This document shows, in pieces, positions 1-64,000 of a DNA stretch of 64,000 bases; the first letter of the stretch is position 1, and each line of letters starts with the position of its first letter. Below the pieces are notes generated by a model. That model was not told where the DNA came from and made no database searches. It saw only the letters and a program-made list of their open reading frames with translations. The translations under genes were made by a program, and so were the position numbers. The DNA comes from Spartobacteria bacterium. Its GTDB lineage: Bacteria; Verrucomicrobiota; Verrucomicrobiia; Chthoniobacterales; UBA10450. The stretch is taken from the NCBI GenBank assembly GCA_003167555.1, contig PMSN01000003.1, forward strand, positions 265,046 through 329,045. The letters run 5' to 3'.

Positions 1-1206
1 ACCGACAAGGCGACGATGGAATGGGAATCGCCGGAGGACGGAACGCTCACGGAGATCTACGTCGAAGAAGGCGGCAAGGTAAACGTCGGCGACAAGATCG
101 CGTTCATCGGCGGCGAAGGCGAGGCGGCTCCGGCCGAGGCGAAGGAAGAGAAGAAAGAGGCGAAGCCGGAAGCGAAAGAGGAAAAAAAAGAACAGACGGA
201 AACCGAGAAGCCCGCATCCGCGAAAGAAAAAGAAGCCGAGACCGCGCCGCCGCAGGAAAGTAAAAAAGAAACAAAAGCAGCGGAACCGAAAAAACCGGCA
301 GCGGCAAAACCAGAAGAGAAGGCGCCCGCGACCGGGGAATCACGCGTGAAAGCTTCGCCGCTGGCGCGTCGCGTCGCGGCTGAACTCGGTGTCGATATTT
401 CATCGGTGAAAGGCAGTGGTCCCGATGGCCGCGTCACCGAGACCGACGTGCGTGCGGCTTCGAAATCCAAAGGCGCGCCGAAGCAAGCGGCCGCGCCACA
501 GATTCAAGCGGGCGAAGGCGCGCGGATCAACTTGAGCGGCATGCGCAAAATCATCGCGGAAAGATTGGTCGCGAGCAAAGGTCCGGTGCCGCATTTCTAT
601 TTGAACATCGAGATCGACGCGGGCCCGCTCATGGCGGCGCGGGCCGAATTGAAATCGGCGGGTGAAGGATCCGACTCGGCGAAGATCACGGTGAACGATT
701 TCGTCCTGAAGGCATCCGTCGAAGCGGCGGCCCGCGTGCCGAAAGCAAACGCGTCGTTCGATGTCGACGCGATCGTGCAATACAGCGATGTGAATCTCGC
801 GATCGCCGTGGCGATCGAAGACGGATTGGTCACGCCCGTCATTCGCGCCGCGCAAGGCAAATCGCTCCGCGAGATCAGCGAAGCGGTGAAAGATTTGGCG
901 CATCGCGCGCGCAACAAGCGGATGAAACCGGAGGAATTCCAAGGAGGCACTTTCACCGTCTCGAATCTCGGCAGCTACGGCATCGACAATTTTTCCGCGA
1001 TCATCAATCCGCCCCAGGGCTTCATTTTGTCGATCGGGGCGATCGTGAAGAAAGCGGTGATCGACAACTGCGACCAAATTGTAGTCGGACAGCGGATGAG
1101 CATCGGCATGAGCTGCGATCATCGCGTAATCGACGGCGCGCTCGGCGCGGAATACTTGAAGGAACTCCGCCAGTTGCTCGAGAACCCGGCCCTGCTTCTG
1201 ATCTAG
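1..1206 (+). CDS. pdhC: Dihydrolipoamide acetyltransferase (E2) of pyruvate dehydrogenase, 5'-truncated by the window edge
   Basis: E2 core of a 2-oxoacid (probably pyruvate) dehydrogenase: it moves acetyl groups from E1 to CoA through a swinging lipoyl lysine. Reading is open from base 1, so the true start lies outside the window. The first visible residues are TDKATMEWE, the lipoyl-attachment motif, with the modified lysine at visible residue 3. An Ala/Glu/Lys/Pro-rich linker follows (about residues 40-110), then a peripheral-subunit-binding domain (about 114-150, VKASPLARRVAAELGVD), then the catalytic domain ending with the CDHRVIDGA motif (His near residue 374) that carries the catalytic His/Asp. 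Family membership is certain. Pyruvate specificity is inferred from overall resemblance, because no E1 or E3 gene is visible here. Confidence 0.95.
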   Translation, partial: TDKATMEWESPEDGTLTEIYVEEGGKVNVGDKIAFIGGEGEAAPAEAKEEKKEAKPEAKEEKKEQTETEKPASAKEKEAETAPPQESKKETKAAEPKKPAAAKPEEKAPATGESRVKASPLARRVAAELGVDISSVKGSGPDGRVTETDVRAASKSKGAPKQAAAPQIQAGEGARINLSGMRKIIAERLVASKGPVPHFYLNIEIDAGPLMAARAELKSAGEGSDSAKITVNDFVLKASVEAAARVPKANASFDVDAIVQYSDVNLAIAVAIEDGLVTPVIRAAQGKSLREISEAVKDLAHRARNKRMKPEEFQGGTFTVSNLGSYGIDNFSAIINPPQGFILSIGAIVKKAVIDNCDQIVVGQRMSIGMSCDHRVIDGALGAEYLKELRQLLENPALLLI

Positions 1207-1216
1207 TCGTTAGGCC

Positions 1217-1576
1217 ATGGAAACTCCTCCGAAAAAGAGTTTCTGGATGGTGCCATTCTCAATCCACGCCACGCGCGGATTGCTGCGCGACGAGCGTTCG
1301 CGCCGGAAGACGATGGCGGTTTCGTTGCTCGTCGCGATCCTCATGCTAGTGGGCGGCTTGACGTTTTTGCGCCCATGGTTAAATCCCCACGAGCATCCTT
1401 GGCGGTTCATTCTCTTCTGGTTCGCGTGCGCTTGGGAAACAATCCTCGTTTTGTTGCTAGCGCTCTTGGATCTGCTCTTAGTGCGGGCGCAGACTCGGGC
1501 CGAGCGAAAACTTTTGCGCGAACAGTTTGGGAAAGGCAGTAGCCCCGGATCGCCAGACAAGCAGGACGATAATTAG
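1217..1576 (+). CDS. Small membrane protein, unknown function
   Basis: A 119-residue protein with two hydrophobic segments (about residues 34-52 and 62-90) separated by a short Pro/His-containing loop. The N- and C-terminal tails are charged (Arg/Lys-rich after the second segment, ending PDKQDDN). It starts 10 bases after the E2 stop codon on the same strand, so co-transcription with the dehydrogenase gene is likely. Its stop region overlaps the end of the convergent YfhO-like gene by 4 bases. I do not recognise a family. The regular start, its position behind E2 and the clear membrane pattern support a real gene. Confidence 0.65.
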   Translation: METPPKKSFWMVPFSIHATRGLLRDERSRRKTMAVSLLVAILMLVGGLTFLRPWLNPHEHPWRFILFWFACAWETILVLLLALLDLLLVRAQTRAERKLLREQFGKGSSPGSPDKQDDN

Positions 1577-3966
1577 GCTCCGTGCGCCAGGCGAAGTCGT
1601 GGCCAGCGCCAGACGCCGGCCGCCAAGATCAAAAGCGACCCAAGACTGACTGCCATACCGGCGGCCAGATAGGGATTGCGGTAATTTAGTTCCACCTTGT
1701 GTTCGCCGGCATCCAGGGCCACACCAAGTAATCCAACATCCACTTTGAGCACCTCCGCGGGCTGGCCATCCTGCACGGCATGCCACCCGCGATCGAACGG
1801 CGTTTGAACCACGAGCACGCTCTTCCTCTCGAGGAGCACTTTGCCTTCGATCCGCGTTTGCTCGAAGCGGGTAAGATCAAGAGCCGCCCCACGGCGTGCC
1901 GCGACCACTTCGGCCAACGACGAGTTCCTTATCTCCTGCTCCAAATCGGAAAGTGCTATGAGCGAAAGACCGAGTTTCTCCGCCTCGCTTTGGTTTGAGA
2001 GAACGACAGCCCGCAGGAGCACTTCCGCTTTTTCGGCAGCCGGCAACGGCCGAAATACTTCCTCTGGCACATAGCGGGCAAATGTCAGGCCGAGCGGAAG
2101 AAACAATTCATTGCTAAGAAGATAGATCTCGCCGTAACGGCCTATACCCTCGTATTGCCCTGCGGTGTAAAAAGGCGCGGGATCCTCCGTCAGAACATAT
2201 TTCTCGCCAGCGAAAATCGACAGGGCGGCGTGCCCCATTAAGCCGAGCGACCAACGCGTGCCTGATTCGGAATTGGGGGGCAATGCATCTACAGCGATCA
2301 AGAAATTGATATAGTTAAGATTGTTAAAAGAGCTGTAAGAAGGAGTCCCGTAGTAGCCGAAGACCATGGCATCATTGAGACTGAGCCAGGAGCTGGGCGC
2401 GGAGGCGTAAAGTTTAGTTATGCGAAAGAACTTCTCGCGGTCGATCGACCTAATATGGCGGACGGCGTCCACTGTCTCGTCGTTGTAGCCAGTCCGCTCC
2501 GTAAGCTCGGCCTTGGTAAGCGTCTTACGATTAGAAACGGTCGGCGAGTCGAATCGAACGAGCTCAATGGCTGCCAGCAATACCATGCACCAGGCGGTTA
2601 GTCGTTGTTTTCGCAAGAGCTGTCCGCAGATAAATAGCGCACCATATAAGACCAAAAAGATCGTAGCTTCTCGCCTCAGATTAGAATCGATATGTGCCTG
2701 GAGATCTTTGAAGGGCAAAAAGGGTACGGCGAGAAGCGTCCCAATCGTTCCGGCCAAGAGCCAGGGATTCAAGCGCTGGCCCTCAACATAGTTTGAGAAA
2801 GCCGTCATGCTGAGCACGAGTACTCCGAGAATCGTGAAGAGTGAGTGTGCACGATAGTAATCGCCCTGGAACAACCAAAACAGATGTCGAAACCATGGAA
2901 AGGCGATCGTAAGAAGGATCCCAGCAACAAGGAGCGCGTAGATAAGCCGGTGGCGCGGCGCAGCGCCGACAAACACTTGAGGAAGAATAATAAGGCAAAT
3001 CAAGCCACAATAGGTCACTGGCGCTTCCAGGTAGTTCCGCCATCCCTGAAAGTCATCGCCGGTTCCGAGCATATCATTCGCGAAGAACCGCAAAGCAGCA
3101 GTGACGTAGTGCAAGGACGATTCGAAACCAAAAATTGGCAGAGCGCTGAGAGATCCCACCGATGATGTCGTCCCCGAGCCACGGGGGCTGTTTAAGGCGG
3201 CATAAAGGTTGGGCCCAAGAAGAATTGCCGCGAGGCCCACGCCAAGGACCGCGGCGCCAGCAAGTATGACGCACGTCCGCACGACGACTCGCGGTTGCCA
3301 TCCTTTATGCCCAATCACCCTTGCCGGTACGTAAACGGACAGAAAAAGCGCAGCAAAATAGAGATAGAAAGCGCCTAACAAACCAACGAAACCAACTGCC
3401 AGCGCCAGGATAAACCAGAGACCTCGCTTTACCGCGACTTCGGCTGCCAACAGAAGCGCGGAAAAGCACACGACTTCATCTGAGAGGCCATGCCAACAGC
3501 TGCCCATGCACATGTAAGCTGAATAGGCGAACAGCAACGCGCCAAGAAGCGAAGCAGGCAGCTTCAAGTTGCGCAGTTGAAAAAAACAAAACAATGAAAG
3601 TCCCGCAAACAGGCTCCTGGCCAGGTGCTCATAGATAAGGGCGTGAGCGATAAATTGTCGCGGGAGCCAGGCGACAGGATGCAGGAGAAAAAAGCCCATC
3701 AGGTAGAAGATATCCTGGCCCATTCCTACACGGAACGACCAGGAGGGAAGGCCTTCGTTGCGAACATAGTCAGAGAAGTGAACAAATTGCGGGTAGGAGA
3801 AATTCAGTGAGTCACTTCCGATGTCCGTGTAAAGAAGGACTGAGTCGCCGAAGAGGAAATTGCGAAATATGGCGATGCCTACAAGGAGCAGCGTCGTCGC
3901 AGCGAGCAACAGATGAAGCGCCGCCCGGAGCGCACACTTCTTTTCTATTCGAGGGAATTCTTGCAT
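1573..3966 (-). CDS. YfhO-like polytopic membrane protein (copy 1 of a tandem pair)
   Basis: A 797-residue integral membrane protein of the YfhO type. These are GT-C-like proteins linked in some bacteria to adding sugars from polyprenyl-phosphate donors to cell-wall or surface polymers. The N-terminus is one hydrophobic helix followed by a loop with FLFGDSVLLYTDIGSDS, then about a dozen membrane helices to residue ~480. A long extracytoplasmic domain follows, then a last helix near the C-terminus (SLGSLLILAAGVWRWPRL). The neighbouring upstream gene encodes a close paralogue, nearly identical over the last ~130 residues, so the two arose by tandem duplication. A family 2 glycosyltransferase lies just upstream on the same strand and could supply the lipid-linked sugar. 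The substrate is unknown. Confidence 0.8.
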   Translation of the reverse strand: MQEFPRIEKKCALRAALHLLLAATTLLLVGIAIFRNFLFGDSVLLYTDIGSDSLNFSYPQFVHFSDYVRNEGLPSWSFRVGMGQDIFYLMGFFLLHPVAWLPRQFIAHALIYEHLARSLFAGLSLFCFFQLRNLKLPASLLGALLFAYSAYMCMGSCWHGLSDEVVCFSALLLAAEVAVKRGLWFILALAVGFVGLLGAFYLYFAALFLSVYVPARVIGHKGWQPRVVVRTCVILAGAAVLGVGLAAILLGPNLYAALNSPRGSGTTSSVGSLSALPIFGFESSLHYVTAALRFFANDMLGTGDDFQGWRNYLEAPVTYCGLICLIILPQVFVGAAPRHRLIYALLVAGILLTIAFPWFRHLFWLFQGDYYRAHSLFTILGVLVLSMTAFSNYVEGQRLNPWLLAGTIGTLLAVPFLPFKDLQAHIDSNLRREATIFLVLYGALFICGQLLRKQRLTAWCMVLLAAIELVRFDSPTVSNRKTLTKAELTERTGYNDETVDAVRHIRSIDREKFFRITKLYASAPSSWLSLNDAMVFGYYGTPSYSSFNNLNYINFLIAVDALPPNSESGTRWSLGLMGHAALSIFAGEKYVLTEDPAPFYTAGQYEGIGRYGEIYLLSNELFLPLGLTFARYVPEEVFRPLPAAEKAEVLLRAVVLSNQSEAEKLGLSLIALSDLEQEIRNSSLAEVVAARRGAALDLTRFEQTRIEGKVLLERKSVLVVQTPFDRGWHAVQDGQPAEVLKVDVGLLGVALDAGEHKVELNYRNPYLAAGMAVSLGSLLILAAGVWRWPRLRLAHGA

Positions 3967-4031
3967 GATTGTTGGCTATCCCAGCGTAGAAATAATAGGC
4001 CTGGCTCCCCTGATAAGAAATAAGGGGCGCT

Positions 4032-6395
4032 TCACGCGGTCGCGCCTAATCGGGGCCAACGCCACACGCCAACCGCCAAAATTAGAAGCGACCCAAGACT
4101 AACTGCTGTCCCGGTGGCTAGATAGGGATTGCGGTAACTTAGTTCAACCTTGTGTTCGCCTGCTTCCAAGACGACGCCAAGTAATCCAACGTCAACTTTG
4201 AGCACCGGTGTAGGCTGGCCATCCTGCAAAGCATCCCACCCGCGATCGAACGGTGTTTGGATCACGAGCACGCTTTTCCGCTCGAGAACCACTTTGCCTT
4301 CGATCCGCGTCTGCTCAAAGCGAGTGAGATCGAGGGCCGTCTTCCGGCGGGTCGCCACAACTTCAGTCAACGAGGAATTCCGGATCTCCTCGTCCAAATC
4401 GTAAAGCGCTATTGGCGAAAGCCCGAACTTCTCTCCTTCGCTTTGGTTTGAGAGAACAACACTCCGCAAAAGCGCTTCCGGCTTTTCGCGAGCGACGAGC
4501 TTAAGAAAAATATCTTTCGAGATGTAGCGATCGAACGCGAGCCCAAGCGGAAGGAAGCGGGCATTGCGAAAGAGGTAGTCCCTGCCGTAGCGCCGCACGA
4601 ATTCGTACTGCTCCGTTCGCTGGAGGTAAATCGGATTTTCCACCAGCGCATATTTTTCGCCCGCGAAAAGAGCGAGCATGGGATTATTCAGCAAGCCCAC
4701 GGAATAACGCGTTTCGATTTCCGTCGTAGGCACAACAGCTTCCGTCGCGGCGAGAAAGTCGATGTAGTTAAGGTTATTGAATGAGCTGTAATAAGGCGTG
4801 CCGTAGTAACCAAAGATCATCGCATCGTTTAGACTCGGCAATACTCCCAGACTCGATGGGCGAATTTTCGTGACGCGATAGAAGCTGCTGCTGTCGCCGG
4901 CCTTAATGTCCCCAATAGCGTCCACCGTTTCGTCGTTGTAGCCGACGCGCGACTGGAGCTCCTGCTTGCTGACCGTGCTCCGGTTCGAAACCGTGATGCG
5001 ATCGAAAAGAGTGAGTTCAAAGACGGCAAGGAGAACGATGATCCATCCGGTAACCTTTGTCCGCCGCAAGAACTGGCCCGCTCCGAGCAGTCCGGCATAA
5101 CAAACGAGAAAAATTATCGCTTGTTGTTTTAAGACAGGATCGATGCGGTCCTGCATTTCCTTCACCGGCAAGTAAAGCGCTCCGATGACGACAAGAGTTG
5201 TGGCGGCAAGAAGCCATAGATTTAGGGGACGCCCTTCGACATGGTGCGAGAAAGCTATAGCAGCGAGAGTGATCAACCCAAGGATCGAGAAGAGCGAGAG
5301 GGCGCGGTAATAGTCACCCTGAAAAAACCAGAAGAGGTATCTGAACCAGGGGAATATTGTAGTGAGAAGCAGGCCCGCAAGGAACAATCCGTAGACCAGT
5401 CGGTACCGGCGACTCGCGCCGATGAATGCCTGGGGAATGACGATAAGGCAGAGCAACCCGCAATAGGTTAAAGGGGCTTCGAGATAGTTCTGCCATCCTC
5501 GAAAAGATTCCGCGGTGCCGAGAATGTCATTCGCGAAAGGCCTCAGTGCGGCGGTGACGTAGTGCAAGCGTGATTCGAAACCGAACACCGGAAAAGAACT
5601 CAACCTGGCAGCGAAAGAGGAGGCGCCTGATCCGCGCGGACTGTTTACGATTGCGTAAAGGTTCGGGAGCGTGAGGATGGCGCTGAGGCCAGCGCCGAGC
5701 GCGGCGCCGCCGGCGAGAGGAAGAGAAATCCGCAGGATGGTTCGAGGTTGCCATCCGCATTGCCCGAAAAGCCGGGCCGGAACGTAGAGCAACAGGAACA
5801 ACGCGCCGAGGTAAAGATGGAATGCATCGATTGCGCCTAGCAAAGCTACCACCGGAGCCAAAACAAACCACCGGCCCCGTTTCAGAGCTACTTCAGTAGC
5901 GAGTAGAAGTCCGCTGAAGCAAACAACCTCGTCGGCCAGCGGATACCAGCAAGCGCCCATGCACATGTACGCGGAGAAGGAGAGCAGCAGGGAACCGAGA
6001 AGTGAGGCGGCCGGTCGCAAGCCGCGCAATTGGAAAAAGCAAAAGAACAACAAGCCTGCGAGGAGGATTTTCGCCAGATGTTGAAAGACGAGTGCCTGGG
6101 CGATCAGCGTTCTGGGAAGCCAGGTAACAGGTTCCAGGATCAGGTAACCTGCCAGGTAGGAAAGATCCTGTCCCATCCCCGTGTAAAAAGACCAGGAAGG
6201 AAAGCCCTGGCTGCGCACGTAATCCGAGAGGTGAACAAACGAAGGGTAGTAATCGTTGATCGAGTCGCTGCCGGCATCCTTATAAAGAAGCAAGGCATCG
6301 CCAAAGAGAAAGTCGCGAAAGATCAACCCGCTCAGGAGCAGCAGGCAGAGTCCGGCGAGGACGAGGAGGGCGCGCGGGCGGAGCTTATCCTTCAC
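4032..6395 (-). CDS. YfhO-like polytopic membrane protein (copy 2 of a tandem pair)
   Basis: Paralogue of the downstream gene with the same order of parts: N-terminal helix, FLFGDALLLYKDAGSDS loop, multiple membrane helices, extracytoplasmic domain and a C-terminal helix. I place the start at a GTG (6395), giving 787 residues. It overlaps the end of the upstream glycosyltransferase gene by 11 bases and lines up with the paralogue's N-terminus. An ATG at 6485 is in frame but would overlap that gene by about 100 bases and add a sequence with no counterpart in the paralogue. The gene is almost certainly co-transcribed and translationally coupled with the glycosyltransferase. Family assignment is good, function is inferred from family only, and the exact start is uncertain. 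Confidence 0.78.
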   Translation of the reverse strand: MKDKLRPRALLVLAGLCLLLLSGLIFRDFLFGDALLLYKDAGSDSINDYYPSFVHLSDYVRSQGFPSWSFYTGMGQDLSYLAGYLILEPVTWLPRTLIAQALVFQHLAKILLAGLLFFCFFQLRGLRPAASLLGSLLLSFSAYMCMGACWYPLADEVVCFSGLLLATEVALKRGRWFVLAPVVALLGAIDAFHLYLGALFLLLYVPARLFGQCGWQPRTILRISLPLAGGAALGAGLSAILTLPNLYAIVNSPRGSGASSFAARLSSFPVFGFESRLHYVTAALRPFANDILGTAESFRGWQNYLEAPLTYCGLLCLIVIPQAFIGASRRYRLVYGLFLAGLLLTTIFPWFRYLFWFFQGDYYRALSLFSILGLITLAAIAFSHHVEGRPLNLWLLAATTLVVIGALYLPVKEMQDRIDPVLKQQAIIFLVCYAGLLGAGQFLRRTKVTGWIIVLLAVFELTLFDRITVSNRSTVSKQELQSRVGYNDETVDAIGDIKAGDSSSFYRVTKIRPSSLGVLPSLNDAMIFGYYGTPYYSSFNNLNYIDFLAATEAVVPTTEIETRYSVGLLNNPMLALFAGEKYALVENPIYLQRTEQYEFVRRYGRDYLFRNARFLPLGLAFDRYISKDIFLKLVAREKPEALLRSVVLSNQSEGEKFGLSPIALYDLDEEIRNSSLTEVVATRRKTALDLTRFEQTRIEGKVVLERKSVLVIQTPFDRGWDALQDGQPTPVLKVDVGLLGVVLEAGEHKVELSYRNPYLATGTAVSLGSLLILAVGVWRWPRLGATA

Positions 6396-7155
6396 GCGTC
6401 GGTAGCTCTGTGCGCTCGGGAAACAAACGTCCGCGGCCGCGAATTTTTGCCCAGCGATATTCGAAGGCGGTGCGGATACAGCCAAGGCCGTAACGCACGC
6501 TTCTGCGAAAATTTATTGAAGAAGCTTCGGGCATGTACCTGGCCGGACAGGTAACTTCTCCTATGGCGCAATCCAGCCAAAGGACTTGGGCCAGGATTTC
6601 GTTGTCGAAAACAAAGTCGTCCGAGTTATGTTCGAGAGGCAGACGCTCGAGCAACTCGCGGGCAAAAGCGCGATAGCCAGTGTGGTACTCCGAGAGCTTC
6701 GCGCCGAGCAAGAGGTTCTCGAACAAAGTCAGGAAACGGTTGGCGACATACTTCCAAAGCGGCATTCCGCCGCGAAGCGCGCCGTTGCCAAGAATGCGCG
6801 AGGCCAGCATGCACGGATAAAGCCCGCTGGCGACGAGCGATGCCATGGCGGGAACCAGCCGAGGTGTGTATTGATAATCGGGATGGATCATGATGACGAT
6901 GTCGGCGCCGGCGGCAAGGGCGAGGCGGTAGCAGGTCTTTTGGTTTCCGCCATAACCGCGGTTCATGGGGTGAACGTCCAGTTGCACCTGCGGGAGCGTG
7001 CGCGCGATGGCAACGGTGTCATCATGGCTGGCGTCGTCCACGATGATGACCAGATCGACGATGCCTTGGGCCATAACCTCATCGTAGGTTTGGCGTAACG
7101 TCCGCGCCGCATTATACGCGGGCATGACGACAACAACTTTCTGTCCGTTCAGCAT
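6385..7155 (-). CDS. Family 2 glycosyltransferase, dolichyl/polyprenyl-phosphate mannose synthase-like
   Basis: A 256-residue GT-A fold glycosyltransferase. The N-terminus VVVVMPAYNAARTLRQTYDE is the usual nucleotide-sugar binding strand-loop. VIIVDDASHDDT and HPDYQY supply the acidic residues expected for nucleotide and metal binding in the DPM1-like branch. There are no strong membrane helices, so it probably works at the inner face of the membrane, moving a sugar from an NDP-sugar to polyprenyl phosphate. It leads a minus-strand unit with two YfhO-like proteins, which fits a pathway in which the lipid-linked sugar is used on the outer face. The donor sugar cannot be read from the sequence. 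Confidence 0.88.
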   Translation of the reverse strand: MLNGQKVVVVMPAYNAARTLRQTYDEVMAQGIVDLVIIVDDASHDDTVAIARTLPQVQLDVHPMNRGYGGNQKTCYRLALAAGADIVIMIHPDYQYTPRLVPAMASLVASGLYPCMLASRILGNGALRGGMPLWKYVANRFLTLFENLLLGAKLSEYHTGYRAFARELLERLPLEHNSDDFVFDNEILAQVLWLDCAIGEVTCPARYMPEASSINFRRSVRYGLGCIRTAFEYRWAKIRGRGRLFPERTELPTREG

Positions 7156-7200
7156 CAGTTCACCTCGGGTCGCGCGGCATTTGCATCAGGAGTTGGCCTA

Positions 7201-9138
7201 CTAGGGTAGAGCCGACATAAAGCGGCGATCGCGAAAGGCGGCGCCCGATTGATATAATTGGATTTGGTCACGAATGGAATCGGCCAGCGCGGCGTTGCGT
7301 TCTGCGGCAGCCAATTCCATGGCGCGCTGGCCGGTCTTTATCGCGTCGGCGAATCGACCAGTCTCAGCATACGCGGCCGCCAGGGTCGCGGCGATGCGGG
7401 GCTTTGTTTTTTGAGTAAGAATGTCCGCACGTTCCGCCAAGGCGACTGCCTTCGCGCCGTCACGAGTGAGCGCTTCGGGCCAGGTCGCAAGAATCCAGGC
7501 CATGTTATTCAGAGCTTCAGTATCGTTGGGATCGATTTCCAAAGCTCTATTGTAATGGGAAAGGGCCTCCGTGGCCCGTCCCATTTGCAAATAGGTATTA
7601 CCCAGATTGAAGTGTGCGTCAGCGAAGTTGGGTTCGATTTGGAGCGCCTGCTGGAGATGGGCCAGGGACTCGTTTAGCTGGCCCATTTCCAGAAAGAAAA
7701 CCCCCAGGCTCGAGTGAATGGGCGCCTGGTTGGGCGCGATTCGCAATGAATTTTGGAAATGCATCATCGCCTCGCTCATCTTTCCCTTGGCGTAGCAAGC
7801 TTGCCCGAGATTTCCTTCGGCGATGATGTTATCCGTAGTGCAAGAGAGTGCGTGGGACCAGAGTGTCTCGCTGTCCCGCCAGTAAGAGGCCTGAGCGCGC
7901 GCGCAGACTACTAGAGCCGCAAGGATGACGCTGGAGAGACTGGCGAGGAGCACGCGTCGATAACGCCAGCCAGCGCAAAGCTCCATCGCCCCCCATGTCA
8001 GCACCAGATACAAACCAATTTGTGGAAGATAGGTATAACGGTCCGCACGCGCCTGATTGCCCACTTGCAAGATCCCGATGACCGGCCCGAGCATGACCAG
8101 ATACCAAAGCCATCCAGTCACGAGATAGCGGTGCCGGCGTAGGAAAAAAACGGCCACTGAGACACCGGCCATTAGAACGATCGACAACGCAATGCTCGCT
8201 AACCCAAGACGGACTTCCTCCCATGGGTACAAGACGGCCAGATCCGCCGGCCAGAATATTTGGCGTATATAATCAGTGTAAGCCACGGCGGCGTTGCCCA
8301 ACCGCAACGGCAGGGTAATCCTCGAGACGGGCGCCATCGATTCTCGCTGAGCGAAAAGCGTGACGATGCAGGACGCGATAACCAATCCGAGCAATGGCAA
8401 TTTTTCCAAAAGCAGCCGCCGGGGAATTCTTGGCTGCCCGCCGTCCTGGTGGAGCGTGGCAAAACGATTGAGAGGCCAGTAATCTAATAGGAGAAGGACA
8501 AAGGGCATGCTCACCAGCATCGGTTTGCACATGAGGCCCAGGGCAAAGAACAGGACGACGAGTCCGTAACGGAAAGGCGATCGCGGCGCACGAGCGTAGC
8601 GCACATATGCCGAGATGGTGAGCATGAAGAACAGACCACTGAGCACATCCTTGCGCTCTGCCACCCACGCCACCGATTCCACGCGCAAAGGATGAACCGC
8701 AAAAATCGCTGCGACAAAAGCGCTGCGCCAAAGAGCGCCCGTCATTTGGCGCAGAACAAGAAAAAGCAGGATTGCGGTGGCAGCGTGAAGGAGAGTGTTG
8801 GTGAGATGATGTCCGCCAGGATTCAAACCGTAGAACTGGCAGTCCAGCATATGGGAAATCCAAGTCAGTGGATGCCAGTTCGAGGAATGCACGTGGGTAA
8901 AGGCCCAGGCAATTCCTTCCAGCGTTAGACCTCGGACCACCTGAGCGTTTTTGAAGACATACTCGGGGTCATCATAGTTAACGAAGTCGTGGCGAAGCGT
9001 CTGCCCGAAGACCAGCCAGATGATTGCGGGCAGAAAGATGCAGATGGCAGGAACGGTCCAGCGGGCGGGCAAAAACGCGCTCGTGTCGCCCGCCACTGCC
9101 TTTGTTGGGCTGAGAGTTTTTTTTGACCTGCGACTCAT
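7201..9138 (-). CDS. Membrane glycosyltransferase-like protein with C-terminal TPRs (TMTC-like)
   Basis: A 645-residue protein. After a Lys-rich N-terminus come about ten membrane helices (residues ~25-425) with a first loop containing NYDDPEYVF. A paired-acidic loop of this type marks GT-C and TMTC/PMT-like glycosyltransferases. Further family-like motifs are SSNWHPLTWISHMLDC and HPLRVESVAWVAERKDVLSG. The C-terminal ~200 residues form tetratricopeptide repeats (for example AHFNLGNTYLQMGRATEALSHY). The start is ATG 9138 (MSRRSKK); an upstream in-frame start at 9252 would run into the divergent dgt gene. It sits just downstream in the same glycan-related neighbourhood as the YfhO-like pair. 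Protein or lipid glycosylation is the likely role; the substrate is unknown. Confidence 0.75.
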   Translation of the reverse strand: MSRRSKKTLSPTKAVAGDTSAFLPARWTVPAICIFLPAIIWLVFGQTLRHDFVNYDDPEYVFKNAQVVRGLTLEGIAWAFTHVHSSNWHPLTWISHMLDCQFYGLNPGGHHLTNTLLHAATAILLFLVLRQMTGALWRSAFVAAIFAVHPLRVESVAWVAERKDVLSGLFFMLTISAYVRYARAPRSPFRYGLVVLFFALGLMCKPMLVSMPFVLLLLDYWPLNRFATLHQDGGQPRIPRRLLLEKLPLLGLVIASCIVTLFAQRESMAPVSRITLPLRLGNAAVAYTDYIRQIFWPADLAVLYPWEEVRLGLASIALSIVLMAGVSVAVFFLRRHRYLVTGWLWYLVMLGPVIGILQVGNQARADRYTYLPQIGLYLVLTWGAMELCAGWRYRRVLLASLSSVILAALVVCARAQASYWRDSETLWSHALSCTTDNIIAEGNLGQACYAKGKMSEAMMHFQNSLRIAPNQAPIHSSLGVFFLEMGQLNESLAHLQQALQIEPNFADAHFNLGNTYLQMGRATEALSHYNRALEIDPNDTEALNNMAWILATWPEALTRDGAKAVALAERADILTQKTKPRIAATLAAAYAETGRFADAIKTGQRAMELAAAERNAALADSIRDQIQLYQSGAAFRDRRFMSALP

Positions 9139-9245
9139 GCAATTGCCGTAGGGTTGCCCGCAATGTGGAAAATTCAACAGGGCCGATTCTTCCGGCCGGT
9201 GAACTCCGGACTCGCAAACGATGCACAACGACCAATAATCCCGTC

Positions 9246-10424
9246 GTGACAAATGATTCGCATGGCGCCGCCCCTGCGCGTCAGAGCTGGAAGACCCGGG
9301 AGGAAATGGAAGCGGACGAGCGCCGCTTTCTCGCTCCCTTCGCGCAGAAATCAGGCGACTCGCGCGGGCGAAAATATGTCGAGGCGAGTCACGATTACCG
9401 CACGGAGTTTCAGCGCGATCGCGCTCGGATCATCCATTCGCGAGCGTTTCGCCGGCTGGAATATAAGACGCAGGTTTTCCTGAACGGGACCGGCGATCAT
9501 CTTCGCACGCGGCTGACGCATTCGATCGAGGTGGCCTCGATCAGCCGCACGATCGCGCGTGCGTTGTCGTTAAATGAAGACTTGGCCGAGGCGATCGCGC
9601 TCGCGCACGATCTCGGGCATTCGCCTTTCGGACACTCGGGTGAGGAAATGCTGGCGGAATGCATGCGCGAGCATGGCGGTTTCGACCACAACCAACAGAG
9701 CGCGCGGGTGGTCGAGCTGCTCGAGGCGGCGTATCCGAATTTTCCCGGGTTGAATTTGACCTTCGAAGTGCGCGAAGGCCTGCGCAAGCATCAGGCGTTT
9801 TACGATCCGCCGGTGGCGGGCGCGGAAAAGTATCGTTGTCCGTCGCTGGAAGCGCAGGTCGCGAACCTGGCCGATGAGATTACCTACTACAGCCACGATT
9901 TGGATGATGCGGTCGATTTCGAAATCCTCAGTCCCGCGCAACTGGAAGAGAACGCAGTCTGGCGCGGCAGCCTGGAGTCGGTGGCGGCGCGTCATCCCGA
10001 GGTGCGCGAACCGGATCTGCACAAACTGATCATTCGCGACATCATCGATGTGCAGGTGCGCGATGTGGTCACGACCAGCGCCGATACGATTGCGAATGCC
10101 GGTGTGCAAAGCGCGGATGATGTCCGGCGGCAACCGGTCCCGCTGATTTGCTACAGCGAAAAATTGCTCGAGGCGAACCGCGCGCTGCGGCGCTTTCTCT
10201 ATAAAAACGTTTATTACCATCCGCGCGTGGCGGAAGTGAACCGGCTGGCGTGCGAGATGTTGCGAAGCGTTTTCGAAGCCTACGTTGTGACGCCCGGGTT
10301 GCTCGGCGACCAGGCGACCAAGCGAATCGAGAGCGAAGGTCTGCACCGGACGATTTGCGATTACATCGCCGGGATGACGGATCGCTATTTATTAGAGGAA
10401 CACGCGCGACTCAAGCGAGTATAG
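9246..10424 (+). CDS. dgt: dGTPase-like HD-domain triphosphohydrolase
   Basis: Deoxyguanosinetriphosphate triphosphohydrolase-like protein, which hydrolyses dNTPs to deoxynucleoside and triphosphate. The HD-domain metal ligands are visible in order: TRLTHSIEVA (His), IALAHDLGHSPFGHSGE (His-Asp and further His) and, later, DEITYYSHDLDDAVD (Asp). I choose the GTG at 9246, giving 392 residues, close to the usual family length. The longer in-frame start at 9123 would overlap the divergent membrane gene and adds a Cys/Arg-rich segment unlike the family. The family N-terminus (KTREEMEADERRFLAPFA) begins shortly after this GTG. The gene is divergent from the TMTC-like gene with a 107-base gap that must hold both promoters. 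Confidence 0.9.
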   Translation: MTNDSHGAAPARQSWKTREEMEADERRFLAPFAQKSGDSRGRKYVEASHDYRTEFQRDRARIIHSRAFRRLEYKTQVFLNGTGDHLRTRLTHSIEVASISRTIARALSLNEDLAEAIALAHDLGHSPFGHSGEEMLAECMREHGGFDHNQQSARVVELLEAAYPNFPGLNLTFEVREGLRKHQAFYDPPVAGAEKYRCPSLEAQVANLADEITYYSHDLDDAVDFEILSPAQLEENAVWRGSLESVAARHPEVREPDLHKLIIRDIIDVQVRDVVTTSADTIANAGVQSADDVRRQPVPLICYSEKLLEANRALRRFLYKNVYYHPRVAEVNRLACEMLRSVFEAYVVTPGLLGDQATKRIESEGLHRTICDYIAGMTDRYLLEEHARLKRV

Positions 10425-10455
10425 CGCGGGGCTCCTTTGTGTCTGCGGCAACGGA

Positions 10456-11085
10456 TTACGCTGCAGCGCTGCCGGTTTCTTCGCGCAGATATTGAATTAC
10501 GAGGCGCAGTCGCTGATTCACGGCCAATTCTTCGAGCACCTGCTGGCGGCGGAGCGGATCGTTGATAAAGGTCGCGGCCATGAGATCGGCGAGCATTTCG
10601 GTGTCTCCGAGATGCGAAAGATATTCGTCGATTTTGGCCGGCAACTGGCGCCCGGTTTCCTTGAGATTAGAATAAAGTTCGAGGACCTTCGCGCCGAGAG
10701 CGTCTGTTTCCACGGTGGCTGCAAGTTCGGATTCAAGCGGTTCGATTCGCGCGATCGGGAACGGCGCGCTCTGGAGGAAGGCGGTGAAGCGCACCCGGCG
10801 CAAGCCTTGCAGGATTAGATTTGAGGTGCCGTCGCCACGCCCCACACACGCGCGGATCAATCCCACGCCGGCGATGTGGAAGAAGTCATCGCTCGATTTC
10901 CATTGCGCTCGCTGCGGCTTGACCAGCGCGACACAAAACATCCGGTGCTCCCCCAAGGCGTGCGCGAGCATTTCCTGGTAGCGCGGCTCGAAAATGTAGA
11001 GAGGCAGGAGAGCGTGCGGGAAAAGAACCGCGCCGGAAAGCGGCATGACCGGGACCGCATGCGGTAATGCCAGAGGCTGCTCCAT
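10456..11085 (-). CDS. LON-substrate-binding-domain protein (stand-alone)
   Basis: A 209-residue protein made only of the N-terminal domain of Lon protease. It opens with LPHAVPVMPLSGAVLFPHALLPLYIFEPRYQEML, the typical PUA-like beta-barrel start of this family, and has no AAA+ or protease part. Such stand-alone proteins are common in bacteria, with no firmly known function; they may bind unfolded proteins or peptides. I use ATG 11085; the extra upstream residues in the longer frame look non-homologous. The gene is convergent with dgt and sits downstream of aroD on the same strand with a 49-base gap. Confidence 0.85.
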   Translation of the reverse strand: MEQPLALPHAVPVMPLSGAVLFPHALLPLYIFEPRYQEMLAHALGEHRMFCVALVKPQRAQWKSSDDFFHIAGVGLIRACVGRGDGTSNLILQGLRRVRFTAFLQSAPFPIARIEPLESELAATVETDALGAKVLELYSNLKETGRQLPAKIDEYLSHLGDTEMLADLMAATFINDPLRRQQVLEELAVNQRLRLVIQYLREETGSAAA

Positions 11086-11134
11086 TCGAGAAGATATACG
11101 ACAGACGGACGCCGCAAGTCGTAGAAAAAAACGT

Positions 11135-11812
11135 TCAGCGCTCGATGTCCAACGTCCAACTTCGCAGCTCACGGAGTGAAGGCTGGTCGGGCAGCGGTGC
11201 GTCGCCGAGGTGCGCGTAGTTCAGGACGGAACCGCTGCAGGCAAGCGCGCGGCGCGATTTTTTGCCGAGCCGGCCCAGGCCCATGGCGGCAATCGGAAGG
11301 TTCGGAGATGTCGCCGCGAAGAATTCGAGCAGCCGGGCGGATTGCGCGGAAGTATCGGTCCGTGTCGCGATTTTCAGGATGTCCGCGCCTAACGACTGCG
11401 CGTCGCCCGCGATCCGATCGAGCCGCGCGCGGCCGGGCGTTTTACTGAAATCGTGAAAGGAAATAATGCGGCGAACGTGGCGCGCTCCGGCTTCTTCCCA
11501 GACGGCCGCGAGCGCGCGGGCCGAGCGCAATTCGATGTCCACGTACGCGGCGTGCGGCAGAAATTGCAAAAGCAAAGCGCGGCGCGCCCGGAGCGAGAGT
11601 TGATTTTCTCCGCCTTCCCGCGGATGTCGCGCCGTCATGATGAGGGGACGCCGCAGTTTTTCGATCGCGGTTTTTACTTCGCCCAATCGATGGGCGAAAG
11701 CGTCCAGCCGCACCTCGAATAAATCCGGCGGATTTGACAAGCGAACGGCGCGGCGCAAATCGGCACTAGAGAAAATCACGCCGACAATCTGCGCCGCCGG
11801 GGGCCTCTTCAT
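11135..11812 (-). CDS. aroD: 3-dehydroquinate dehydratase, type I
   Basis: Converts 3-dehydroquinate to 3-dehydroshikimate in the shikimate pathway through a Schiff base. The 225-residue protein shows the type I signatures: FEVRLDAF near residue 32, IMTARHPREGG near 58, catalytic His120 in ISFHDF and the Schiff-base Lys147 in DILKIATRT. Later come AAMGLGRLGKKSRRA and the C-terminal SVLNYAHLG. Its ATG overlaps the stop of the upstream ribE gene by 4 bases (ATGA), so the two genes form a translationally coupled pair. One copy of the over-represented TCGTTAGGC motif lies inside, using a TTA leucine codon. Confidence 0.95.
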   Translation of the reverse strand: MKRPPAAQIVGVIFSSADLRRAVRLSNPPDLFEVRLDAFAHRLGEVKTAIEKLRRPLIMTARHPREGGENQLSLRARRALLLQFLPHAAYVDIELRSARALAAVWEEAGARHVRRIISFHDFSKTPGRARLDRIAGDAQSLGADILKIATRTDTSAQSARLLEFFAATSPNLPIAAMGLGRLGKKSRRALACSGSVLNYAHLGDAPLPDQPSLRELRSWTLDIER

Positions 11813-12414
11813 TCAGAGCGAACGATGCGGCGATCGAGCATTCGCTCGAGATATTTCGCGAGCAAATCGAACTCGAGGTTGACCAGGTCGCCCGCGCGCG
11901 CCGTCCCAAGATTCGTTTCCGTCTTTGTGTGCGGAATGATCCAAACCGTGAAACTTTGCGGCGACACTTCCGCCACCGTCAGGCTGATGCCGTTCAGCGC
12001 GATGGAACCTTTGCAGGCGACATAATGCGCAAACTCCGCGGGCAATTCGACCTCGAGTCGCCAATCCGCCCCGCTCTCCTCCAGCGCGAGAATCCGCGCG
12101 GCACAATCGACGTGGCCTTGCACGAAGTGACCGTCGAGCCTTCCGTCCGCCGCAAGTGCGCGCTCGAGATTGACGCGGTCATCACGCCGTAAAGTTTTTA
12201 GATTTGTCCGCGCGATCGTTTCTTCCAGGAGATCGAAGGCAAGCTGATCGCCCTGGCGCGCAGCGACGGTGAGGCAGCAGCCGTTGACGGCGACGCTGTC
12301 TCCAATTTGGATTTTCTCTGCGAGACGCGGTGCGGCGATCTGCAGGCGCGGTCCGCGCTGATTCGCCGCGAGGGAGAGGACGCTGCCGAGTTCTTCGATC
12401 AGACCGGTAAACAT
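11809..12414 (-). CDS. ribE: Riboflavin synthase alpha chain
   Basis: Dismutates two 6,7-dimethyl-8-ribityllumazines to riboflavin plus a pyrimidine, the last step of riboflavin synthesis. The 201-residue protein has the expected two tandem beta-barrel halves: it begins MFTGLIEELG, with GDSVAVNGCCLTV in the first half and KGSIALNGISLTVAEV in the second. The start is fixed by a good Shine-Dalgarno AGAGGAG (complement of 12423-12429), 8 bases before ATG 12414. It is coupled to aroD by an ATGA overlap. No FMN riboswitch was recognised upstream. Confidence 0.95.
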   Translation of the reverse strand: MFTGLIEELGSVLSLAANQRGPRLQIAAPRLAEKIQIGDSVAVNGCCLTVAARQGDQLAFDLLEETIARTNLKTLRRDDRVNLERALAADGRLDGHFVQGHVDCAARILALEESGADWRLEVELPAEFAHYVACKGSIALNGISLTVAEVSPQSFTVWIIPHTKTETNLGTARAGDLVNLEFDLLAKYLERMLDRRIVRSE

Positions 12415-12444
12415 GGGCAATTCTCCTCTCGGCAATAATTGTGA

Positions 12445-12939
12445 TTAGCCGCCGACTGATCTTTTTCCGATGAAAAAAACAGCCAGGCCCACGGCTGAAA
12501 GTATTGCAGTGAGCGCAGCGGACAGCAGACAGAAGTCGCAAAACGCATGGAGAATGAAGGCTTGCAAGTATAAAAGCCAGCACGTCACGCCCAGCATCGT
12601 TGCCACCAGGCAGAGGAACAACGGTCTCGTCCACCGTCGACCAAAAGCCGCGAGCGTAGCAAGACTAAAGACCGCGAAATATCCGGCCAGACCGAAAGAC
12701 GCGAGTGGAATTTTGCCAATGGAAGCGTAGGCGCTTCCCAGAACCGTCTCGCACTCAGACGACGCGAAACAACCAACATCCTGTCCTGTCAGGTGGTGCA
12801 CCGTCAGGTAAATCGAGTCAGCCAGCCCAAGCAGCGCCACGAGAGCGGCGAGAATGAAGAGAAAGCGCTCCAGTCGCCGGCGTCCTTCCGTCGGCGGTCT
12901 GCCGCTGGGTTCGGCGAATGACGGAGCGATCTCCTTCAC
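12445..12939 (-). CDS. VKOR-family disulfide-forming membrane protein
   Basis: Vitamin K epoxide reductase homologue, a quinone-linked inner-membrane oxidase that regenerates DsbA-like thiol oxidases. Four membrane helices are visible. The active-site CxxC is HAFCDFC (Cys134/Cys137) and the loop cysteine pair is Cys57/Cys63 (CFASSEC). The conserved GKIPLASFGLAGY stretch also fits the family. I use GTG 12939, just past the stop of the upstream DsbA-like gene, giving 164 residues; ATG 12969 is an alternative that would overlap by 26 bases. Coupling to the DsbA-like gene makes the pair a self-contained disulfide-bond system, analogous to DsbB/DsbA. Confidence 0.85.
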   Translation of the reverse strand: MKEIAPSFAEPSGRPPTEGRRRLERFLFILAALVALLGLADSIYLTVHHLTGQDVGCFASSECETVLGSAYASIGKIPLASFGLAGYFAVFSLATLAAFGRRWTRPLFLCLVATMLGVTCWLLYLQAFILHAFCDFCLLSAALTAILSAVGLAVFFIGKRSVGG

Positions 12940-12943
12940 CAAC

Positions 12944-13618
12944 TTATTTTGGTTTTCCCAACGCCGCATCGATGGCGGCATGCAAGCCTTCGACTGTGAG
13001 GGAACCGGCAAAACGGTCGCCATTAATATAGACAGTTGGCGTTCGATCCAGTTCCAGCGACGCAACGCGGTCATGATCGGCGGCAAGGCGCAGCGTCACT
13101 TCTTCGCCGTCCATATCTTTCTGGAATCGTTCCATGTCCAATCCGACCTGCGCGGCCACAGAGACGAGAGCAGCGCGCGTATCGGCTGCTTGCAGCCAAA
13201 CGAGACGACCTGAGTAGAGCGAATCGTGCATTTCCCAAAAATGCCTTTGTAAACCCGCTGCTTCCGCTGCGCGCGCGGCCGCGAGCGCGTGAGTATGTTT
13301 CTGGAGAGGATATTCCCGAAACGTAACCGACAAACGTTCGCCGTAGTCGGCAGTCACTTGTTTTAACACTGGAAAAAGCAGCGAGCACGGCAAGCACTCG
13401 AAGTCGCCGAACTCCTCGAGCGCGACTGGTGCTTTCGCTGCACCTCGAACGTGCGGCGGGTCCGCGCCCAGTTTGCCGAACGCAAGCTTACCAATGGGCG
13501 TGGGGACTTGATCTTGATTTCGATAAAGCTCAACGGCAGCCCCGGTCGCAATCAGAAAGACCGCGAAGATGATCACATATGGAAGCCAACGTTGCATGCG
13601 GCAGTCTCGCTGGCGCAT
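12944..13618 (-). CDS. DsbA-like membrane-anchored thiol:disulfide oxidoreductase
   Basis: Thioredoxin-fold protein with one N-terminal membrane helix (WLPYVIIFAVFLIATGAAVELY, about residues 11-32), so the catalytic domain faces the periplasm. The active site is FGDFECLPCSLLFP (Cys75/Cys78, CLPC), and the cis-proline loop is RTPTVYING. It resembles the DsbA/BdbD (Thioredoxin_4) group. Its stop codon lies 4 bases before the GTG of the VKOR gene, which is its likely electron acceptor. The start is uncertain: ATG 13618 (224 residues) or ATG 13597 both precede the membrane helix, and neither has a strong Shine-Dalgarno. Confidence 0.85.
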   Translation of the reverse strand: MRQRDCRMQRWLPYVIIFAVFLIATGAAVELYRNQDQVPTPIGKLAFGKLGADPPHVRGAAKAPVALEEFGDFECLPCSLLFPVLKQVTADYGERLSVTFREYPLQKHTHALAAARAAEAAGLQRHFWEMHDSLYSGRLVWLQAADTRAALVSVAAQVGLDMERFQKDMDGEEVTLRLAADHDRVASLELDRTPTVYINGDRFAGSLTVEGLHAAIDAALGKPK

Positions 13619-14055
13619 ATTGCGATTTCCAGTTTTTTTCGGCGCCAATGAAGTCAACGATTCGAGCGTCAAAGATCGCGGAATCTGGCTATGATCAAGT
13701 CACGAAGGAAGGTTCGAATGCACTAATGCGCGCGGTCGTTAGGCCGGAGTTCTACAGGAGTGAGAATACCAGGTCGTCATCGCGCAATCATCATCGCAAA
13801 ACGGGTGCAGTGTCTTTTTCTGCGCGCCCGCGAACATTTCTCTCAGAGCCTCGCTTTTCCCAATTCGTGATTGGCTTGGCGCGTGAAAATTTCCCAAAAT
13901 AATGCCGAAAACAGGCTTGACTCGCTGGCCGTGACGACATCACTCTGTCCACGTCCGTTCAAAATATTTTAAGAAAAATGAAAAAAAGGCTTGTCAGGCC
14001 TCTAAAACCTCGTTAATCCTCACCGCCAAACCTAACCAAACCAATGGAGAAACTA
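13619..14055. other. 437-base intergenic region upstream of the TonB-dependent receptor
   Basis: No convincing gene. The left part is the divergent promoter side of the DsbA-like gene and contains one TCGTTAGGC motif (13736-13744). The right part becomes AT-rich near 13960-14000, and a TTGACT hexamer at 13917 could be a -35 element, but no good -10 follows at normal spacing. I looked for B12-box-like and other riboswitch signatures, common upstream of such receptors, and saw none. Confidence 0.5.
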
Positions 14056-17000
14056 ATGATAAGATACGTACTGAAAACGTTAGGATCCTTCCGCTCGGCT
14101 CTCGCAGTCGGCGTCGGACTTCCTTTCCTCATCGCCGCGAGCGCCTACGCGCAGGCGCCGACGCCAGCGGCAGAAGCCACCACCGAGCGAGTCATCGTGA
14201 CTGGTTCGTACATTCCGACGGCGGAAACGGAATCGGCTTTGCCGGTCACCGTTTACACCGCGGAAGTCCTGCAGAAGCAGGGCGCGAATACCCCGGTCGA
14301 AGGTCTGCGTCAGTTGCCTTCCTTCGTCGGAAACGCATCCACGGAAAATGATTCGAACGGCGGTAACGGCCAGGCGTTCATCAATCTGCGCGGCATCGGC
14401 CAGGTAAATACCCTCACCCTTATCAATGGCCGCCGCGCGTTTGAATTCGCGGACGTCAACGCGATTCCGATCAGTGCGCTTTCCCGCACGGAAATTCTGA
14501 AAGATGGCGCTGGCGCCATTTACGGTTCGGACGCCGTCGCGGGTGTGGTCAACTTCATCCTGCTCGACGGGCCGGGTGAAAAACCATACGAAGGCGGGGA
14601 GCTCTTCGCTCTCTATGGCAATACCACAGAAGAGGATGCTCATGTCCGCCAGGTTTACCTGCGCGGTGGCGTGACTGGCTTGGATGGCAAGGTTTCCATC
14701 GCAGCTTCGGGTGAATATTATTCCCGCGCCAATCTGTTCTCGCGTGATCGCGCTATCGCCACGACGGGCGACCTGAGTATCAACCCGACCGGCCTCGGTT
14801 TAGACGGCATCAATAACAACAGCCCGACCTATGGAGGCCGCGTGTCTGTTGCGGCCAGCGGCTCGGCCGTTGGACTGCCGACCGGTGAGCTCACCCTGAC
14901 CAATCGATCGATGGGTGGCACGATTCTTCCAGGGGACTACCGCGTGTTTGACGGCCCCGCGACAGGTGGCGCCGGAACCGACCCAAGCCGTTTCAATTTC
15001 CGGGATTTCACCCCGGCTATTCCGGCCGTGGAGAAGGCGATGTATTTCGTGACCGGCAGATACAAAATCTTCGGTGATGGGATGCAGATCTACGGAGATG
15101 TCATGTATTCCAAGACCAAGCAGGACAACGGTCTCGCTGCTTCGCCCTTCGCTGTGTCGGGCACGGTCGTTGATCCCGTTCTCGGAAGGATCGCAGCCTC
15201 ACCCTACAGTCCGTTTGGCCGTTTTCTCACTAACATCAGATATCGCACCGTCGAGGAACTCGGTCTGCGCCGGTCCTTCTTCGACAACGATTACTTTCGT
15301 TACGTGGCCGGGATCAACGGCGACTTCAACATCAAGGATAACGGTTTCATCAGCCGCTTTGGATATGACTCAGGCTTCGTTTACGAGCGCTTCGACGAGT
15401 TGCGCATAGACTCCGGCGACGCTCAGTTTACTCCGCTCTTTGCTGAGATCCAGGCGGGCAACTTCAATCCGTTTATCGGTGTGGGCGGTCCTGTAGCAGG
15501 CACGGCCAACATCTATACGACGGATCCGGTGACGGGTGCTTCGGTGCCTGCCGGAACCCAGACTTATGATAACCGCGCTGCGGCGTTGCGCGCTGCGTAC
15601 ACCGGCCACTCGGAGTTCTACGAGCGTGATTTCCTCTACGACGCCAAGATCAACGCCCACCTCTTCCCGAATCTCTGGAATGGTGGCGTGGATTTCGCCG
15701 CCGGTTACGAGCATCGCCAGATTGCGCAGCACTCGGTCCCCGATCCGGTGCAGGCAGCCGGCGATCAGCTAGGATTCAACCAGGCGCCTAATACCAAGAC
15801 CCTACAGGAAGTCGATTCCGTTTTCTTTGAACTCGCGGTTCCGCTCGTCACCTCGACGATGAATGTTCCGTTCGTCCGGTCGCTCGACTTCAGCGTTGCC
15901 TGGCGTTACGAGAAATTCAACGATAGGGACGAATACCTGAAGACCAGAGCGAGCTTCACCAATATCAATACCGACGAGAATTTCGGAGGCACGCCGCGTG
16001 TTACACTCCGGTATCAGCCGATCCCCGACCTGACGTTGCGCGCCGGATGGGGGCAATCATTCCGGACGCCGAGTCCCACCGAGTTGTTCAATCCAGTCGC
16101 GGAAAACTTCCCGGTCGTGTTCGATCCATTGAAAGGTGTGACGCTCCAACCGCCTAATGGTGTCTGGCAGGGTGGCAATCCCACGCTGTTGCCGGAAAAG
16201 ACCGATACGTATACAGCCGGCTTGGTGTGGACGCCGAAGTTCGTTCCAGGTTTCACTATGACCATGGACTGGTATCAGATCTATACCAAGGATCTGATTC
16301 TGAGCGGGGCGAGCTTCGCCCAGTTGGCGCTGACCATTAATGGAAATAGCGGAGGCACCGCCTTCGTCGACCCAGATGGTTGCGGTGGCGGAAGCGGATC
16401 TGCCATAGAACCCGGCGGCCCGGCGGTTGGCATTACCCGCGATCCTAGTACGGGTAACCTGCTCTGCATCGATTCGGTTAACTCCAACGCCGGCAAGCGC
16501 CTCGTCCAAGGCCTGGACGTCACGGCCGTCTACGAGCTTCCGACCGAACGTTGGGGTAAGTTCACCTTCTCAGGTGGCTTGAACCACTTCTTCACTTGGA
16601 AGGCGGAACCGATCCCAGGAGCTGGCTCGACCAACTTCCTCGGGAATTATAACAACGGCACAATCCCGCTCGCTCCTGGTGGAATTCCCTTTAACAAGGC
16701 ATTTCTCCGCGGGGAATGGGAATGGAAACATTTCGACTTTGTTGCCACCGGTAATTACGTCGGCGACTACGAGGACGATCCGAGCTTCATTAAGCAGGAG
16801 AACGGGGTATTTCAGAGCCTGGTTCCTGGAGACCCTGGCACCAGCTCTAACCCGAACTACGTCTTCCATCGGCGTGTGACGAGTTACATCACTCTTGACA
16901 TGCAGTTGAGCTACGAGTGGGTGAAGCCGGCGGTTGAGGCCCCACCGACCTACGCCAAGGACTCGAAGGACAACAAGAACGCTCCAGTCACCGAAGCGGT

Positions 17001-17175
17001 CACGCCCTCGATCTGGCTGCGGATGCTCTGGGGCACCAAGCTGACCGTTGGCGTCAACGACGCATTCGACCGCCAGCCGCCATCGGTTCTAGGCGCGTTC
17101 AACGACAACTACGATACCTCGAACTACTCGATCCGTAACCGTTTCTGGTACGTGAGCATGAGCAAGAAGTTCTAA
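14056..17175 (+). CDS. TonB-dependent outer-membrane receptor
   Basis: A 1039-residue outer-membrane transporter energised by TonB-ExbB-ExbD. It has a signal peptide (helix LAVGVGLPFLIAASAYAQA, cleavage likely after AQA), then a TonB-box-like segment (ERVIVTGSYIP). The plug domain follows (about residues 45-165), with LRGIGQVNTLTLINGRRAFE and ILKDGAGAIYGSDAVAGVVNFIL. A large beta-barrel ends in an aromatic strand with terminal Phe (FWYVSMSKKF). The start is ATG 14056 because GGAG (14046-14049) sits 6 bases before it; the ATG at 14044 overlaps that Shine-Dalgarno. There is no carboxypeptidase-like N-terminal domain. The substrate is unknown, and no siderophore, B12 or sugar genes flank it. A strong terminator follows directly. 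Confidence 0.95.
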   Translation: MIRYVLKTLGSFRSALAVGVGLPFLIAASAYAQAPTPAAEATTERVIVTGSYIPTAETESALPVTVYTAEVLQKQGANTPVEGLRQLPSFVGNASTENDSNGGNGQAFINLRGIGQVNTLTLINGRRAFEFADVNAIPISALSRTEILKDGAGAIYGSDAVAGVVNFILLDGPGEKPYEGGELFALYGNTTEEDAHVRQVYLRGGVTGLDGKVSIAASGEYYSRANLFSRDRAIATTGDLSINPTGLGLDGINNNSPTYGGRVSVAASGSAVGLPTGELTLTNRSMGGTILPGDYRVFDGPATGGAGTDPSRFNFRDFTPAIPAVEKAMYFVTGRYKIFGDGMQIYGDVMYSKTKQDNGLAASPFAVSGTVVDPVLGRIAASPYSPFGRFLTNIRYRTVEELGLRRSFFDNDYFRYVAGINGDFNIKDNGFISRFGYDSGFVYERFDELRIDSGDAQFTPLFAEIQAGNFNPFIGVGGPVAGTANIYTTDPVTGASVPAGTQTYDNRAAALRAAYTGHSEFYERDFLYDAKINAHLFPNLWNGGVDFAAGYEHRQIAQHSVPDPVQAAGDQLGFNQAPNTKTLQEVDSVFFELAVPLVTSTMNVPFVRSLDFSVAWRYEKFNDRDEYLKTRASFTNINTDENFGGTPRVTLRYQPIPDLTLRAGWGQSFRTPSPTELFNPVAENFPVVFDPLKGVTLQPPNGVWQGGNPTLLPEKTDTYTAGLVWTPKFVPGFTMTMDWYQIYTKDLILSGASFAQLALTINGNSGGTAFVDPDGCGGGSGSAIEPGGPAVGITRDPSTGNLLCIDSVNSNAGKRLVQGLDVTAVYELPTERWGKFTFSGGLNHFFTWKAEPIPGAGSTNFLGNYNNGTIPLAPGGIPFNKAFLRGEWEWKHFDFVATGNYVGDYEDDPSFIKQENGVFQSLVPGDPGTSSNPNYVFHRRVTSYITLDMQLSYEWVKPAVEAPPTYAKDSKDNKNAPVTEAVTPSIWLRMLWGTKLTVGVNDAFDRQPPSVLGAFNDNYDTSNYSIRNRFWYVSMSKKF

Positions 17176-17197
17176 GGGACGCTCGAGAAAATATTGC

Positions 17198-17240
17198 ATG
17201 GGGCGGATGGCGGAAATGCCATCCGCCCCATTGTTTTTTG
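17198..17240 (+). terminator. Strong rho-independent terminator after the TonB-dependent receptor
   Basis: A perfect 14-base-pair stem (17198-17211 with 17218-17231, core GGGGCGGATGGC) with a 6-base loop, followed by TTGTTTTTTG. It lies 23 bases after the receptor stop codon and isolates that gene from the next one. Confidence 0.93.
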
Positions 17241-17332
17241 TCCCAGAAAGAGCAAACTGCCAGGATTCACCCGGTGGTTCTGCGGCTTGGATCGAACTTG
17301 TCTTTGCGAGCAGTTTGAATTATCAAACGAGA

Positions 17333-19066
17333 ATGGCGACGCGGGCATTACCGGCAGTGAAGATACCCGAGGAGAGACCGCGCAGCCGCAACCAAGCGGC
17401 CTCGGCCTCGCCGAAATCGTCACCGTGGATTCTGGATCGCTGGCGGGATTTGGTCCTCTTTGTTGGGACGCCCGTTTTGCTGATCCCGATCTTCACCGCG
17501 GCTCAAGCGCGGTGGAGCGCGCAGGATATTTTCCTTTTTGTGGGGGCCTTCGGCGCCATGGGTCATCATTTGCCGGGCATGATTCGGGCCTATGGCGATC
17601 GAGCGTTGTTCGACCGTTTCAAGGTTCGATTCGTTGTCGCGCCACTGTCCATCCTGGCGGTGTGCGTCTGGTCCTCTATCTACGACATACAGGCGGTGCA
17701 ACTGGTGGCGATGGCGTGGGGAATCTGGCATGGGATGATGCAGACCTACGGGTTTTGCCGGATTTACGATGCGAAGGCTGCTGCCCGGGCCGCGATCCGA
17801 GCCCGAGTGGATTTGGCGCTTTGTTTTGCGTGGTTCTCTGCCGCCGTGCTGCTCTCCCCGATGCGTTTCAGGACTTTGCTCGAGTTGTACTATGAGAGCG
17901 GCGGTCCGGTCGTCGCAGCCGCAGCCGTCGCCGCGATTCGCATGGCGGTGGTGGTCGCCCTAGGAGTCGTGACAGTTGTCTTCTTGTGGCGACAGTGGAG
18001 TGATTGGCGCGCAGCCCGTGGGGCCAGTCCCGTGAAGATAACGCTCCTCGTCAGCAGTATTGCCTTTTGGTGGTATTGCAATAACGGCGTCCAAAATATC
18101 CTGGTCGGCATCGCTCTCTTCGAGGTGTTTCATGATGTGCAATATCTTGCCATCGTCTGGATCTATAATCGGACCCGTGTGGAGCGCGACAAGACCATTG
18201 GTGGATTTATGCGCTTCGTGTTTCGACGCAGTGGGGCGCTGATCGGAGTGTACGTGGGCTTGGTTTTGGCCTATGGGGCAATCGGGTTGACCCAATCCGC
18301 CGTTACCGCCGAATGGATCCGGCATGGTTTGATAGGCATAGTGACCGCCTCCGCGCTGTTGCATTTTTATTACGACGGATTCATCTGGAAAGTCCGCGAA
18401 ACGCAAACGCGCAACATGCTGGGAATCGAAGGGGCTGGGGCCGCTGCCTTGGCATCACCTCGGCTTTTCCCGGCGTGGGTTCGGCACAGCTTGCGTTGGG
18501 CGGCCTTGTTGATTCCATTTGGAGCGCTCTGTTCGGCACAACTCGTCGGCCGCGTGGTGCCGCCGCTTGAGCGGACCGAGAAAGTTGCGGAAGTTCTGCC
18601 TCAGGATGCGCAGGCCCAGCTAAACTATGGCAAGGCTTTGCACGCCGCGGGACGCGTGGAGGAGGCGGTCAGCAGATACGAGTTCGCAATCCGTCGCAAT
18701 CCCTCCTTGGCTGAGGCCGAATTTTATCTGGGCCTGGCTAAGAAGGATTTGGGTGATTTGGATGGGGCAGCCGAACACTACAAACGCTCGCTGCTGCTCG
18801 ACCCGAAGAGCGCAAAAGCCGAGTCAAATTTGGCTGGCGTCCTCCTTACAATGGGCTTGCGGGCTGAAGCCCGGCAGCATTACGAACGTAGCCTGTCTTT
18901 GAATCCCGGTCTTCAGATCGCCCACAAAGAATTAGCGGATCTGCTTTGTGCCGCGGGCGAATATGAGTCGGCCGTGGCTCATTATGAACAAGCGTTGCGC
19001 ATTCAGCCGGATTTCCGCGAAGCGAAGGAAAACCTGGATTTTGCGCGGACGTTAGTGGGGCACTAG
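17333..19066 (+). CDS. Multi-helix membrane protein with buried histidines and C-terminal TPRs
   Basis: A 577-residue protein of unrecognised family. Residues ~38-420 carry 8-9 membrane helices; residues ~430-575 are four to five TPR units (for example AQAQLNYGKALHAAGRVEEAV, AEFYLGLAKKDLGDLDGAAEHY). Several histidines sit within or next to helices in conserved-looking contexts: GAFGAMGHHLPGM (His78/79), GIWHGMMQTYGF (His133), FEVFHDVQYLAIVW (His267) and LLHFYYDGFIWK (His344). This pattern could bind a metal, as in Brp/Blh-type or other di-metal membrane oxygenases, but that is a guess. The start is ATG 17333, because longer frames begin inside the terminator hairpin. The downstream region has no further gene on this strand for ~600 bases except one small candidate. 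Confidence 0.7.
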   Translation: MATRALPAVKIPEERPRSRNQAASASPKSSPWILDRWRDLVLFVGTPVLLIPIFTAAQARWSAQDIFLFVGAFGAMGHHLPGMIRAYGDRALFDRFKVRFVVAPLSILAVCVWSSIYDIQAVQLVAMAWGIWHGMMQTYGFCRIYDAKAAARAAIRARVDLALCFAWFSAAVLLSPMRFRTLLELYYESGGPVVAAAAVAAIRMAVVVALGVVTVVFLWRQWSDWRAARGASPVKITLLVSSIAFWWYCNNGVQNILVGIALFEVFHDVQYLAIVWIYNRTRVERDKTIGGFMRFVFRRSGALIGVYVGLVLAYGAIGLTQSAVTAEWIRHGLIGIVTASALLHFYYDGFIWKVRETQTRNMLGIEGAGAAALASPRLFPAWVRHSLRWAALLIPFGALCSAQLVGRVVPPLERTEKVAEVLPQDAQAQLNYGKALHAAGRVEEAVSRYEFAIRRNPSLAEAEFYLGLAKKDLGDLDGAAEHYKRSLLLDPKSAKAESNLAGVLLTMGLRAEARQHYERSLSLNPGLQIAHKELADLLCAAGEYESAVAHYEQALRIQPDFREAKENLDFARTLVGH

Positions 19067-19677
19067 CGCCCCCGGATCTCGGGAAAACGCAACACCCATG
19101 CAATTCGGTGCCCCGCTCTGGCACGACCACTGCTGATAATAGCCATACTCAGTATGATTTTAATCAGCATCAACCCTTTCGCCTTCAAGAAGATCTTCCT
19201 GCTTGTGGCCGCCCTGCTCGGCGTTTCTTCGGCTATTTGCTTCGCCGATCCGCTCTTTATGAGCACGCGTTTCGCCTCGCGCGATCATCAATCGCATCGG
19301 TTTTCGCCGACCATTCTGTCCGCCACCGTTAAGACCGAGCAGCCGTTCTTCGCTAGTGCAAGGGACACGTCTCATGATTCTACGATCAACTGGGTGGCGT
19401 GCCGCCCTGAATAGCGAAGCGCTTCTCGTTGCTGGGGAATCGACCTAGGCACTTTCCGCTTCCCGTAACAGTACTGAGCTGCCACCTCTCGATCGCCGAG
19501 CACACCGCCATCTCTGCGATGGGGAGAACGCCGTGAAAAAAAGAGAGTAATATCTTTTGCTCTGTGTCAGAATCTTGGCCGAATTGGAAGAGGCCGAAAA
19601 TAATGATCGACCTTGGAAGATTTTTATTGCGGAAAAAAAACAAACGGTCTACTATCGTTTTTGTGGATATGGAAATT
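19067..19677. other. 611-base region of low coding content
   Basis: Between the membrane-TPR gene and the discoidin-like gene. It holds one small candidate gene (19154-19414, listed separately). From 19415 to 19677 I see no gene, only AT-rich leader-like sequence before 19678 (runs of A near 19530 and 19632) that may contain the promoter of the next gene. No riboswitch or repeat was recognised. Confidence 0.5.
19154..19414 (+). CDS. Possible small secreted protein, unknown
   Basis: An 86-residue reading frame whose first ~31 residues look like a signal peptide: short basic n-region (FKK), hydrophobic core IFLLVAALLGVSSAICF and an AD-type cleavage region. The remaining ~55 residues are Ser/Thr/His-rich and have no recognisable domain. 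There is no clear Shine-Dalgarno before the ATG. The strand matches the genes on both sides. The signal-peptide pattern is the only real argument for it, so it may be a chance frame or a decayed gene. Confidence 0.35.
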   Translation: MILISINPFAFKKIFLLVAALLGVSSAICFADPLFMSTRFASRDHQSHRFSPTILSATVKTEQPFFASARDTSHDSTINWVACRPE

Positions 19678-20529
19678 ATGAGAACACCTACCTCGCTCCT
19701 CGGCAAACTCGGTGCATCTGCGTGCGGCCTCTTTCTGGCTGCTTCAAGCGTTCTTGCGTCGGACATCGTCCTGCAAAAAGTCCCGCTGCCGACAGCGCCC
19801 GCATCTGTCAATGCCGCTCGATCCCACATGGGGCCTCAAGCGAGCTTCGCTCTGATCAATTACAACTTGAAGGATATTCAGAGCAAAGCGCACGCGCTTT
19901 ATGTGAGTTCTGGAAATGATCTCAAGGTCGCTAATAACATGATCGATAATCAGGCGTCGACCTCGTTCGGTTTTTCGGTTGAGGATCGTTCGCCGACTGC
20001 TGTGATCGATCTCGGAAAGATCTGCACGTTGCGGCAGCTCTCGGCAATTTATTCAGCCCGCGCCGGCGTCGTCGACTTTTATGTCATGCGATCGCTTCCT
20101 GGCACAAAGGATGGAAGTGCCCCGGAAACGCTGAAAATCGATAGCGATGCGTGGGCGAGCATGAAGAGTGTGGGCGCAGTGATCGACGATGGCACGCAGG
20201 GTCGCGGTTCGATTGAGTTTCCGGCGACGACTGGGCGTTATGTCATGTTGAAGTGGACTCCCGCGACGCACGCCGACAGCGCGTTCACGGTTGCCGAAGT
20301 GACGGCGACTGGTCCAAGCCGCGAAAATCTACTGGCTTCGAACGTTAATTTTTCCAGCAATAGAACCACGTTGGATTCAAAGGATGTGCCCGACTCGAAG
20401 GACGTCGCCGACAGCAAAGACATTCCGGAGGAAGCGCCCCCTGCTCCTCCATCCGAAGGCCCTCCGCCGACACTCCCGGATCCGCCGCCGTTCACGTTCA
20501 TTCCTCAGTTGGTTCCGACCAGCGATTAA
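19678..20529 (+). CDS. Secreted protein with F5/8 type C (discoidin)-like domain and Pro-rich tail
   Basis: A 283-residue exported protein. The start at ATG 19678 gives a clean signal peptide (MRTPTSLLGKLGASACGLFLAASSVLASD) and has GGA 5 bases upstream; longer in-frame starts precede it by 38 codons and spoil the signal. Residues ~85-225 resemble a galactose-binding-like jelly roll: MIDNQASTSFGFS near the start, AVIDLGKICTLRQLSAIYS in the middle and GRYVMLKWTPA near the end, as in F5/8 type C domains that bind carbohydrates or surfaces. A threefold DSKD repeat follows, then a Pro-rich tail (PPPTLPDPPP). It ends before a rho-independent terminator. It probably acts outside the cytoplasm; the ligand is unknown. 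Confidence 0.75.
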   Translation: MRTPTSLLGKLGASACGLFLAASSVLASDIVLQKVPLPTAPASVNAARSHMGPQASFALINYNLKDIQSKAHALYVSSGNDLKVANNMIDNQASTSFGFSVEDRSPTAVIDLGKICTLRQLSAIYSARAGVVDFYVMRSLPGTKDGSAPETLKIDSDAWASMKSVGAVIDDGTQGRGSIEFPATTGRYVMLKWTPATHADSAFTVAEVTATGPSRENLLASNVNFSSNRTTLDSKDVPDSKDVADSKDIPEEAPPAPPSEGPPPTLPDPPPFTFIPQLVPTSD

Positions 20530-20541
20530 GATATATTTTCG

Positions 20542-20589
20542 AAAGGGCCCGCGATCAGCACGAGCTGGTTAGCGGGCTCTTTCTTTTTT
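20542..20589 (+). terminator. Rho-independent terminator after the discoidin-like gene
   Basis: An 11-base-pair stem (20542-20552 with 20572-20582, one G-T pair; core GGGCCCGC / GCGGGCTC) with a 19-base loop, followed by TTTCTTTTTTG. It sits 13 bases after the stop codon. Confidence 0.85.
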
Positions 20590-20620
20590 GCTGCGACCTG
20601 CAGTCTTCAGAGCTCGCTGC

Positions 20621-21901
20621 TCAGAGGTTGTCTTGAATCATTTTGAAGACCGCCGTGTTTTCCAGCGAGCCATGCAAAGCCTCCGCGCCAGGCCCGGCGC
20701 CGAACACGACGACATCATCCACTGTGTTGAGCGCTGAAGGTGCATAAAACGCTCCTGGCTCTTGCGGTGGCTCTGTCGTGGGACTATCCGCCGGCGCAGG
20801 GGAGTGATGCGAAGCGGCCAGTTTCGCCGCACCATACGATTTTCCGCCATTTGGACCGCTCGCCCACGAGAACCACGGATCCCCAGCCGAATTGAATCCG
20901 AGGAGGGCAACACCGCGATCCCTTCGAAACGGGTATCCATTCAAATTCAACCCGCCGATCGCGACATCGCCGCAAACGAAGATAACCGACTTCCCGCCCG
21001 CGTATCTGCGCGCTACTGCAACCGCGCGATCCAATTCCAAAGTCTCGGCCAGAGTATGTTCGGCGTTATTTTTCTCCGCCGCTTTGCGCATCAAGCCGGC
21101 GTCAACGACGAGGAGGTAACCCGCGCGGTTGAATTGAAGAAGCTCAATCGCGCGACGAACCATGTCCGAGAGACTCGGTTGTTCGCTTCGTGCCGCGATT
21201 TGATCCGCGTACGCCAGTTCGCCCGGGCTGAATGCGCCGAAGAGTTTCGGACGTCGCCAGCCCGGAATGGCTTCGAGCTCGGCCTTCGTCCGGACGAGAT
21301 CCACTCCTTTTCGGCGAATCTCCAAAAGCAGGTCGCGCTCGTCCTCGCGATGACCCCCCTTTGACTTTGGTAAAAAATCGTTCGCGCCACCGCCCAAGAT
21401 CAAATCGATCCCGGCGCCGTCCACGATCTGGCGGGCCAGACCGGATTTGTCATTTTCCTCCGTGGTATGCGCGTAGAAAGCGGCCGAAGTCGAGTCCGTG
21501 ATATTTGTGTTCGTGATCAATCCCGTGGCCCTTCCGGCCTCGCGGGCCAGCTCGATTAAATTAGGCAACGGCCTGCCGTCCGCGTCGACGGCGATCAAGC
21601 GATTGTTGACTTTGACGCCCGTCGCCAAAGCAGTTGCGGCGGCGGCTTGGTCGGGCGTCGCGAAGTCATTCGAATAGTTGATAAGCAGAGCCAGGTGCGG
21701 CATCGAATCCAGCGTGAGCGGGTTATCGGCGCCAGCCGCATAGACTCGAGTCGCGGCCAAACGCCCCGGCGACAGTCCTTCGCCGACGAACAGGATGATG
21801 CCGAAGGGTTTCTGGACAACCCAGTGCTGGAAGTAAAAAACGCCGAAGGCCGCGAACACGACCAGGCAGAAAAGCGCGAGGATTTGATTGCGCCATTTCA
21901 T
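20621..21901 (-). CDS. Alkaline-phosphatase-fold protein with a lost active site (predicted pseudoenzyme)
   Basis: A 426-residue relative of PhoA-type alkaline phosphatase with an N-terminal membrane anchor (QILALFCLVVFAAFGVFYF), so it is probably periplasmic. The fold is recognisable: IILFVGEGLSPGRLAATR, AAAATALATGVKVNNRLIAVD, TDSTSAAFYAHTTEEN, SLSDMVRRAIELL and GAGPGAEALHGSLENTAVF. Nearly every catalytic residue differs. Numbering E. coli PhoA: Asp51 is Glu41, nucleophile Ser102 is Gln85, Glu322 is Asp267, Asp327 is Arg272, His331 is Glu276, His370 is Val313, and the His412 position has Asn/Leu. Only Asp153/Thr155 and Asp369 equivalents remain. It therefore should not hydrolyse phosphate esters by the normal route. 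The start is ATG 21901; the longer frame would overlap divergent gpmI. Confidence 0.85.
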   Translation of the reverse strand: MKWRNQILALFCLVVFAAFGVFYFQHWVVQKPFGIILFVGEGLSPGRLAATRVYAAGADNPLTLDSMPHLALLINYSNDFATPDQAAAATALATGVKVNNRLIAVDADGRPLPNLIELAREAGRATGLITNTNITDSTSAAFYAHTTEENDKSGLARQIVDGAGIDLILGGGANDFLPKSKGGHREDERDLLLEIRRKGVDLVRTKAELEAIPGWRRPKLFGAFSPGELAYADQIAARSEQPSLSDMVRRAIELLQFNRAGYLLVVDAGLMRKAAEKNNAEHTLAETLELDRAVAVARRYAGGKSVIFVCGDVAIGGLNLNGYPFRRDRGVALLGFNSAGDPWFSWASGPNGGKSYGAAKLAASHHSPAPADSPTTEPPQEPGAFYAPSALNTVDDVVVFGAGPGAEALHGSLENTAVFKMIQDNL

Positions 21902-21985
21902 AGAGCCGATGTGGAGCGCTCCCTGGGCGTTGTCAACGAAAGAACCGCTTGTGCGTCCCAGCGATCCTCGCGAAACTGCGCCACC

Positions 21986-23536
21986 GTGGCGAAACCGATC
22001 ATCCTCATCATTCGTGATGGCTGGGGCATCAACCCGGGCGGAAAAGAAAAACGCGAAGAAAATGGCGACGCCACTTTGCTCGCGCGCACGCCGTTTCACG
22101 ATCGGCTTTACCGCGATTACCCAGGGGGAAAATTAAGCGCAAGTGGTCTCGACGTCGGGTTGCCGGAAGGACAAATGGGAAACTCCGAGGTGGGTCATCT
22201 CAATCTCGGTGCGGGCCGGATCGTTTATCAAGATCTTACCCGAATCAACAAGGCGATCGCGGACGGAGAACTCGCCCGCAATCCGATCGCGCGTGAAATT
22301 TTCGCCCGCGCCCGAGGTCGCCGGCTCCATTTTCTCGGACTGTTTTCCGATGGGGGAGTGCACAGCCATTACGAACATCTCATCGCGCTCGCGCAGGAGG
22401 CCAAAGCAGCCGGCGTGACGGACATCATGGTGCATGCCTTCACCGATGGCCGCGATACTTCGCCCAAGGGAGGCGCCGGCTTTCTCGAGTCTTGCAGCGC
22501 TAAGCTGGCTGAAGCCGGCGGGCACATCGCGACAGTCGTCGGCCGGTATTTCGCGATGGATCGCGACCGCCGATGGGATCGAACAAAGAAGGCGTGGGAC
22601 GCGATTGTGTTCGGCCGGGGCGAGCTGTGCGAAACAACTCCGGGCGCGGCGGTGCGCGCACATTACGAAAGCGGCGTCACGGACGAATTCATGCCGCCCT
22701 TGATTTTCTCACAGGCCGATGAGCAGCGCATTCGTGATGGCGACACCGTTTTCTTTTTTAATTTTCGCGCGGACCGTGCGCGCCAGCTTTCCCAGGCTTT
22801 TTTGCTGAAGGATTTCGACGGATTCGATCGGGAAGCGCAGCCGCAAGTTCGTTACGTCACGCTCACGCAATACGACGCGACCTATTCCTCTCCCTTCATT
22901 TTTCCGCCGGAGGAACTGAAGAAAATTTTGAGTGAGGTGGCCAGCGAAGCGGGCAAGACGCAACTGCGAATCGCCGAGACGGAAAAATATCCGCACGTGA
23001 CTTATTTTTTTAACGGCGGAATCGAGCGCGCGTTTGCGGGCGAAGAGCGAAAGATTGTGCCCTCACCGAAAGTGGCGACCTACGATCTTCAGCCGGAAAT
23101 GAGCGCGCGCGAAGTCACGGCCGAACTGCTCGCGCGCCTCGACGATTTCGATCTCATCATCTTGAATTTTGCGAATCCCGACATGGTGGGTCACACCGGT
23201 GTCCTCGCGGCCGGCATCAAGGCGGTGGAGACAATCGACGAGTGTGTCTCGCGAATCGTGCCGGAGGTTTTGCGGCGTGGCGGTGCGTGCCTGGTCACGG
23301 CCGATCACGGTAATTGCGAGCAAATGAGGAACTCCGATGGTTCGCCCAACACCGCGCACACCACAAACCTGGTTCACTTCATTTATGTGGCTGAAAACGC
23401 GGCCGGCGTTCGCGTCGAAGACGGCATTCTCGCCGACGTGGCGCCGACGCTACTTTTCCTTCTCGGCCTGCCGCAACCTCGGGAGATGACAGGCCGGAAT
23501 TTGCTTGTCCCGCTCGACGTCAGTTCTTCAGATTAA
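21986..23536 (+). CDS. gpmI: 2,3-bisphosphoglycerate-independent phosphoglycerate mutase
   Basis: Interconverts 3- and 2-phosphoglycerate in glycolysis using two Mn2+ and a phosphoserine. The GTG start at 21986 gives VAKPIILIIRDGWG and 516 residues, the normal size. The metal-binding Asp is in IIRDGWG, the nucleophile Ser67 is in GQMGNSEVGHLNLGAG, and the second metal site includes NPDMVGHTG and VTADHGNCEQM. A longer in-frame start at 21647 would run antisense into the phosphatase-like gene and adds non-family sequence. The gene is divergent from the phosphatase-like gene, with 84 bases between, and overlaps the end of the next minus-strand gene by 9 bases. Confidence 0.97.
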   Translation: MAKPIILIIRDGWGINPGGKEKREENGDATLLARTPFHDRLYRDYPGGKLSASGLDVGLPEGQMGNSEVGHLNLGAGRIVYQDLTRINKAIADGELARNPIAREIFARARGRRLHFLGLFSDGGVHSHYEHLIALAQEAKAAGVTDIMVHAFTDGRDTSPKGGAGFLESCSAKLAEAGGHIATVVGRYFAMDRDRRWDRTKKAWDAIVFGRGELCETTPGAAVRAHYESGVTDEFMPPLIFSQADEQRIRDGDTVFFFNFRADRARQLSQAFLLKDFDGFDREAQPQVRYVTLTQYDATYSSPFIFPPEELKKILSEVASEAGKTQLRIAETEKYPHVTYFFNGGIERAFAGEERKIVPSPKVATYDLQPEMSAREVTAELLARLDDFDLIILNFANPDMVGHTGVLAAGIKAVETIDECVSRIVPEVLRRGGACLVTADHGNCEQMRNSDGSPNTAHTTNLVHFIYVAENAAGVRVEDGILADVAPTLLFLLGLPQPREMTGRNLLVPLDVSSSD

Positions 23537-24253
23537 TTTAGCGGTCGCCGCGACCTCGTCCCGCGTAATGCCGAACGCGCGATTGGATTGCCGCGTTCCG
23601 GCAATCGCGATGCGCTGGAGAAATCGGAGCCGGTTTTCCGCTGCGTTATCATGCCAGATCGGTTTGCGCATCAGCTCGAGGGCGCCGCTGGATTCGATCA
23701 ACACACCCCAATCTACGGGCGCTTCGTCTTCGCGAAACAATTCGTTAGGCAGCACCAGATAAAACAGGTTCGCGCAACGATACCGAACGAGGCACTCAAA
23801 CTTCCTTCCGCCATTGAGGCGCGTTTGCAGCGCGGTGAATTCGCGCAGCACCCGGCTGTAATTGCGATGCCCGATTGCCGCGAAGTCGTGCGAATCGTAT
23901 TCGGGGAAAAGCGAGTCGCCCGTGCGCAGCGTTGGATAATGCACGCGGAGATGTTTCTCCAGAATCTCGCGGCGGCGGGCGACCGAACGAAGCCGTTCCC
24001 GCGTGGCGGAGCTGCAACAATTATCGCGGCGCAGGTCGGGCAGCGCTTGTTTGCACTCGAAGATCGCCGTCTGGCCCGCTTCCTTTGCGCGCGCGCGGTA
24101 AGCCCCAACGTCGGCGCGATAACGGCATTGCGGGAGACTCACTTCCGCGGCGCAGGCCGAGTAGCCGTTCGCTTGCGCCCAGACAAGCGCGAGCCTCTTC
24201 AGCCGGACGTGCGTCTCCGTTTCCCCGCGACGAATCGCTACCGGCGCGTCCAT
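23528..24253 (-). CDS. PD-(D/E)XK-like protein, possible MmcB-type DNA repair factor
   Basis: A 241-residue cytoplasmic protein. The only recognisable feature is a nuclease-superfamily-like core: CRYRADVGAYRAR then, after a loop, TAIFECKQALPDLRRD. This gives the Asp...Glu-x-Lys arrangement of PD-(D/E)XK enzymes, and the order resembles MmcB-like DNA repair proteins. The following ~150 residues (basic, with PEYDSHDFAAIGHRNYSRVLRE) are not familiar. It overlaps the end of hemB by 16 bases, so it is co-expressed with it. Whether it cleaves DNA is unknown; the assignment rests on one motif. One TCGTTAGGC motif lies in the gene. Confidence 0.6.
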   Translation of the reverse strand: MDAPVAIRRGETETHVRLKRLALVWAQANGYSACAAEVSLPQCRYRADVGAYRARAKEAGQTAIFECKQALPDLRRDNCCSSATRERLRSVARRREILEKHLRVHYPTLRTGDSLFPEYDSHDFAAIGHRNYSRVLREFTALQTRLNGGRKFECLVRYRCANLFYLVLPNELFREDEAPVDWGVLIESSGALELMRKPIWHDNAAENRLRFLQRIAIAGTRQSNRAFGITRDEVAATAKLI

Positions 24254-25224
24254 TCGGCGAGCTCCTTCGCCCAGTAGGTCACGATCAAATCCGCCCCCGC
24301 GCGTTTGAGCGAAGTCATGATTTCAAGAACGGCGTCGCGTTCTTCGAAGCAGCCTTTTTCGGCGCCAGCCTTCACCATCGCAAACTCGCCGCTTACGTGG
24401 TAAACGGCGGTCGGCTTTTCAAAACGCTCGCGCACGCGCCAGAGAATATCGAGATAAGGCAGCGCGGGTTTGATCATCACAATGTCGGCGCCCTCCTCGA
24501 CATCGAGCGCCACTTCGCGCAACGCCTCCTGTGCATTCGCGCTGTCCATTTGATACGAACGCCGGTCGCCGAACTTCGGAGGACTTTCCGCCGCATCGCG
24601 GAACGGACCGTAAAAGGCCGAGGCAAATTTCGCCGCGTAACTCATGATCCCGGTTTGTTCGAAACCATTTGCATCGAGTGTTTCCCGGATCGCGCCGATC
24701 CGCCCATCCATCATGTCGCTCGGAGCGACGATGTCCGCGCCCGCGGCCGCGTGGGAAAGCGCGGTTTTCGCCAGCAGCTGGACGGATTCGTCATTCAAGA
24801 CATGGAAATGCTCGCCATCCATTCGCGTCACGCCGCAATGGCCGTGGCTCATGTATTCGCACAGACAAACGTCGGTGATCACGATCAGCTCCGGGCAGCG
24901 CGCTTTGATCGCGCGCACGGCCTGTTGCACGATGCCATTCTCCGCATAGGCGGAGCTGGCCTGCTCATCTTTGTCTTTTGGAATCCCGAAGAGCAAGACC
25001 GCTTGCAATCCGAGATCGGACGCACGCTGCGATTCGTCGGCAATTTCCGCGAGCGCAAACTGGAACACGCCCGGCATGCTCGCGATGGCCTGATGCGCCG
25101 AGATTTTTTCGCTGATGAACAAAGGGAGAATGAAATCGTGCGCGCTGAGTTTCGTTTCCCGCACGAGGTTACGAAGACCCGCGCTGCGGCGCAAACGGCG
25201 CGGACGATGGACCAATTTCCTCAC
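24238..25224 (-). CDS. hemB: Porphobilinogen synthase (5-aminolevulinate dehydratase)
   Basis: Condenses two 5-aminolevulinates to porphobilinogen in tetrapyrrole synthesis. The 328-residue protein has the zinc-type metal site DVCLCEYMSHGHCG (Cys120, Cys122, Cys130). The two substrate lysines are Lys199 in SYAAKFASAFYGPFR and Lys252 in MIKPALPY. Other signatures are PSDMMDGRIGAIR and the allosteric-region FGDRRSYQMD. It reads away from coaX with a 112-base divergent intergenic region. Confidence 0.97.
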   Translation of the reverse strand: MRKLVHRPRRLRRSAGLRNLVRETKLSAHDFILPLFISEKISAHQAIASMPGVFQFALAEIADESQRASDLGLQAVLLFGIPKDKDEQASSAYAENGIVQQAVRAIKARCPELIVITDVCLCEYMSHGHCGVTRMDGEHFHVLNDESVQLLAKTALSHAAAGADIVAPSDMMDGRIGAIRETLDANGFEQTGIMSYAAKFASAFYGPFRDAAESPPKFGDRRSYQMDSANAQEALREVALDVEEGADIVMIKPALPYLDILWRVRERFEKPTAVYHVSGEFAMVKAGAEKGCFEERDAVLEIMTSLKRAGADLIVTYWAKELAEWTRR

Positions 25225-25295
25225 GGGCCGAGGCTAAGCGCTGCGCCGGGGGGTCGCAAGCTCGCCGCAGGAAGAGTCCGTCCGAATTGGCTGAC

Positions 25296-25325
25296 TTGAC
25301 GCGAGTGCGCCTTCCAGCCTGAATT
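25296..25325 (+). promoter_or_regulatory. Candidate sigma-70-type promoter for coaX
   Basis: TTGACG (25296-25301), an 18-base spacer and TGAATT (25320-25325). The -10 ends only 11 bases before the coaX ATG, so a transcript would have a very short or no leader. Weak evidence: a single site judged by eye. Confidence 0.3.
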
Positions 25326-25336
25326 GCCTCGCTGCG

Positions 25337-26101
25337 ATGCGCACCGCTCGGAAACAAACGACCGATTATCTGCTGGTCGATATCAGCAATTCCTACACGA
25401 AGCTGGCCTTCGCGACGAGGCACCGTCTGGCGAAGCCCATCCGAATTCCGACGTCCGAACTGACTGCAACATCATTGCGGCGGATCTTGCGCGCGCGAAA
25501 TGTGAACACCATTTTTGTTTCCTCAGTTGTCCCGAAAAAAAACAAGGCGATTACGGCCGCGGCCGGTTCCGCGTGCGTGCTCTTCTTGAGTCCAAAACTC
25601 GATCTCGGTGTGGGCGTCGATTATCCCGACCCGAAATCGATCGGCGCCGATCGTCTCGCGAACGCCGCGGCGGTGGCACAGTTGTATGGCTATCCCGCGA
25701 TCGTCGTCGATTTCGGTACCGCGGTGACATTCGACGTCGTCTCGGCTCGCGGCGATTACGTCGGCGGTGTGATCGCGCCCGGTCTCGAGGCGATGACGAA
25801 TTTTCTTTATCAGCGGACCGCGTTGCTGCCGAAACTGAGCCTGCGGGAACCGGATCGCGCGATCGGCAAGACGACGCGGGGCGCGATGATGTCCGGCGCG
25901 ATTTTTGGTTATCGCGGTTTGGTGCGTGAGATTCTCCTGCGCATCAATCGCGAAAATTTTCCGCGGGGGAAACCTCGTGTGGTCGCCACTGGTGGGTATG
26001 CGCGCTTGATCGCGCGTAAGCTTCCGGAGATCGAGGCGGTCCATCCGAATCTGACGCTGGAAGGCCTGCGGATCATCGCGAACCGCAACGTCGGGTTGTA
26101 G
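25337..26101 (+). CDS. coaX: Type III pantothenate kinase
   Basis: Phosphorylates pantothenate, the first step of CoA synthesis. The 254-residue ASKHA-fold protein shows the type III motifs in order: phosphate-binding loop LLVDISNSYTKLAF, GADRLANAAAV, DFGTAVTFDVV and GGVIAPGLEAM. The first loop has ISNSYTK where many homologues have IGNT; the conserved acidic and Asn residues are still present. The stop codon falls inside the first base pairs of a REP-like palindrome (26098-26120). Confidence 0.93.
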   Translation: MRTARKQTTDYLLVDISNSYTKLAFATRHRLAKPIRIPTSELTATSLRRILRARNVNTIFVSSVVPKKNKAITAAAGSACVLFLSPKLDLGVGVDYPDPKSIGADRLANAAAVAQLYGYPAIVVDFGTAVTFDVVSARGDYVGGVIAPGLEAMTNFLYQRTALLPKLSLREPDRAIGKTTRGAMMSGAIFGYRGLVREILLRINRENFPRGKPRVVATGGYARLIARKLPEIEAVHPNLTLEGLRIIANRNVGL

Positions 26102-26120
26102 CCACGGCCCTGCGGGCCGT
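26098..26120 (+). repeat. REP-like palindrome, copy 1
   Basis: GTAGCCACGGCCC-TGC-GGGCCGT. The inner part (ACGGCCC/GGGCCGT) is self-complementary. A near-identical inverted copy lies at 26154-26176 and a direct copy at 29847-29869. It starts at the coaX stop codon. Confidence 0.8.
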
Positions 26121-26153
26121 CCCCAGATCGCCCGTGTAACTGCCAGGTTTTGA

Positions 26154-26176
26154 GACGGCCCACGGGCCGTGGTTAC
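26154..26176 (-). repeat. REP-like palindrome, copy 2 (inverted)
   Basis: On the minus strand this reads GTAACCACGGCCC-GT-GGGCCGT, matching copy 1 except for one base and the central spacer. With copy 1 it forms a head-to-head pair 33 bases apart that can fold as one long hairpin, like a BIME. It may stop coaX transcription. Confidence 0.78.
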
Positions 26177-26254
26177 AAAAAAATGCGTTTTCGCGGAGAA
26201 AACGGCAAAATTGGCTTGTCATTTCTTCCGGTGATAGCTTCTATGCGTCCTGGC

Positions 26255-29200
26255 ATGAACATTCGGAAATTCGCGACGATCACGGTCCTGGTTTTTAGCT
26301 CCTTTGCGGCAAATAATGTCGCCCCGACCAAAGCAGAGCTCGAGTCGATGTATGACAAGGCGTTCCGCGAATTTAACGCCAACAATTATCCCGAGGCCCT
26401 AAAGCAACTCGACGCGATCGATGCCCGGCAATCCGATCTGGCGGAATCGCAAAATCTCCGCGGCGTTATTTTGATGCGCCAGGCCAGCTACGATCAGGCG
26501 GAAGTGGCGTTGCAAAAAGCGCTCGCGACCGATCCGAAATTTTGGAATGCGCGCTTCAACCTGGCGGAGATTCCGTTTTTGCGGAAGGACTGGGCCGAAG
26601 CGCGGAAACGTTTCGAGGCCTTGCTTCAGGGCGACTCCGCTGAACTCAAAGGCGACGCGGCGCAGCTCATCCAATACAAAATTCTGCTGACGTATCTCCT
26701 CGAGGGAAAGGAGAACATGGTCGATTCGATGCTGGCCAAGTTCGAGCTTTCGCCCGACACGCCGGCGGTCCATTACTCGAATGCCGCGTTGGCGCTCCAG
26801 CATAAGAACGAGAAGGAAGCGAAGGATTGGCTGACGAAAGCGGAGAAGAATTTCTCGCCGCAACTCAACAAACTGTTTGCCGAATCGCTCTACGAAGTGG
26901 GCTGGCTCCAGAAGCCTGCGGGGCAAACCCGCGCGGCCCTCGAGCTGACCTCGGCCGCCGACCGGCAGGCAAAAGGGAAGGCGCTCGCCGCGGAGAAGTT
27001 TGAGCAAGCCGAGCAAGCCTTCCAGCAACGCGATTTGACCGCCGCCCGCAAACTTGTGGATGAAGCCGACGCCGCCGATCCAAATCAAGCGGCGACCATC
27101 AATCTGCGCGGCGAAATTTTGCTGGCGCAGAAAGATTTCGACGGCGCGGAAGCCGCCTTCAAACAAGCGGCGAAAATCGATCCGAAGTTCCGGGAAGCGC
27201 AGTACAACCTCGCGCAAATTCCATTCAAGAAAAAGGATTACGCCAAGGCGCGTGATCGGTTCGAAGCGCTCTTTAGCGCCACGCCGGCGCCGGGCGGCGA
27301 CAAGAATCAGGTCTCGCAGGTCATCAAATTCAAAATTTATCTGACGCTGCTTCTCGAAGGCAAAGACAGCCGCGCACAGAAGATGATGGAGCAATTCCAA
27401 TTCACGGGCGACACGCCGGCGCTCTATTACGCGCAGGCGGCCTGGGAGTTCAAACATAACAACGCGGCCAAGGCGAACGATTGGATCACCTCGGCGCGGA
27501 AGATTTATTCGCCGGCGATGAATCTCGTTTTCGCCGATGCCTTCTACGATTTGGGCTGGCTGCAAAGCACGGCGGCGCCGCCGGTCGTCGCCTCGACCGA
27601 CGCGGCGAAAGTCGAGTCCACACCGTCGATTGAACCAAGTCCGATTCCCGCCACGGTCGCGTCGAATAAATCGGCGAAGCAACCGAATGAAACCGCGACG
27701 CAGAAATCGGCCGCAACCGTACCCGGCATGGAAGCGACCACGGCGAATGCGACGCAATCTCCGCCGGCTTCGCAGGTGCTCGCCAAGAACGAAAAGCCGG
27801 CTGCGGCGCCTCTCACTTCGCCCAGCGTGGAGACGCCGGTGGCCTCGAATGCATTGCCATCGGAAACTCGCGCGCCGCTCCCGCCTGACCTAGAGCAAAA
27901 GGCGCCGACTACACTTGCACAGCAAAGTCCAACGAATGTTCCCGCGACATCGCTTTCGAACAAGGTCGCGCCGCCCGTCGCAGTCACGAATGTTTCGACG
28001 ACACCAGCTACAGTGCTCGCTCCGGCTACCGTGCAGCAATCGTCGAGGCTGAACGTGCCGGAAAGCGAAGGTCTGTCGAACTGGCGCACGTGGGTGGTGG
28101 GCGGCCTGCTCGCGGCCGGCATCCTCCTTCTCCTTTGGGTCGTCATTTCCGAAGTCCGGCGGCGCGTGAGCGGAACTCTCTATCGCTCTCCGGCCCCAGC
28201 GACTGGTCCGCGATTCGACGCGCCCGAGGAACCGACGGTGGTGGAGAAATTGGCGGCGCCCACTCGTCTTGCCGGCGGTCCGCCGCAGGTCTCGCTCCAA
28301 TTGAAAGCTTCGGAACCTTCGGTGCGGCGCTCCGCAGTTCCGTTCGGAAAAACGAATCGTCCCTTCGGTGCAACTGTCAGCAGCGCTGCCGGAGTTGGCG
28401 CGGTCATCGAGAATTTTATGCCGCGGCAACCGGCTCCGATTCCCGAGCCGGAACGCGTTGAAGAACCAATCATCGAGCCGGTGGCCGAAAGCGTGGCTGC
28501 GACTGCGATCACTCCCGAGTCCGATTACAGCCGTGAACTTATGCCGGAGACAGTTTCGGAAGTATCGGAAATCATCTCTGCGCCCGAACCGGAACCGGCC
28601 TACGAAAAGGCTCCGATCACGCCTGCGTTCGAAGAGACGCCTGTGTTTGCTGAGTCGCCCATCGCATGGGATGCGCCCGTGACCGCCGAGGTCAGCAACG
28701 AGCCCGCCGTGTTCGAAACACCTGTTGCGGCGGAAACTTTCGCCGAACCAGTCTTCGCCGCGCCGGCCTCATTCGAATCCGTCAGCGAACCGATGCCCAT
28801 CGCCGCGGAAATCGCGCCCGAACCCGTCGCCGTGCAGCCGCCAGAAATTTTGCAATCGGATATGGAACCAGTTGCGCAAGGGCAGCCAATCCCTTATCAA
28901 GTCCCCGCGGTTTTAACCGATTCACCCATGGCCGAAATTACCAAACCCGAGCCGGAATCACTGCCGGCGCATCTCGCCGCAGGCGTGGTCGCGAGCAGTG
29001 CGATGGCCGGCGTCGGCGCGCTTCGTCACTCTGTCGAGTCGCCCTCCTTCGCGCCCCAAGTTATTTCCACCGAACCATTAGCCCAGCAGCCAACAACACC
29101 AGCCACCATGCCTCAACCGAACCAACCAATACCCGCTCCCGCAATCCGACCAGCTCCAATGACCGGGGGCGCTCCGCAACCTCAACCAGCCAGCGGCATG

Positions 29201-29782
29201 CAGACCGCCGTGCAATTGACCTTCTCGTTTGAGATCGCATCGCTGCAACTCACACCGAGTTTCAAGATGGGCGCGCTCCAGCTCAAACCGACCTCCAAGA
29301 TCGTCACGATGCGCCTCGCGCCTTCGCAGCAACCGCAACCGGCCATGAATCTTCAGGTGACCTTCGAAGTCGCCTCGGTCCAGACCGCGGGTGGCGGACT
29401 CGGCATGATCCGGCTCACGCCTTCGCAACAGCAGCGGCCCAGCGTGATCAGCTCGCCTTCATTCAACATCGCCGGCCTCCAGCTTCTTTCCGGAGCGGAC
29501 AGCGGCGCAGTGCAACTCACACCGTCGCAGCAGGGGCAGGCTTCGGTGCATGTCACCGGCCGATTCCAAATCGCCACCGTCGAGTTCTCGCCGTCGTTCG
29601 AAATCGCTTCGATCGTTTTGAATGCCACGTCGAAGAGCGTCTCGGTGCAACTGCCGGGTGCAGGTCCGAGCGCGGTCGAAGGTGCTCCCGTGTTTGAAAT
29701 CGCCAATATCCAGCTCACGGGCAGCGGCGAGATCGGCATGATGCAGCTCAACGCCCAAGGCGCCGCGCCGAAAGCAGCGTAA
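26255..29782 (+). CDS. Large TPR protein with transmembrane helix and C-terminal FxIAxxQL repeat domain
   Basis: About 1175 residues. A signal peptide (MNIRKFATITVLVFSSFAA) precedes two homologous TPR blocks (residues ~30-215 and ~245-430) that are internal duplicates: both contain FNLAEIPF/YNLAQIPF, a KxDxAxARxRFEAL stretch and Y..L.YLLEGK/YLTLLLEGK. A Pro/Thr/Ala-rich linker follows, then a membrane helix (VVGGLLAAGILLLLWVVI, about residue 612). A long Glu/Pro/Ala-rich region comes next (~650-985). The last ~180 residues are a run of short repeats such as FEIASLQLTP, FEVASVQTA, FNIAGLQLLS, FQIATVEFSP, FEIASIVLN and FEIANIQLTG, each paired with a GxxxLTPSQQ-like segment. I choose ATG 26255, the last Met before the signal peptide; ATG 26243 is equally possible. 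Function is unknown. Confidence 0.75.
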   Translation: MNIRKFATITVLVFSSFAANNVAPTKAELESMYDKAFREFNANNYPEALKQLDAIDARQSDLAESQNLRGVILMRQASYDQAEVALQKALATDPKFWNARFNLAEIPFLRKDWAEARKRFEALLQGDSAELKGDAAQLIQYKILLTYLLEGKENMVDSMLAKFELSPDTPAVHYSNAALALQHKNEKEAKDWLTKAEKNFSPQLNKLFAESLYEVGWLQKPAGQTRAALELTSAADRQAKGKALAAEKFEQAEQAFQQRDLTAARKLVDEADAADPNQAATINLRGEILLAQKDFDGAEAAFKQAAKIDPKFREAQYNLAQIPFKKKDYAKARDRFEALFSATPAPGGDKNQVSQVIKFKIYLTLLLEGKDSRAQKMMEQFQFTGDTPALYYAQAAWEFKHNNAAKANDWITSARKIYSPAMNLVFADAFYDLGWLQSTAAPPVVASTDAAKVESTPSIEPSPIPATVASNKSAKQPNETATQKSAATVPGMEATTANATQSPPASQVLAKNEKPAAAPLTSPSVETPVASNALPSETRAPLPPDLEQKAPTTLAQQSPTNVPATSLSNKVAPPVAVTNVSTTPATVLAPATVQQSSRLNVPESEGLSNWRTWVVGGLLAAGILLLLWVVISEVRRRVSGTLYRSPAPATGPRFDAPEEPTVVEKLAAPTRLAGGPPQVSLQLKASEPSVRRSAVPFGKTNRPFGATVSSAAGVGAVIENFMPRQPAPIPEPERVEEPIIEPVAESVAATAITPESDYSRELMPETVSEVSEIISAPEPEPAYEKAPITPAFEETPVFAESPIAWDAPVTAEVSNEPAVFETPVAAETFAEPVFAAPASFESVSEPMPIAAEIAPEPVAVQPPEILQSDMEPVAQGQPIPYQVPAVLTDSPMAEITKPEPESLPAHLAAGVVASSAMAGVGALRHSVESPSFAPQVISTEPLAQQPTTPATMPQPNQPIPAPAIRPAPMTGGAPQPQPASGMQTAVQLTFSFEIASLQLTPSFKMGALQLKPTSKIVTMRLAPSQQPQPAMNLQVTFEVASVQTAGGGLGMIRLTPSQQQRPSVISSPSFNIAGLQLLSGADSGAVQLTPSQQGQASVHVTGRFQIATVEFSPSFEIASIVLNATSKSVSVQLPGAGPSAVEGAPVFEIANIQLTGSGEIGMMQLNAQGAAPKAA

Positions 29783-29808
29783 CACAAATCTCAGTTCGTC
29801 ATCAGAAT

Positions 29809-29836
29809 CGAGGAGGCCCGAGTGCCTCCTCGTTCT
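29809..29836 (+). terminator. Hairpin after the large TPR gene, probable terminator
   Basis: A 9-base-pair stem CGAGGAGGC / GCCTCCTCG (29809-29817 with 29824-29832) with a 6-base loop, starting 26 bases after the stop codon. Only a short TTCT follows, so termination may be weak. Confidence 0.5.
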
Positions 29837-29846
29837 GCGTACGCTT

Positions 29847-29869
29847 GTAGCCACGGCCCTATGGGCCGT
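29847..29869 (+). repeat. REP-like palindrome, copy 3
   Basis: GTAGCCACGGCCC-TAT-GGGCCGT, the same element as at 26098 with a different central triplet. It lies between the convergent large TPR gene and the M29 aminopeptidase gene. Confidence 0.8.
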
Positions 29870-29872
29870 TTC

Positions 29873-30991
29873 TTACGCCTTCTTCACGAACCGCCCGCGA
29901 TTCAGCGAACGCAACGGCGCGGGCAGAAACTCGCCGTTTTTCCGGATGAGTTTGCCATCGAAATAAACTTCGCCGCCGCCGTAATCGGGCCGCTGGATGT
30001 TCACCATATCCCAATGGACCTGGCTGCGATTTCCGTTGTCGGCCTCTTCGTAGGCCTGTCCCGGCGTGAAGTGGAACGAGCCCGCGATCTTCTCGTCGAA
30101 AAGAATGTCGCGCATCGGGTGCATCACGTGGGGATTGAAGCCGAGAGAAAATTCGCCGATGAAACGCGCTCCTGGATCCGAATCGAGAATCTTGTTTAGT
30201 TTCTCCGTCTGGTTGCTGGTCGCTTTCACGATTCTTCCGTCCTCAAACTCAAGCCGGATGTTGTCGAAGCCGATGCTTTGATAAATCGTCGGCGCATTAA
30301 ACAGGACGTGGCCCTGGACCGAATCCTTCACCGGACAACTGAAGACTTCGCCGTCGGGAATGTTGCGATCGCCGCCGCAGATGACCGACCCGATGCCCTT
30401 GATGCTGAAACGCAAATCAGTCCCGGGCCCTTTGATTTCCACGCGATCCGTTTTGTCCATGAGCGTCTTGAGCGCTTTCATGCCGGGCTGCAATTTCCGA
30501 TAATCGAGCGTGCAGACTTCGAAATAAAAATCCTCGAACGCTTCTGTGCTCACGCCGGCGAGTTGCGCCATCGACGGGGAGGGCCAGCGCAGGACCACCC
30601 ATTTTGTTTTCTTGACGCGCTGATCGATCACCGGCCGCATTTTTTTGGCGACCAACTTCATCTGCTCCGCCGGGACATCCGATAATTCGGTGATGTTATT
30701 GCTCCCGCGCACGGCGATGTAAGCATCCATCTTTTTCATTCGCGCCAGCTCGTGGATCGCCGTGAGATTGAGTTGCCGCTCGGTCGCATCGAGGGCGAGC
30801 TCGCGATTCACCTGCGCCCGCTGGAGCTGAACAAAGGGAAGCGCGCCGACTTTCCGCGCCGCGCGCACGAGCGCGATCGTCATTTCGTCCGGCACATCGA
30901 AGTTTTCGATCAGGACGGTTTCGTTCCGCTTCAGTCTGGTCGAATACTCGACGAGGACCTTGGCGAGCTTATCAAAACGCGGGTCATGCAT
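29873..30991 (-). CDS. M29-family metallo-aminopeptidase
   Basis: A 372-residue protein of the thermophilic-aminopeptidase (AmpS/PepS, MEROPS M29) family, cytoplasmic enzymes that remove N-terminal residues using two metal ions. The family metal-ligand segments are visible in order: [18 protein letters not shown] (Glu), [15 protein letters not shown] (Glu) and [19 protein letters not shown] (His), ending with [14 protein letters not shown] (His, Asp). It has no signal peptide. It lies 41 bases downstream of rsmB and may share its transcript. Confidence 0.9.
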
Positions 30992-31032
30992 AGGGCGTTA
31001 CGATTCCACCGGCAGTCCGGGATGCAACCGGA

Positions 31033-32295
31033 TCAGGGGCGCTCTGCGGTCCGAATTAACTTTGCCGCGAAAGCGCCATCGAATCCGTTGCGAAACGGAA
31101 GCACGAATGTTTTTCCGGCCAACTTCAGAAAAGGAAATTCCTGCGTGACGATCTTCACGACTTCGTCATTTTCCTCCGGCTCGATGCTGCACGTGCTGTA
31201 AACCAGCGCGCCCCCAAGTTTGAGCAACGGAATTGTCGCGCGTAAAATGCGAAGCTGTTCTTCACGCATTCGTGAAAAGTCTTTCGGCTTCAACCGCCAG
31301 CGCAAATCGATCCGGCGGCGCATCACGCCCGTGTTGCTGCAGGGTGCGTCGATAAGAATCCGATCGAGCTGGGGGACTGCCGCGATTTCTGATAGCGGCG
31401 CTCCATTCGTCCAATCGTGTTCGATGAAGCGCGCGATCGTAACGCCGAGCCGTTCCAAATTATCTTGCAACGTCCGAATCCGTGCGGCGTCGCGGTCGCA
31501 GGCGATCAGCTCGCCGCGGTTCTTCATCATTTCGGCGAGATAGCCGGTTTTCCCGCCGGGGGCCGCGCAGGCGTCGAGCACTTTTTCGCCGGGTTGCGCC
31601 TCGAGCAGCAGACAGGGCGCCGCCGTGCTCGGATCTTGAATGTAACAATGACCGCGGTCGAGCGCGTTGAGTGGAATGTCCGTCAGGCGGACAAAATTCG
31701 GATGCTCCGGCAAACGCTCGGCGCTCGAATGCTCCGCGAGAAAATCTTCAACGGAGATTCTAAGTTGATTGATGCGCGCATAGACGGTCGCCGGTTTGTT
31801 GTTCCATTCGCAGAGCGCTGCCGTGTTCTCCGCGCCAAAGGTCTTCGTCCACCGATCAATCAGAAATTGCGGATGCGAAGTCCGCACGCTGAGATTTTGT
31901 TCGTCCGCATTCCCGGATAGTTCCGCTTTCCGGCGCACCGCACTGCGCAGAACAGCGTTGACCAAAGAGCGGCGCCGCGGACCAGCGAGCTTGACCGTTT
32001 CGTAAACCGCGGCGTGGTCCGGCGTCTCGAGGAAAAAGAGTTGATAGATGCCCAGGCGCAATAAATCGCGCGCATCATGATCGAGATGCTCGGAGCGCAA
32101 ACGGCCGATCCAGAAATCGAGCAGGATCAGATTGCGCAGCGTGCCGTAGAAAAGTTCGGTGGCGAAAGCGCGGTCCGACGCGGTGAGATCGCTGGACCTG
32201 AGCAATCGCGCCAGGATCCCGTCGGCGAAGTTCTCGCCCGTCCTCCACTGCCGGAGGGCGTCGAGCGCAAGTTCACGAGCTGTCTGGTGCGCCAT
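31033..32295 (-). CDS. rsmB: 16S rRNA (cytosine-967-C5)-methyltransferase
   Basis: RsmB/Fmu-type RNA m5C methyltransferase. The 420-residue protein starts at ATG 32295 (MAHQTARELALDAL), 17 bases after ugd; longer frames would overlap ugd. The N-terminal ~140 residues are a NusB-like RNA-binding domain (AFATELFYGTLRN, AVYETVKLA, NAVLRS). The catalytic domain has SAM motif I VLDACAAPGGKTGYLA, motif IV DAPCSNTG with one catalytic Cys, and motif VI LVYSTCSIEPEEN with the nucleophile Cys. Confidence 0.94.
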   Translation of the reverse strand: MAHQTARELALDALRQWRTGENFADGILARLLRSSDLTASDRAFATELFYGTLRNLILLDFWIGRLRSEHLDHDARDLLRLGIYQLFFLETPDHAAVYETVKLAGPRRRSLVNAVLRSAVRRKAELSGNADEQNLSVRTSHPQFLIDRWTKTFGAENTAALCEWNNKPATVYARINQLRISVEDFLAEHSSAERLPEHPNFVRLTDIPLNALDRGHCYIQDPSTAAPCLLLEAQPGEKVLDACAAPGGKTGYLAEMMKNRGELIACDRDAARIRTLQDNLERLGVTIARFIEHDWTNGAPLSEIAAVPQLDRILIDAPCSNTGVMRRRIDLRWRLKPKDFSRMREEQLRILRATIPLLKLGGALVYSTCSIEPEENDEVVKIVTQEFPFLKLAGKTFVLPFRNGFDGAFAAKLIRTAERP

Positions 32296-32312
32296 GGCCG
32301 CGCGCGCCGCGC

Positions 32313-33626
32313 TCAATGCGGCGTAACACTCGCGCGACCGATGGAATGATAATGAAAACCGAGTTTGGCCATTGTCTCCGGGTCGAACAAATTGCGGCCA
32401 TCGAAAATAATCGGCGTGGTCATCTTTTCCTTCACGATCGCAAGATCGACATTGGCGAACTCCGCCCATTCCGTGGCGATGACGAGCGCTTCGGCGCCTT
32501 CCACCGTCTCGAGCGCGGACTCCACAAATTTCGCGCCCGCGATCGCAGAGACCTCGCGCGCTTTCTCCATTCCCTTCGGATCGTAGACACTCACATGCGC
32601 CCCTTCCTTCAGCATGTCCGCCACGAGCTCGATCGCGACCGACGAGCGGAGGTCATCGGTGTTGGGTTTGAAGGTGAGTCCCCAGACGGCGATTTTTTTG
32701 TCGCGTAAAACCCAGAGCGTTTCGCGAATCGATTTCAGGAATCGATCCTTTTGCTCCGCGTTGATCCGCTGGACTTCTTTTAACAAGGTGAACGGGACAC
32801 CGAGCTGATCGCAGATGGTGATGAACGCGGCGATGTCTTTCGGGAAACACGAGCCGCCGTAGCCGATCCCGGCGTTGAGGAATGACCGCCCAATCCGGCG
32901 ATCCATCCCGATGCCGTCCGCAACTTTCTCCACATCCGCTCCGCTGGCTTCGCAGATGGCGGAGACCGCGTTGATGTAGGAAATCTTGAGCGCGAGAAAG
33001 GAATTCGCCGCGTGTTTGATCAACTCCGCGCTGTTGATGTCGGTGACCAGAATCGGCGCCATGAATGGCTCGTAGACCTTTTTCATCAGGTCAATGGCGT
33101 GTTCGCTCTGCGCGCCGATCACGATGCGGTCGGGTTGCATCAAGTCCGCAACCGCGCAGCCTTCGCGCAGGAATTCGGGATTGCTGACCACGTCGAACTC
33201 GGCGCCGTGCCGGTTGTAACGCTTGATCGTCTCGCGCACTTTCTCGCCGGTTTTCACCGGCACCGTGCTCTTGTCCACGATGACGCGATAGCTCGTCAGA
33301 ACGTCGGCAATCTCTCTCGCGACTTTCTCGATAAAGCTGAGATCGACACTGCCGTCCGGCTGTTGGGGAGTGGGGACGGCAATGAAAACAATTTGCGAAT
33401 TGTCGACGCCATCCTGGATGTTTCCGGTGAACCGGAGCCGGTGCGCGGAAACATTCCGGTGGATGACTTCTTCCAGGCCCGGCTCATAGATGGGAACTTT
33501 GCCGGTCCGCAACGCTTCCACTTTCCGTGGATCGTTATCGACGCAGATGACATTGTGGCCCACGTCCGCAAAACAAGCGCCCGTGACGAGGCCGACGTAA
33601 CCAGAGCCGATGATGGAAATATCCAT
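32313..33626 (-). CDS. ugd: UDP-glucose 6-dehydrogenase
   Basis: Oxidises UDP-glucose to UDP-glucuronate with two NAD+, a precursor for surface polysaccharides. The 437-residue protein begins with a Rossmann motif IIGSGYVGLVTGACFAD and has VFIAVPTPQ and the STVPVKTGE segment. The catalytic Cys260 is in GIGYGGSCFPKD, with Asn/Lys partners in ELIKHAANSFLALKISYIN. It is the first gene of a minus-strand pair with rsmB. Confidence 0.96.
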   Translation of the reverse strand: MDISIIGSGYVGLVTGACFADVGHNVICVDNDPRKVEALRTGKVPIYEPGLEEVIHRNVSAHRLRFTGNIQDGVDNSQIVFIAVPTPQQPDGSVDLSFIEKVAREIADVLTSYRVIVDKSTVPVKTGEKVRETIKRYNRHGAEFDVVSNPEFLREGCAVADLMQPDRIVIGAQSEHAIDLMKKVYEPFMAPILVTDINSAELIKHAANSFLALKISYINAVSAICEASGADVEKVADGIGMDRRIGRSFLNAGIGYGGSCFPKDIAAFITICDQLGVPFTLLKEVQRINAEQKDRFLKSIRETLWVLRDKKIAVWGLTFKPNTDDLRSSVAIELVADMLKEGAHVSVYDPKGMEKAREVSAIAGAKFVESALETVEGAEALVIATEWAEFANVDLAIVKEKMTTPIIFDGRNLFDPETMAKLGFHYHSIGRASVTPH

Positions 33627-33715
33627 GGAGAAAGAAGGTGGCGCCGCGTTTCAGGCGCAGCGCGGAAAGAAAGGGGCAAAGCGCGGAGATTGCAATCGGG
33701 AACGCGCCACGCCGT

Positions 33716-35959
33716 CTACTGGGTTTGGTTCGTGCCACCCGGATCGAAGTTCAAGTCAAAACTGAACTTCGGCAGCGCTTTCAAGGTGAAGGTGACGAGG
33801 ACGCCGTACTCCTTCGCGCCGCCGCCGTTATCTCGAATGATAGCGCCGACCGACGCGACCCAGCTGGTCAAATCGCGATAGACCGAGAAGCGCTGCTCTT
33901 CGATAACACCGGTCGTGCCTTCATACTGTTCCCGGACCCCGATACCCCAGTTGTCGTTGAAGCGGTAATACCCGCTCAAGACGTAGAGGCTGCTGTTATC
34001 GAAGAAGGGATTCGAGTTCAGGTAACGATGGGCAAGACTGACCTGGAGATTGGCGATCGGCTGGATGCTTACGTTTGTGTCGATCTCCGTGAAGCCCTTT
34101 TCAAAGACGGGCACCTGCGAGGCAATTCCAAAGGACATCCAGGGCACCGGGTTGAAATTAATCTTGTTGAAGAGGTTTGAGTATTGGGTCTTGTCGAAGG
34201 GATTGTTGAAGTTGACGTCGATGTAGGTTTCGACCTCGAGCCAGCTCACGGTCATATCGTCGCGGCGGGTTTGGAGGCGGTTGCGGACACCGAGCCGCCA
34301 GATTGTCCAGCTGTCAATCGAATCGACGGAAGTGAACTGGGGAAAGTCGATCGGCTGCAGTTGAGTGGCCGGCTGATACCGGTCGAACTGGAGAATGGAG
34401 GCGGGATTTGAATTGGAACTCGAGACCCAGGAAAAATTTGTGAAAGGTTGAAAGATATGGCGCAGTCCATCGAGGCCTAACGAGCTGTTTTGCGCACCCT
34501 CCCATTCACGCGAAACCTTGAAGGAAGCTTCCACGCCCGCGTTCACCACGGTTCGGAAAGTCGGGCCTCCGTATTGCACGGGCTGGGTGAGGTCCACACT
34601 CAGGAAATCAGGAATCAACGGGTTGTCGCTCGGAATGAGAGGGGTTTTTCCGAGGTCGCGCGTCTGATCGTAGTAGGTAGCGCGGAACCCGACGCGCGGA
34701 ACGACCGAGAGCCATCCGAAGTAAGTATTTGGATAGAGGAACTGGTGGAAAGAATCGAACCGGAGCGTGGCGTAATCCTGAGACGTCGAACCCGTGCCGA
34801 AACTTCGATGAAGATCGGCGATGCCAGTTTCACCTTCGTAAAAAATGGGCCCCCCGAAGAGCGGAGTCCTGACGATATCAAGCACCACTTCCGGCAGCCG
34901 CTCGGTTTGTTCGAAGAAAACGTTCGCTTGGAAACGGGCGATCGCCGTGAGGGTATAGATCGGGTGCGTTTTCGTTACCGCGACCACATTGTCCGGCTGC
35001 GGATTGAGCTGAAATTCGCTTTGGTAAAAATCCTGGAGAACGAAGGCGTCGCTTAATTTCGTGATGTCGGCGATGCCGTAGATGTCCTCGGTAAAATTCG
35101 TCCGGCTTTGGAGCGAGACACGATAGCGTCCTTCCGAGAGATCGCCGCGCGGCACCGACGTGGTATTGATGTCCGGATTATTATCCTGCAAGAAGTACGT
35201 GCGGATCCTGGCCCAGCTCTTTTTGTCTGTGCCGTAACGCATGTCGGGTTCCAAACCGAAAGCCACCCCGCGTTTCCACCGATAATCGAGCCGGATCTGT
35301 GTCTTGATGTCGTCCGTGATTGGCATGCTCACTCGCGTGAGCATTGACGGCCCCCACGAACTCAGAAAGGCCGGCGAGATCATGTAGCTGAAAGCGTCGT
35401 CGAGTGATTGGTAGAGGTAGGGCCACCAGAAGACCGGGATGTTCCGGACGTAGAAGGTCGCATTCTGAAAGATGACACGGTCGTTTTCGTAGACGCGCAC
35501 CGTCTTCGCCTGGAGTCGAAAGTCGGGGTTCGAGGAATCGTGTGTCGTGAAGGCCCCTTTCTTGACCAGGAATGCCCCCTCCGAAATCGTGGTGACATTG
35601 CTGCCGGACACGAGGTACGGATTCTTGTCTGTCCGCATATCGACCGCCTGGATTATCTTCGTCTCGGTGTTGTAAATGGCGTGATCGCCGACGAAGAGAC
35701 CGACGGTGCGATAAATCCGCACGTGGCCGTCGGAAAAGATCTCGTGCGTTTTGGGATTGTAGCGGGCGGAATCGCAATAGATGTCGGTGTCACCCGCGTG
35801 AATGACTACGTCGCCGTGGGCGGTGGCGATTCCCTCCTGGTAATTCGTGTCGCCCGTGGCGGTGATCTCGATCGGTTGCTTCTGCGTGCCCACTTCGGCC
35901 GCCGGCGCGAGTGCGGCAACGCCCAGAAGGGCAAAAATGGGCAAGAAAAGCTTACGCAT
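33716..35959 (-). CDS. lptD: LPS-assembly protein LptD-like outer-membrane protein
   Basis: A 747-residue protein that inserts LPS into the outer leaflet of the outer membrane. The start at ATG 35959 gives a standard signal peptide (MRKLFLPIFALLGVAALAPAAE). Residues ~25-150 form an OstA/LptA-like beta-jellyroll (ITATGDTNYQEGIATAHGDVVIHAGDTDIYCDSARYN cut into typical short strands), followed by a barrel of about 580 residues (IPVFWWPYLY, many aromatic strands). It resembles LptD in order, although the end (DPGGTNQTQ) is not the usual aromatic terminus. An upstream in-frame ATG at 36073 would overlap the KS-beta-like gene. One TCGTTAGGC lies within. It is downstream of the KS pair on the same strand. 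Confidence 0.85.
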   Translation of the reverse strand: MRKLFLPIFALLGVAALAPAAEVGTQKQPIEITATGDTNYQEGIATAHGDVVIHAGDTDIYCDSARYNPKTHEIFSDGHVRIYRTVGLFVGDHAIYNTETKIIQAVDMRTDKNPYLVSGSNVTTISEGAFLVKKGAFTTHDSSNPDFRLQAKTVRVYENDRVIFQNATFYVRNIPVFWWPYLYQSLDDAFSYMISPAFLSSWGPSMLTRVSMPITDDIKTQIRLDYRWKRGVAFGLEPDMRYGTDKKSWARIRTYFLQDNNPDINTTSVPRGDLSEGRYRVSLQSRTNFTEDIYGIADITKLSDAFVLQDFYQSEFQLNPQPDNVVAVTKTHPIYTLTAIARFQANVFFEQTERLPEVVLDIVRTPLFGGPIFYEGETGIADLHRSFGTGSTSQDYATLRFDSFHQFLYPNTYFGWLSVVPRVGFRATYYDQTRDLGKTPLIPSDNPLIPDFLSVDLTQPVQYGGPTFRTVVNAGVEASFKVSREWEGAQNSSLGLDGLRHIFQPFTNFSWVSSSNSNPASILQFDRYQPATQLQPIDFPQFTSVDSIDSWTIWRLGVRNRLQTRRDDMTVSWLEVETYIDVNFNNPFDKTQYSNLFNKINFNPVPWMSFGIASQVPVFEKGFTEIDTNVSIQPIANLQVSLAHRYLNSNPFFDNSSLYVLSGYYRFNDNWGIGVREQYEGTTGVIEEQRFSVYRDLTSWVASVGAIIRDNGGGAKEYGVLVTFTLKALPKFSFDLNFDPGGTNQTQ

Positions 35960-36059
35960 CGCGGATGCCGAAGCTACCGGAGGCGGGGGCTGTTGCAAAG
36001 GCAAAAGCAGGGCGGCGGGGCCAAAGAGCCGTTCGAGCAGAAGTTGGCCACATTGAGTG

Positions 36060-37184
36060 CTAGTTCCGGACAAGCCGCAGACCGGCGACCTGCTGATTCA
36101 ACCCACATACCGAGATAACGGCGCGCCGAAGTTGTTCCCGGCCCGTTGGCCTCGCCGGGGGCGGCAGTCCGTTTGTCATTGGGAGAAGCGGGACTGGAGG
36201 AACGACTTGAGTGCGGAGCGACTGCACGCCGCAGATGGTTTGCCACAGACTGCTGGCGCCTACGCTTTCGCCCAGAGACCCCTTCATCGCATAGACCTTC
36301 GCGTTTGGGCAATGTCGCAGCAGTGCGGTGCGTTCTGCCTCATCAACGAACGTTCCATTCGCGCTGGCAACGACCAGATCCGTCTCGCCGCCAAGCTCGG
36401 AGAAAACTTTCTCGACCGCCGCCCCAGCCTCGCGCTGCTTTCCGAAATTTGTCCCGCCGGCGATTTTCTCGATCTCAACGAGACCATCGCGGCCCAGCAA
36501 AACGGCGCCGGCGCCTTCGCTGAGGATCATTCCTCTTGGCGGCCGCTGGAATGGTTCGATCGGCGGCTCGGACCGCAAGAGACGCCACCGCCGGTAAGCA
36601 TCGCAGAGGAGCCAATCGGCTTCTTCCGCGCCCACCACCAGACAGTGATCGAGCGTTTCGCTCAGCATCAGGTCCTCCGCCATCTTCAGCGCCAGGATCC
36701 CGACAGCCCCATCGCCGACCAACGTGTAGCTCGCGCCGTTTATCCCAAGAATCGCGGCCAAGTGGCTGGCGGGAGCGTTGAAAACGGTTTCGGGAAAAAG
36801 CAGCGGACTCGCGGCCTTGGCGCCGGACTCAACGATCTCGTGATAAAACTTCTTTGTATAAGCGACGCCGCCGTTGGAGACCGCGAAGATCAACGCGGTG
36901 CGCGCCGCCGTTTCCGCATCCAGTTTCAACTTCGCGTCTTCGAGAGCAGCCACGCCGGCGACAACCGCGAAACGCGAGATCGCGCTCGATCGTCGAAGCC
37001 GGGGATGCGCCGGCGCCTGCGCGGTCGCTTCCGCCGGGACCCGAAAGACAGAATGCGTGCGACCAAGCGGGCTCGAAAGGCCTTCTGCCTTGGCCATCTC
37101 GCCATTCAGTAAACGGCCCCAGACGTGGTCCAGGCCGCTTCCGAGCGGCGTCACCCAACCCATGCCCGCGACGCGCAGGCTCAT
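36060..37184 (-). CDS. Ketosynthase-like protein without catalytic residues (KS-beta / chain-length-factor-like)
   Basis: A 374-residue thiolase-fold protein clearly related to FabF (WVTPLGSG at the start, NAPASHLAAILGINGASYTLVGDGAVG, ILSEGAGAVLL, KGSLGESVGA). All three catalytic positions are changed: the Cys of TACASG is Gly159 in VGDGAVG, the His of HGT is Asn276 in SANGT, and the His of GHSLG is Glu306 in GESVG. This is the pattern of a KS-beta or chain-length-factor subunit, although textbook CLFs carry Gln at the Cys position. Its ATG overlaps the stop of the active KS gene by 4 bases, so equal translation as a heterodimer partner is likely. Confidence 0.82.
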   Translation of the reverse strand: MSLRVAGMGWVTPLGSGLDHVWGRLLNGEMAKAEGLSSPLGRTHSVFRVPAEATAQAPAHPRLRRSSAISRFAVVAGVAALEDAKLKLDAETAARTALIFAVSNGGVAYTKKFYHEIVESGAKAASPLLFPETVFNAPASHLAAILGINGASYTLVGDGAVGILALKMAEDLMLSETLDHCLVVGAEEADWLLCDAYRRWRLLRSEPPIEPFQRPPRGMILSEGAGAVLLGRDGLVEIEKIAGGTNFGKQREAGAAVEKVFSELGGETDLVVASANGTFVDEAERTALLRHCPNAKVYAMKGSLGESVGASSLWQTICGVQSLRTQVVPPVPLLPMTNGLPPPARPTGREQLRRAVISVCGLNQQVAGLRLVRN

Positions 37185-38416
37185 GCTTCGTTCGCCCGAA
37201 TAATCACGGAGGCATTGGTGCCGCCGAAGCCGAAGGAGTTCGACAAAACGGTGCGAAGTTTTCCGGTGCGAGAGTTGTTCGCGACAATGTTCAAGTCGAG
37301 TCCCTCGTCGCCGCGGCGGAAGTTAATATTCGGCGGCAGCACCTGATGCTGAAGCGCGAGCAGGCTGATGACCGCCTCAATCGCGCCGGCCGCGCCTAAC
37401 GAATGGCCCATCATTCCTTTGGTCGAGCTGACCGGCACGCCATCGAACATCTCGGCGATGGCTTTGCCTTCCGCGGCGTCGTTGAACGGCGTAGCCGTGC
37501 CGTGGGCGTTAATGTAATCGATCTCGCCCGGCTTGATCCGCGCGCTCTGCAGCGCGCCTTCCATCGCCTGGCGCGGGCCGCTCCCGGAAGGATTGGGTTG
37601 GGTGAGATGATGGTTATCGGTCGAAATGCCGTAACCAATTATCTCGGCCAGGATTTTGGCGCCGCGATTCCGCGCGGCGTCGAGGTTCTCCAGGAAAAGA
37701 ACCGCCGCGCCTTCGCCCAGGACCAGGCCCGTGCGATCGCGATCGAACGGTCGGCATCGTTCGGGTGTCGCGGCTTGGAGCGAATCGAACCCGACAAAAA
37801 CCAGTTCCGAGAGTGCGTCATATCCGCCCGTTAAGACGCACTGGTATCGGCCGGACCGCACGCAATCGAACGCATGCCCGATCGCGTTGGTGCCGGAGGC
37901 GCAGGCATTGGCGATGATCTGGCAGGGCGCTGAAATTCCGAACGCTTCCTGCGCGTCCATTACCGGTTTCTGCGGTGTATAATTCGCGATGAGAGAGGCA
38001 GCGCGGCGGGCCGATCGGGGTCCCCCTTTCAGCCCGCGATAATATTCCTCGCCGAAAGTCATGCCGCCGCTGGTCGTTCCTACGACCGTCAGTTCCGGGA
38101 CAAAGCCGGGCGCCTGAGTCAAAGCCTGGCCGAGCGCGAGAATCATCATCCTGGCCACGCGGTGCAGCCGCTCGGGGTGCCGCGCGCGTTCATGGCAATC
38201 AGCCAGCCAGTCGTCCGGCACCTGGCCCGCACTCTTGCACCGGCAATTCTCAATGGGAAAAGTGGTCACGGGCGTGACGCAATCGCGGCCTTCGCGGAGG
38301 GACCTAAGAGTCTCGTCCAATCCGACGCCGAGAGGGCTGACAATGCCGGCTGCGACGACAGCCACCCGCGCTCTGTTCAACTGCGATTTTATCTGGGAAA
38401 ATTCAGGCATTTTCAA
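37181..38416 (-). CDS. Beta-ketoacyl-ACP synthase (FabF-type KS-alpha)
   Basis: Condensing enzyme that extends an acyl chain with a malonyl unit. The 411-residue protein has the full catalytic set: nucleophile Cys172 in IIANACASGTNAIG, His305 in YINAHGTATP, Lys333/His338 in STKGMMGHSLGAAG, and C-terminal SNSFGFGGTNAS. It is paired by an ATGA overlap with a catalytically dead KS-like gene. No acyl carrier protein, ketoreductase, dehydratase or cyclase gene lies in the window, so I do not call it fabF of primary fatty-acid synthesis. A role in a special fatty acid or polyketide is an inference. Confidence 0.9.
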   Translation of the reverse strand: MKMPEFSQIKSQLNRARVAVVAAGIVSPLGVGLDETLRSLREGRDCVTPVTTFPIENCRCKSAGQVPDDWLADCHERARHPERLHRVARMMILALGQALTQAPGFVPELTVVGTTSGGMTFGEEYYRGLKGGPRSARRAASLIANYTPQKPVMDAQEAFGISAPCQIIANACASGTNAIGHAFDCVRSGRYQCVLTGGYDALSELVFVGFDSLQAATPERCRPFDRDRTGLVLGEGAAVLFLENLDAARNRGAKILAEIIGYGISTDNHHLTQPNPSGSGPRQAMEGALQSARIKPGEIDYINAHGTATPFNDAAEGKAIAEMFDGVPVSSTKGMMGHSLGAAGAIEAVISLLALQHQVLPPNINFRRGDEGLDLNIVANNSRTGKLRTVLSNSFGFGGTNASVIIRANEA

Positions 38417-38593
38417 GGTAGGCGCGCGCCCGCGATTCTATTTGCTTTCACTTGCAAAAGCCTCTACTAATCACGCCGAAAAGAAAACGGAAGCTCGGTG
38501 CGTTGGTAGATTGTCAGTTGAGTTTTTCAGTGGCGATTTGAAATCCGATGAGCGGGAACAGTGACCAGGCGGCGTTTTCCACAGTAAACTCAG

Positions 38594-39001
38594 ATGGGAA
38601 CTAAATTATACGTAGGAAATCTTTCCTTCAACACGACCGAAACCGATCTTCAGGATCTTTTCGCTCAGGCGGGACCGGTGCAAGAGGTCACGTTGATGCA
38701 GGACAAGTTCACCGGCAAATCGCGCGGCTTCGCTTTTGTCACGATGACAACGGAAGCGGACGCGCAAAAAGCGATCACGGAATTCAATGGCAAGACGGTG
38801 GAAGGCCGGCCTTTGACCGTGAACGAAGCACGCCCGCGTGAGGCCCGGCCTCCCGGCGGTGGCGGTCGCGGCGGTGGTTATGGCGGCGGCGGTGGCGGCT
38901 ACGGCGGCGGTGGCGGAGGCTACGGCGGCGGTGGTGGTGGTTACGGCGGTGGCGGCAGCGGCGGCGGACGTCGCGATGGCGGCCAACGGCGCGGCCGATA
39001 A
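38594..39001 (+). CDS. Glycine-rich RRM RNA-binding protein
   Basis: A 135-residue protein. Residues 1-80 are one RNA recognition motif: RNP2 KLYVGNLSF near the start and RNP1 KSRGFAFVTM near residue 45. The tail is almost only Gly/Tyr repeats (GGGGYGGGG units) ending in Arg-rich RRDGGQRRGR. Proteins of this shape in cyanobacteria and other bacteria bind RNA, often under cold stress. It stands alone between a 177-base gap and a methyltransferase gene. Confidence 0.92.
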   Translation: MGTKLYVGNLSFNTTETDLQDLFAQAGPVQEVTLMQDKFTGKSRGFAFVTMTTEADAQKAITEFNGKTVEGRPLTVNEARPREARPPGGGGRGGGYGGGGGGYGGGGGGYGGGGGGYGGGGSGGGRRDGGQRRGR

Positions 39002-39132
39002 GCCAGCGCGTTCGCGCGCATTATCGATTTTCCACGTTCGGAGTTCCACCCTCCAGACGCGCCTCCCAGAGCGGGCAACCGCTGCGTCTTTTTCCCGAAG
39101 CGCACCGGCATCTTCATTTGCGAACCTGAGTC

Positions 39133-39822
39133 GTGAGGTTTTCCCACAAAGTCGCGAAGCTCGCGCAGCCCCTGACCTATCGCCGGGCCTGGCGCAGGGC
39201 GCAGCGTGTTATTCATCCCATCCCGCTCGAGCCGCTCTACGCGAAGATCGACCAATTGCGTCTGTCCGAGATCCAGGCCTCACAAGCCACATCGGATGCG
39301 CATTACGCGAAATACGCCGATGTGAAACGATGGTTGCGCCTCAACATCGTGCGGGCGCAGGACCTCAAACTGCACCGCACCCGGCCTCTCTCGTTGCTCG
39401 ATCTCGGCTGTGGCGGCGGTTTCTTTCTTTTCGTTCTCCAGCATCTCGGGCACACCGGTTTGGGTCTGGACATCGACGAGTTCCCGCTCTTCACCGAGTT
39501 ACTCGATCTCTTCCAGGTGGAGCGGCGGATCTGGACGATTCGGCCGAATGAGCCGCTGCCGGATCTCGGCCGAAAGTTTGATTTGATCACTGCTTTCTCG
39601 ATCGATTTCAACCGCGAGAGCAAACGCGATTGGTGGTGGGGTCCGCCCGAGTGGGCTTTTTTCCTCGATGATATGCGCCGCCATCTCAATCCCGGCGGCC
39701 GAATTTTCCTCGGTTTAAATCCCGGAAAGAACAAGGAATATTACAGCCCGGAGCTGCACGAATTCTTCCTCAATCGCGGCGCGACGATCGAAAGGGAGAA
39801 CGTCCTGTTCACTTTCGATTGA
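39133..39822 (+). CDS. Class I SAM-dependent methyltransferase
   Basis: A 229-residue protein starting at GTG 39133. Motif I is LSLLDLGCGGGFFLFVLQHLG (SAM-binding), followed by GLGLDIDEFP and the acidic FDLITAFSIDFN region, then a WGPPEWAFFLDDMRRHLNPGGRIFLGLNPG block typical of the Methyltransf_11/23 group. The N-terminal ~70 residues are basic and amphipathic and may bind the substrate. The substrate is unknown; it has no operon partner. Confidence 0.8.
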   Translation: MRFSHKVAKLAQPLTYRRAWRRAQRVIHPIPLEPLYAKIDQLRLSEIQASQATSDAHYAKYADVKRWLRLNIVRAQDLKLHRTRPLSLLDLGCGGGFFLFVLQHLGHTGLGLDIDEFPLFTELLDLFQVERRIWTIRPNEPLPDLGRKFDLITAFSIDFNRESKRDWWWGPPEWAFFLDDMRRHLNPGGRIFLGLNPGKNKEYYSPELHEFFLNRGATIERENVLFTFD

Positions 39823-39947
39823 TCGTGCTCGATCCGGCGTCCCAATATAAAATCATCCTTGGCCACGGCTGAAGAACCGACGCCATCCGAAGTACGTGGT
39901 GAAGAGAAGCGAATAAAATTTTAACGCCCTGAAGGAGCGAACTCGTT

Positions 39948-40430
39948 ATGCCTGAAGAAAATCAATCATCTACTGACACACCCGATTCATCGTCTGAAAA
40001 CATCCAGATCCCGCCCATCTCAAAACAAACCGCGGGAATGGCCGCTGGAGCTGTTCTTGGCAGCGTCGCCGGGCCTGTGGGGGCGGTCGTAGGCGGCGCA
40101 ATCGGAGCGCTCGCAGGACGAGCGGCTTCAAAACCCTCGGTTGCGCCCAAGGTCAAGAAGGCGGTCAAGAAAGTCGCAGCCAAAGCTTCCCCAAAGCGTA
40201 AGAAGCCAAGCGGCGGCGCCAAGCGCGCGACGACGAAGAAGGGCGGCAAGAGTTCGAAAGCGAGTGCATCCCGCGGTTCCGCGAAAGGCAAGTCAGCGAA
40301 GCGTGGAAAATCGAAAGCCGGCGCCTCACGTGGCGCCAAGTCAAAGGCAAAAAGCAGGACGAAATCCGCGAAAAAGCCGGCGAAGAAAACTGCCCGCGCC
40401 CGCAAGAGCGGCGGCAAGAAAAAACGCTGA
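39948..40430 (+). CDS. Glycine-zipper protein with histone H1-like Lys/Ala-rich tail
   Basis: A 160-residue protein with an AAGGAG Shine-Dalgarno 11 bases before ATG. It starts with ~25 polar acidic residues, then a glycine-zipper segment (about residues 29-60: GMAAGAVLGSVAGPVGAVVGG). The remaining ~100 residues are almost only Lys, Ala, Ser, Arg and Gly (KKAVKKVAAKA, KPAKKTARARKSGGKKKR), like the C-terminal tail of histone H1 or bacterial H1-like proteins. The tail should bind nucleic acid or another polyanion; the zipper may insert in membranes or self-assemble. The combination is unusual. Confidence 0.75.
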   Translation: MPEENQSSTDTPDSSSENIQIPPISKQTAGMAAGAVLGSVAGPVGAVVGGAIGALAGRAASKPSVAPKVKKAVKKVAAKASPKRKKPSGGAKRATTKKGGKSSKASASRGSAKGKSAKRGKSKAGASRGAKSKAKSRTKSAKKPAKKTARARKSGGKKKR

Positions 40431-40436
40431 GTAAAA

Positions 40437-40519
40437 TGGGCAGGGTTGGATTCGAACCAACGAAGGCGTAAGCCAGCGGATTTACAGTCCGCCCCGTTTG
40501 GCCACTTCGGTACCTACCC
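40437..40519 (-). tRNA. tRNA-Tyr (anticodon GTA)
   Basis: 83 bases. Acceptor arm GGGTAGG / CCTGCCC (one G-T pair) with discriminator A. The anticodon loop CTGTAAA gives GTA. The long class II variable arm (CTGGCTTACGCCTTC) is typical of bacterial tRNA-Tyr, and the T arm is GTTGG-TTCGAAT-CCAAC. The CCA end is not encoded. Confidence 0.95.
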
Positions 40520-40607
40520 GCCAGCCGTTTTAGGCGAGCGTTGATATAGGCTCGGGTGCCTCGCGTCGCAAGTCTTTTGCCCCGGTGTCGTCTGCGAGAC
40601 GGCTCGA

Positions 40608-41801
40608 CTATTTCTTTGCGAAAAATTCCGCGATGGCTTCGGCAACGTAACGCTGCGCATCGCGCGTCAATTCGGGATAGATCGGCAAGGCCAAAGTCTC
40701 GCGCGCGGCGCGTTCGGTTTCCGGAAAATCTCCGGCGCGATGTCCCAGATACGCAAAACACTTTTGCTCGTGCAGCCCGAGCGGATAATAAATCGCCGTC
40801 CCGATTTCCTTTTGGGTCAGATGTTCGCGGAGCGCATCCCGCTGCGACGTGCGAATGACGTATTGATGATAGATATGATGGTTTGTCAGGCCGCGGCCGC
40901 GATATGGCTCCGCCGGAAGAGCAATCTGAGTCGTTAGGCCAAGGCGCCTGAATTCCTCGCGATAGAAATCCGCGACGGCTCGCCGCGCGGCGGACCAGCC
41001 ATCAAGAAAGGGCAGCTTCACCGCGAGGATCGCAGCCTGGATTTCGTCCAGCCGGAAGTTGCCGCCGATGAAGTGATGAAAATAACGCGGCTCCATTCCA
41101 TGCTGCCGGCAAGCGCGGATGCGCTCCGCCAGCGCGTCGTCGCGGCAGATCACCATTCCGGCATCGCCCGCGGCGCCGAGATTTTTCGAAGGATAGAAGC
41201 TGAAACAACCCACCTCACCCATGGCGCCGGCTTTCGCTGACCCTCCGCCGAACGAATATTCAGCTCCGATCGCCTGGGCGGCGTCCTCGATCACGTCCAC
41301 TTGAAAGTGCTCGGAGATGCGATGGATCGCGTCCATGTCGCAGCACAGACCGTAAAGATGCACCGGAACGATGGCGCGCACATTTCTGCCCTGCGCGTCA
41401 CGCAGCTGGCTGTCGTCTCCGCGCCGGCACGATTCGCTCAGGTATTTCTCCAGGGCCGGCGCGGAAATATTGTAAGTCTCCGGCTCGATATCGATGAAGA
41501 CCGGCGTCGCGCCGACGCGCGCGACACAGGCTCCCGTGGCAAAAAATGAGTACGCGCTCGTAATGACCGCGTCTCCGGGCCCGATCCCGAGCGCCATTAA
41601 CACCGCCAGCAGCGCATCGGTCCCGGAAGAAACGCCGATGGCATTCGGCGTGGAGCAATAGCGGCAGATCGCCTCCTCAAACGCCGCCACTTTCGGGCCG
41701 AGGATGAAGTTTTGACTAGCGAGGACTTCGTCCATCTCCGCGCGGATCGGCCCAGCGAGAGCGCGATATTGTTCGCTGAGGTCGAGCAACGGCACGCGCA
41801 T
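40608..41801 (-). CDS. DegT/DnrJ/EryC1/StrS-family PLP aminotransferase
   Basis: A 397-residue sugar-nucleotide aminotransferase-like protein that would transaminate a keto-sugar nucleotide for surface glycans. It begins VPLLDLSEQYRALAGPIRAEMDEVLAS, has the cofactor motif VIEDAAQAIGA and the Schiff-base Lys206 in FSFYPSKNLGAAGDAG, and later GGNFRLDEIQAAIL and LTNHHIYHQYVIR. The first ~30 residues match WecE/ArnB-like relatives. No other sugar-nucleotide genes are adjacent. One TCGTTAGGC motif lies inside. Confidence 0.92.
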   Translation of the reverse strand: MRVPLLDLSEQYRALAGPIRAEMDEVLASQNFILGPKVAAFEEAICRYCSTPNAIGVSSGTDALLAVLMALGIGPGDAVITSAYSFFATGACVARVGATPVFIDIEPETYNISAPALEKYLSESCRRGDDSQLRDAQGRNVRAIVPVHLYGLCCDMDAIHRISEHFQVDVIEDAAQAIGAEYSFGGGSAKAGAMGEVGCFSFYPSKNLGAAGDAGMVICRDDALAERIRACRQHGMEPRYFHHFIGGNFRLDEIQAAILAVKLPFLDGWSAARRAVADFYREEFRRLGLTTQIALPAEPYRGRGLTNHHIYHQYVIRTSQRDALREHLTQKEIGTAIYYPLGLHEQKCFAYLGHRAGDFPETERAARETLALPIYPELTRDAQRYVAEAIAEFFAKK

Positions 41802-41901
41802 GGCTGGGAAACGATGGCAGCTTCGTCCCGGCGTTCAATGCGAACTTTGGCCTGCTCTCGGCCTCGTTGACCTCGGCAGCCGAGTAAGTTACCATCAACA
41901 A

Positions 41902-42078
41902 ATGGCCGTCATTCGTGGGCTTTTTTGGTTCATCCTGTTCTTGTTTTTCACATTCTGCTTCGTCGTGCTTTTCGAGTACGGCACGCACGATTTCACGGGC
42001 GGATTCCAGAAGGAGTTTGAGCGCGTGACAACGTTTGCCAAGGAAGTCGCCAAGCCCTCGCCCAAACCGAAAAAGTAG
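41902..42078 (+). CDS. Single-span small membrane protein, unknown
   Basis: A 58-residue protein with one hydrophobic helix (GLFWFILFLFFTFCFVVLFEYG) and a charged C-terminal half ending AKPSPKPKK. I start it at ATG 41902 (MAVIRG); longer frames add residues that overlap the divergent DegT promoter region. It ends just before a long inverted repeat. Its small size fits many unannotated membrane peptides; no family recognised. Confidence 0.6.
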   Translation: MAVIRGLFWFILFLFFTFCFVVLFEYGTHDFTGGFQKEFERVTTFAKEVAKPSPKPKK

Positions 42079-42093
42079 CGGCAACGAGGCGCT

Positions 42094-42194
42094 GTCATCC
42101 CGAGCGCAGCGAAGCGAAGTCGAGGGACCCCGTTACACGTCGAGCGATTTTCTTCGGGGTCCCTCGACTTCGCTTTCGCTTCGCTCGGGATGAC
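42094..42194. repeat. Long imperfect inverted repeat between convergent genes
   Basis: The left arm (42094-42131) begins GTCATCCCGAGCG and ends CGAGGGACCCC. The right arm (42156-42194) begins GGGGTCCCTCGACTTCGCT and ends CGCTCGGGATGAC. The ~38-base arms are almost fully complementary with a 24-base loop. It lies between the convergent small membrane gene and mqnD and may act as a two-way terminator or a REP/MITE-type dispersed repeat. Confidence 0.85.
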
Positions 42195-42202
42195 CGGCAG
42201 CT

Positions 42203-43075
42203 CTATTCCACAAACTCGATCGCCGGCTGCCTGTCGATGTAGCCGCGCTGATGGGCGGTCTGGAGAAATTCGCGGACGGCTCTGCGTCCCATCTCGCCGT
42301 AGTCGCGCGTGTAATCGTTCACGTACATTCCGATAAACTTGCCGGCCAGGCTCGCATCCATGTCGCGCGCATACGGCAGGGAATGCCTCACCGCTTCGTC
42401 GCGATGCGTGAGGCCGTAGTCGATGCTCTCCCGCATGATCTCAAGGAGGTCGTGCTGCGTCGCGGGGGCAATGTCTTTGCGCAAAACATTTCCGCCCAGC
42501 GGCAAGGGCAGACTCGTCTCGCGTTTCCACCATTCACCCAGGTCGATGATTTTCGAAAATCCCGAGCGTTCGTAGGTGAGCTGGCCCTCGTGAATAATCA
42601 GCCCGGCCGCCGCTCGACCGCTTTTCACCGTTTCGAAAATCTGATCGAAAGGCACGACAATGTGATCGATTTCGCCCAAGTAAAGTCGCAACGCGAGATA
42701 GGCGCTCGTCATTCGGCCGGGGATCGCGATCGTCCGCTGGCCAAGCCACGCGCGGATTTCCCCGTCGGCTGCGTCCGCCGCAAGACCGTCCGTGTTCGTC
42801 GCCACCACCATGGGGCCGTAGCCGTCCCCCATACTCGCGCCGCAGGGCAGGAGCGCATACCGATCGCTCACATAGGCGAAGGCGTGGATTGAGATCGCCG
42901 AGATGTGCAGCTCGCCGCGGAGCGCGCGCTCGTTCAATGTTTGGATGTCCTCGAGCCGATGCTCGAAACGATAACCGCGCAGATCAATTTTGTTTTCCGC
43001 CATTGCGTAAAACATGAACGCGTCGTCCGGATCGGGAGAATGTCCCAGCGTGAAAACGTTCGATTCGGACGGCAT
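42203..43075 (-). CDS. mqnD: 1,4-dihydroxy-6-naphthoate synthase
   Basis: Futalosine-pathway enzyme of menaquinone synthesis that releases 1,4-dihydroxy-6-naphthoate from cyclic dehypoxanthine futalosine. The 290-residue protein has the family N-terminus FTLGHSPDPDDAFMFYAM, the substrate-site segment SAISIHAFAYVSDRYALLPCGASMGDGYGPMVV, and IHEGQLTYE and LPLGGN further on. It has a periplasmic-binding-protein-like fold without a signal peptide. No other mqn gene is in the window. The presence of this pathway fits Verrucomicrobia. Confidence 0.93.
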   Translation of the reverse strand: MPSESNVFTLGHSPDPDDAFMFYAMAENKIDLRGYRFEHRLEDIQTLNERALRGELHISAISIHAFAYVSDRYALLPCGASMGDGYGPMVVATNTDGLAADAADGEIRAWLGQRTIAIPGRMTSAYLALRLYLGEIDHIVVPFDQIFETVKSGRAAAGLIIHEGQLTYERSGFSKIIDLGEWWKRETSLPLPLGGNVLRKDIAPATQHDLLEIMRESIDYGLTHRDEAVRHSLPYARDMDASLAGKFIGMYVNDYTRDYGEMGRRAVREFLQTAHQRGYIDRQPAIEFVE

Positions 43076-43111
43076 GGCCGCACGCTAGATGCGCTGACGT
43101 GGATTGGCAAA

Positions 43112-43182
43112 AATGGTAGGTCGAGCCGATGCCGCGATCACGCGAGAAACGGTCCGGCTCGACGGAGTCTCGCCCTACCATT
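43112..43182. repeat. Inverted repeat with one shortened arm
   Basis: Left arm AATGGTAGG-TCGAGCCG (43112-43128). The right arm on the other strand reads AATGGTAGG-GCGAGACTCCG-TCGAGCCG (43155-43182). The arms are perfectly complementary except for 11 bases missing from the left arm. It sits between the mqnD and parB starts and looks like a decayed member of a dispersed repeat family. Confidence 0.78.
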
Positions 43183-43229
43183 CTGTTGCTGTTTGCGTGA
43201 TGACTCGCGTTCCGATAACCTCCACTGGC

Positions 43230-44108
43230 ATGGCGAAATCAGCTCTCGGCAAAGGTCTCAGCGCGCTGATCAGCCCACGGCCGCCGGCCATCCGTCTCGA
43301 AGCGGAGCTGGGCGAGAAAATTCAGCGGGTCCATCTCGCCAGCATCGTGCCGAGCCCGCTGCAGCCCCGGAAAGATTTTGCGCGTGATGTTTTGGAGGAG
43401 CTTGTCCAATCGATTCGCCAGCACGGAATCATCCAGCCACTCGTCGTGCGCGACGTTGGTGGCCGGCACGAATTAATCGCGGGCGAGCGCCGCTGGCGCG
43501 CGGCGCAGGAAGCGGGTCTGACCGAAGTGCCCGTCATCACGCGCGTCGCGACCGATCTCGAAGTGCTCGAACTTTCGTTGATCGAGAATTTGCAGCGCGC
43601 GGACCTGAATCCGATCGAGGAAGCGCAGGCCTACGCGCGGCTCGCGGGGGAATTCGGAATGCGTCAGGAAGACATCGCGCAAAAGGTTGGCCGCAGCCGG
43701 GCGGCGGTCGCGAATTCCATTCGCTTGCTCGATCTGCATGAGCAAGTGCAGGCATGGTTGACGCAAAGTCTGCTCTCCGTCGGACACGCGAAAGTTCTTC
43801 TCGGTTTAAAAGCCCCCGAGGAACAATTGTTGGTGGCGGAGACAATCTTGCGCCGGAGCGCGACCGTCCGCGCCACCGAGCGGCTTGTCGCGCGCCAGCT
43901 CGGCACGACGCGGCCGCGGCACCGACGGCAGACGGCGGCGACCTCCGCCCTGATCGGCGATCTCCAGGCTCGCTTGCAGGAACATCTCGGCACCCGAGTC
44001 GTCCTGCACCACGGTGACAAACATGGGCGCATTGAGATCGAATATTACGGCAACGACGATCTCCAGCGCGTGCTCGCCGCGCTCGGATTGCCCGCGAGCG
44101 AAACCTAG
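43230..44108 (+). CDS. parB: Chromosome-partitioning protein ParB
   Basis: CTP-dependent DNA clamp that loads at parS and guides origin segregation. The start is ATG 43230 (MAKSALGKGLSALI, the family N-terminus); the longer frame from 43104 reads through the inverted repeat. The ParB/Srx domain has VPSPLQPRKDF and the CTP-binding box LIAGERRWRAAQEAG (85-90). The helix-turn-helix is EDIAQKVGRSRAAVANSIRLLDL. The C-terminal dimer domain follows (GRIEIEYYGNDDLQRVLAAL). No parA precedes it; the upstream gene is divergent mqnD. It is 1 base from the next gene. Confidence 0.95.
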   Translation: MAKSALGKGLSALISPRPPAIRLEAELGEKIQRVHLASIVPSPLQPRKDFARDVLEELVQSIRQHGIIQPLVVRDVGGRHELIAGERRWRAAQEAGLTEVPVITRVATDLEVLELSLIENLQRADLNPIEEAQAYARLAGEFGMRQEDIAQKVGRSRAAVANSIRLLDLHEQVQAWLTQSLLSVGHAKVLLGLKAPEEQLLVAETILRRSATVRATERLVARQLGTTRPRHRRQTAATSALIGDLQARLQEHLGTRVVLHHGDKHGRIEIEYYGNDDLQRVLAALGLPASET

Positions 44109-44109
44109 C

Positions 44110-45060
44110 ATGCGGAGTTCAGGTGGATCGCGCGCTCCGCGCGCGATGTTTATTGTTGCGGCTGGATTGCTATTCGCCCTCGGCCTTCTGGGCGCTTGCG
44201 ATCGGGCGCAAACGCAGCCGCAACGCGACACCCGGAAAAAAATCTGGGAGGATTTTTCTGGTGACCGAGCGCTAGCCAATGTCCAGACAATGGTGGACTT
44301 CGGTCCGCGACCGCCCGGAACGGAAGCGATCGAGAAGACGAGAAAGTTTCTGACGACGCAGCTCGAAGCGTCCGGATGGAAAGTGGAGCGCCAGGTTTTT
44401 TTCGACGAAACACCGCGCGGCAAAGTCGAGTTTGTAAATCTTATCGCCACCTTTGCGGCGAAGGACAGCAAGCCGTCGTTCCTCGTCTGCTCGCACTACG
44501 ACACCAAGACATTCGACACGGCGCGTTTCGTCGGGGCGAATGACGGCGGCTCGAGCACCGGCGCGCTGCTCGAGCTCGCGCGCGTCCTCGCTGAGCGACC
44601 GGATTTGGCTGGGAAAGTGGAGCTCGTTTTCTTTGATGGCGAAGAAGCTTACGAAGCGTTTACCGATACCGACGGCTTGTTTGGGAGCCGTTATTTCGCG
44701 AAGCGACTCGCGGCGGAAAGCAAGACCGCCCAATTTCGTGGCGGGATTTTGTTCGACATGATGGGCGACCGGTCGCTCACCATCACGCTGCCGCCGGATT
44801 CGCCCGCCGAGCTGGCGCGCGATATCTTCGCTTCCGCGGAAGCATTGAACGTGCGGAAACATTTCACCTACTTCGACCGCGATATTACGGACGACCACAC
44901 GCCTCTGAATGACGCTGGCATTCCCACGATCGATTTGATCGATTTCGATTATCCCCCATGGCATACGCCGGAGGACACGATGGACAAGCTCAGCGCGGAA
45001 AGCCTGCGCATTGTCGGCGCCGTGACGGCTTACTACCTCTCGGAGATTGCGCTGAAATGA
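44110..45060 (+). CDS. M28-type glutaminyl-peptide cyclotransferase-like lipoprotein
   Basis: A 316-residue M28 metallopeptidase-fold protein. The N-terminal hydrophobic helix ends in the lipobox LLGAC (Cys30), so it is probably an envelope lipoprotein. Catalytic-site motifs follow the glutaminyl cyclase branch: CSHYDTK (His129), VGANDGGSSTG (Asp145), FFDGEEAYE (Glu178/179), LFDMMGD (Asp216), DDHTPLNDAGIPTIDLIDFD and PPWHTPEDTMD (His285). Relatives turn N-terminal Gln into pyroglutamate or cleave amino acids; which it does cannot be told. It starts 1 base after parB and overlaps the next gene by ATGA. Confidence 0.85.
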   Translation: MRSSGGSRAPRAMFIVAAGLLFALGLLGACDRAQTQPQRDTRKKIWEDFSGDRALANVQTMVDFGPRPPGTEAIEKTRKFLTTQLEASGWKVERQVFFDETPRGKVEFVNLIATFAAKDSKPSFLVCSHYDTKTFDTARFVGANDGGSSTGALLELARVLAERPDLAGKVELVFFDGEEAYEAFTDTDGLFGSRYFAKRLAAESKTAQFRGGILFDMMGDRSLTITLPPDSPAELARDIFASAEALNVRKHFTYFDRDITDDHTPLNDAGIPTIDLIDFDYPPWHTPEDTMDKLSAESLRIVGAVTAYYLSEIALK

Positions 45061-45989
45061 AGGGCTGGTTGCGTCCAGTTTCTGCGATCGCAGTCGCGTG
45101 CCTTCTCGGCCTCGTCTGCAGCGAATTGCTTTGTCGCTCGGTGAGTTTTCGTGACCTGCTGGGTGGTGTTGCCGGTCGCGGTCGCCTCATCGCGATCACA
45201 CACGGTCGAGGTTTTTATGAAAACGACCTTGAGGTTCATGGAGCGACCGCAGCGTCCGATCTCCTCGTCGCAGAGAATCTTCGTCGCCTTTCTTCAGAGG
45301 AGAAAATCGATTCCGCGCAGCTGGATCACGAACTCTCACTTTGTCGCTCTGAATTTGGCGATGAATCAACTTTCGCCCGCGCTCTTCGCTCAAACCGTCT
45401 CTCGCTCGCATCATTGCGCGAAAAAATCGCCGGCCAACTTCACGCTCTCCAATGGCTGGAGAAACAAATCACCACGGAGGCAGCTATCAGCGATCAGGAA
45501 TGCAGGAATTTTTATGAGACGCACCGGGATCTCTTCCAGCAGCCCGCACGCTTCCGCGCGTCGCACATCTTTCTCGCTGCCCATGCCGAAACGCCGCCCG
45601 AAGAAGTGGAGGCGAAGGCAAAAGCAATCGAAGCTCTCGCTCTGCGCGTTGCCGGCGGCGAGCCTCTGTCGCAACTTGCCACCGAAGCCTCTGAGGATGA
45701 AGCCAGCAAAGCGCGCGGCGGCGACCTCGGCTTTTTCTCCGCGGCGCGAATGCCCCCGGAATTTTTCGCCGAAGTCGAAAAGCTTCGAGTTAATGAGATC
45801 AGCAAACCTTTCCGCTCGCATTTGGGTTTCCACATTGTCCAACTCACCGAGACGAAACCTTCGCGGCTGCTCTCTTTCGAGGAAGCGCGAAGCGAGATAT
45901 CGCTCACACTCGCGAACGCACGGCGGGTCTTGATCGCGACTCGACTGGCCGAGAATCTGACCAAGTCCGCCTACCGCCGTCCGAACTGA
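45057..45989 (+). CDS. PpiC-type (parvulin) peptidyl-prolyl isomerase, membrane-anchored
   Basis: A 310-residue periplasmic folding factor. The N-terminal hydrophobic segment (VSAIAVACLLGLVCSELLC) anchors or exports it. Residues ~65-170 are a SurA/PrsA-like helical chaperone region. The parvulin domain spans about 175-280: RASHIFLAAHAETPPEEVEAKA, LATEASEDEASKARGGDLGFF and MPPEFFAEVEKLRVNEISKPF then GFHIVQLTE. The ATG at 45057 overlaps the previous stop (ATGA). Unit order parB, cyclotransferase-like, PpiC is unusual. Confidence 0.9.
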   Translation: MKGWLRPVSAIAVACLLGLVCSELLCRSVSFRDLLGGVAGRGRLIAITHGRGFYENDLEVHGATAASDLLVAENLRRLSSEEKIDSAQLDHELSLCRSEFGDESTFARALRSNRLSLASLREKIAGQLHALQWLEKQITTEAAISDQECRNFYETHRDLFQQPARFRASHIFLAAHAETPPEEVEAKAKAIEALALRVAGGEPLSQLATEASEDEASKARGGDLGFFSAARMPPEFFAEVEKLRVNEISKPFRSHLGFHIVQLTETKPSRLLSFEEARSEISLTLANARRVLIATRLAENLTKSAYRRPN

Positions 45990-46077
45990 GCGGCCTCGCT
46001 CTGAACTTCGGCATTGCGTCGCCGGGGATTTGCCGTGATTTTCAGCGATCCCCAGTAAAACAGGGAATCACTCAGGA

Positions 46078-47322
46078 ATGTCCTTACGCACACGAAAAAA
46101 TGTTGGAGTAATCGGCTTGGGAATCATCGGTCAGCGCGTGGCCGAGAATCTGCGCGAGCATGGCTTCCATGTTTTTGTCTGGAACCGCACGCCGCGTCCC
46201 GTTCCTAATTTTGTCGGCTCCCCCGCGGAGGTCGCTGAGCTGTGCGACTTCATCCAGATTTTTGTTTCCGATGATGAGGCGTTGCTGGCAATGGCGCAGC
46301 GGATCACGCGCGATCTTACGCCCAACCACGTCGTCATGGCCCATTGCACGGTTTCGCCCGACACCATGCGCGCCGCGGCCGAAATCGTCGAAAAACGTGG
46401 TGCGCGATTTCTCGATGCTCCCTTTACCGGAAGCAAGACAGCGGCGGAAAACGGACAACTGGTTTATTACGTCGGTGGCGATGAAGTCGCGTTGCGCCAA
46501 GCGCGTCCGATCCTCGAGGCCAGCAGCAAGGAAATCATCGAGATGGGCAAGGTGGGCGATGCCACCACGATCAAAGTGGCGACGAACATGGTCACCGCCG
46601 CCAGCGTGCAAGGGGCGGCCGAAGCCCTTGCGCTCGTCTACAAATCGGGCCTGAACGTCGAGAAATTCGCGGCGGCCATGCGCAATAACGGGAGCAACTC
46701 TGCGACGCTCGACATGAAGCTGCCGATGATGATGCAGGGCAATTTCGAGCCGCATTTTTCGGTGAAACACATGCTGAAGGATGTGGTCATCGCCACACGG
46801 CTGGCGCGCGGATTTGCCATGGAATTCGGCGCGACCGATGCGTCGCGACACGGGTTGGTCGAAGAGATGCGGCAAGGCCGCGGCGACGACGATTATTCTT
46901 CGTTGCTCCGGCAGTTTTTGCCGGCCGGCCGCTCGTTGATGGGCGAGCCGGGAACTTCAAATGGGGAAGAAGATCAACCGAGTCTTGCCGGCATCGATGA
47001 AGGAAAGGTTCCCGAGAAGAGTCCTGAGGTCGCAGGCGCAGGTGCCGGGACCACTGAGCCGGCCGCCGCGGTCGCTCCCGTCGTAGAATCGGCTCCTGCG
47101 CAAGCCACGACTCTGGTCGAAAGTTTGCCCGCGCATCTGGAGACAGCGCAGGCGGTGCCGGCACCCACAACGAATGAAGCGCCGTTCGCGCCCCAGAGCA
47201 GTTCGGAGGCGAGGCTGGCGGACGTTCCCGCGGTTCCAGCCGAATCGACTGAACAAAAGAGCGAGACTGAAGGAGCGCAGGGATTGTGGGGAGGATTTTG
47301 GCGGCGACGGACGGACGATTGA
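46078..47322 (+). CDS. Beta-hydroxyacid dehydrogenase (HIBADH/GLYR-like) with long disordered C-terminal tail
   Basis: A 414-residue protein. Residues ~8-285 are an NAD(P)-dependent 3-hydroxyisobutyrate-dehydrogenase-like enzyme: GVIGLGIIGQRVAENL for the cofactor, APFTGSKTAAENGQL for substrate binding, and catalytic Lys166 in TTIKVATNMV. Residues ~290-414 are Glu/Ala/Pro-rich with no predicted fold and end in a tryptophan/arginine motif (LWGGFWRRRTDD), not found in ordinary family members. It may reduce succinic semialdehyde or a similar aldehyde (GLYR/GHBDH branch); specificity is not readable. ygfZ follows with a 20-base gap. Confidence 0.85.
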   Translation: MSLRTRKNVGVIGLGIIGQRVAENLREHGFHVFVWNRTPRPVPNFVGSPAEVAELCDFIQIFVSDDEALLAMAQRITRDLTPNHVVMAHCTVSPDTMRAAAEIVEKRGARFLDAPFTGSKTAAENGQLVYYVGGDEVALRQARPILEASSKEIIEMGKVGDATTIKVATNMVTAASVQGAAEALALVYKSGLNVEKFAAAMRNNGSNSATLDMKLPMMMQGNFEPHFSVKHMLKDVVIATRLARGFAMEFGATDASRHGLVEEMRQGRGDDDYSSLLRQFLPAGRSLMGEPGTSNGEEDQPSLAGIDEGKVPEKSPEVAGAGAGTTEPAAAVAPVVESAPAQATTLVESLPAHLETAQAVPAPTTNEAPFAPQSSSEARLADVPAVPAESTEQKSETEGAQGLWGGFWRRRTDD

Positions 47323-47342
47323 ACCAAGCCGACGCGTCCGCC

Positions 47343-48251
47343 ATGACGCCGCTCTTCAATCCCGAATCCGGCGCGCTCTTCGATCTATCGTCCCGGGTAA
47401 AATTGCGGGTCAGCGGAGCGGACGCCCTTCGTTTTCTCAACGGCCAGATCACGAACGATCTGCGCAAGGCGAGCGCGAACACCGCGATTCAAGCGTCAGT
47501 CTTGAACGCAAAAGGAAAGGTGAACGCAGACGTCTTTGTCTCGGTCGCTGGCGATTCCTTCTTGCTCGATGCCGACCCGGAACTGCGCGAAGAACTTCCT
47601 CTTCGGCTCGAGAAATACATCATCGCGGACGACGTGCAGATCGAAGATGTGAGCGATCGGTTCGCGCTTTTCCACGTGACGGGCCAGGCCGCGCCCTCGG
47701 TCCAGTCTGACCGAATCCTTCAAGCGAATCGCTTCGGTTGTTCCGGCTGGGACATCTGGGCGGAACGAGCGGAACAGCAAAGCACGCACGGTGAATTGTC
47801 CACGGTATTTGTTCCTTGCAATGAGGAATGCGCGGAAGTTTTTCGAATCGAACGAGGGATCCCGCGTTGGGGGCGCGAGCTGACGGACCAGATCATACCG
47901 ACGGAGGCGAACCTGGAGGTCGCCTCCATTGATTATTCAAAAGGCTGCTACATCGGACAGGAAGTGATCTCGCGGATAAAGATGTCGGGGCAAACCAACA
48001 AACGTCTTTGCGGTTTAGTCTCGCCATCGAACGCGCCGCTTCAGGCCGGGATGCGGCTGGTTCCGGCCGAGAACGAACAGAAAGAAATCGGCTGGATCAC
48101 GAGCGCCGCGCTTAGCCCGCGGTTGCAAAAAGAGATCGCGCTGGGCTACGTGAAGCGCGGATTCAACTCGGTGGGTTCGCGTTTTTTTGCGCTGTCGCCG
48201 AACAACGCGGACCGCGTTCCGATCGAGATCGTCATCCTTCCATTCCTCTGA
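47343..48251 (+). CDS. ygfZ: Folate-binding protein YgfZ (Fe-S cluster repair)
   Basis: A 302-residue tetrahydrofolate-binding protein of the GcvT-like fold that helps maintain certain Fe-S enzymes, such as MiaB. The start is ATG 47343 (MTPLFNPESGALFDLS). The diagnostic motif SKGCYIGQEVISRI near residue 205 and LRVSGADALRFLNGQITNDL near the start fit the family. The end (GWITSAALSP, LGYVKRGFN) matches GcvT-C. It overlaps neither neighbour and is followed 7 bases later by the ABC gene. Confidence 0.92.
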   Translation: MTPLFNPESGALFDLSSRVKLRVSGADALRFLNGQITNDLRKASANTAIQASVLNAKGKVNADVFVSVAGDSFLLDADPELREELPLRLEKYIIADDVQIEDVSDRFALFHVTGQAAPSVQSDRILQANRFGCSGWDIWAERAEQQSTHGELSTVFVPCNEECAEVFRIERGIPRWGRELTDQIIPTEANLEVASIDYSKGCYIGQEVISRIKMSGQTNKRLCGLVSPSNAPLQAGMRLVPAENEQKEIGWITSAALSPRLQKEIALGYVKRGFNSVGSRFFALSPNNADRVPIEIVILPFL

Positions 48252-48258
48252 GAATCCC

Positions 48259-49371
48259 ATGTCACACGTCGGCCTCAAGAATGTCACCAAGGTTTATCCC
48301 GGCAAGAAGGGTGCGGCTATCACGGCTGTTCGCGAATTCTCTCTCGACATCCAGGAGCGCGAGTTCGTGGTCCTGACCGGGCCGAGTGGCGCCGGAAAAT
48401 CCAGTGTGGTGCGGATGATCGCCGGTTTGGAGGAAATTTCGACGGGCGAAATTGTTCTGGGCGATCGCCGCATGAACGATGTTGCTCCCAAAGACCGAGA
48501 CCTCGCGCTGGTGGCTGAAAGTCACACGCTCTATCCGCGCATGTCGGTTTACGACAACCTCGCTTTCCCGCTCGCGCTTCGAAAGTTTTCGAAGACGGAA
48601 ATCAAGAAATGCGTGGCCGCCGCCGCCGAGATTGTCGCGCTCCAGGAGTTGTTGGAACGCAAACCGGAGTCGCTTTCCGCGGAAGAGCGGCAGCGGGTCG
48701 CGCTCGGACGCGCGCTCGCACTCCAGCCGAAGGTTTTCCTTTTCGACGAACCGTTCGCGAATCTCGACGCGCCGGCGCGCGCCAGAATGCGTGCGCAGGT
48801 CAACAAGCTGCGTCACCGTCTGTCGGCGACGATCATTTACGCCGCGAGTGATCCGGTCGAAGCGATGGCGATGGGCGAGCGAATCATCGTGATGAATAAC
48901 GGTGTCATCGAGCAGGACGGCGGCGCAACGAGAGTTTATGACAGCCCGGCGAACATGTTTGTGGCCGGATTCCTGGGCAGCCCGCCGATGAATTTCATCC
49001 ACGGCACGATCAAGGTGGATCGCGATTCGATTCTCTTTTCCGAGGCGGAAGACGGCACGATCAAACTGCGGCTCGCGATCTCGGACTTTCCGGGCGCGAA
49101 AGAATTTGCCGGGAAGCCGGTCGTGCTCGGACTTCGGCCGGAAGAAATCCAAATCGCCCGGGCCTCGTCCAATACCTTTGCGGCGATCGTCGATCTGGTC
49201 GAGCCACTGGGCGCGGCCGCGGACCTCCACCTCCAGACCGGCGCGCACCGTGTTGTCTCCCGAAGCCGGGAGGGAATGGGCGGCGTGGAAGCCGGTCATC
49301 GGGCCGAATTCGAGGTGGATTTGCGCAAAGTGCACCTGTTCGACCCAGCGTCAGGGCGCCGAATTACCTAA
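48259..49371 (+). CDS. MalK/UgpC-like ABC ATPase with degenerate catalytic motifs
   Basis: A 370-residue protein of the sugar-importer ATPase subfamily, with N-terminal nucleotide-binding domain and C-terminal TOBE-like region (about 245-370, MNFIHGTI and LGLRPEEIQIA). Walker A GPSGAGKS (41-48) and Walker B LFDEP (161-165) with D-loop NLDA are intact. The Q-loop is VAESHTLYP with Glu87 instead of Gln, the signature is LSAEE (139-143) instead of LSGGQ, and the switch His is Ser197 in YAASDPVEAM. These changes predict weak or no ATP hydrolysis. No permease or binding-protein gene is adjacent. Confidence 0.85.
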   Translation: MSHVGLKNVTKVYPGKKGAAITAVREFSLDIQEREFVVLTGPSGAGKSSVVRMIAGLEEISTGEIVLGDRRMNDVAPKDRDLALVAESHTLYPRMSVYDNLAFPLALRKFSKTEIKKCVAAAAEIVALQELLERKPESLSAEERQRVALGRALALQPKVFLFDEPFANLDAPARARMRAQVNKLRHRLSATIIYAASDPVEAMAMGERIIVMNNGVIEQDGGATRVYDSPANMFVAGFLGSPPMNFIHGTIKVDRDSILFSEAEDGTIKLRLAISDFPGAKEFAGKPVVLGLRPEEIQIARASSNTFAAIVDLVEPLGAAADLHLQTGAHRVVSRSREGMGGVEAGHRAEFEVDLRKVHLFDPASGRRIT

Positions 49372-49406
49372 TCCCCTTTCTTCCTGAATCTTGGGGGAAA
49401 TTTGTG

Positions 49407-49436
49407 TTGCCTTTCCAAGGCCGCTGCGGGTAATCT
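49407..49436 (+). promoter_or_regulatory. Candidate promoter for the SufR-like regulator gene
   Basis: TTGCCT (49407-49412), an 18-base spacer and TAATCT (49431-49436). A 6-base-pair inverted repeat (TGCGGG / CCCGCA) surrounds the -10, a possible operator for self-control. Judged by eye only. Confidence 0.3.
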
Positions 49437-49466
49437 CGCCCCCGCATCTACCAAGGAAGGCAGCCA

Positions 49467-50108
49467 TTGAACCAACAATTACTCTCTGAAATCGGCCGCA
49501 CGCAGCGGTTGGAAATCCTCAACACGCTCAAACGCACCAAAGGCCTCTCCGTGAACGAGCTCGTCGCCAAAATGAAGATGAGCTACATGGGCATCAAGCA
49601 GCACTGCCTCACCCTCGAGCGCGACGGTTATCTCGATACCTGGCGACGCCCGCAAAAAATGGGCCGGCCGGAAATGGTCTATCGCCTGACACGCCGCACC
49701 CACGATCTGTTCCCCTGCGACAGCAATGATTTCACGCTCGAGCTGCTCAAATCGATCAAGGAAATCTACGGGCCGAATGGACCCGAGAAGATGCTCTTCA
49801 ATGTCTTCGAGCGGAAAACGGCGGCGTTAAAGGCGAAGGCAAAAGGCGAGACCGTCCCGGAACGCGCCAAATGGCTCGCGACCCAGCGCGAAAAAGAAGG
49901 CTTCATGTCCCAATACGTCGCCGATGAAAAAGAAGGCGGTCCGCGGATTCTCGAATGCCATTCGCCGATCCTGAACTTGCTCGATCAATATCCGATCATC
50001 GGCCGCCTCGAACACGATCTGGTCGAGGGAGTGCTCGGCACTTCGGTCCGGCGCGAAGAAACCCGCACCTCGGGCTTGTACGAGTGCGCGTTTTTTTTCG
50101 ACGTCTAA
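49467..50108 (+). CDS. Winged-helix regulator, SufR/ArsR-like, possible Fe-S sensor
   Basis: A 213-residue protein from TTG 49467, which has AGGAAGG 7 bases upstream. The N-terminal ~80 residues are a winged helix-turn-helix (ILNTLKRTKGLSVNELVAKMKMSYMGIKQHCLTLERDGYL, cut into usual helices; MGRPEMVYRLT wing). The C-terminal half resembles SufR: a Cys (164) in ILECHSPILNLLDQYPIIGRLEHDL, spacing to Cys207 near the end, and VLGTSVRREE between. Fe-S binding is an inference from the cysteine pattern. It lies upstream of glgE with an 82-base gap. Confidence 0.75.
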   Translation: MNQQLLSEIGRTQRLEILNTLKRTKGLSVNELVAKMKMSYMGIKQHCLTLERDGYLDTWRRPQKMGRPEMVYRLTRRTHDLFPCDSNDFTLELLKSIKEIYGPNGPEKMLFNVFERKTAALKAKAKGETVPERAKWLATQREKEGFMSQYVADEKEGGPRILECHSPILNLLDQYPIIGRLEHDLVEGVLGTSVRREETRTSGLYECAFFFDV

Positions 50109-50190
50109 TTTTTGGCCCGGATAGCGCGTCCGATCACACCGCAAGAATTCTCCTTTCGCAGCTGGCGAAAGTTGGTTGATTGATGGCCCC

Positions 50191-52161
50191 ATGTCACGGG
50201 CCTTTCCCACCGCGGTCATCGAGAACCTCCAGCCGTTGGTGGATGGTGGCCGCTATCTGGTGAAACGGGTCGTTGGCGACGATCTCGCCGTGGAAGCGGA
50301 CGTGTTCAAGGACGGGCACGACGTGGTCGCGGCTGCGCTGAAGTGGCGGCTGCTCGGCGAGGCGCACTGGCATGAAACGCCGATGGCGCACGTGGACAAT
50401 GATCGCTGGCGCGGGGTTTGCACTCTCTACGAAAACGCGATCTACGAATACACGGTCGAAGCCTGGACCGATAAATTTCGCGGCTGGCAGCACGAGTTTT
50501 CGACGAAGTTCGAAGCCGGCCTCGAAAATCTGCGCAGTGAGGCGCTGGAAGGCGCCGCTCTGCTCGACGAAGCCGCGGCTCGCGCGGCCACCCTGGCCGA
50601 CGTGGAGCGGCTACGCCAGCTCGCGGAGGAAATTCGGACGCAGGAGAACGAGGCCATCAACGAGATTGCGCACTCGGGCGAATTGGAAGTGCTCATGGCG
50701 ACGTATCCGGACCGCGCGAACGCCACGCAATACGCGCCCTATCCCCGCGTCACGGTGGATCGGAGAGAGGCGCGAATGGCGGCGTGGTATGAATTTTTCC
50801 CTCGCTCGGCGGAAGGTTTCGGCGATCGCGGCTCGACGTTTCGCGATTGCCTGCCGCGCGTCGAGGACGCCCGGGCGATGGGATTCGACGTGATTTATTT
50901 TCCGCCGATCCACCCGATCGGTCGCACGAATCGCAAGGGCCGGAATAATTCCGTGACATGCGAACCGTGGGAACCCGGAGTGCCCTACGCCATCGGCAGC
51001 GAATTCGGCGGACACAAGGCAATCGAGCCGGCGCTGGGAACGTTCGAGGATTTTGCCTGGCTCGAGGCCGAGGTCCGCGCTCGCGGCATGGAGATCGCGC
51101 TCGACTTCGCGATCAACTGTTCGCCGGACCATCCGTACGTCGCGGAGCACCCGGAGTGGTTTTACAAGCGTCCCGACGGGACGATCAAGTACGCCGAGAA
51201 TCCGCCGAAGAAATACGAAGACATTTATCCGCTGAACTTTCGCTGCGAAAATTGGCGTGAACTCTGGGACGAAATGAAGAGCATCATTCTTTTCTGGGCC
51301 GAGCGCGGTGTGCGCATGTTCCGCGTCGACAATCCGCACACGAAGCCGGTCGCGTTTTGGGAATACCTGATTTCGAACGTGCGCGCGCAATATCCGGACG
51401 TGATCTTTCTTTCGGAAGCGTTCACGAAACCCAAGATGATGCGAGCGCTGGCCAAGGCGGGCTTCAACCAGAGCTACACTTATTTCACCTGGCGACAGAC
51501 CAAAGCGGAGCTGACGGAATATTTCACCGAGCTGACCCAGACCGGGATGCGCGAATATTTTCGCGGCAATCTTTTCACAAACACGCCGGACATCCTGCCG
51601 TTCCATTTGCAGGAAGGCGGCCGGCCCATGTTCATGATCCGCGCCGTGCTGGCGGCGACGCTCTCCAGCGTCTACGGGATCTACAGCGGCTTTGAGTTGT
51701 GCGAGAACGCCGCGCTCCCCGGGCGCGAGGAGTATTTCGAATCGGAAAAGTATCAGTGGAAGGAACGCGACTGGGATGCGCCGGGGAACGTCAAGGATTG
51801 GATCACGCGCCTGAACCGGATTCGGAAAGAAAATCGCGCGCTCCATCTCTACGATAACCTGCGGTTCTACCGTGCCGAAAACGACGCCATTCTCTGCTAC
51901 GGAAAAATGACGGCAGCGCGGGACAACATCATTCTCGTGGTGGTGAATCTCGATCCGGAGCATGCGCAAAATTCCTACGTGCACATTCCACTGTCTGAAT
52001 TTGGTCCGATGGATTCCGATGTGTATCAGGTCCACGATCTCTTGAGCGACGCGCGTTACATCTGGCGGGGTGAGCGCAACTACGTCGAGCTGCATCCGCA
52101 AGAGCAGCCGGCCCACATCTTCCACGTCCGCCGCTGGCTGGCGGGGGACAAGTTTGTTTGA
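50191..52161 (+). CDS. glgE: Alpha-1,4-glucan:maltose-1-phosphate maltosyltransferase
   Basis: GH13_3 enzyme that adds maltosyl units from maltose-1-phosphate to alpha-glucan. The start is ATG 50191 (656 residues). An N-terminal Ig-like and helical domain covers ~1-190. The catalytic barrel follows, with IYFPPIHPIGRTNRKGRNN, nucleophile Asp380 in MFRVDNPHTKP and acid/base Glu409 in FLSEAFTKP. YFRGNLFTNTPDILPFHLQ then PMFMIRAVLAATLSSVYGIYSGFELCE complete it. No treS, mak or glgB is in the window. Confidence 0.96.
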   Translation: MSRAFPTAVIENLQPLVDGGRYLVKRVVGDDLAVEADVFKDGHDVVAAALKWRLLGEAHWHETPMAHVDNDRWRGVCTLYENAIYEYTVEAWTDKFRGWQHEFSTKFEAGLENLRSEALEGAALLDEAAARAATLADVERLRQLAEEIRTQENEAINEIAHSGELEVLMATYPDRANATQYAPYPRVTVDRREARMAAWYEFFPRSAEGFGDRGSTFRDCLPRVEDARAMGFDVIYFPPIHPIGRTNRKGRNNSVTCEPWEPGVPYAIGSEFGGHKAIEPALGTFEDFAWLEAEVRARGMEIALDFAINCSPDHPYVAEHPEWFYKRPDGTIKYAENPPKKYEDIYPLNFRCENWRELWDEMKSIILFWAERGVRMFRVDNPHTKPVAFWEYLISNVRAQYPDVIFLSEAFTKPKMMRALAKAGFNQSYTYFTWRQTKAELTEYFTELTQTGMREYFRGNLFTNTPDILPFHLQEGGRPMFMIRAVLAATLSSVYGIYSGFELCENAALPGREEYFESEKYQWKERDWDAPGNVKDWITRLNRIRKENRALHLYDNLRFYRAENDAILCYGKMTAARDNIILVVVNLDPEHAQNSYVHIPLSEFGPMDSDVYQVHDLLSDARYIWRGERNYVELHPQEQPAHIFHVRRWLAGDKFV

Positions 52162-52248
52162 ACGCCGCGGGCTTCCGGGCGGTCTTGATGCTCTGCCGGG
52201 CCATTTGCATCTCTCCGCGCGGCTGCCTATCGTAACTGCACTTTCGGA

Positions 52249-53010
52249 ATGAATAACCTCTTCGCGTTGTCGGCGGGCTTCGCCTCGTTTCTCGCGCAAA
52301 CTCCCGCGCCGCTCGCCCCCGATTTGCCACGAACCAAATCGATTCTCGACACCCTGATCGCCGCCGGCCCGGTCATGGGGGCCCTTTTCGCTCTCTCCGT
52401 TTTGTTCGTGATGCTCGTGATCGTTTATTTGATGACCATCCGGCGCGGCGCGGTCGTCTCGAGCGGCTATATGTCAACGGCGGACGCGCTCCTGCGCAAG
52501 CGCGACTATCTCGGGCTGCTCGCCGTTTCGAATCGCCACGGCGAGGCCATCGCCCGGGTCGTGCAAAAGATGCTCGATTTTACCACGAAAAATCCGAGCG
52601 CGGATTTCCAGCAGGTCCGCGAGATCGCCGAAACCGAAGGGACGCGCGTCGCGTCCAGCTTGAACAATCGCGTCATCTTTCTCGCCGATATCGGGATGAT
52701 CGCGCCGATGCTGGGATTGCTCGGCACGGTGTTTGGCATCATCAAATCGTTCGGTGCGCTCGGCGCCGAACTCGGCACCGCTCGTTACACGCAACTTTCC
52801 AGCGGCGTCAGCCAGGCGCTCGTCAATACCGCGGCCGGGCTTGCCATTGGCATTCCCGCGATGATTTTCTACGCCTTCTTCCGCGGGCGCGTGCAGAAAA
52901 TTATTTCCGAGTTGGAATCGGCCGTGACTCACGTGCTCGCCTTGCTCTCGCTCCAATACAATAAACGAACTCCCGAGCGCACGCCGGTGTTGCTCGAAGA
53001 TGAATTTTGA
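52249..53010 (+). CDS. ExbB/TolQ/MotA-family proton channel protein
   Basis: A 253-residue inner-membrane stator subunit. One membrane helix near residues 35-62 and two in the C-terminal part carry the family signature: FLADIGMIAPMLGLLGTVFGIIKSF and SQALVNTAAGLAIGIPAMIFYAFFRGRV. It uses the proton gradient with ExbD to energise TonB or TolA-like partners. It is the first of three same-strand genes (ExbB, ExbD, TPR). Confidence 0.92.
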   Translation: MNNLFALSAGFASFLAQTPAPLAPDLPRTKSILDTLIAAGPVMGALFALSVLFVMLVIVYLMTIRRGAVVSSGYMSTADALLRKRDYLGLLAVSNRHGEAIARVVQKMLDFTTKNPSADFQQVREIAETEGTRVASSLNNRVIFLADIGMIAPMLGLLGTVFGIIKSFGALGAELGTARYTQLSSGVSQALVNTAAGLAIGIPAMIFYAFFRGRVQKIISELESAVTHVLALLSLQYNKRTPERTPVLLEDEF

Positions 53011-53061
53011 TGGCGGCAGGATCGTCAGAAAACGCTGACACCTGTTCCGGTATTTTGTAAT

Positions 53062-53469
53062 ATGAACTTGCGAAGGCACGCCACCCCGCAGCATCCGGGC
53101 ATCCAACTGGCGCCTCTCGTCGACGTACTCCTTCTTCTCCTCATTTTCTTTCTCATGACCTGGAACGCGGCGCGGACCGAAAACGAGCTCGACGTGAAAA
53201 TTCCCAAAGCAACTTCGGCCAGGGAAAAGAGCGCGCCGATCGGCGACGTTGTGGTCAATGTGAAAGCCGATGGCAATGTCGTCGTCAATCGCCGGACGCT
53301 GACGAACGTCGAACTGAGTGAGATGCTAAAGAAATTGGTGCAGCTTTATCCCGACCAAGCCGTCATCATCCGCGGCGACGAAACGGGCGCGTACAAAAAT
53401 GTCGTCGGGGTTCTGAACATTTGCAGCGAAGCGGGCGTGACCAACGTCGCCTTCGCCACGGCAAAATGA
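53062..53469 (+). CDS. ExbD/TolR-family biopolymer transport protein
   Basis: A 135-residue protein with a short cytoplasmic tail and one N-terminal membrane helix preceded by the family Asp: IQLAPLVDVLLLLLIFFLMTW (Asp near residue 21). A periplasmic domain follows (VVVNRRTLTNVELSEMLKKL, then EAGVTNVAFATAK). It works with the ExbB-like protein just upstream. Its stop overlaps the start of the large TPR gene (ATGA), so the three proteins are made together. Confidence 0.93.
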   Translation: MNLRRHATPQHPGIQLAPLVDVLLLLLIFFLMTWNAARTENELDVKIPKATSAREKSAPIGDVVVNVKADGNVVVNRRTLTNVELSEMLKKLVQLYPDQAVIIRGDETGAYKNVVGVLNICSEAGVTNVAFATAK

Positions 53470-55964
53470 AAAGCGTGCGAGGCGCGGTTTGCCTCGTGCA
53501 AGCGGCGCTGATTTTTTCGGTGCTTCCGGCATCGCTGGCGCAACAGCGCACGCCGGAAGTGCGTCGCGCCCAACCAGTCGACGAGACGCCCATTCCTCGA
53601 GCCGTGCCGGTGGATGGGTCCGTGCCTACTCCTTCGCCGCGACCGCGCCGCAGCCCGTCGGCTACCGAATCGCCGGCCGGGCCTTCTTCGGAATCTTCGC
53701 CAACGGAAACCGAAGCGCCGGACCGTCGTCAGCTCGATTACGCCAACGCGCTTTTCTCGCGGAAACTTTACGACCTGGCCGTGCCGGAATACGAAAAATT
53801 CCTCAGCCAATATCCGGGCGCTCCCGGCCGCGCGAGCGCTTACTTTTACCTGGGCGAATGTTATCGCGCGCTCAATCGCAGCGGCGCGGCGCGCACGAGT
53901 TTCCAGGGCGTGCTCGATAATTATGGCGAGAGCGAGTTCGCCGGCCCGGCGGCTTACGGCGTCGCGGAAATTCTGTTCACCCAAAAGGATTACGCGGGGG
54001 CGCTGCCGCTGTTTCATCGGGCGGCCGCGAAATCGAAAGAGCCGGCGCTCGCCCTTTCCGCGCGCTATTTCGAAGCGCGCTGTCTCGAGAACGTGGACCG
54101 CAAAGATGAAGCGCAGAATTTGTATCAACAGGTCGCCGAGGTAAAAAATCCGAATCCCTATCGAGATGACGCGCGTCTCGCCGCCGGCTCGATCGCGCTG
54201 GCTCGCGGACGAAAAGCGGACGCGCTCAGGAATTACGAAGCGCTCGCGAATGAAACGCAAAAGCCGGCCTTGAAAGCGGAAGCGACGGTGCGCGCCGGCA
54301 TGGTCGCGGTCGATTTACAGCAAACCGAGAAGGGGAAAACCGACAAGGCGATGGCGGAGAAAGCCATGAACCTGTTGACGAAAGGGCGTTCGTTGCCGGA
54401 GGCGGGAAAATGGCGCGCGATTGCCGAGGTGGGATTGCTCCGGCTGCAATATCAATCGGGGCAGTACGACAAAGTGCTGGCGGAATTCAAACGCGGCCAG
54501 GACCAAGTCCCCGAGGAAACGCGCCCGGAAATGATGATGATCGTGGGCAACAGTCACCGCCAACTCGGTCACACGAAGGAAGCCGACGACATTTATCGCC
54601 AGATCATTGCGAAATATCCGGACCGGGAAGAAGCGAAAGACGCGCAGTACCAGCGCCTGATTAATTTCTACAACACGAACGCGTCTTCGCTTCTCACTGA
54701 GATCGACGACTACCTGAAATCGAATCCCGCGCCGGAACGGGCGGACCAGGCAAAGCTGCTCAAGGCGGAATATTTTTACAAGGAACAGAAGTTCGCCGAA
54801 GCGGCCCCGATTTACGCGGAGCTGCGCGCCTCCCATCTTTCGCCGAAGCTGCGCGCGGAGGCCGCCTACAAACTCGGGTGGTGCTATGTGCAGTTGAAGG
54901 ATGGAACGCAGATCATCGATGCGTTCGGTTATTTCGTGAAAGCTTTTCCAGACAGCACGCAAATGCCATCCGCGCTCACGCAGCGCGCGCTGGCGTATCA
55001 GGAAAGCAAAATGTATGACGCCGCGATCGAAGACTTGAATGCGCTGCTCGCGAAGTACCCGGCCGCGCGCGAGCGCGAAGCTGCCCTCCAACAGAAAGCT
55101 CTGATTCTCGGCCAGCAGGATAATGCCAAGGGAATGTCGGATGCGTTTCGGCAGTTGCTGAAGGAGTTTCCGAAGAGTTCCGTGGCCGCGCAGGCGAACT
55201 ATTACATCGGCAAGGCGGCCTTCGAAGCGAAAGATTACAAAGGAGCGCTCGGCTCCCTCGACGCCGCGCGCCAACTGAACAAGGAGCAATATTACAATCT
55301 CGCCTCGCTGCGGATCATCTCCGCGCTCTTTTATCTGAAGGACCGCGCCAGCCTAACGAATGAAGTGAACGCTTTCCTCGCGGCGAGTCCAAACACAAAA
55401 TTGCCGCCCGAGATTCTCGAGTGGCTCGGAGTCGAGTACTACAACGAGAAGAATTACACGGCGGCCGAGAAATATTTCAGCGTCCTCGGCCAGAACGACA
55501 GCCTTGGGAACGTGAAACCGGACTTCTGGTTTTATCTCGCGGACGCGGAAACGAAACTGGGAAATTTCTCGAGGGCGGAAACGGCCTACGAGAACTACCT
55601 TCGCGTGGCGACAGATCCCGCCGCGAAAGCTAAAACCCTGCTCGCGCTCGGCGCGACAAAGATCGCGGCGCACAAACCTGATGAGGCGCAAAAAATTGCC
55701 GAGGAAATCATGACGCTCCAACCGGAAGGACGCGTGAATGCCGAAGCGCGTTTGCTCGCCGGAGACGTGCAGCTCGAACGCCAGCATTTCGATGAAGCCG
55801 GCAAGGCGTTCATGGGCGTGGCGTTGCTTTACGACGATCCGGCGATCACACCGCGCGCGTTACAAAAGGCGGCGCTGGCCTATCAAAAAGCCGGCAAGAA
55901 AGACGAAGCCGACCGCGTTGCGAAACAACTGCGCGAGAAGTATCCCGATTACGTGGGCGGGTAG
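53466..55964 (+). CDS. Exported TPR-repeat protein of the ExbB-ExbD operon
   Basis: An 832-residue protein with a signal peptide (VRGAVCLVQAALIFSVLPASLAQ), then a Pro/Ser-rich linker and, from residue ~85 on, about 15-18 TPR-like units (for example YFYLGECYRALNRSGAAR, ADDIYRQIIAKYPDREEA, YNLASLRIIS). In order it is like CpoB/YbgF and other TPR envelope proteins. It begins on the ExbD stop codon (ATGA), so it probably works with the proton-driven complex in outer-membrane energisation or cell-envelope constriction. One TCGTTAGGC lies inside. A terminator hairpin follows. Confidence 0.85.
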   Translation: MKSVRGAVCLVQAALIFSVLPASLAQQRTPEVRRAQPVDETPIPRAVPVDGSVPTPSPRPRRSPSATESPAGPSSESSPTETEAPDRRQLDYANALFSRKLYDLAVPEYEKFLSQYPGAPGRASAYFYLGECYRALNRSGAARTSFQGVLDNYGESEFAGPAAYGVAEILFTQKDYAGALPLFHRAAAKSKEPALALSARYFEARCLENVDRKDEAQNLYQQVAEVKNPNPYRDDARLAAGSIALARGRKADALRNYEALANETQKPALKAEATVRAGMVAVDLQQTEKGKTDKAMAEKAMNLLTKGRSLPEAGKWRAIAEVGLLRLQYQSGQYDKVLAEFKRGQDQVPEETRPEMMMIVGNSHRQLGHTKEADDIYRQIIAKYPDREEAKDAQYQRLINFYNTNASSLLTEIDDYLKSNPAPERADQAKLLKAEYFYKEQKFAEAAPIYAELRASHLSPKLRAEAAYKLGWCYVQLKDGTQIIDAFGYFVKAFPDSTQMPSALTQRALAYQESKMYDAAIEDLNALLAKYPAAREREAALQQKALILGQQDNAKGMSDAFRQLLKEFPKSSVAAQANYYIGKAAFEAKDYKGALGSLDAARQLNKEQYYNLASLRIISALFYLKDRASLTNEVNAFLAASPNTKLPPEILEWLGVEYYNEKNYTAAEKYFSVLGQNDSLGNVKPDFWFYLADAETKLGNFSRAETAYENYLRVATDPAAKAKTLLALGATKIAAHKPDEAQKIAEEIMTLQPEGRVNAEARLLAGDVQLERQHFDEAGKAFMGVALLYDDPAITPRALQKAALAYQKAGKKDEADRVAKQLREKYPDYVGG

Positions 55965-55969
55965 TCTGA

Positions 55970-55998
55970 AGCCGGGGTTGTCATCCCGGCTCCGTTTT
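55970..55998 (+). terminator. Probable rho-independent terminator of the ExbB-ExbD-TPR operon
   Basis: A 7-base-pair perfect stem AGCCGGG / CCCGGCT (55970-55976 with 55985-55991), an 8-base loop and a TTTT run. It begins 5 bases after the TPR stop codon. Confidence 0.65.
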
Positions 55999-56012
55999 GC
56001 TTGGATGCTCCG

Positions 56013-56687
56013 ATGGAAAAGCTTCGCCCTTGCATCGCGGAATTCATCGGGACCTTTGCGCTTATTTTTGTCGGGATCGGCGCGATCAAGACAGCGGGGG
56101 GGCAGGACACTCTCGCGATTGCGCTGGCGCACGGTTTGACGATCGCGGCGTTCGTCTCCGCCACGATGCATATTTCCGGCGGCCACCTGAATCCGGCCGT
56201 CACGTTCGGGGTGGTTTGCAGTGGTCACATGACCTGGGCCGCGGCCATCCGCTATTGGATTGCGCAATTATTGGGCGGAACGGCAGCGGCCTTGATCTGT
56301 CTCAGTCTTTTCGGACACGATGTTGTCGTAACCGGAACGCCACAGCTGGCGATCAATCTCACCCCGGCGCAGGGAATTCTGGTCGAAGCGATTCTCACGT
56401 TCTTCCTCGTTTTCGTCGTGCATGGCACTGGGGTTGATGAACGCGGCCGGCGTGTCGCCGGTCTCGCGATCGGGGCTACGATCACGCTGGACATTTTGTT
56501 CGGCGGCCCGCTCACCGGCGCGGCGATGAATCCGGCGCGCGTCTTTGGACCCGCGCTTGCGGCTGGTTTCTGGAAAGCGCATTACGTTTACTGGCTCGGG
56601 CCGATGCTCGGCGGAGCATTGGGCGGATTTGTTTACCGGATTCTTATGGAGCGGACGCCGGCACCTGCGCCAGTCGATCCGCGTTAA
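56013..56687 (+). CDS. Aquaporin (MIP family channel)
   Basis: A 224-residue channel protein with six helices and two half-helices. The two NPA boxes are GGHLNPAVTFG (near residue 63) and GAAMNPARVFGPAL (near 174); the Arg after the second NPA forms the selectivity filter. The residue pattern looks more like a water-selective aquaporin than a glycerol facilitator (no Asp after the second NPAR). ATG 56013 fits the family N-terminus (LRPCIAEFIGTF). Its stop overlaps the stop of a truncated imuB on the other strand. Confidence 0.94.
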   Translation: MEKLRPCIAEFIGTFALIFVGIGAIKTAGGQDTLAIALAHGLTIAAFVSATMHISGGHLNPAVTFGVVCSGHMTWAAAIRYWIAQLLGGTAAALICLSLFGHDVVVTGTPQLAINLTPAQGILVEAILTFFLVFVVHGTGVDERGRRVAGLAIGATITLDILFGGPLTGAAMNPARVFGPALAAGFWKAHYVYWLGPMLGGALGGFVYRILMERTPAPAPVDPR

Positions 56688-57205
56688 CCGATCGCCAGCG
56701 TTTCAATCGGTAGCGCGTCGAGAAATTCACTCACGTTCTCGATCTGGAGGATTGGATTCGCGAGATGCGCGGCGAGGAAACTTGCATCCGGTATCGGGGC
56801 GATGCCGGCTTGTGCGGTAATTTCAAAGTCGGCTAACTGCTCGATCATGCGGGTAACTTTCGTTCCCACATTTCTCGCATCCGTAAATTGGACCGTGGAA
56901 ATCCCCGGACCGGTTTCTTCCATATAGGGAGCGAGCGCCCCGGCGAAACGAAGCAGGATTCCTTGCAGCAAATTTTCCTGCGATCGAGCCCGCACTTTTA
57001 CCACGAGCTGGAGGCAGCGCGCCAAGCCCTGGCTCGGCGTCATTCCACTTCGCACTCCGGTTTGTTCGGCCGCCGCGTTGAGCTGAATGATCACCGCTTT
57101 TTTTTCCTGATCATCGATCAACGCGACGGGTTTCGTGCGCAACTCCGGCTGGTGACGGAGCGCGGCTTGCAAATAGAAATCGGGCAAATAAATCGTCGCA
57201 AACAT
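56684..57205 (-). pseudogene. imuB: Truncated imuB (Y-family polymerase-like), N-terminal part only
   Basis: A 173-residue sequence matching the N-terminal palm/finger region of ImuB, the inactive Y-family polymerase-like partner in the ImuA-ImuB-DnaE2 mutasome: IYLPDFYLQAALRH at the start, VRSGMTPSQGLARC, and PIPDASFLAAHLA near the end. Full ImuB proteins are usually 400-500 residues; here the reading frame stops at LPIETLAIG, and the aquaporin gene occupies the other strand right beyond it. The thumb, little-finger and C-terminal interaction regions are missing. It shares one base with the imuA stop. It may be a decayed gene or a small surviving domain. Confidence 0.75.
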
Positions 57206-57855
57206 CAGCCTGCTCCGAGCATTGCTTGTCTTCCGCCTTGCGTGCGTTTCACGATAATCTTCAAACGCGGAGCGAGCGCATCCTGCTCCAGATCCGCCAG
57301 CGTCCACGCGTTATCGAGGGACAACTTTAGTTGCGCGCTGCTCAGGATGCTCGCGCGGGTGAGGACGAGAAAAGCGGTCGGGGCCGCTTCGACGAGCCGT
57401 TGCAATCGATACCAGGTGGTTTGTGGAATTTTGCGCAGCTCATCCGGGACATTCAGGACGAGATCGAGAATGACGAGGGGGAAATTGCCATCGCGCAAAA
57501 GCAGATCGGCGGCTTTGACCGCATCGAAAGCTTTCGTGCAACGGACCCAAAGCAGGTTGCGCAAGCGCGCAGGGCCGAGGGATTGCGGATCGAATGAATC
57601 CCGGCCGTCGATCAAGCCGAGGAAATAGCCGTCGCGATGTGCTCGCTCCAAAAGAGCGCAGATCAAAAGCGCGCTGCCGGCGCTCGCATTCGGGCTGCTC
57701 AATTCCGTGATGGCGCTTTTCGGCAGCCCTCCTTCGATCGCCTCGTCGATGAGAGGGAGACCCGTCGCTAATCGGAGATGGGAGGGAGGCGCTTGTTGGG
57801 GAAAACGTTCCGCGAGCAGCTTCCGGAGATCGACAATGGAACTGCTGCCAGCCAT
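57205..57855 (-). CDS. imuA: ImuA-like SOS protein (RecA-like fold)
   Basis: A 216-residue protein similar to ImuA, the RecA/SulA-related accessory factor of DNA-damage mutagenesis. ATGLPLIDEAIEGGLPKSAITEL is the typical start. The Walker A position reads SSPNASAGSALL without the Lys, as in many ImuA proteins that do not hydrolyse ATP. VILDLVLNVPDELRKIPQTTWYRLQRLVEAAPTAFLVLT is the familiar central block, broken here into its helices. A LexA-type palindrome lies 28 bases upstream, predicting SOS induction. Confidence 0.85.
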   Translation of the reverse strand: MAGSSSIVDLRKLLAERFPQQAPPSHLRLATGLPLIDEAIEGGLPKSAITELSSPNASAGSALLICALLERAHRDGYFLGLIDGRDSFDPQSLGPARLRNLLWVRCTKAFDAVKAADLLLRDGNFPLVILDLVLNVPDELRKIPQTTWYRLQRLVEAAPTAFLVLTRASILSSAQLKLSLDNAWTLADLEQDALAPRLKIIVKRTQGGRQAMLGAG

Positions 57856-57883
57856 GCCCTGAAAATGACACAGCCGATAGATA

Positions 57884-57897
57884 TGTTCAACTGAACA
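57884..57897. promoter_or_regulatory. LexA operator upstream of imuA
   Basis: TGTTCAACTGAACA, a perfect inverted repeat (TGTTCA-AC-TGAACA) between the lexA stop and the imuA ATG (28 bases away). It fits TGTTC-N4-GAACA, which I recall as the Verrucomicrobia LexA motif. Confidence 0.85.
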
Positions 57898-58521
57898 CTA
57901 ACCCCGCTTCCGGCGCACGGGTATCTGTTTCCGCACCAGCGAGACCATCACGCCTTGAATGCGCAGCTCACGGGCTGGGACCAGATTCGGGTAAAGCGGG
58001 TTCTCCGCCTTCAAGTAAGGCCGGCCATGTTCGGTGACGTAACGCTTCAAGGTCGTTTCCCCGTCGATCAACGCCGCCACGATGTCGCCGTTGTGCACTT
58101 CTTTGCGGTCTTCCAGAATCACGATGTCCCCGTCCAGAATATGCGCATCGATCATGGAATCGCCGCGGACGCGCAGCGCGAACATGCGTCCGTTCTTGGA
58201 AGCATTCGCGGAGCGCGCGTCGAGGGAAACATGGCCTTCAATCGTCTGTTCCGTGAGCGTCGCCATGCCGGCCGGGATCTGTCCGTAAATCGGAATGTCC
58301 GTGATGCGAACTTTCTGCACCGGGGTGATAAGGGCGCGGGCCTTGCGCGCGTGACGGTCGAGAAATCCTTTGCGCTCGAGCGTGTCGATGTATTGCATGA
58401 CCGACGTCTGACTCGCGAAGCCGAAATGATGCTGGATCTCGCGCGTGCTCGGGGTGATCCCTTTTTCACGCTGCTCGAATTGGATGAATTCCAGGATGCC
58501 TCGCTGTCGCTCCGTGAGCAT
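57898..58521 (-). CDS. lexA: LexA repressor
   Basis: SOS repressor that cleaves itself when RecA filaments form. The 207-residue protein has the N-terminal winged helix (RGILEFIQFEQREKGITPS then TREIQHHFGFASQTSVMQYI). The self-cleavage site is Ala84-Gly85 in YGQIPAGMA, and the catalytic pair is Ser122 in VRGDSMIDAHILDGD and Lys159 in GETTLKRY. It has its own palindromic operator 33 bases upstream (58554-58567), so it is auto-regulated. Confidence 0.97.
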   Translation of the reverse strand: MLTERQRGILEFIQFEQREKGITPSTREIQHHFGFASQTSVMQYIDTLERKGFLDRHARKARALITPVQKVRITDIPIYGQIPAGMATLTEQTIEGHVSLDARSANASKNGRMFALRVRGDSMIDAHILDGDIVILEDRKEVHNGDIVAALIDGETTLKRYVTEHGRPYLKAENPLYPNLVPARELRIQGVMVSLVRKQIPVRRKRG

Positions 58522-58553
58522 GCTCTATCTTCGCCAGAAAAAAAAGGACTTCA

Positions 58554-58567
58554 AGTTCAAATGAACA
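58554..58567. promoter_or_regulatory. LexA operator upstream of lexA
   Basis: AGTTCAAATGAACA, matching TGTTCA-NN-TGAACA except the first base, 33 bases before the lexA ATG. Two similar sites, before lexA and before imuA, support each other. Confidence 0.82.
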
Positions 58568-58590
58568 CCTGCACCCGAACCCAGGCGTGA

Positions 58591-59175
58591 TTAATGCAGC
58601 GATAACTGAAACGCGATTTCATCGAGCTGACTCGACCAACGAGTCAGGTACGCGAACGCGAAGTAAAGATTCGATAAGTCCGCGGCTTGGTCTGCTGGAT
58701 TCTTCGCCCAAGCCGGATTGATCTGGTGCAGTTGTGCGAGCGCGGTGTCGGATAGATTCTGAATTTTCGCGCGCACCTCCTTTGTCTGGCTCTGCACGTC
58801 CAGGATTTCCGGCTTCAAGAGCGAGCGGCCTAACGCGTTTGACGTTGCCCGAATTTTTTCCAGCAGGAGATTCGCGCGCTGAGTCACCGCGCCCACTGCG
58901 GGAAACAAATCGTGTAATTGCGTTGGAATTGTTTGGTCGGCGGAAGAGGGTGCGCAGCCGTGCAAGCTCAGGAGGTGATGCAGTCTCCGTTTGGGATCCT
59001 GCAAAATTTGATACGCCTCATTCAGACTCGCAAAGCTCGGGTCCTTTTCATCTGATCGATTTGTCTGCGCGTCCGGGTGCACCTGCAAAGTTTTCTTGTG
59101 ATACGCGTCCTTCAGCTCAGCGGGATCGAGCCACGGCGCCTGCGGTTGATCGAGCAGCGCGAAATAATCGATCAT
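58591..59175 (-). CDS. hscB: HscB-like J-domain co-chaperone
   Basis: Fe-S assembly co-chaperone that stimulates HscA/DnaK. The 194-residue protein starts at ATG 59175 (MIDYFALLDQPQAPWLD). The J-domain has KDAYHKKTLQVHPDAQTN with the HPD motif, then SFASLNEAYQILQDPKRRLHHLL. The C-terminal ~80 residues form the HscB-type helical bundle. The start overlaps the ErpA-like gene by ATGA. No IscU or HscA gene is adjacent. Confidence 0.88.
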   Translation of the reverse strand: MIDYFALLDQPQAPWLDPAELKDAYHKKTLQVHPDAQTNRSDEKDPSFASLNEAYQILQDPKRRLHHLLSLHGCAPSSADQTIPTQLHDLFPAVGAVTQRANLLLEKIRATSNALGRSLLKPEILDVQSQTKEVRAKIQNLSDTALAQLHQINPAWAKNPADQAADLSNLYFAFAYLTRWSSQLDEIAFQLSLH

Positions 59176-59552
59176 GCAGCGAAGCTCTCGCCGCAGGAGC
59201 AATGCGCCACCGCATTCGGATTCGTCACCTTGAATCCGCCCTTTTGCAGATCGTCGCTGTAATCGAGGAGCGAGCCGCTGACGAAGAGCGCGCTTTTCGG
59301 ATCGACGACCACGCGGACGTCGGACGATTGCACGAGGATGTCGCGATTCGCCGGTCCATCCACGAGATCCATTTTGTATTGCAACCCGGAGCAGCCGCCG
59401 CCGATCACGGCGACGCGCAGTGCGCCCGTCCCGCGTCCTTGTTTTTGAAGGAGCGAGTTCAGTTTCCGCGAGGCGTTCTCCGTGACCTTGATCAGGCGCT
59501 CATTCCCGATCTTGTAATTGATCGGGGCGGGTTGAGTGGACGTTTCTGACAC
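59172..59552 (-). CDS. erpA: A-type Fe-S carrier (IscA/ErpA-like)
   Basis: A 126-residue HesB-family protein that carries Fe-S clusters to apo-enzymes. The three ligand cysteines are Cys54 in GGGCSGLQYKMDLVDG and Cys118/Cys120 in AHCSCGESF. The strand VDPKSALFVSGSLLDYSDDL is typical. It is translationally coupled to hscB; together they form a small Fe-S maturation unit. The exact paralogue (IscA, ErpA or SufA) is not decidable from sequence alone. Confidence 0.93.
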   Translation of the reverse strand: MSETSTQPAPINYKIGNERLIKVTENASRKLNSLLQKQGRGTGALRVAVIGGGCSGLQYKMDLVDGPANRDILVQSSDVRVVVDPKSALFVSGSLLDYSDDLQKGGFKVTNPNAVAHCSCGESFAA

Positions 59553-59593
59553 GGGGAAAGTTAGTGGGCGGGGTGATTATCGCAAGGTCGCCC

Positions 59594-60586
59594 TCAGGCG
59601 AGCTGCGCGAGCGGTAAGGCATGCGCCGCGGCGATCGCTTCGATCTCGGCAAGAGTCGAGACGTGCTGGAATTTCTCGCGCAGCATTTTGCTGTTCGGAA
59701 AACCTTTCGAGTAGGCCATCAACCGCGCCCGCATGGAACGAATCGCTTGATCCTCGCAACCCCATTCTTCCACCGCGAGCTGGCAATGCCGCTGGATCAG
59801 GTCCCACCTCTCGGCCAAATCGGGAGACGCGAGAGTGTCGCCCGTCGCGAGGTACTGTTTGATCTCCGCGAAAATCCATGGAGAACTCATGGCCGCGCGG
59901 CCGATCATCGCGCCGGCGACGCCGGTCTCGGCGCGGCGCTTGGCCACTATCGGACCAGTCGTTAGGTCGCCGTTTCCCACCACGGGAATCGAGACCGCTG
60001 CGACGACTTCTCCGATCACATTCCAATCGGCCTCACCCGAATAACCTTGCGCACGGGTGCGCCCATGCACCGCGAGGGCGAGCACGCCGGTCTCTTCCAG
60101 GATGCGCGCCACCCGAGGAGCATTGATCGAGTCCGTGTCCCAGCCGATCCGGATCTTGGCCGTCACCGGCCTCGGCGCCACCGCACGCACGACTGCTTCA
60201 GCCACGGCAGCCAGCGTCGGACAATCCTTCAAGAGCGCCGAGCCGCCGTTTTTCGCCACGACCTTGTTCACCGGACACCCAAAATTGAGATCGATGAAAT
60301 CCGGCCGCACCCAATCCACGACATGTCTCGCCGCTTCCGCCATGTGTTCCGCGTTTCCGCCAAAAAGCTGCACGCCGATCGGCCGCTCGCATTCGTCGAA
60401 ATCGAGATAGTAGCGCGTGCGTTCGTTCCGCCGGAACACGCCCTCAGCCGAGACGAATTCCGTGACGAGCACATCCGCGCCGCGCTCTTTGCAGAGCTGG
60501 CGAAAAATCTTGTCCGACACTCCCGCCATCGGCGCGAGATAAAGCGGAAAGCTGGATGCGGAAAACCAGGGAAGCAGGGAATTCAT
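59594..60586 (-). CDS. dusB: tRNA-dihydrouridine synthase (DusB-like)
   Basis: FMN-dependent enzyme reducing uridine in tRNA D-loops. The 330-residue protein starts at ATG 60586 (MNSLLPWFSA). The barrel has YLAPMAGVSDKIFRQLCKERGADV, catalytic Cys104 in LNFGCPVNKVV, KIRIGWD, LAVHGRTRAQGYSG and PVVGNGDL. The longer upstream frame adds Arg/Cys-rich residues without family match. It lies 41 bases after the ErpA-like gene's start, on the same strand but upstream of it. Confidence 0.93.
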   Translation of the reverse strand: MNSLLPWFSASSFPLYLAPMAGVSDKIFRQLCKERGADVLVTEFVSAEGVFRRNERTRYYLDFDECERPIGVQLFGGNAEHMAEAARHVVDWVRPDFIDLNFGCPVNKVVAKNGGSALLKDCPTLAAVAEAVVRAVAPRPVTAKIRIGWDTDSINAPRVARILEETGVLALAVHGRTRAQGYSGEADWNVIGEVVAAVSIPVVGNGDLTTGPIVAKRRAETGVAGAMIGRAAMSSPWIFAEIKQYLATGDTLASPDLAERWDLIQRHCQLAVEEWGCEDQAIRSMRARLMAYSKGFPNSKMLREKFQHVSTLAEIEAIAAAHALPLAQLA

Positions 60587-60716
60587 GGCCGCGCAATGTC
60601 TCACAGAAATGTGAGCGGCGCAGGTGGATCGGGCTTTCACAGCGACGACTCGGCATGGCAAAGATTCAGTCCGCGTTTACGCTAACGGCAAATCTCTCCC
60701 GTGGGCTTAATCGGTT

Positions 60717-61703
60717 ATGCTAATTTTCCTGCCAGGTTCGAAGGGCGACATCGCGGTAAATGTTTCCGATTTTTGGTCGGACCAGCGGGGGATCGGAATA
60801 AAGGGCTGGGTTACTGCTGAAAGCGGTCCGCCTGACGATCTGGAATTTGTTTATGATGGCGTGGTTGTGCCGATCACGTCGTGGCATGCGCGCGATGATA
60901 TTGCCCGGAAGGCGCCGACAGTATTCCGCGGGCTGGCCTGGGGGTTTTGGTGCTACCTGCCGTCGACATCGACGCCTTCCGTTACGATTCGACGTCGCAA
61001 TTTCAAATCGCGCGACAGCGGTGTTCTCCGGCTGAAGCGGCACGCCGCCAAACTTCCGGCCTGGCAGAGGGCAGAGGGTTTGCAATTGTTCGAGGAATTC
61101 CGCGCTGAAGCCAATCGCTTGAAAGGCAAGGTTCTCGAAATCGGATCACGTCAGGTGGTTCTTGGGGGACAAAGCAAACGCAGTCTGTTTCCAGACTGCT
61201 CATATGTCGGGTTCGACTATTACGGGGATGCCAACACCGACATTGTCGGCGATGCGCACGAGCTATCCAAATTCTTTGGCAGCGAGTTTGACGCGGTTTT
61301 TTCCCTGGCTGTTCTCGAGCATTTCGCGATGCCGTGGGTTGTCGCAGCGGAGATCAACAAGGTATTAAAAGTGGGCGGGTTGACGTTCCATTCCACCCAC
61401 TTCGCTTTTCCGTTGCACGAGCGGCCGTGGGATTTCTGGCGCTACACCGACCAGGCTCTGCGAATTCTTTTTTCTCCACCGCTGGGATTCGAAATCATTC
61501 GATGTGATTTCGACTCGCCGGCCCGAATGCACCCGGACATCCCGCGCGAGGATTTGATGCATCTTCCGCTGGAACCGGTGTGGCTGGGCATAAGCGTGCT
61601 GGCCCGGAAAATTGCGGCGATCGACGCGACGAAGTTCTTATGGTCGGCATCAGTCGCAGACTGTCTCGGCCACGACTCACACTATCCTCCTCCGCCCGGC
61701 TAG
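60717..61703 (+). CDS. SAM-dependent methyltransferase with unknown N-terminal domain
   Basis: A 328-residue protein. Residues ~115-260 are a class I methyltransferase: GKVLEIGSRQVVLGG (motif I), DCSYVGFDYYGDANTD, DAVFSLAVLEHFAMPWVVAAEINKVLK cut into standard strands, and KVGGLTFHSTHF. The first ~110 residues (SDFWSDQRGIGIKGWV, RRRNFKSRD) have a beta-rich look and may bind a sugar or protein. RYTDQALRILFS also suggests the glycan-associated branch of such enzymes. The substrate is unknown. Confidence 0.78.
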   Translation: MLIFLPGSKGDIAVNVSDFWSDQRGIGIKGWVTAESGPPDDLEFVYDGVVVPITSWHARDDIARKAPTVFRGLAWGFWCYLPSTSTPSVTIRRRNFKSRDSGVLRLKRHAAKLPAWQRAEGLQLFEEFRAEANRLKGKVLEIGSRQVVLGGQSKRSLFPDCSYVGFDYYGDANTDIVGDAHELSKFFGSEFDAVFSLAVLEHFAMPWVVAAEINKVLKVGGLTFHSTHFAFPLHERPWDFWRYTDQALRILFSPPLGFEIIRCDFDSPARMHPDIPREDLMHLPLEPVWLGISVLARKIAAIDATKFLWSASVADCLGHDSHYPPPPG

Positions 61704-62206
61704 GTCGCGTTCTTCAACAGTTGTGAGACCTCGACCTGGACGTGCTCCAGCTCGTCCAGCCGCAACTGCACGTCCGGCACGATGAAAACGTCGCCGCTTT
61801 TTCCATGTTCGTAAATCAGGACTGGCCGGTCGCCGCTTTGATCGGTCTTGATTTGTTTCAGCACGCGCTTCCGCTCGAGCATGACGGCAAGAACGTAACA
61901 GGCGTTCGCGTGCGACGGATCGTTCTCGGCCAGAAGCCGGCGCAAAATGTCTTCCGCGTTTTCCTTTCCCAAGGCTTCGGGCGGCGCGGCGGGCGGCGGT
62001 TCGTAGCGCGTTTTCCAAAAGGAGAATGGACGGATATTTTCGTTCCGCGCCGCCCAGGCTTCTTCGCTCAAATCTTCGCGGCGAAAACCTTCACCCTCGC
62101 GAAATAGCAACGTGTAAAACTGCTCGTCCGGTTGAAAAGCACGCCCGGTCCGGGCGCAAGTGTCCGCGCGATGTTTGATTGGCCAATCGTTTGCCAGCGG
62201 ATTCAT
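61700..62206 (-). CDS. Conserved-looking protein coupled to LptF/G, unknown
   Basis: A 168-residue soluble protein starting at ATG 62206, which overlaps the stop of the LptF/G gene (ATGA); the longer frame overlaps that gene fully and is not used. It begins NPLANDWPIKHRADTCARTGRAF with one Cys/Arg/Thr cluster, then DEQFYTLLFREGEGFRREDLSEEAWAARNE, and ends in a coiled-coil-like segment (RLDELEHVQVEVSQLLKNA). No known domain was recognised. Translational coupling suggests a link with lipid or LPS export. Confidence 0.65.
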   Translation of the reverse strand: MNPLANDWPIKHRADTCARTGRAFQPDEQFYTLLFREGEGFRREDLSEEAWAARNENIRPFSFWKTRYEPPPAAPPEALGKENAEDILRRLLAENDPSHANACYVLAVMLERKRVLKQIKTDQSGDRPVLIYEHGKSGDVFIVPDVQLRLDELEHVQVEVSQLLKNAT

Positions 62207-63348
62207 GACGGCGCGAGTGGTCGTTGGCCGAAGAGACGCAACCGTGGCGGCTCCCGGTTTGTCGATCGATAATAAAGGAGGATCAATCCGAGCACGCCAA
62301 AAATCACATTGGGCGTCCATGCCGCCGCCCAGTTTGAGATGCGTGCTCCCTCGCCGAGAGCCAGAAATAGATGCGTCGCGAAATTCATTGCGAAAACGAT
62401 GAGGATGGCCGCCGCCACGCTCGACAAGATGCCGCGGCGCGAATACCCGATCCCGAGCGGCGCGGCGATCAGAGCGATCACGAGACAGGTCCACGGCAAG
62501 GCCAGGCGATATTGCAGATGCGTCGCAAAGGGAGCGAGCAGCGTCGGCGGAAAGTCCGAATTGAACTGCAAATATTCTTGGAGTTCGGGCACGCTCAGAT
62601 ATTCAGCGCGGAAATTGGCGCTGCTCAAGCGGAACGGAGTCTCGCTCCAATCCGTAATCATGAGCGACTCAGTATAGGGGATCATCCGCGTGACGTTCCC
62701 CGCTGCGTCATAGTAAACGACCTTCACCTGCTGCAATTCCCAAGCCTTCGTCTCCGGATGATACACCGCGCTGGTCGCGATGTAATTCACGGTGATATTA
62801 TCGTTCGCGTCCTGCTGGACGATGTGCAGGGTCACGAACTTGTTTTCTCCCGGGCGGAACATTTGGATGAACCAGGTGCGGTTGTCCGTGCGATTCCGGA
62901 AAATTTGCGCCATCAAAGCGAGCTGGGGCCGGTGGGATTGCGTGTCCTCCAGGAGTTTCTTGCGCGCAAACTCCGCGTGGGGCGCGAGCGAATAATTCAG
63001 CGCGGTGCTCCCCGCGGTGGTAAGCAGTCCGATAGCGAGGAGAGGGGCGATGATCCTCGGAACGCTCACCCCGGCTGTGAGCATCGAGACAATTTCGTTC
63101 GAGCGCGACATCCGGCCGAGGACAAAGAGCAGGGCGAGGAGCAGCGCCACCGGCAATAGCATCACCAGAATCTGGGGCATCTGCGTCAGATAATATTTCA
63201 AGATGAGCGCGCGCGAGATGCGTTCCTCGAGAAAGGTCGAGATGTTGTCGCTGATATCGAAGATGAACCAGATCGAGACGAATCCCGCGATGCAATAGAA
63301 GTACGCCTGCAGAAAATAGCGCAGGACGTAACGATCGAGGATTCTCAT
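62203..63348 (-). CDS. LptF/LptG-family LPS-export permease
   Basis: A 381-residue inner-membrane protein of the YjgP/YjgQ family, which with LptB lifts LPS out of the membrane. It begins MRILDRYVLRYFLQAYFYCIAGF, has three N-terminal helices (MLLPVALLLALLFVLGRMSRSNEIVSML, broken at SRSNE, is diagnostic), a periplasmic jellyroll of ~150 residues and three C-terminal helices (GIGYSRRGILSSVAAAIL). Only one copy lies here, and whether it is LptF or LptG is unclear. LptD is also encoded in this window. Confidence 0.92.
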   Translation of the reverse strand: MRILDRYVLRYFLQAYFYCIAGFVSIWFIFDISDNISTFLEERISRALILKYYLTQMPQILVMLLPVALLLALLFVLGRMSRSNEIVSMLTAGVSVPRIIAPLLAIGLLTTAGSTALNYSLAPHAEFARKKLLEDTQSHRPQLALMAQIFRNRTDNRTWFIQMFRPGENKFVTLHIVQQDANDNITVNYIATSAVYHPETKAWELQQVKVVYYDAAGNVTRMIPYTESLMITDWSETPFRLSSANFRAEYLSVPELQEYLQFNSDFPPTLLAPFATHLQYRLALPWTCLVIALIAAPLGIGYSRRGILSSVAAAILIVFAMNFATHLFLALGEGARISNWAAAWTPNVIFGVLGLILLYYRSTNREPPRLRLFGQRPLAPS

Positions 63349-63464
63349 GGGATTTTGGAATTTCGGATTTCGATTTGCGCCTTAGAGTAGCATTTCCGCA
63401 GGACCGCTCGAATCGGCTCTTACACAAATCGCAAATTGGCAATCGGCAATCGCAATTCCTCATC

Positions 63465-64000
63465 ATGATCGCCCTTCGGGACAATCTCGGCAGTGATTTC
63501 ATCGAAGAGGTGCGGTCGCTTTTTTCGGAGAAGGGCTCGCTGGCGAAAGCGAAGAACTTCGAATACCGGCCGGAACAACAGGCAATGGCGGTGGCCGTCG
63601 CGCGCGCTCTCGAGGAAGAACGTCATCTCGTGGTGGAAGCCGGAACGGGTGTGGGTAAATCGATCGCGTATCTCGCGCCCTCGATTCTCTACGCGGTCGC
63701 GGAGAAAAAGAAGGCGATCATCTCGACGCACACCATCAACCTCCAGGAACAACTGCTGCACAAGGACATCCCGATTCTGCAGAAAGTTCTCCCGATCGAG
63801 TTCGAAGCGGCGCTCATGAAAGGGCGGCAGAATTATCTTTGCCCGCGCCGTCTCGAGCGCGCCCTCCAGCAAGCCGGCGAACTTTTCACCACCTCCGAGG
63901 CGGCCGAGCTGGCGCGGATCGCGGATTGGGCGCGGACGACAAAGGATGGCTCGTTGAGCGATCTCGCCGTCGAGCCCGATCCGAAAGTCTGGACCCAGGT
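63465..64000 (+). CDS. DinG-family ATP-dependent helicase, 3'-truncated by the window edge
   Basis: N-terminal 178 codons of an XPD/DinG-type helicase. It opens MIALRDNLGSDFIEEVRSLF, then YRPEQQAMAVAVARAL and Walker A VVEAGTGVGKSIAYLAPSI (about residues 60-70), IISTHTINLQEQLL (motif Ia), and KGRQNYLCPRRLERAL, where the Cys is the first ligand of the Fe-S cluster found in this family. The frame is open to base 64000. The start ATG 63465 has no strong Shine-Dalgarno. Confidence 0.9.
   Translation, partial: MIALRDNLGSDFIEEVRSLFSEKGSLAKAKNFEYRPEQQAMAVAVARALEEERHLVVEAGTGVGKSIAYLAPSILYAVAEKKKAIISTHTINLQEQLLHKDIPILQKVLPIEFEAALMKGRQNYLCPRRLERALQQAGELFTTSEAAELARIADWARTTKDGSLSDLAVEPDPKVWTQ

Follow-up and report, generated by a model that had tools for sequence, protein, structure and literature searches.

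The window, meaning the whole 64,000-nucleotide stretch of DNA that was analyzed, carries on its minus strand a gene for a pseudo-alkaline phosphatase (pseudo-AP) that begins with an ATG at 21901 and has no internal stops. The encoded protein matches the Pfam family PF00245 (Alk_phosphatase; 195 bits, E value 2.4e-57), and the alignment of residues 35–423 to positions 4–418 of the 423-position profile marks it as a full-length homolog. In a sequence comparison the highest-scoring PDB chains are those of alkaline phosphatases, and AlphaFold2 run on eight sequences (the window protein and seven relatives) returned a pLDDT of 35. Judged from sequence profiles, the protein is predicted to have the alkaline phosphatase fold. 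Its N-terminus has a positively charged tip followed by a hydrophobic stretch (MKWRNQILALFCLVVFAAFGVFYFQHW). Reading of the N-terminal sequence revealed no lipobox and no end resembling a signal-peptidase site, and the segment was therefore read as an N-in signal anchor that looks uncleaved, unlike the secretory signal peptide of Escherichia coli PhoA. A sequence-only reading had described the gene as full length, with a membrane anchor and no stop, and the open reading frame and the profile match agree with this.

Table 1. Features of the pseudo-AP locus (window positions; residue numbers are those of the window protein)
Feature	Position	Strand	Basis
Pseudo-alkaline phosphatase gene (PF00245), 426 aa	20621..21901	-	ORF, Pfam profile match
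N-terminal membrane anchor, residues 2-28, motif KxRNxLLALxCLxxFxxxG	21818..21898	-	Reading of sequence
Glu41 at PhoA Asp51 (Zn2/Mg ligand)	21779..21781	-	Alignment
Asp84-Gln85 at PhoA Asp101-Ser102, nucleophile lost	21647..21652	-	Alignment
Asp136, Thr138 at PhoA Asp153, Thr155, third metal site, kept	21488..21496	-	Alignment
Glu148 at PhoA Arg166, phosphate-binding Arg lost	21458..21460	-	Alignment
Asp267 at PhoA Glu322	21101..21103	-	Alignment
Arg272 at PhoA Asp327, Zn1 ligand lost	21086..21088	-	Alignment
Glu276 at PhoA His331, Zn1 ligand lost	21074..21076	-	Alignment
Asp312-Val313 at PhoA Asp369-His370, His ligand of Zn2 lost	20963..20968	-	Alignment
Trp346, inactive-lineage signature	20864..20866	-	92/92 order, 24/28 deeper, 6/48 active-type rows
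Asn392 at PhoA His412, Zn1 ligand lost	20726..20728	-	Alignment
gpmI (BPG-independent phosphoglycerate mutase), divergent neighbor	21989..23536	+	PF06415, PF01676
Secreted-looking 321-aa protein	19564..20529	+	
Multi-pass membrane protein with C-terminal TPR repeats	17198..19066	+	

E. coli PhoA (strain MG1655) served as the alignment reference for mapping the active-site residues. Like PhoA, the window protein has a full-length profile match and the G-D/E-G, D-x-A-A, and G-G-G motifs; unlike PhoA, it is without the Ser nucleophile (S102 to Q), the phosphate-binding R166 (to E), and four of the five Zn ligands outside D51 (D327 to R, H331 to E, H412 to N, and H370 to V, with D369 alone retained). 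The alignment recovers every substitution named in the sequence-only reading (Gln85, Glu41, Asp267, Arg272, Glu276, Val313, and Asn at the His412 position), to which it adds Glu148 in place of Arg166 and the kept residues Asp84, Asp136, Thr138, Lys273, and Asp312 (PhoA D101, D153, T155, K328, and D369). The H412 position is unambiguous because SAL[H]TANDV of an active-type relative, L189, aligns with SAL[N]TVDDV of the window protein. At the third metal site the changes are conservative, with D51, D153, T155, and E322 represented by E41, D136, T138, and D267.

A protein search of the order Chthoniobacterales gave matches in 181 of 213 genomes, among them 102 of the 112 of good quality, and in 37 of 45 genera. 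For some of the 181 genomes (G002, G022, G086, and G087, for example) the best match is an active-type copy, and for others it is a fragment. The frame is open in nearly all matches listed. Two members of the order with complete 0.9-Mb genomes (G209 and G211; one contig, 99% complete) do not have the gene, which is therefore dispensable for some lifestyles; we take these two to be reduced genomes, perhaps of nematode endosymbionts of the Xiphinematobacter type. Searches with a profile built from 43 diverse members (A2) extended the inactive group to other families of the class (28 rows, termed deeper below), and the N-termini inspected among these rows have an anchor of the same kind as that of the window protein. 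Matches elsewhere in the phylum are of the active type among the loci returned, and a scan of viral contigs with the A2 profile found no relative.

In total, 175 rows were aligned. Two (L121 and L049) were dropped from residue counts as broken or partial, and one group of five rows was counted apart. Counts were taken on 84 and later on 92 rows from the order; neither these nor the 28 deeper rows were sampled at random, being simply the ones retrieved. Among the order rows, 36 retain none of the five Zn ligands, 55 retain one, and one retains two; the corresponding numbers for the deeper rows are 26, 1, and 1. In contrast, all five Zn ligands and R166 are present in each of the 48 active-type PF00245 rows. 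A homolog search had been proposed in the sequence-only reading; in it, loss of active-site residues is seen in 92/92 order and 28/28 deeper rows, versus 48/48 active-type rows with the Zn ligands intact. The best-conserved His column in the order, H145 (PhoA H162), is His in 61/92 rows and is also His in 32/48 active-type rows; therefore, nothing points to a His-based metal site that has moved elsewhere.

Of the 92 order rows, at most four keep R166 (L146 is one), and at least 88 have lost it. This bears on the proposal, made in the sequence-only reading, of a binding or regulatory protein for phosphate-containing ligands. Binding of phosphate or a phospho-ligand without cleavage would fit descent from an enzyme of phosphate esters, but the loss of Arg166 and of both Zn sites counts against it, and the acidic side chains in the window protein's pocket (E148, E41, D84, D267, and E276) would be expected to repel phosphate. 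We consider phospho-ligand binding improbable, and this part of the earlier interpretation is not retained.

The third-metal corner is partly kept in the order, where D101 is present in 91/92 rows, position 51 is acidic in 92/92, position 322 is Asp in 87/92, and T155 is kept in 69/92. Such retention could indicate an enzyme with new chemistry, its pocket remade for a reaction that needs no metal or a single Mg, and passages of PMC10211241 offer a precedent in pseudokinases, some of which proved to have other activities. Against a single conserved catalytic set, pocket residues vary between families of the clade. Position 102 is Q, A, S, T, D, R, G, or E, and position 51 is Asn or Pro in 23/28 deeper rows. 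Ser102 itself is retained in 20/92 order rows that are still without the remaining site, and position 102 is therefore unconstrained rather than uniformly Gln. New chemistry is, in our assessment, unlikely, though it is the alternative to which we give the most weight. The group of five rows counted apart is a second unusual PF00245 group, found in the same order and in one other family of the class (L123:1378-2733, L092:6264-7529, L127:1471-2805, L128:1387-2724, and L217:4187-5509). All five have H331 replaced by N, H370 by S, and H412 by D; the Ser nucleophile, R166, D51, E322, D327, and D369 are kept, and these proteins are possibly active enzymes that use another metal.

A phylogenetic tree of the soluble domain was constructed from 87 of the 175 rows, with the root not inferred by the program. 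All 56 inactive rows fall on one side of a single branch (SH-aLRT 99), and the split between inactive and active-type rows persists when the active-site columns and their neighbors are removed (SH-aLRT 91). One loss followed by vertical descent would be the simplest reading of this tree. Pairwise dN/dS for the pseudo-AP gene, calculated for the window and five relatives, ranges from 0.067 to 0.112 across the 11 pairs (of 15) that gave a finite dS; many dS values exceed 1.5, and the estimates are hence rough, with the two closest pairs (dS of about 1) giving 0.081 and 0.106. For gpmI on the same contigs, all 15 pairs gave 0.050–0.098. A decaying pseudogene or an alignment artifact could account for lost catalytic residues, and we give either almost no credence: dN/dS is near that of gpmI, which refutes decay, the frame is open in nearly all matches listed, and the gene recurs in 37 of 45 genera of the order. 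The pseudo-AP lineage is under strong purifying selection and is neither a private oddity nor decaying. It consists of enzyme homologs that have lost their catalytic residues and are retained under selection, as pseudoenzymes are. Conservation across and beyond the order, these dN/dS values, and a place in one old inactive lineage strongly support the claim of the sequence-only reading that the protein is a pseudoenzyme of the membrane which is being maintained and is not decaying.

The window's own genome (4.2 Mb, 98% complete) was searched for the phosphatase families PF00245, PhoD, and PhoX. The pseudo-AP gene is the only PF00245 gene, and neither PhoD nor PhoX was found. PhoA is a homodimer, and some members of the order also carry an active-type PhoA (for example, L032–L043), so a regulatory subunit that pairs with active PhoA can be imagined. 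With a single PF00245 gene in the genome, a regulatory partnership of this kind is refuted here, barring a PhoA in an unsequenced gap, and we regard it as very unlikely overall. The same inventory also weighs against the regulatory role proposed from sequence, since it contains no active PF00245, PhoD, or PhoX enzyme on which the protein could act.

Gene neighborhoods differ between groups. Divergent gpmI was identified in 19 of 85 loci examined, all within the order, and is divergent in every locus where it was found; two of the loci (L067 and L085) are the same, and several others have flanks too short to show gpmI. In 23/28 loci of the deeper relatives, the next gene downstream in the same orientation is rsmA (as PF00398 in L206), the exceptions being L205 at a contig edge, L200 with rsmA on the other strand, and L187, L188, and L193, which do not show it. 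The inactive gene precedes rsmA in L191, L192, L194–L199, L201–L204, L206–L213, L218, L220, and L221, where the stop-to-stop frames are often 4 bases apart, and in L206:3038-4309 RsmA is fused to a C-terminal NUDIX domain. Sigma-54 or oligopeptide-transporter genes adjoin the pseudo-AP gene in single loci. Since neighbors change between families, they were taken as housekeeping neighbors rather than partners, and gene order names no function. Also in the window are two plus-strand genes listed in Table 1: one encodes the multi-pass membrane protein, and the other encodes the secreted-looking protein, which has a Pro-rich tail and no Pfam match and is near the pseudo-AP gene only within the family (15 loci).

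Conservation in the order is found at positions away from the old chemistry. The anchor residues R4, N5, F16, and G20 are identical in 92/92 order rows, as are R52, G95, A119, R124, L255, G261, Y262, L264, and E281 of the ectodomain and, further, D291, G302, G316, G317, W346, and G349. F16, Y262, and G302 are also present in 28/28 deeper rows and are rare in active-type rows. Mean identity is 0.53 in the anchor versus 0.46 in the ectodomain, and the anchor is the more alike in 688 of 903 pairs. That the membrane helix is the most conserved stretch is only partly true, as it ranks 12th of 45 windows. A Lys or Arg occupies a former Zn-ligand position in 84/92 order, 14/28 deeper, and 0/48 active-type rows. 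In the order, the family of the window protein has Arg at position 327 and most others have Lys or Arg at position 369; the pattern reflects few independent events.

We propose that pseudo-AP is probably a signal-anchored, non-catalytic, metal-free scaffold or receptor of the cell envelope that arose by one ancient loss and has been inherited vertically under purifying selection. The nucleophile, the phosphate-binding Arg, and both Zn sites would have been lost once, before the class diversified. The conserved helix would hold the protein in the inner membrane with the ectodomain folded outside, presumably on the periplasmic side. The former active-site pocket may be stabilized by acidic residues together with the Lys or Arg that replaces Zn, and a fixed positive charge, gained in few independent events, could let this acidic pocket fold without metal. 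A partner may be bound through the conserved positions of the ectodomain and membrane helix. It is the step from a dead enzyme to a scaffold role that we infer here.

The closest active-type proteins by score against the family profile (344–355 bits, the highest of that type) are L189 and L190 from the same class; unlike the window protein, they have all catalytic residues and a signal-peptide-like N-terminus. We found no description of an inactive PF00245 lineage in the open-licence papers searched. In principle, pseudo-AP resembles the pseudophosphatases STYX and MTMR13, treated in passages of PMC10211241 as dead phosphatases kept for binding. These are eukaryotic proteins of unrelated folds, and STYX, in the same passages, is without one key residue, whereas the pseudo-AP lineage is without most of the site.

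The lineage would be a bacterial pseudoenzyme branch within the alkaline phosphatase family, one of great age and vertical inheritance. Intact paralogs occur beside it in some of the same genomes, and the step from enzyme to non-enzyme can therefore be studied. The protein is easily mistaken for a phosphorus-releasing enzyme: at 195 bits against a Pfam cut-off of 24.4, PF00245-based pipelines will call it an alkaline phosphatase. In passages of PMC5615132, phoA in Verrucomicrobia genomes is taken as a sign of phosphorus acquisition, and phoA is counted in soil metagenomes in passages of PMC6919939; both are cited for their use of phoA, with no implication that their genes belong to the inactive lineage. 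In the broader view, which we hold to be about evenly balanced, a whole lineage within the Verrucomicrobiota turned PhoA, in a single event, into an envelope component that is free of metal and anchored in the membrane. This component would have a structural or receptor role, its gene would be near-core in Chthoniobacterales, and many phoA genes of soil Verrucomicrobiota may not encode phosphatases.
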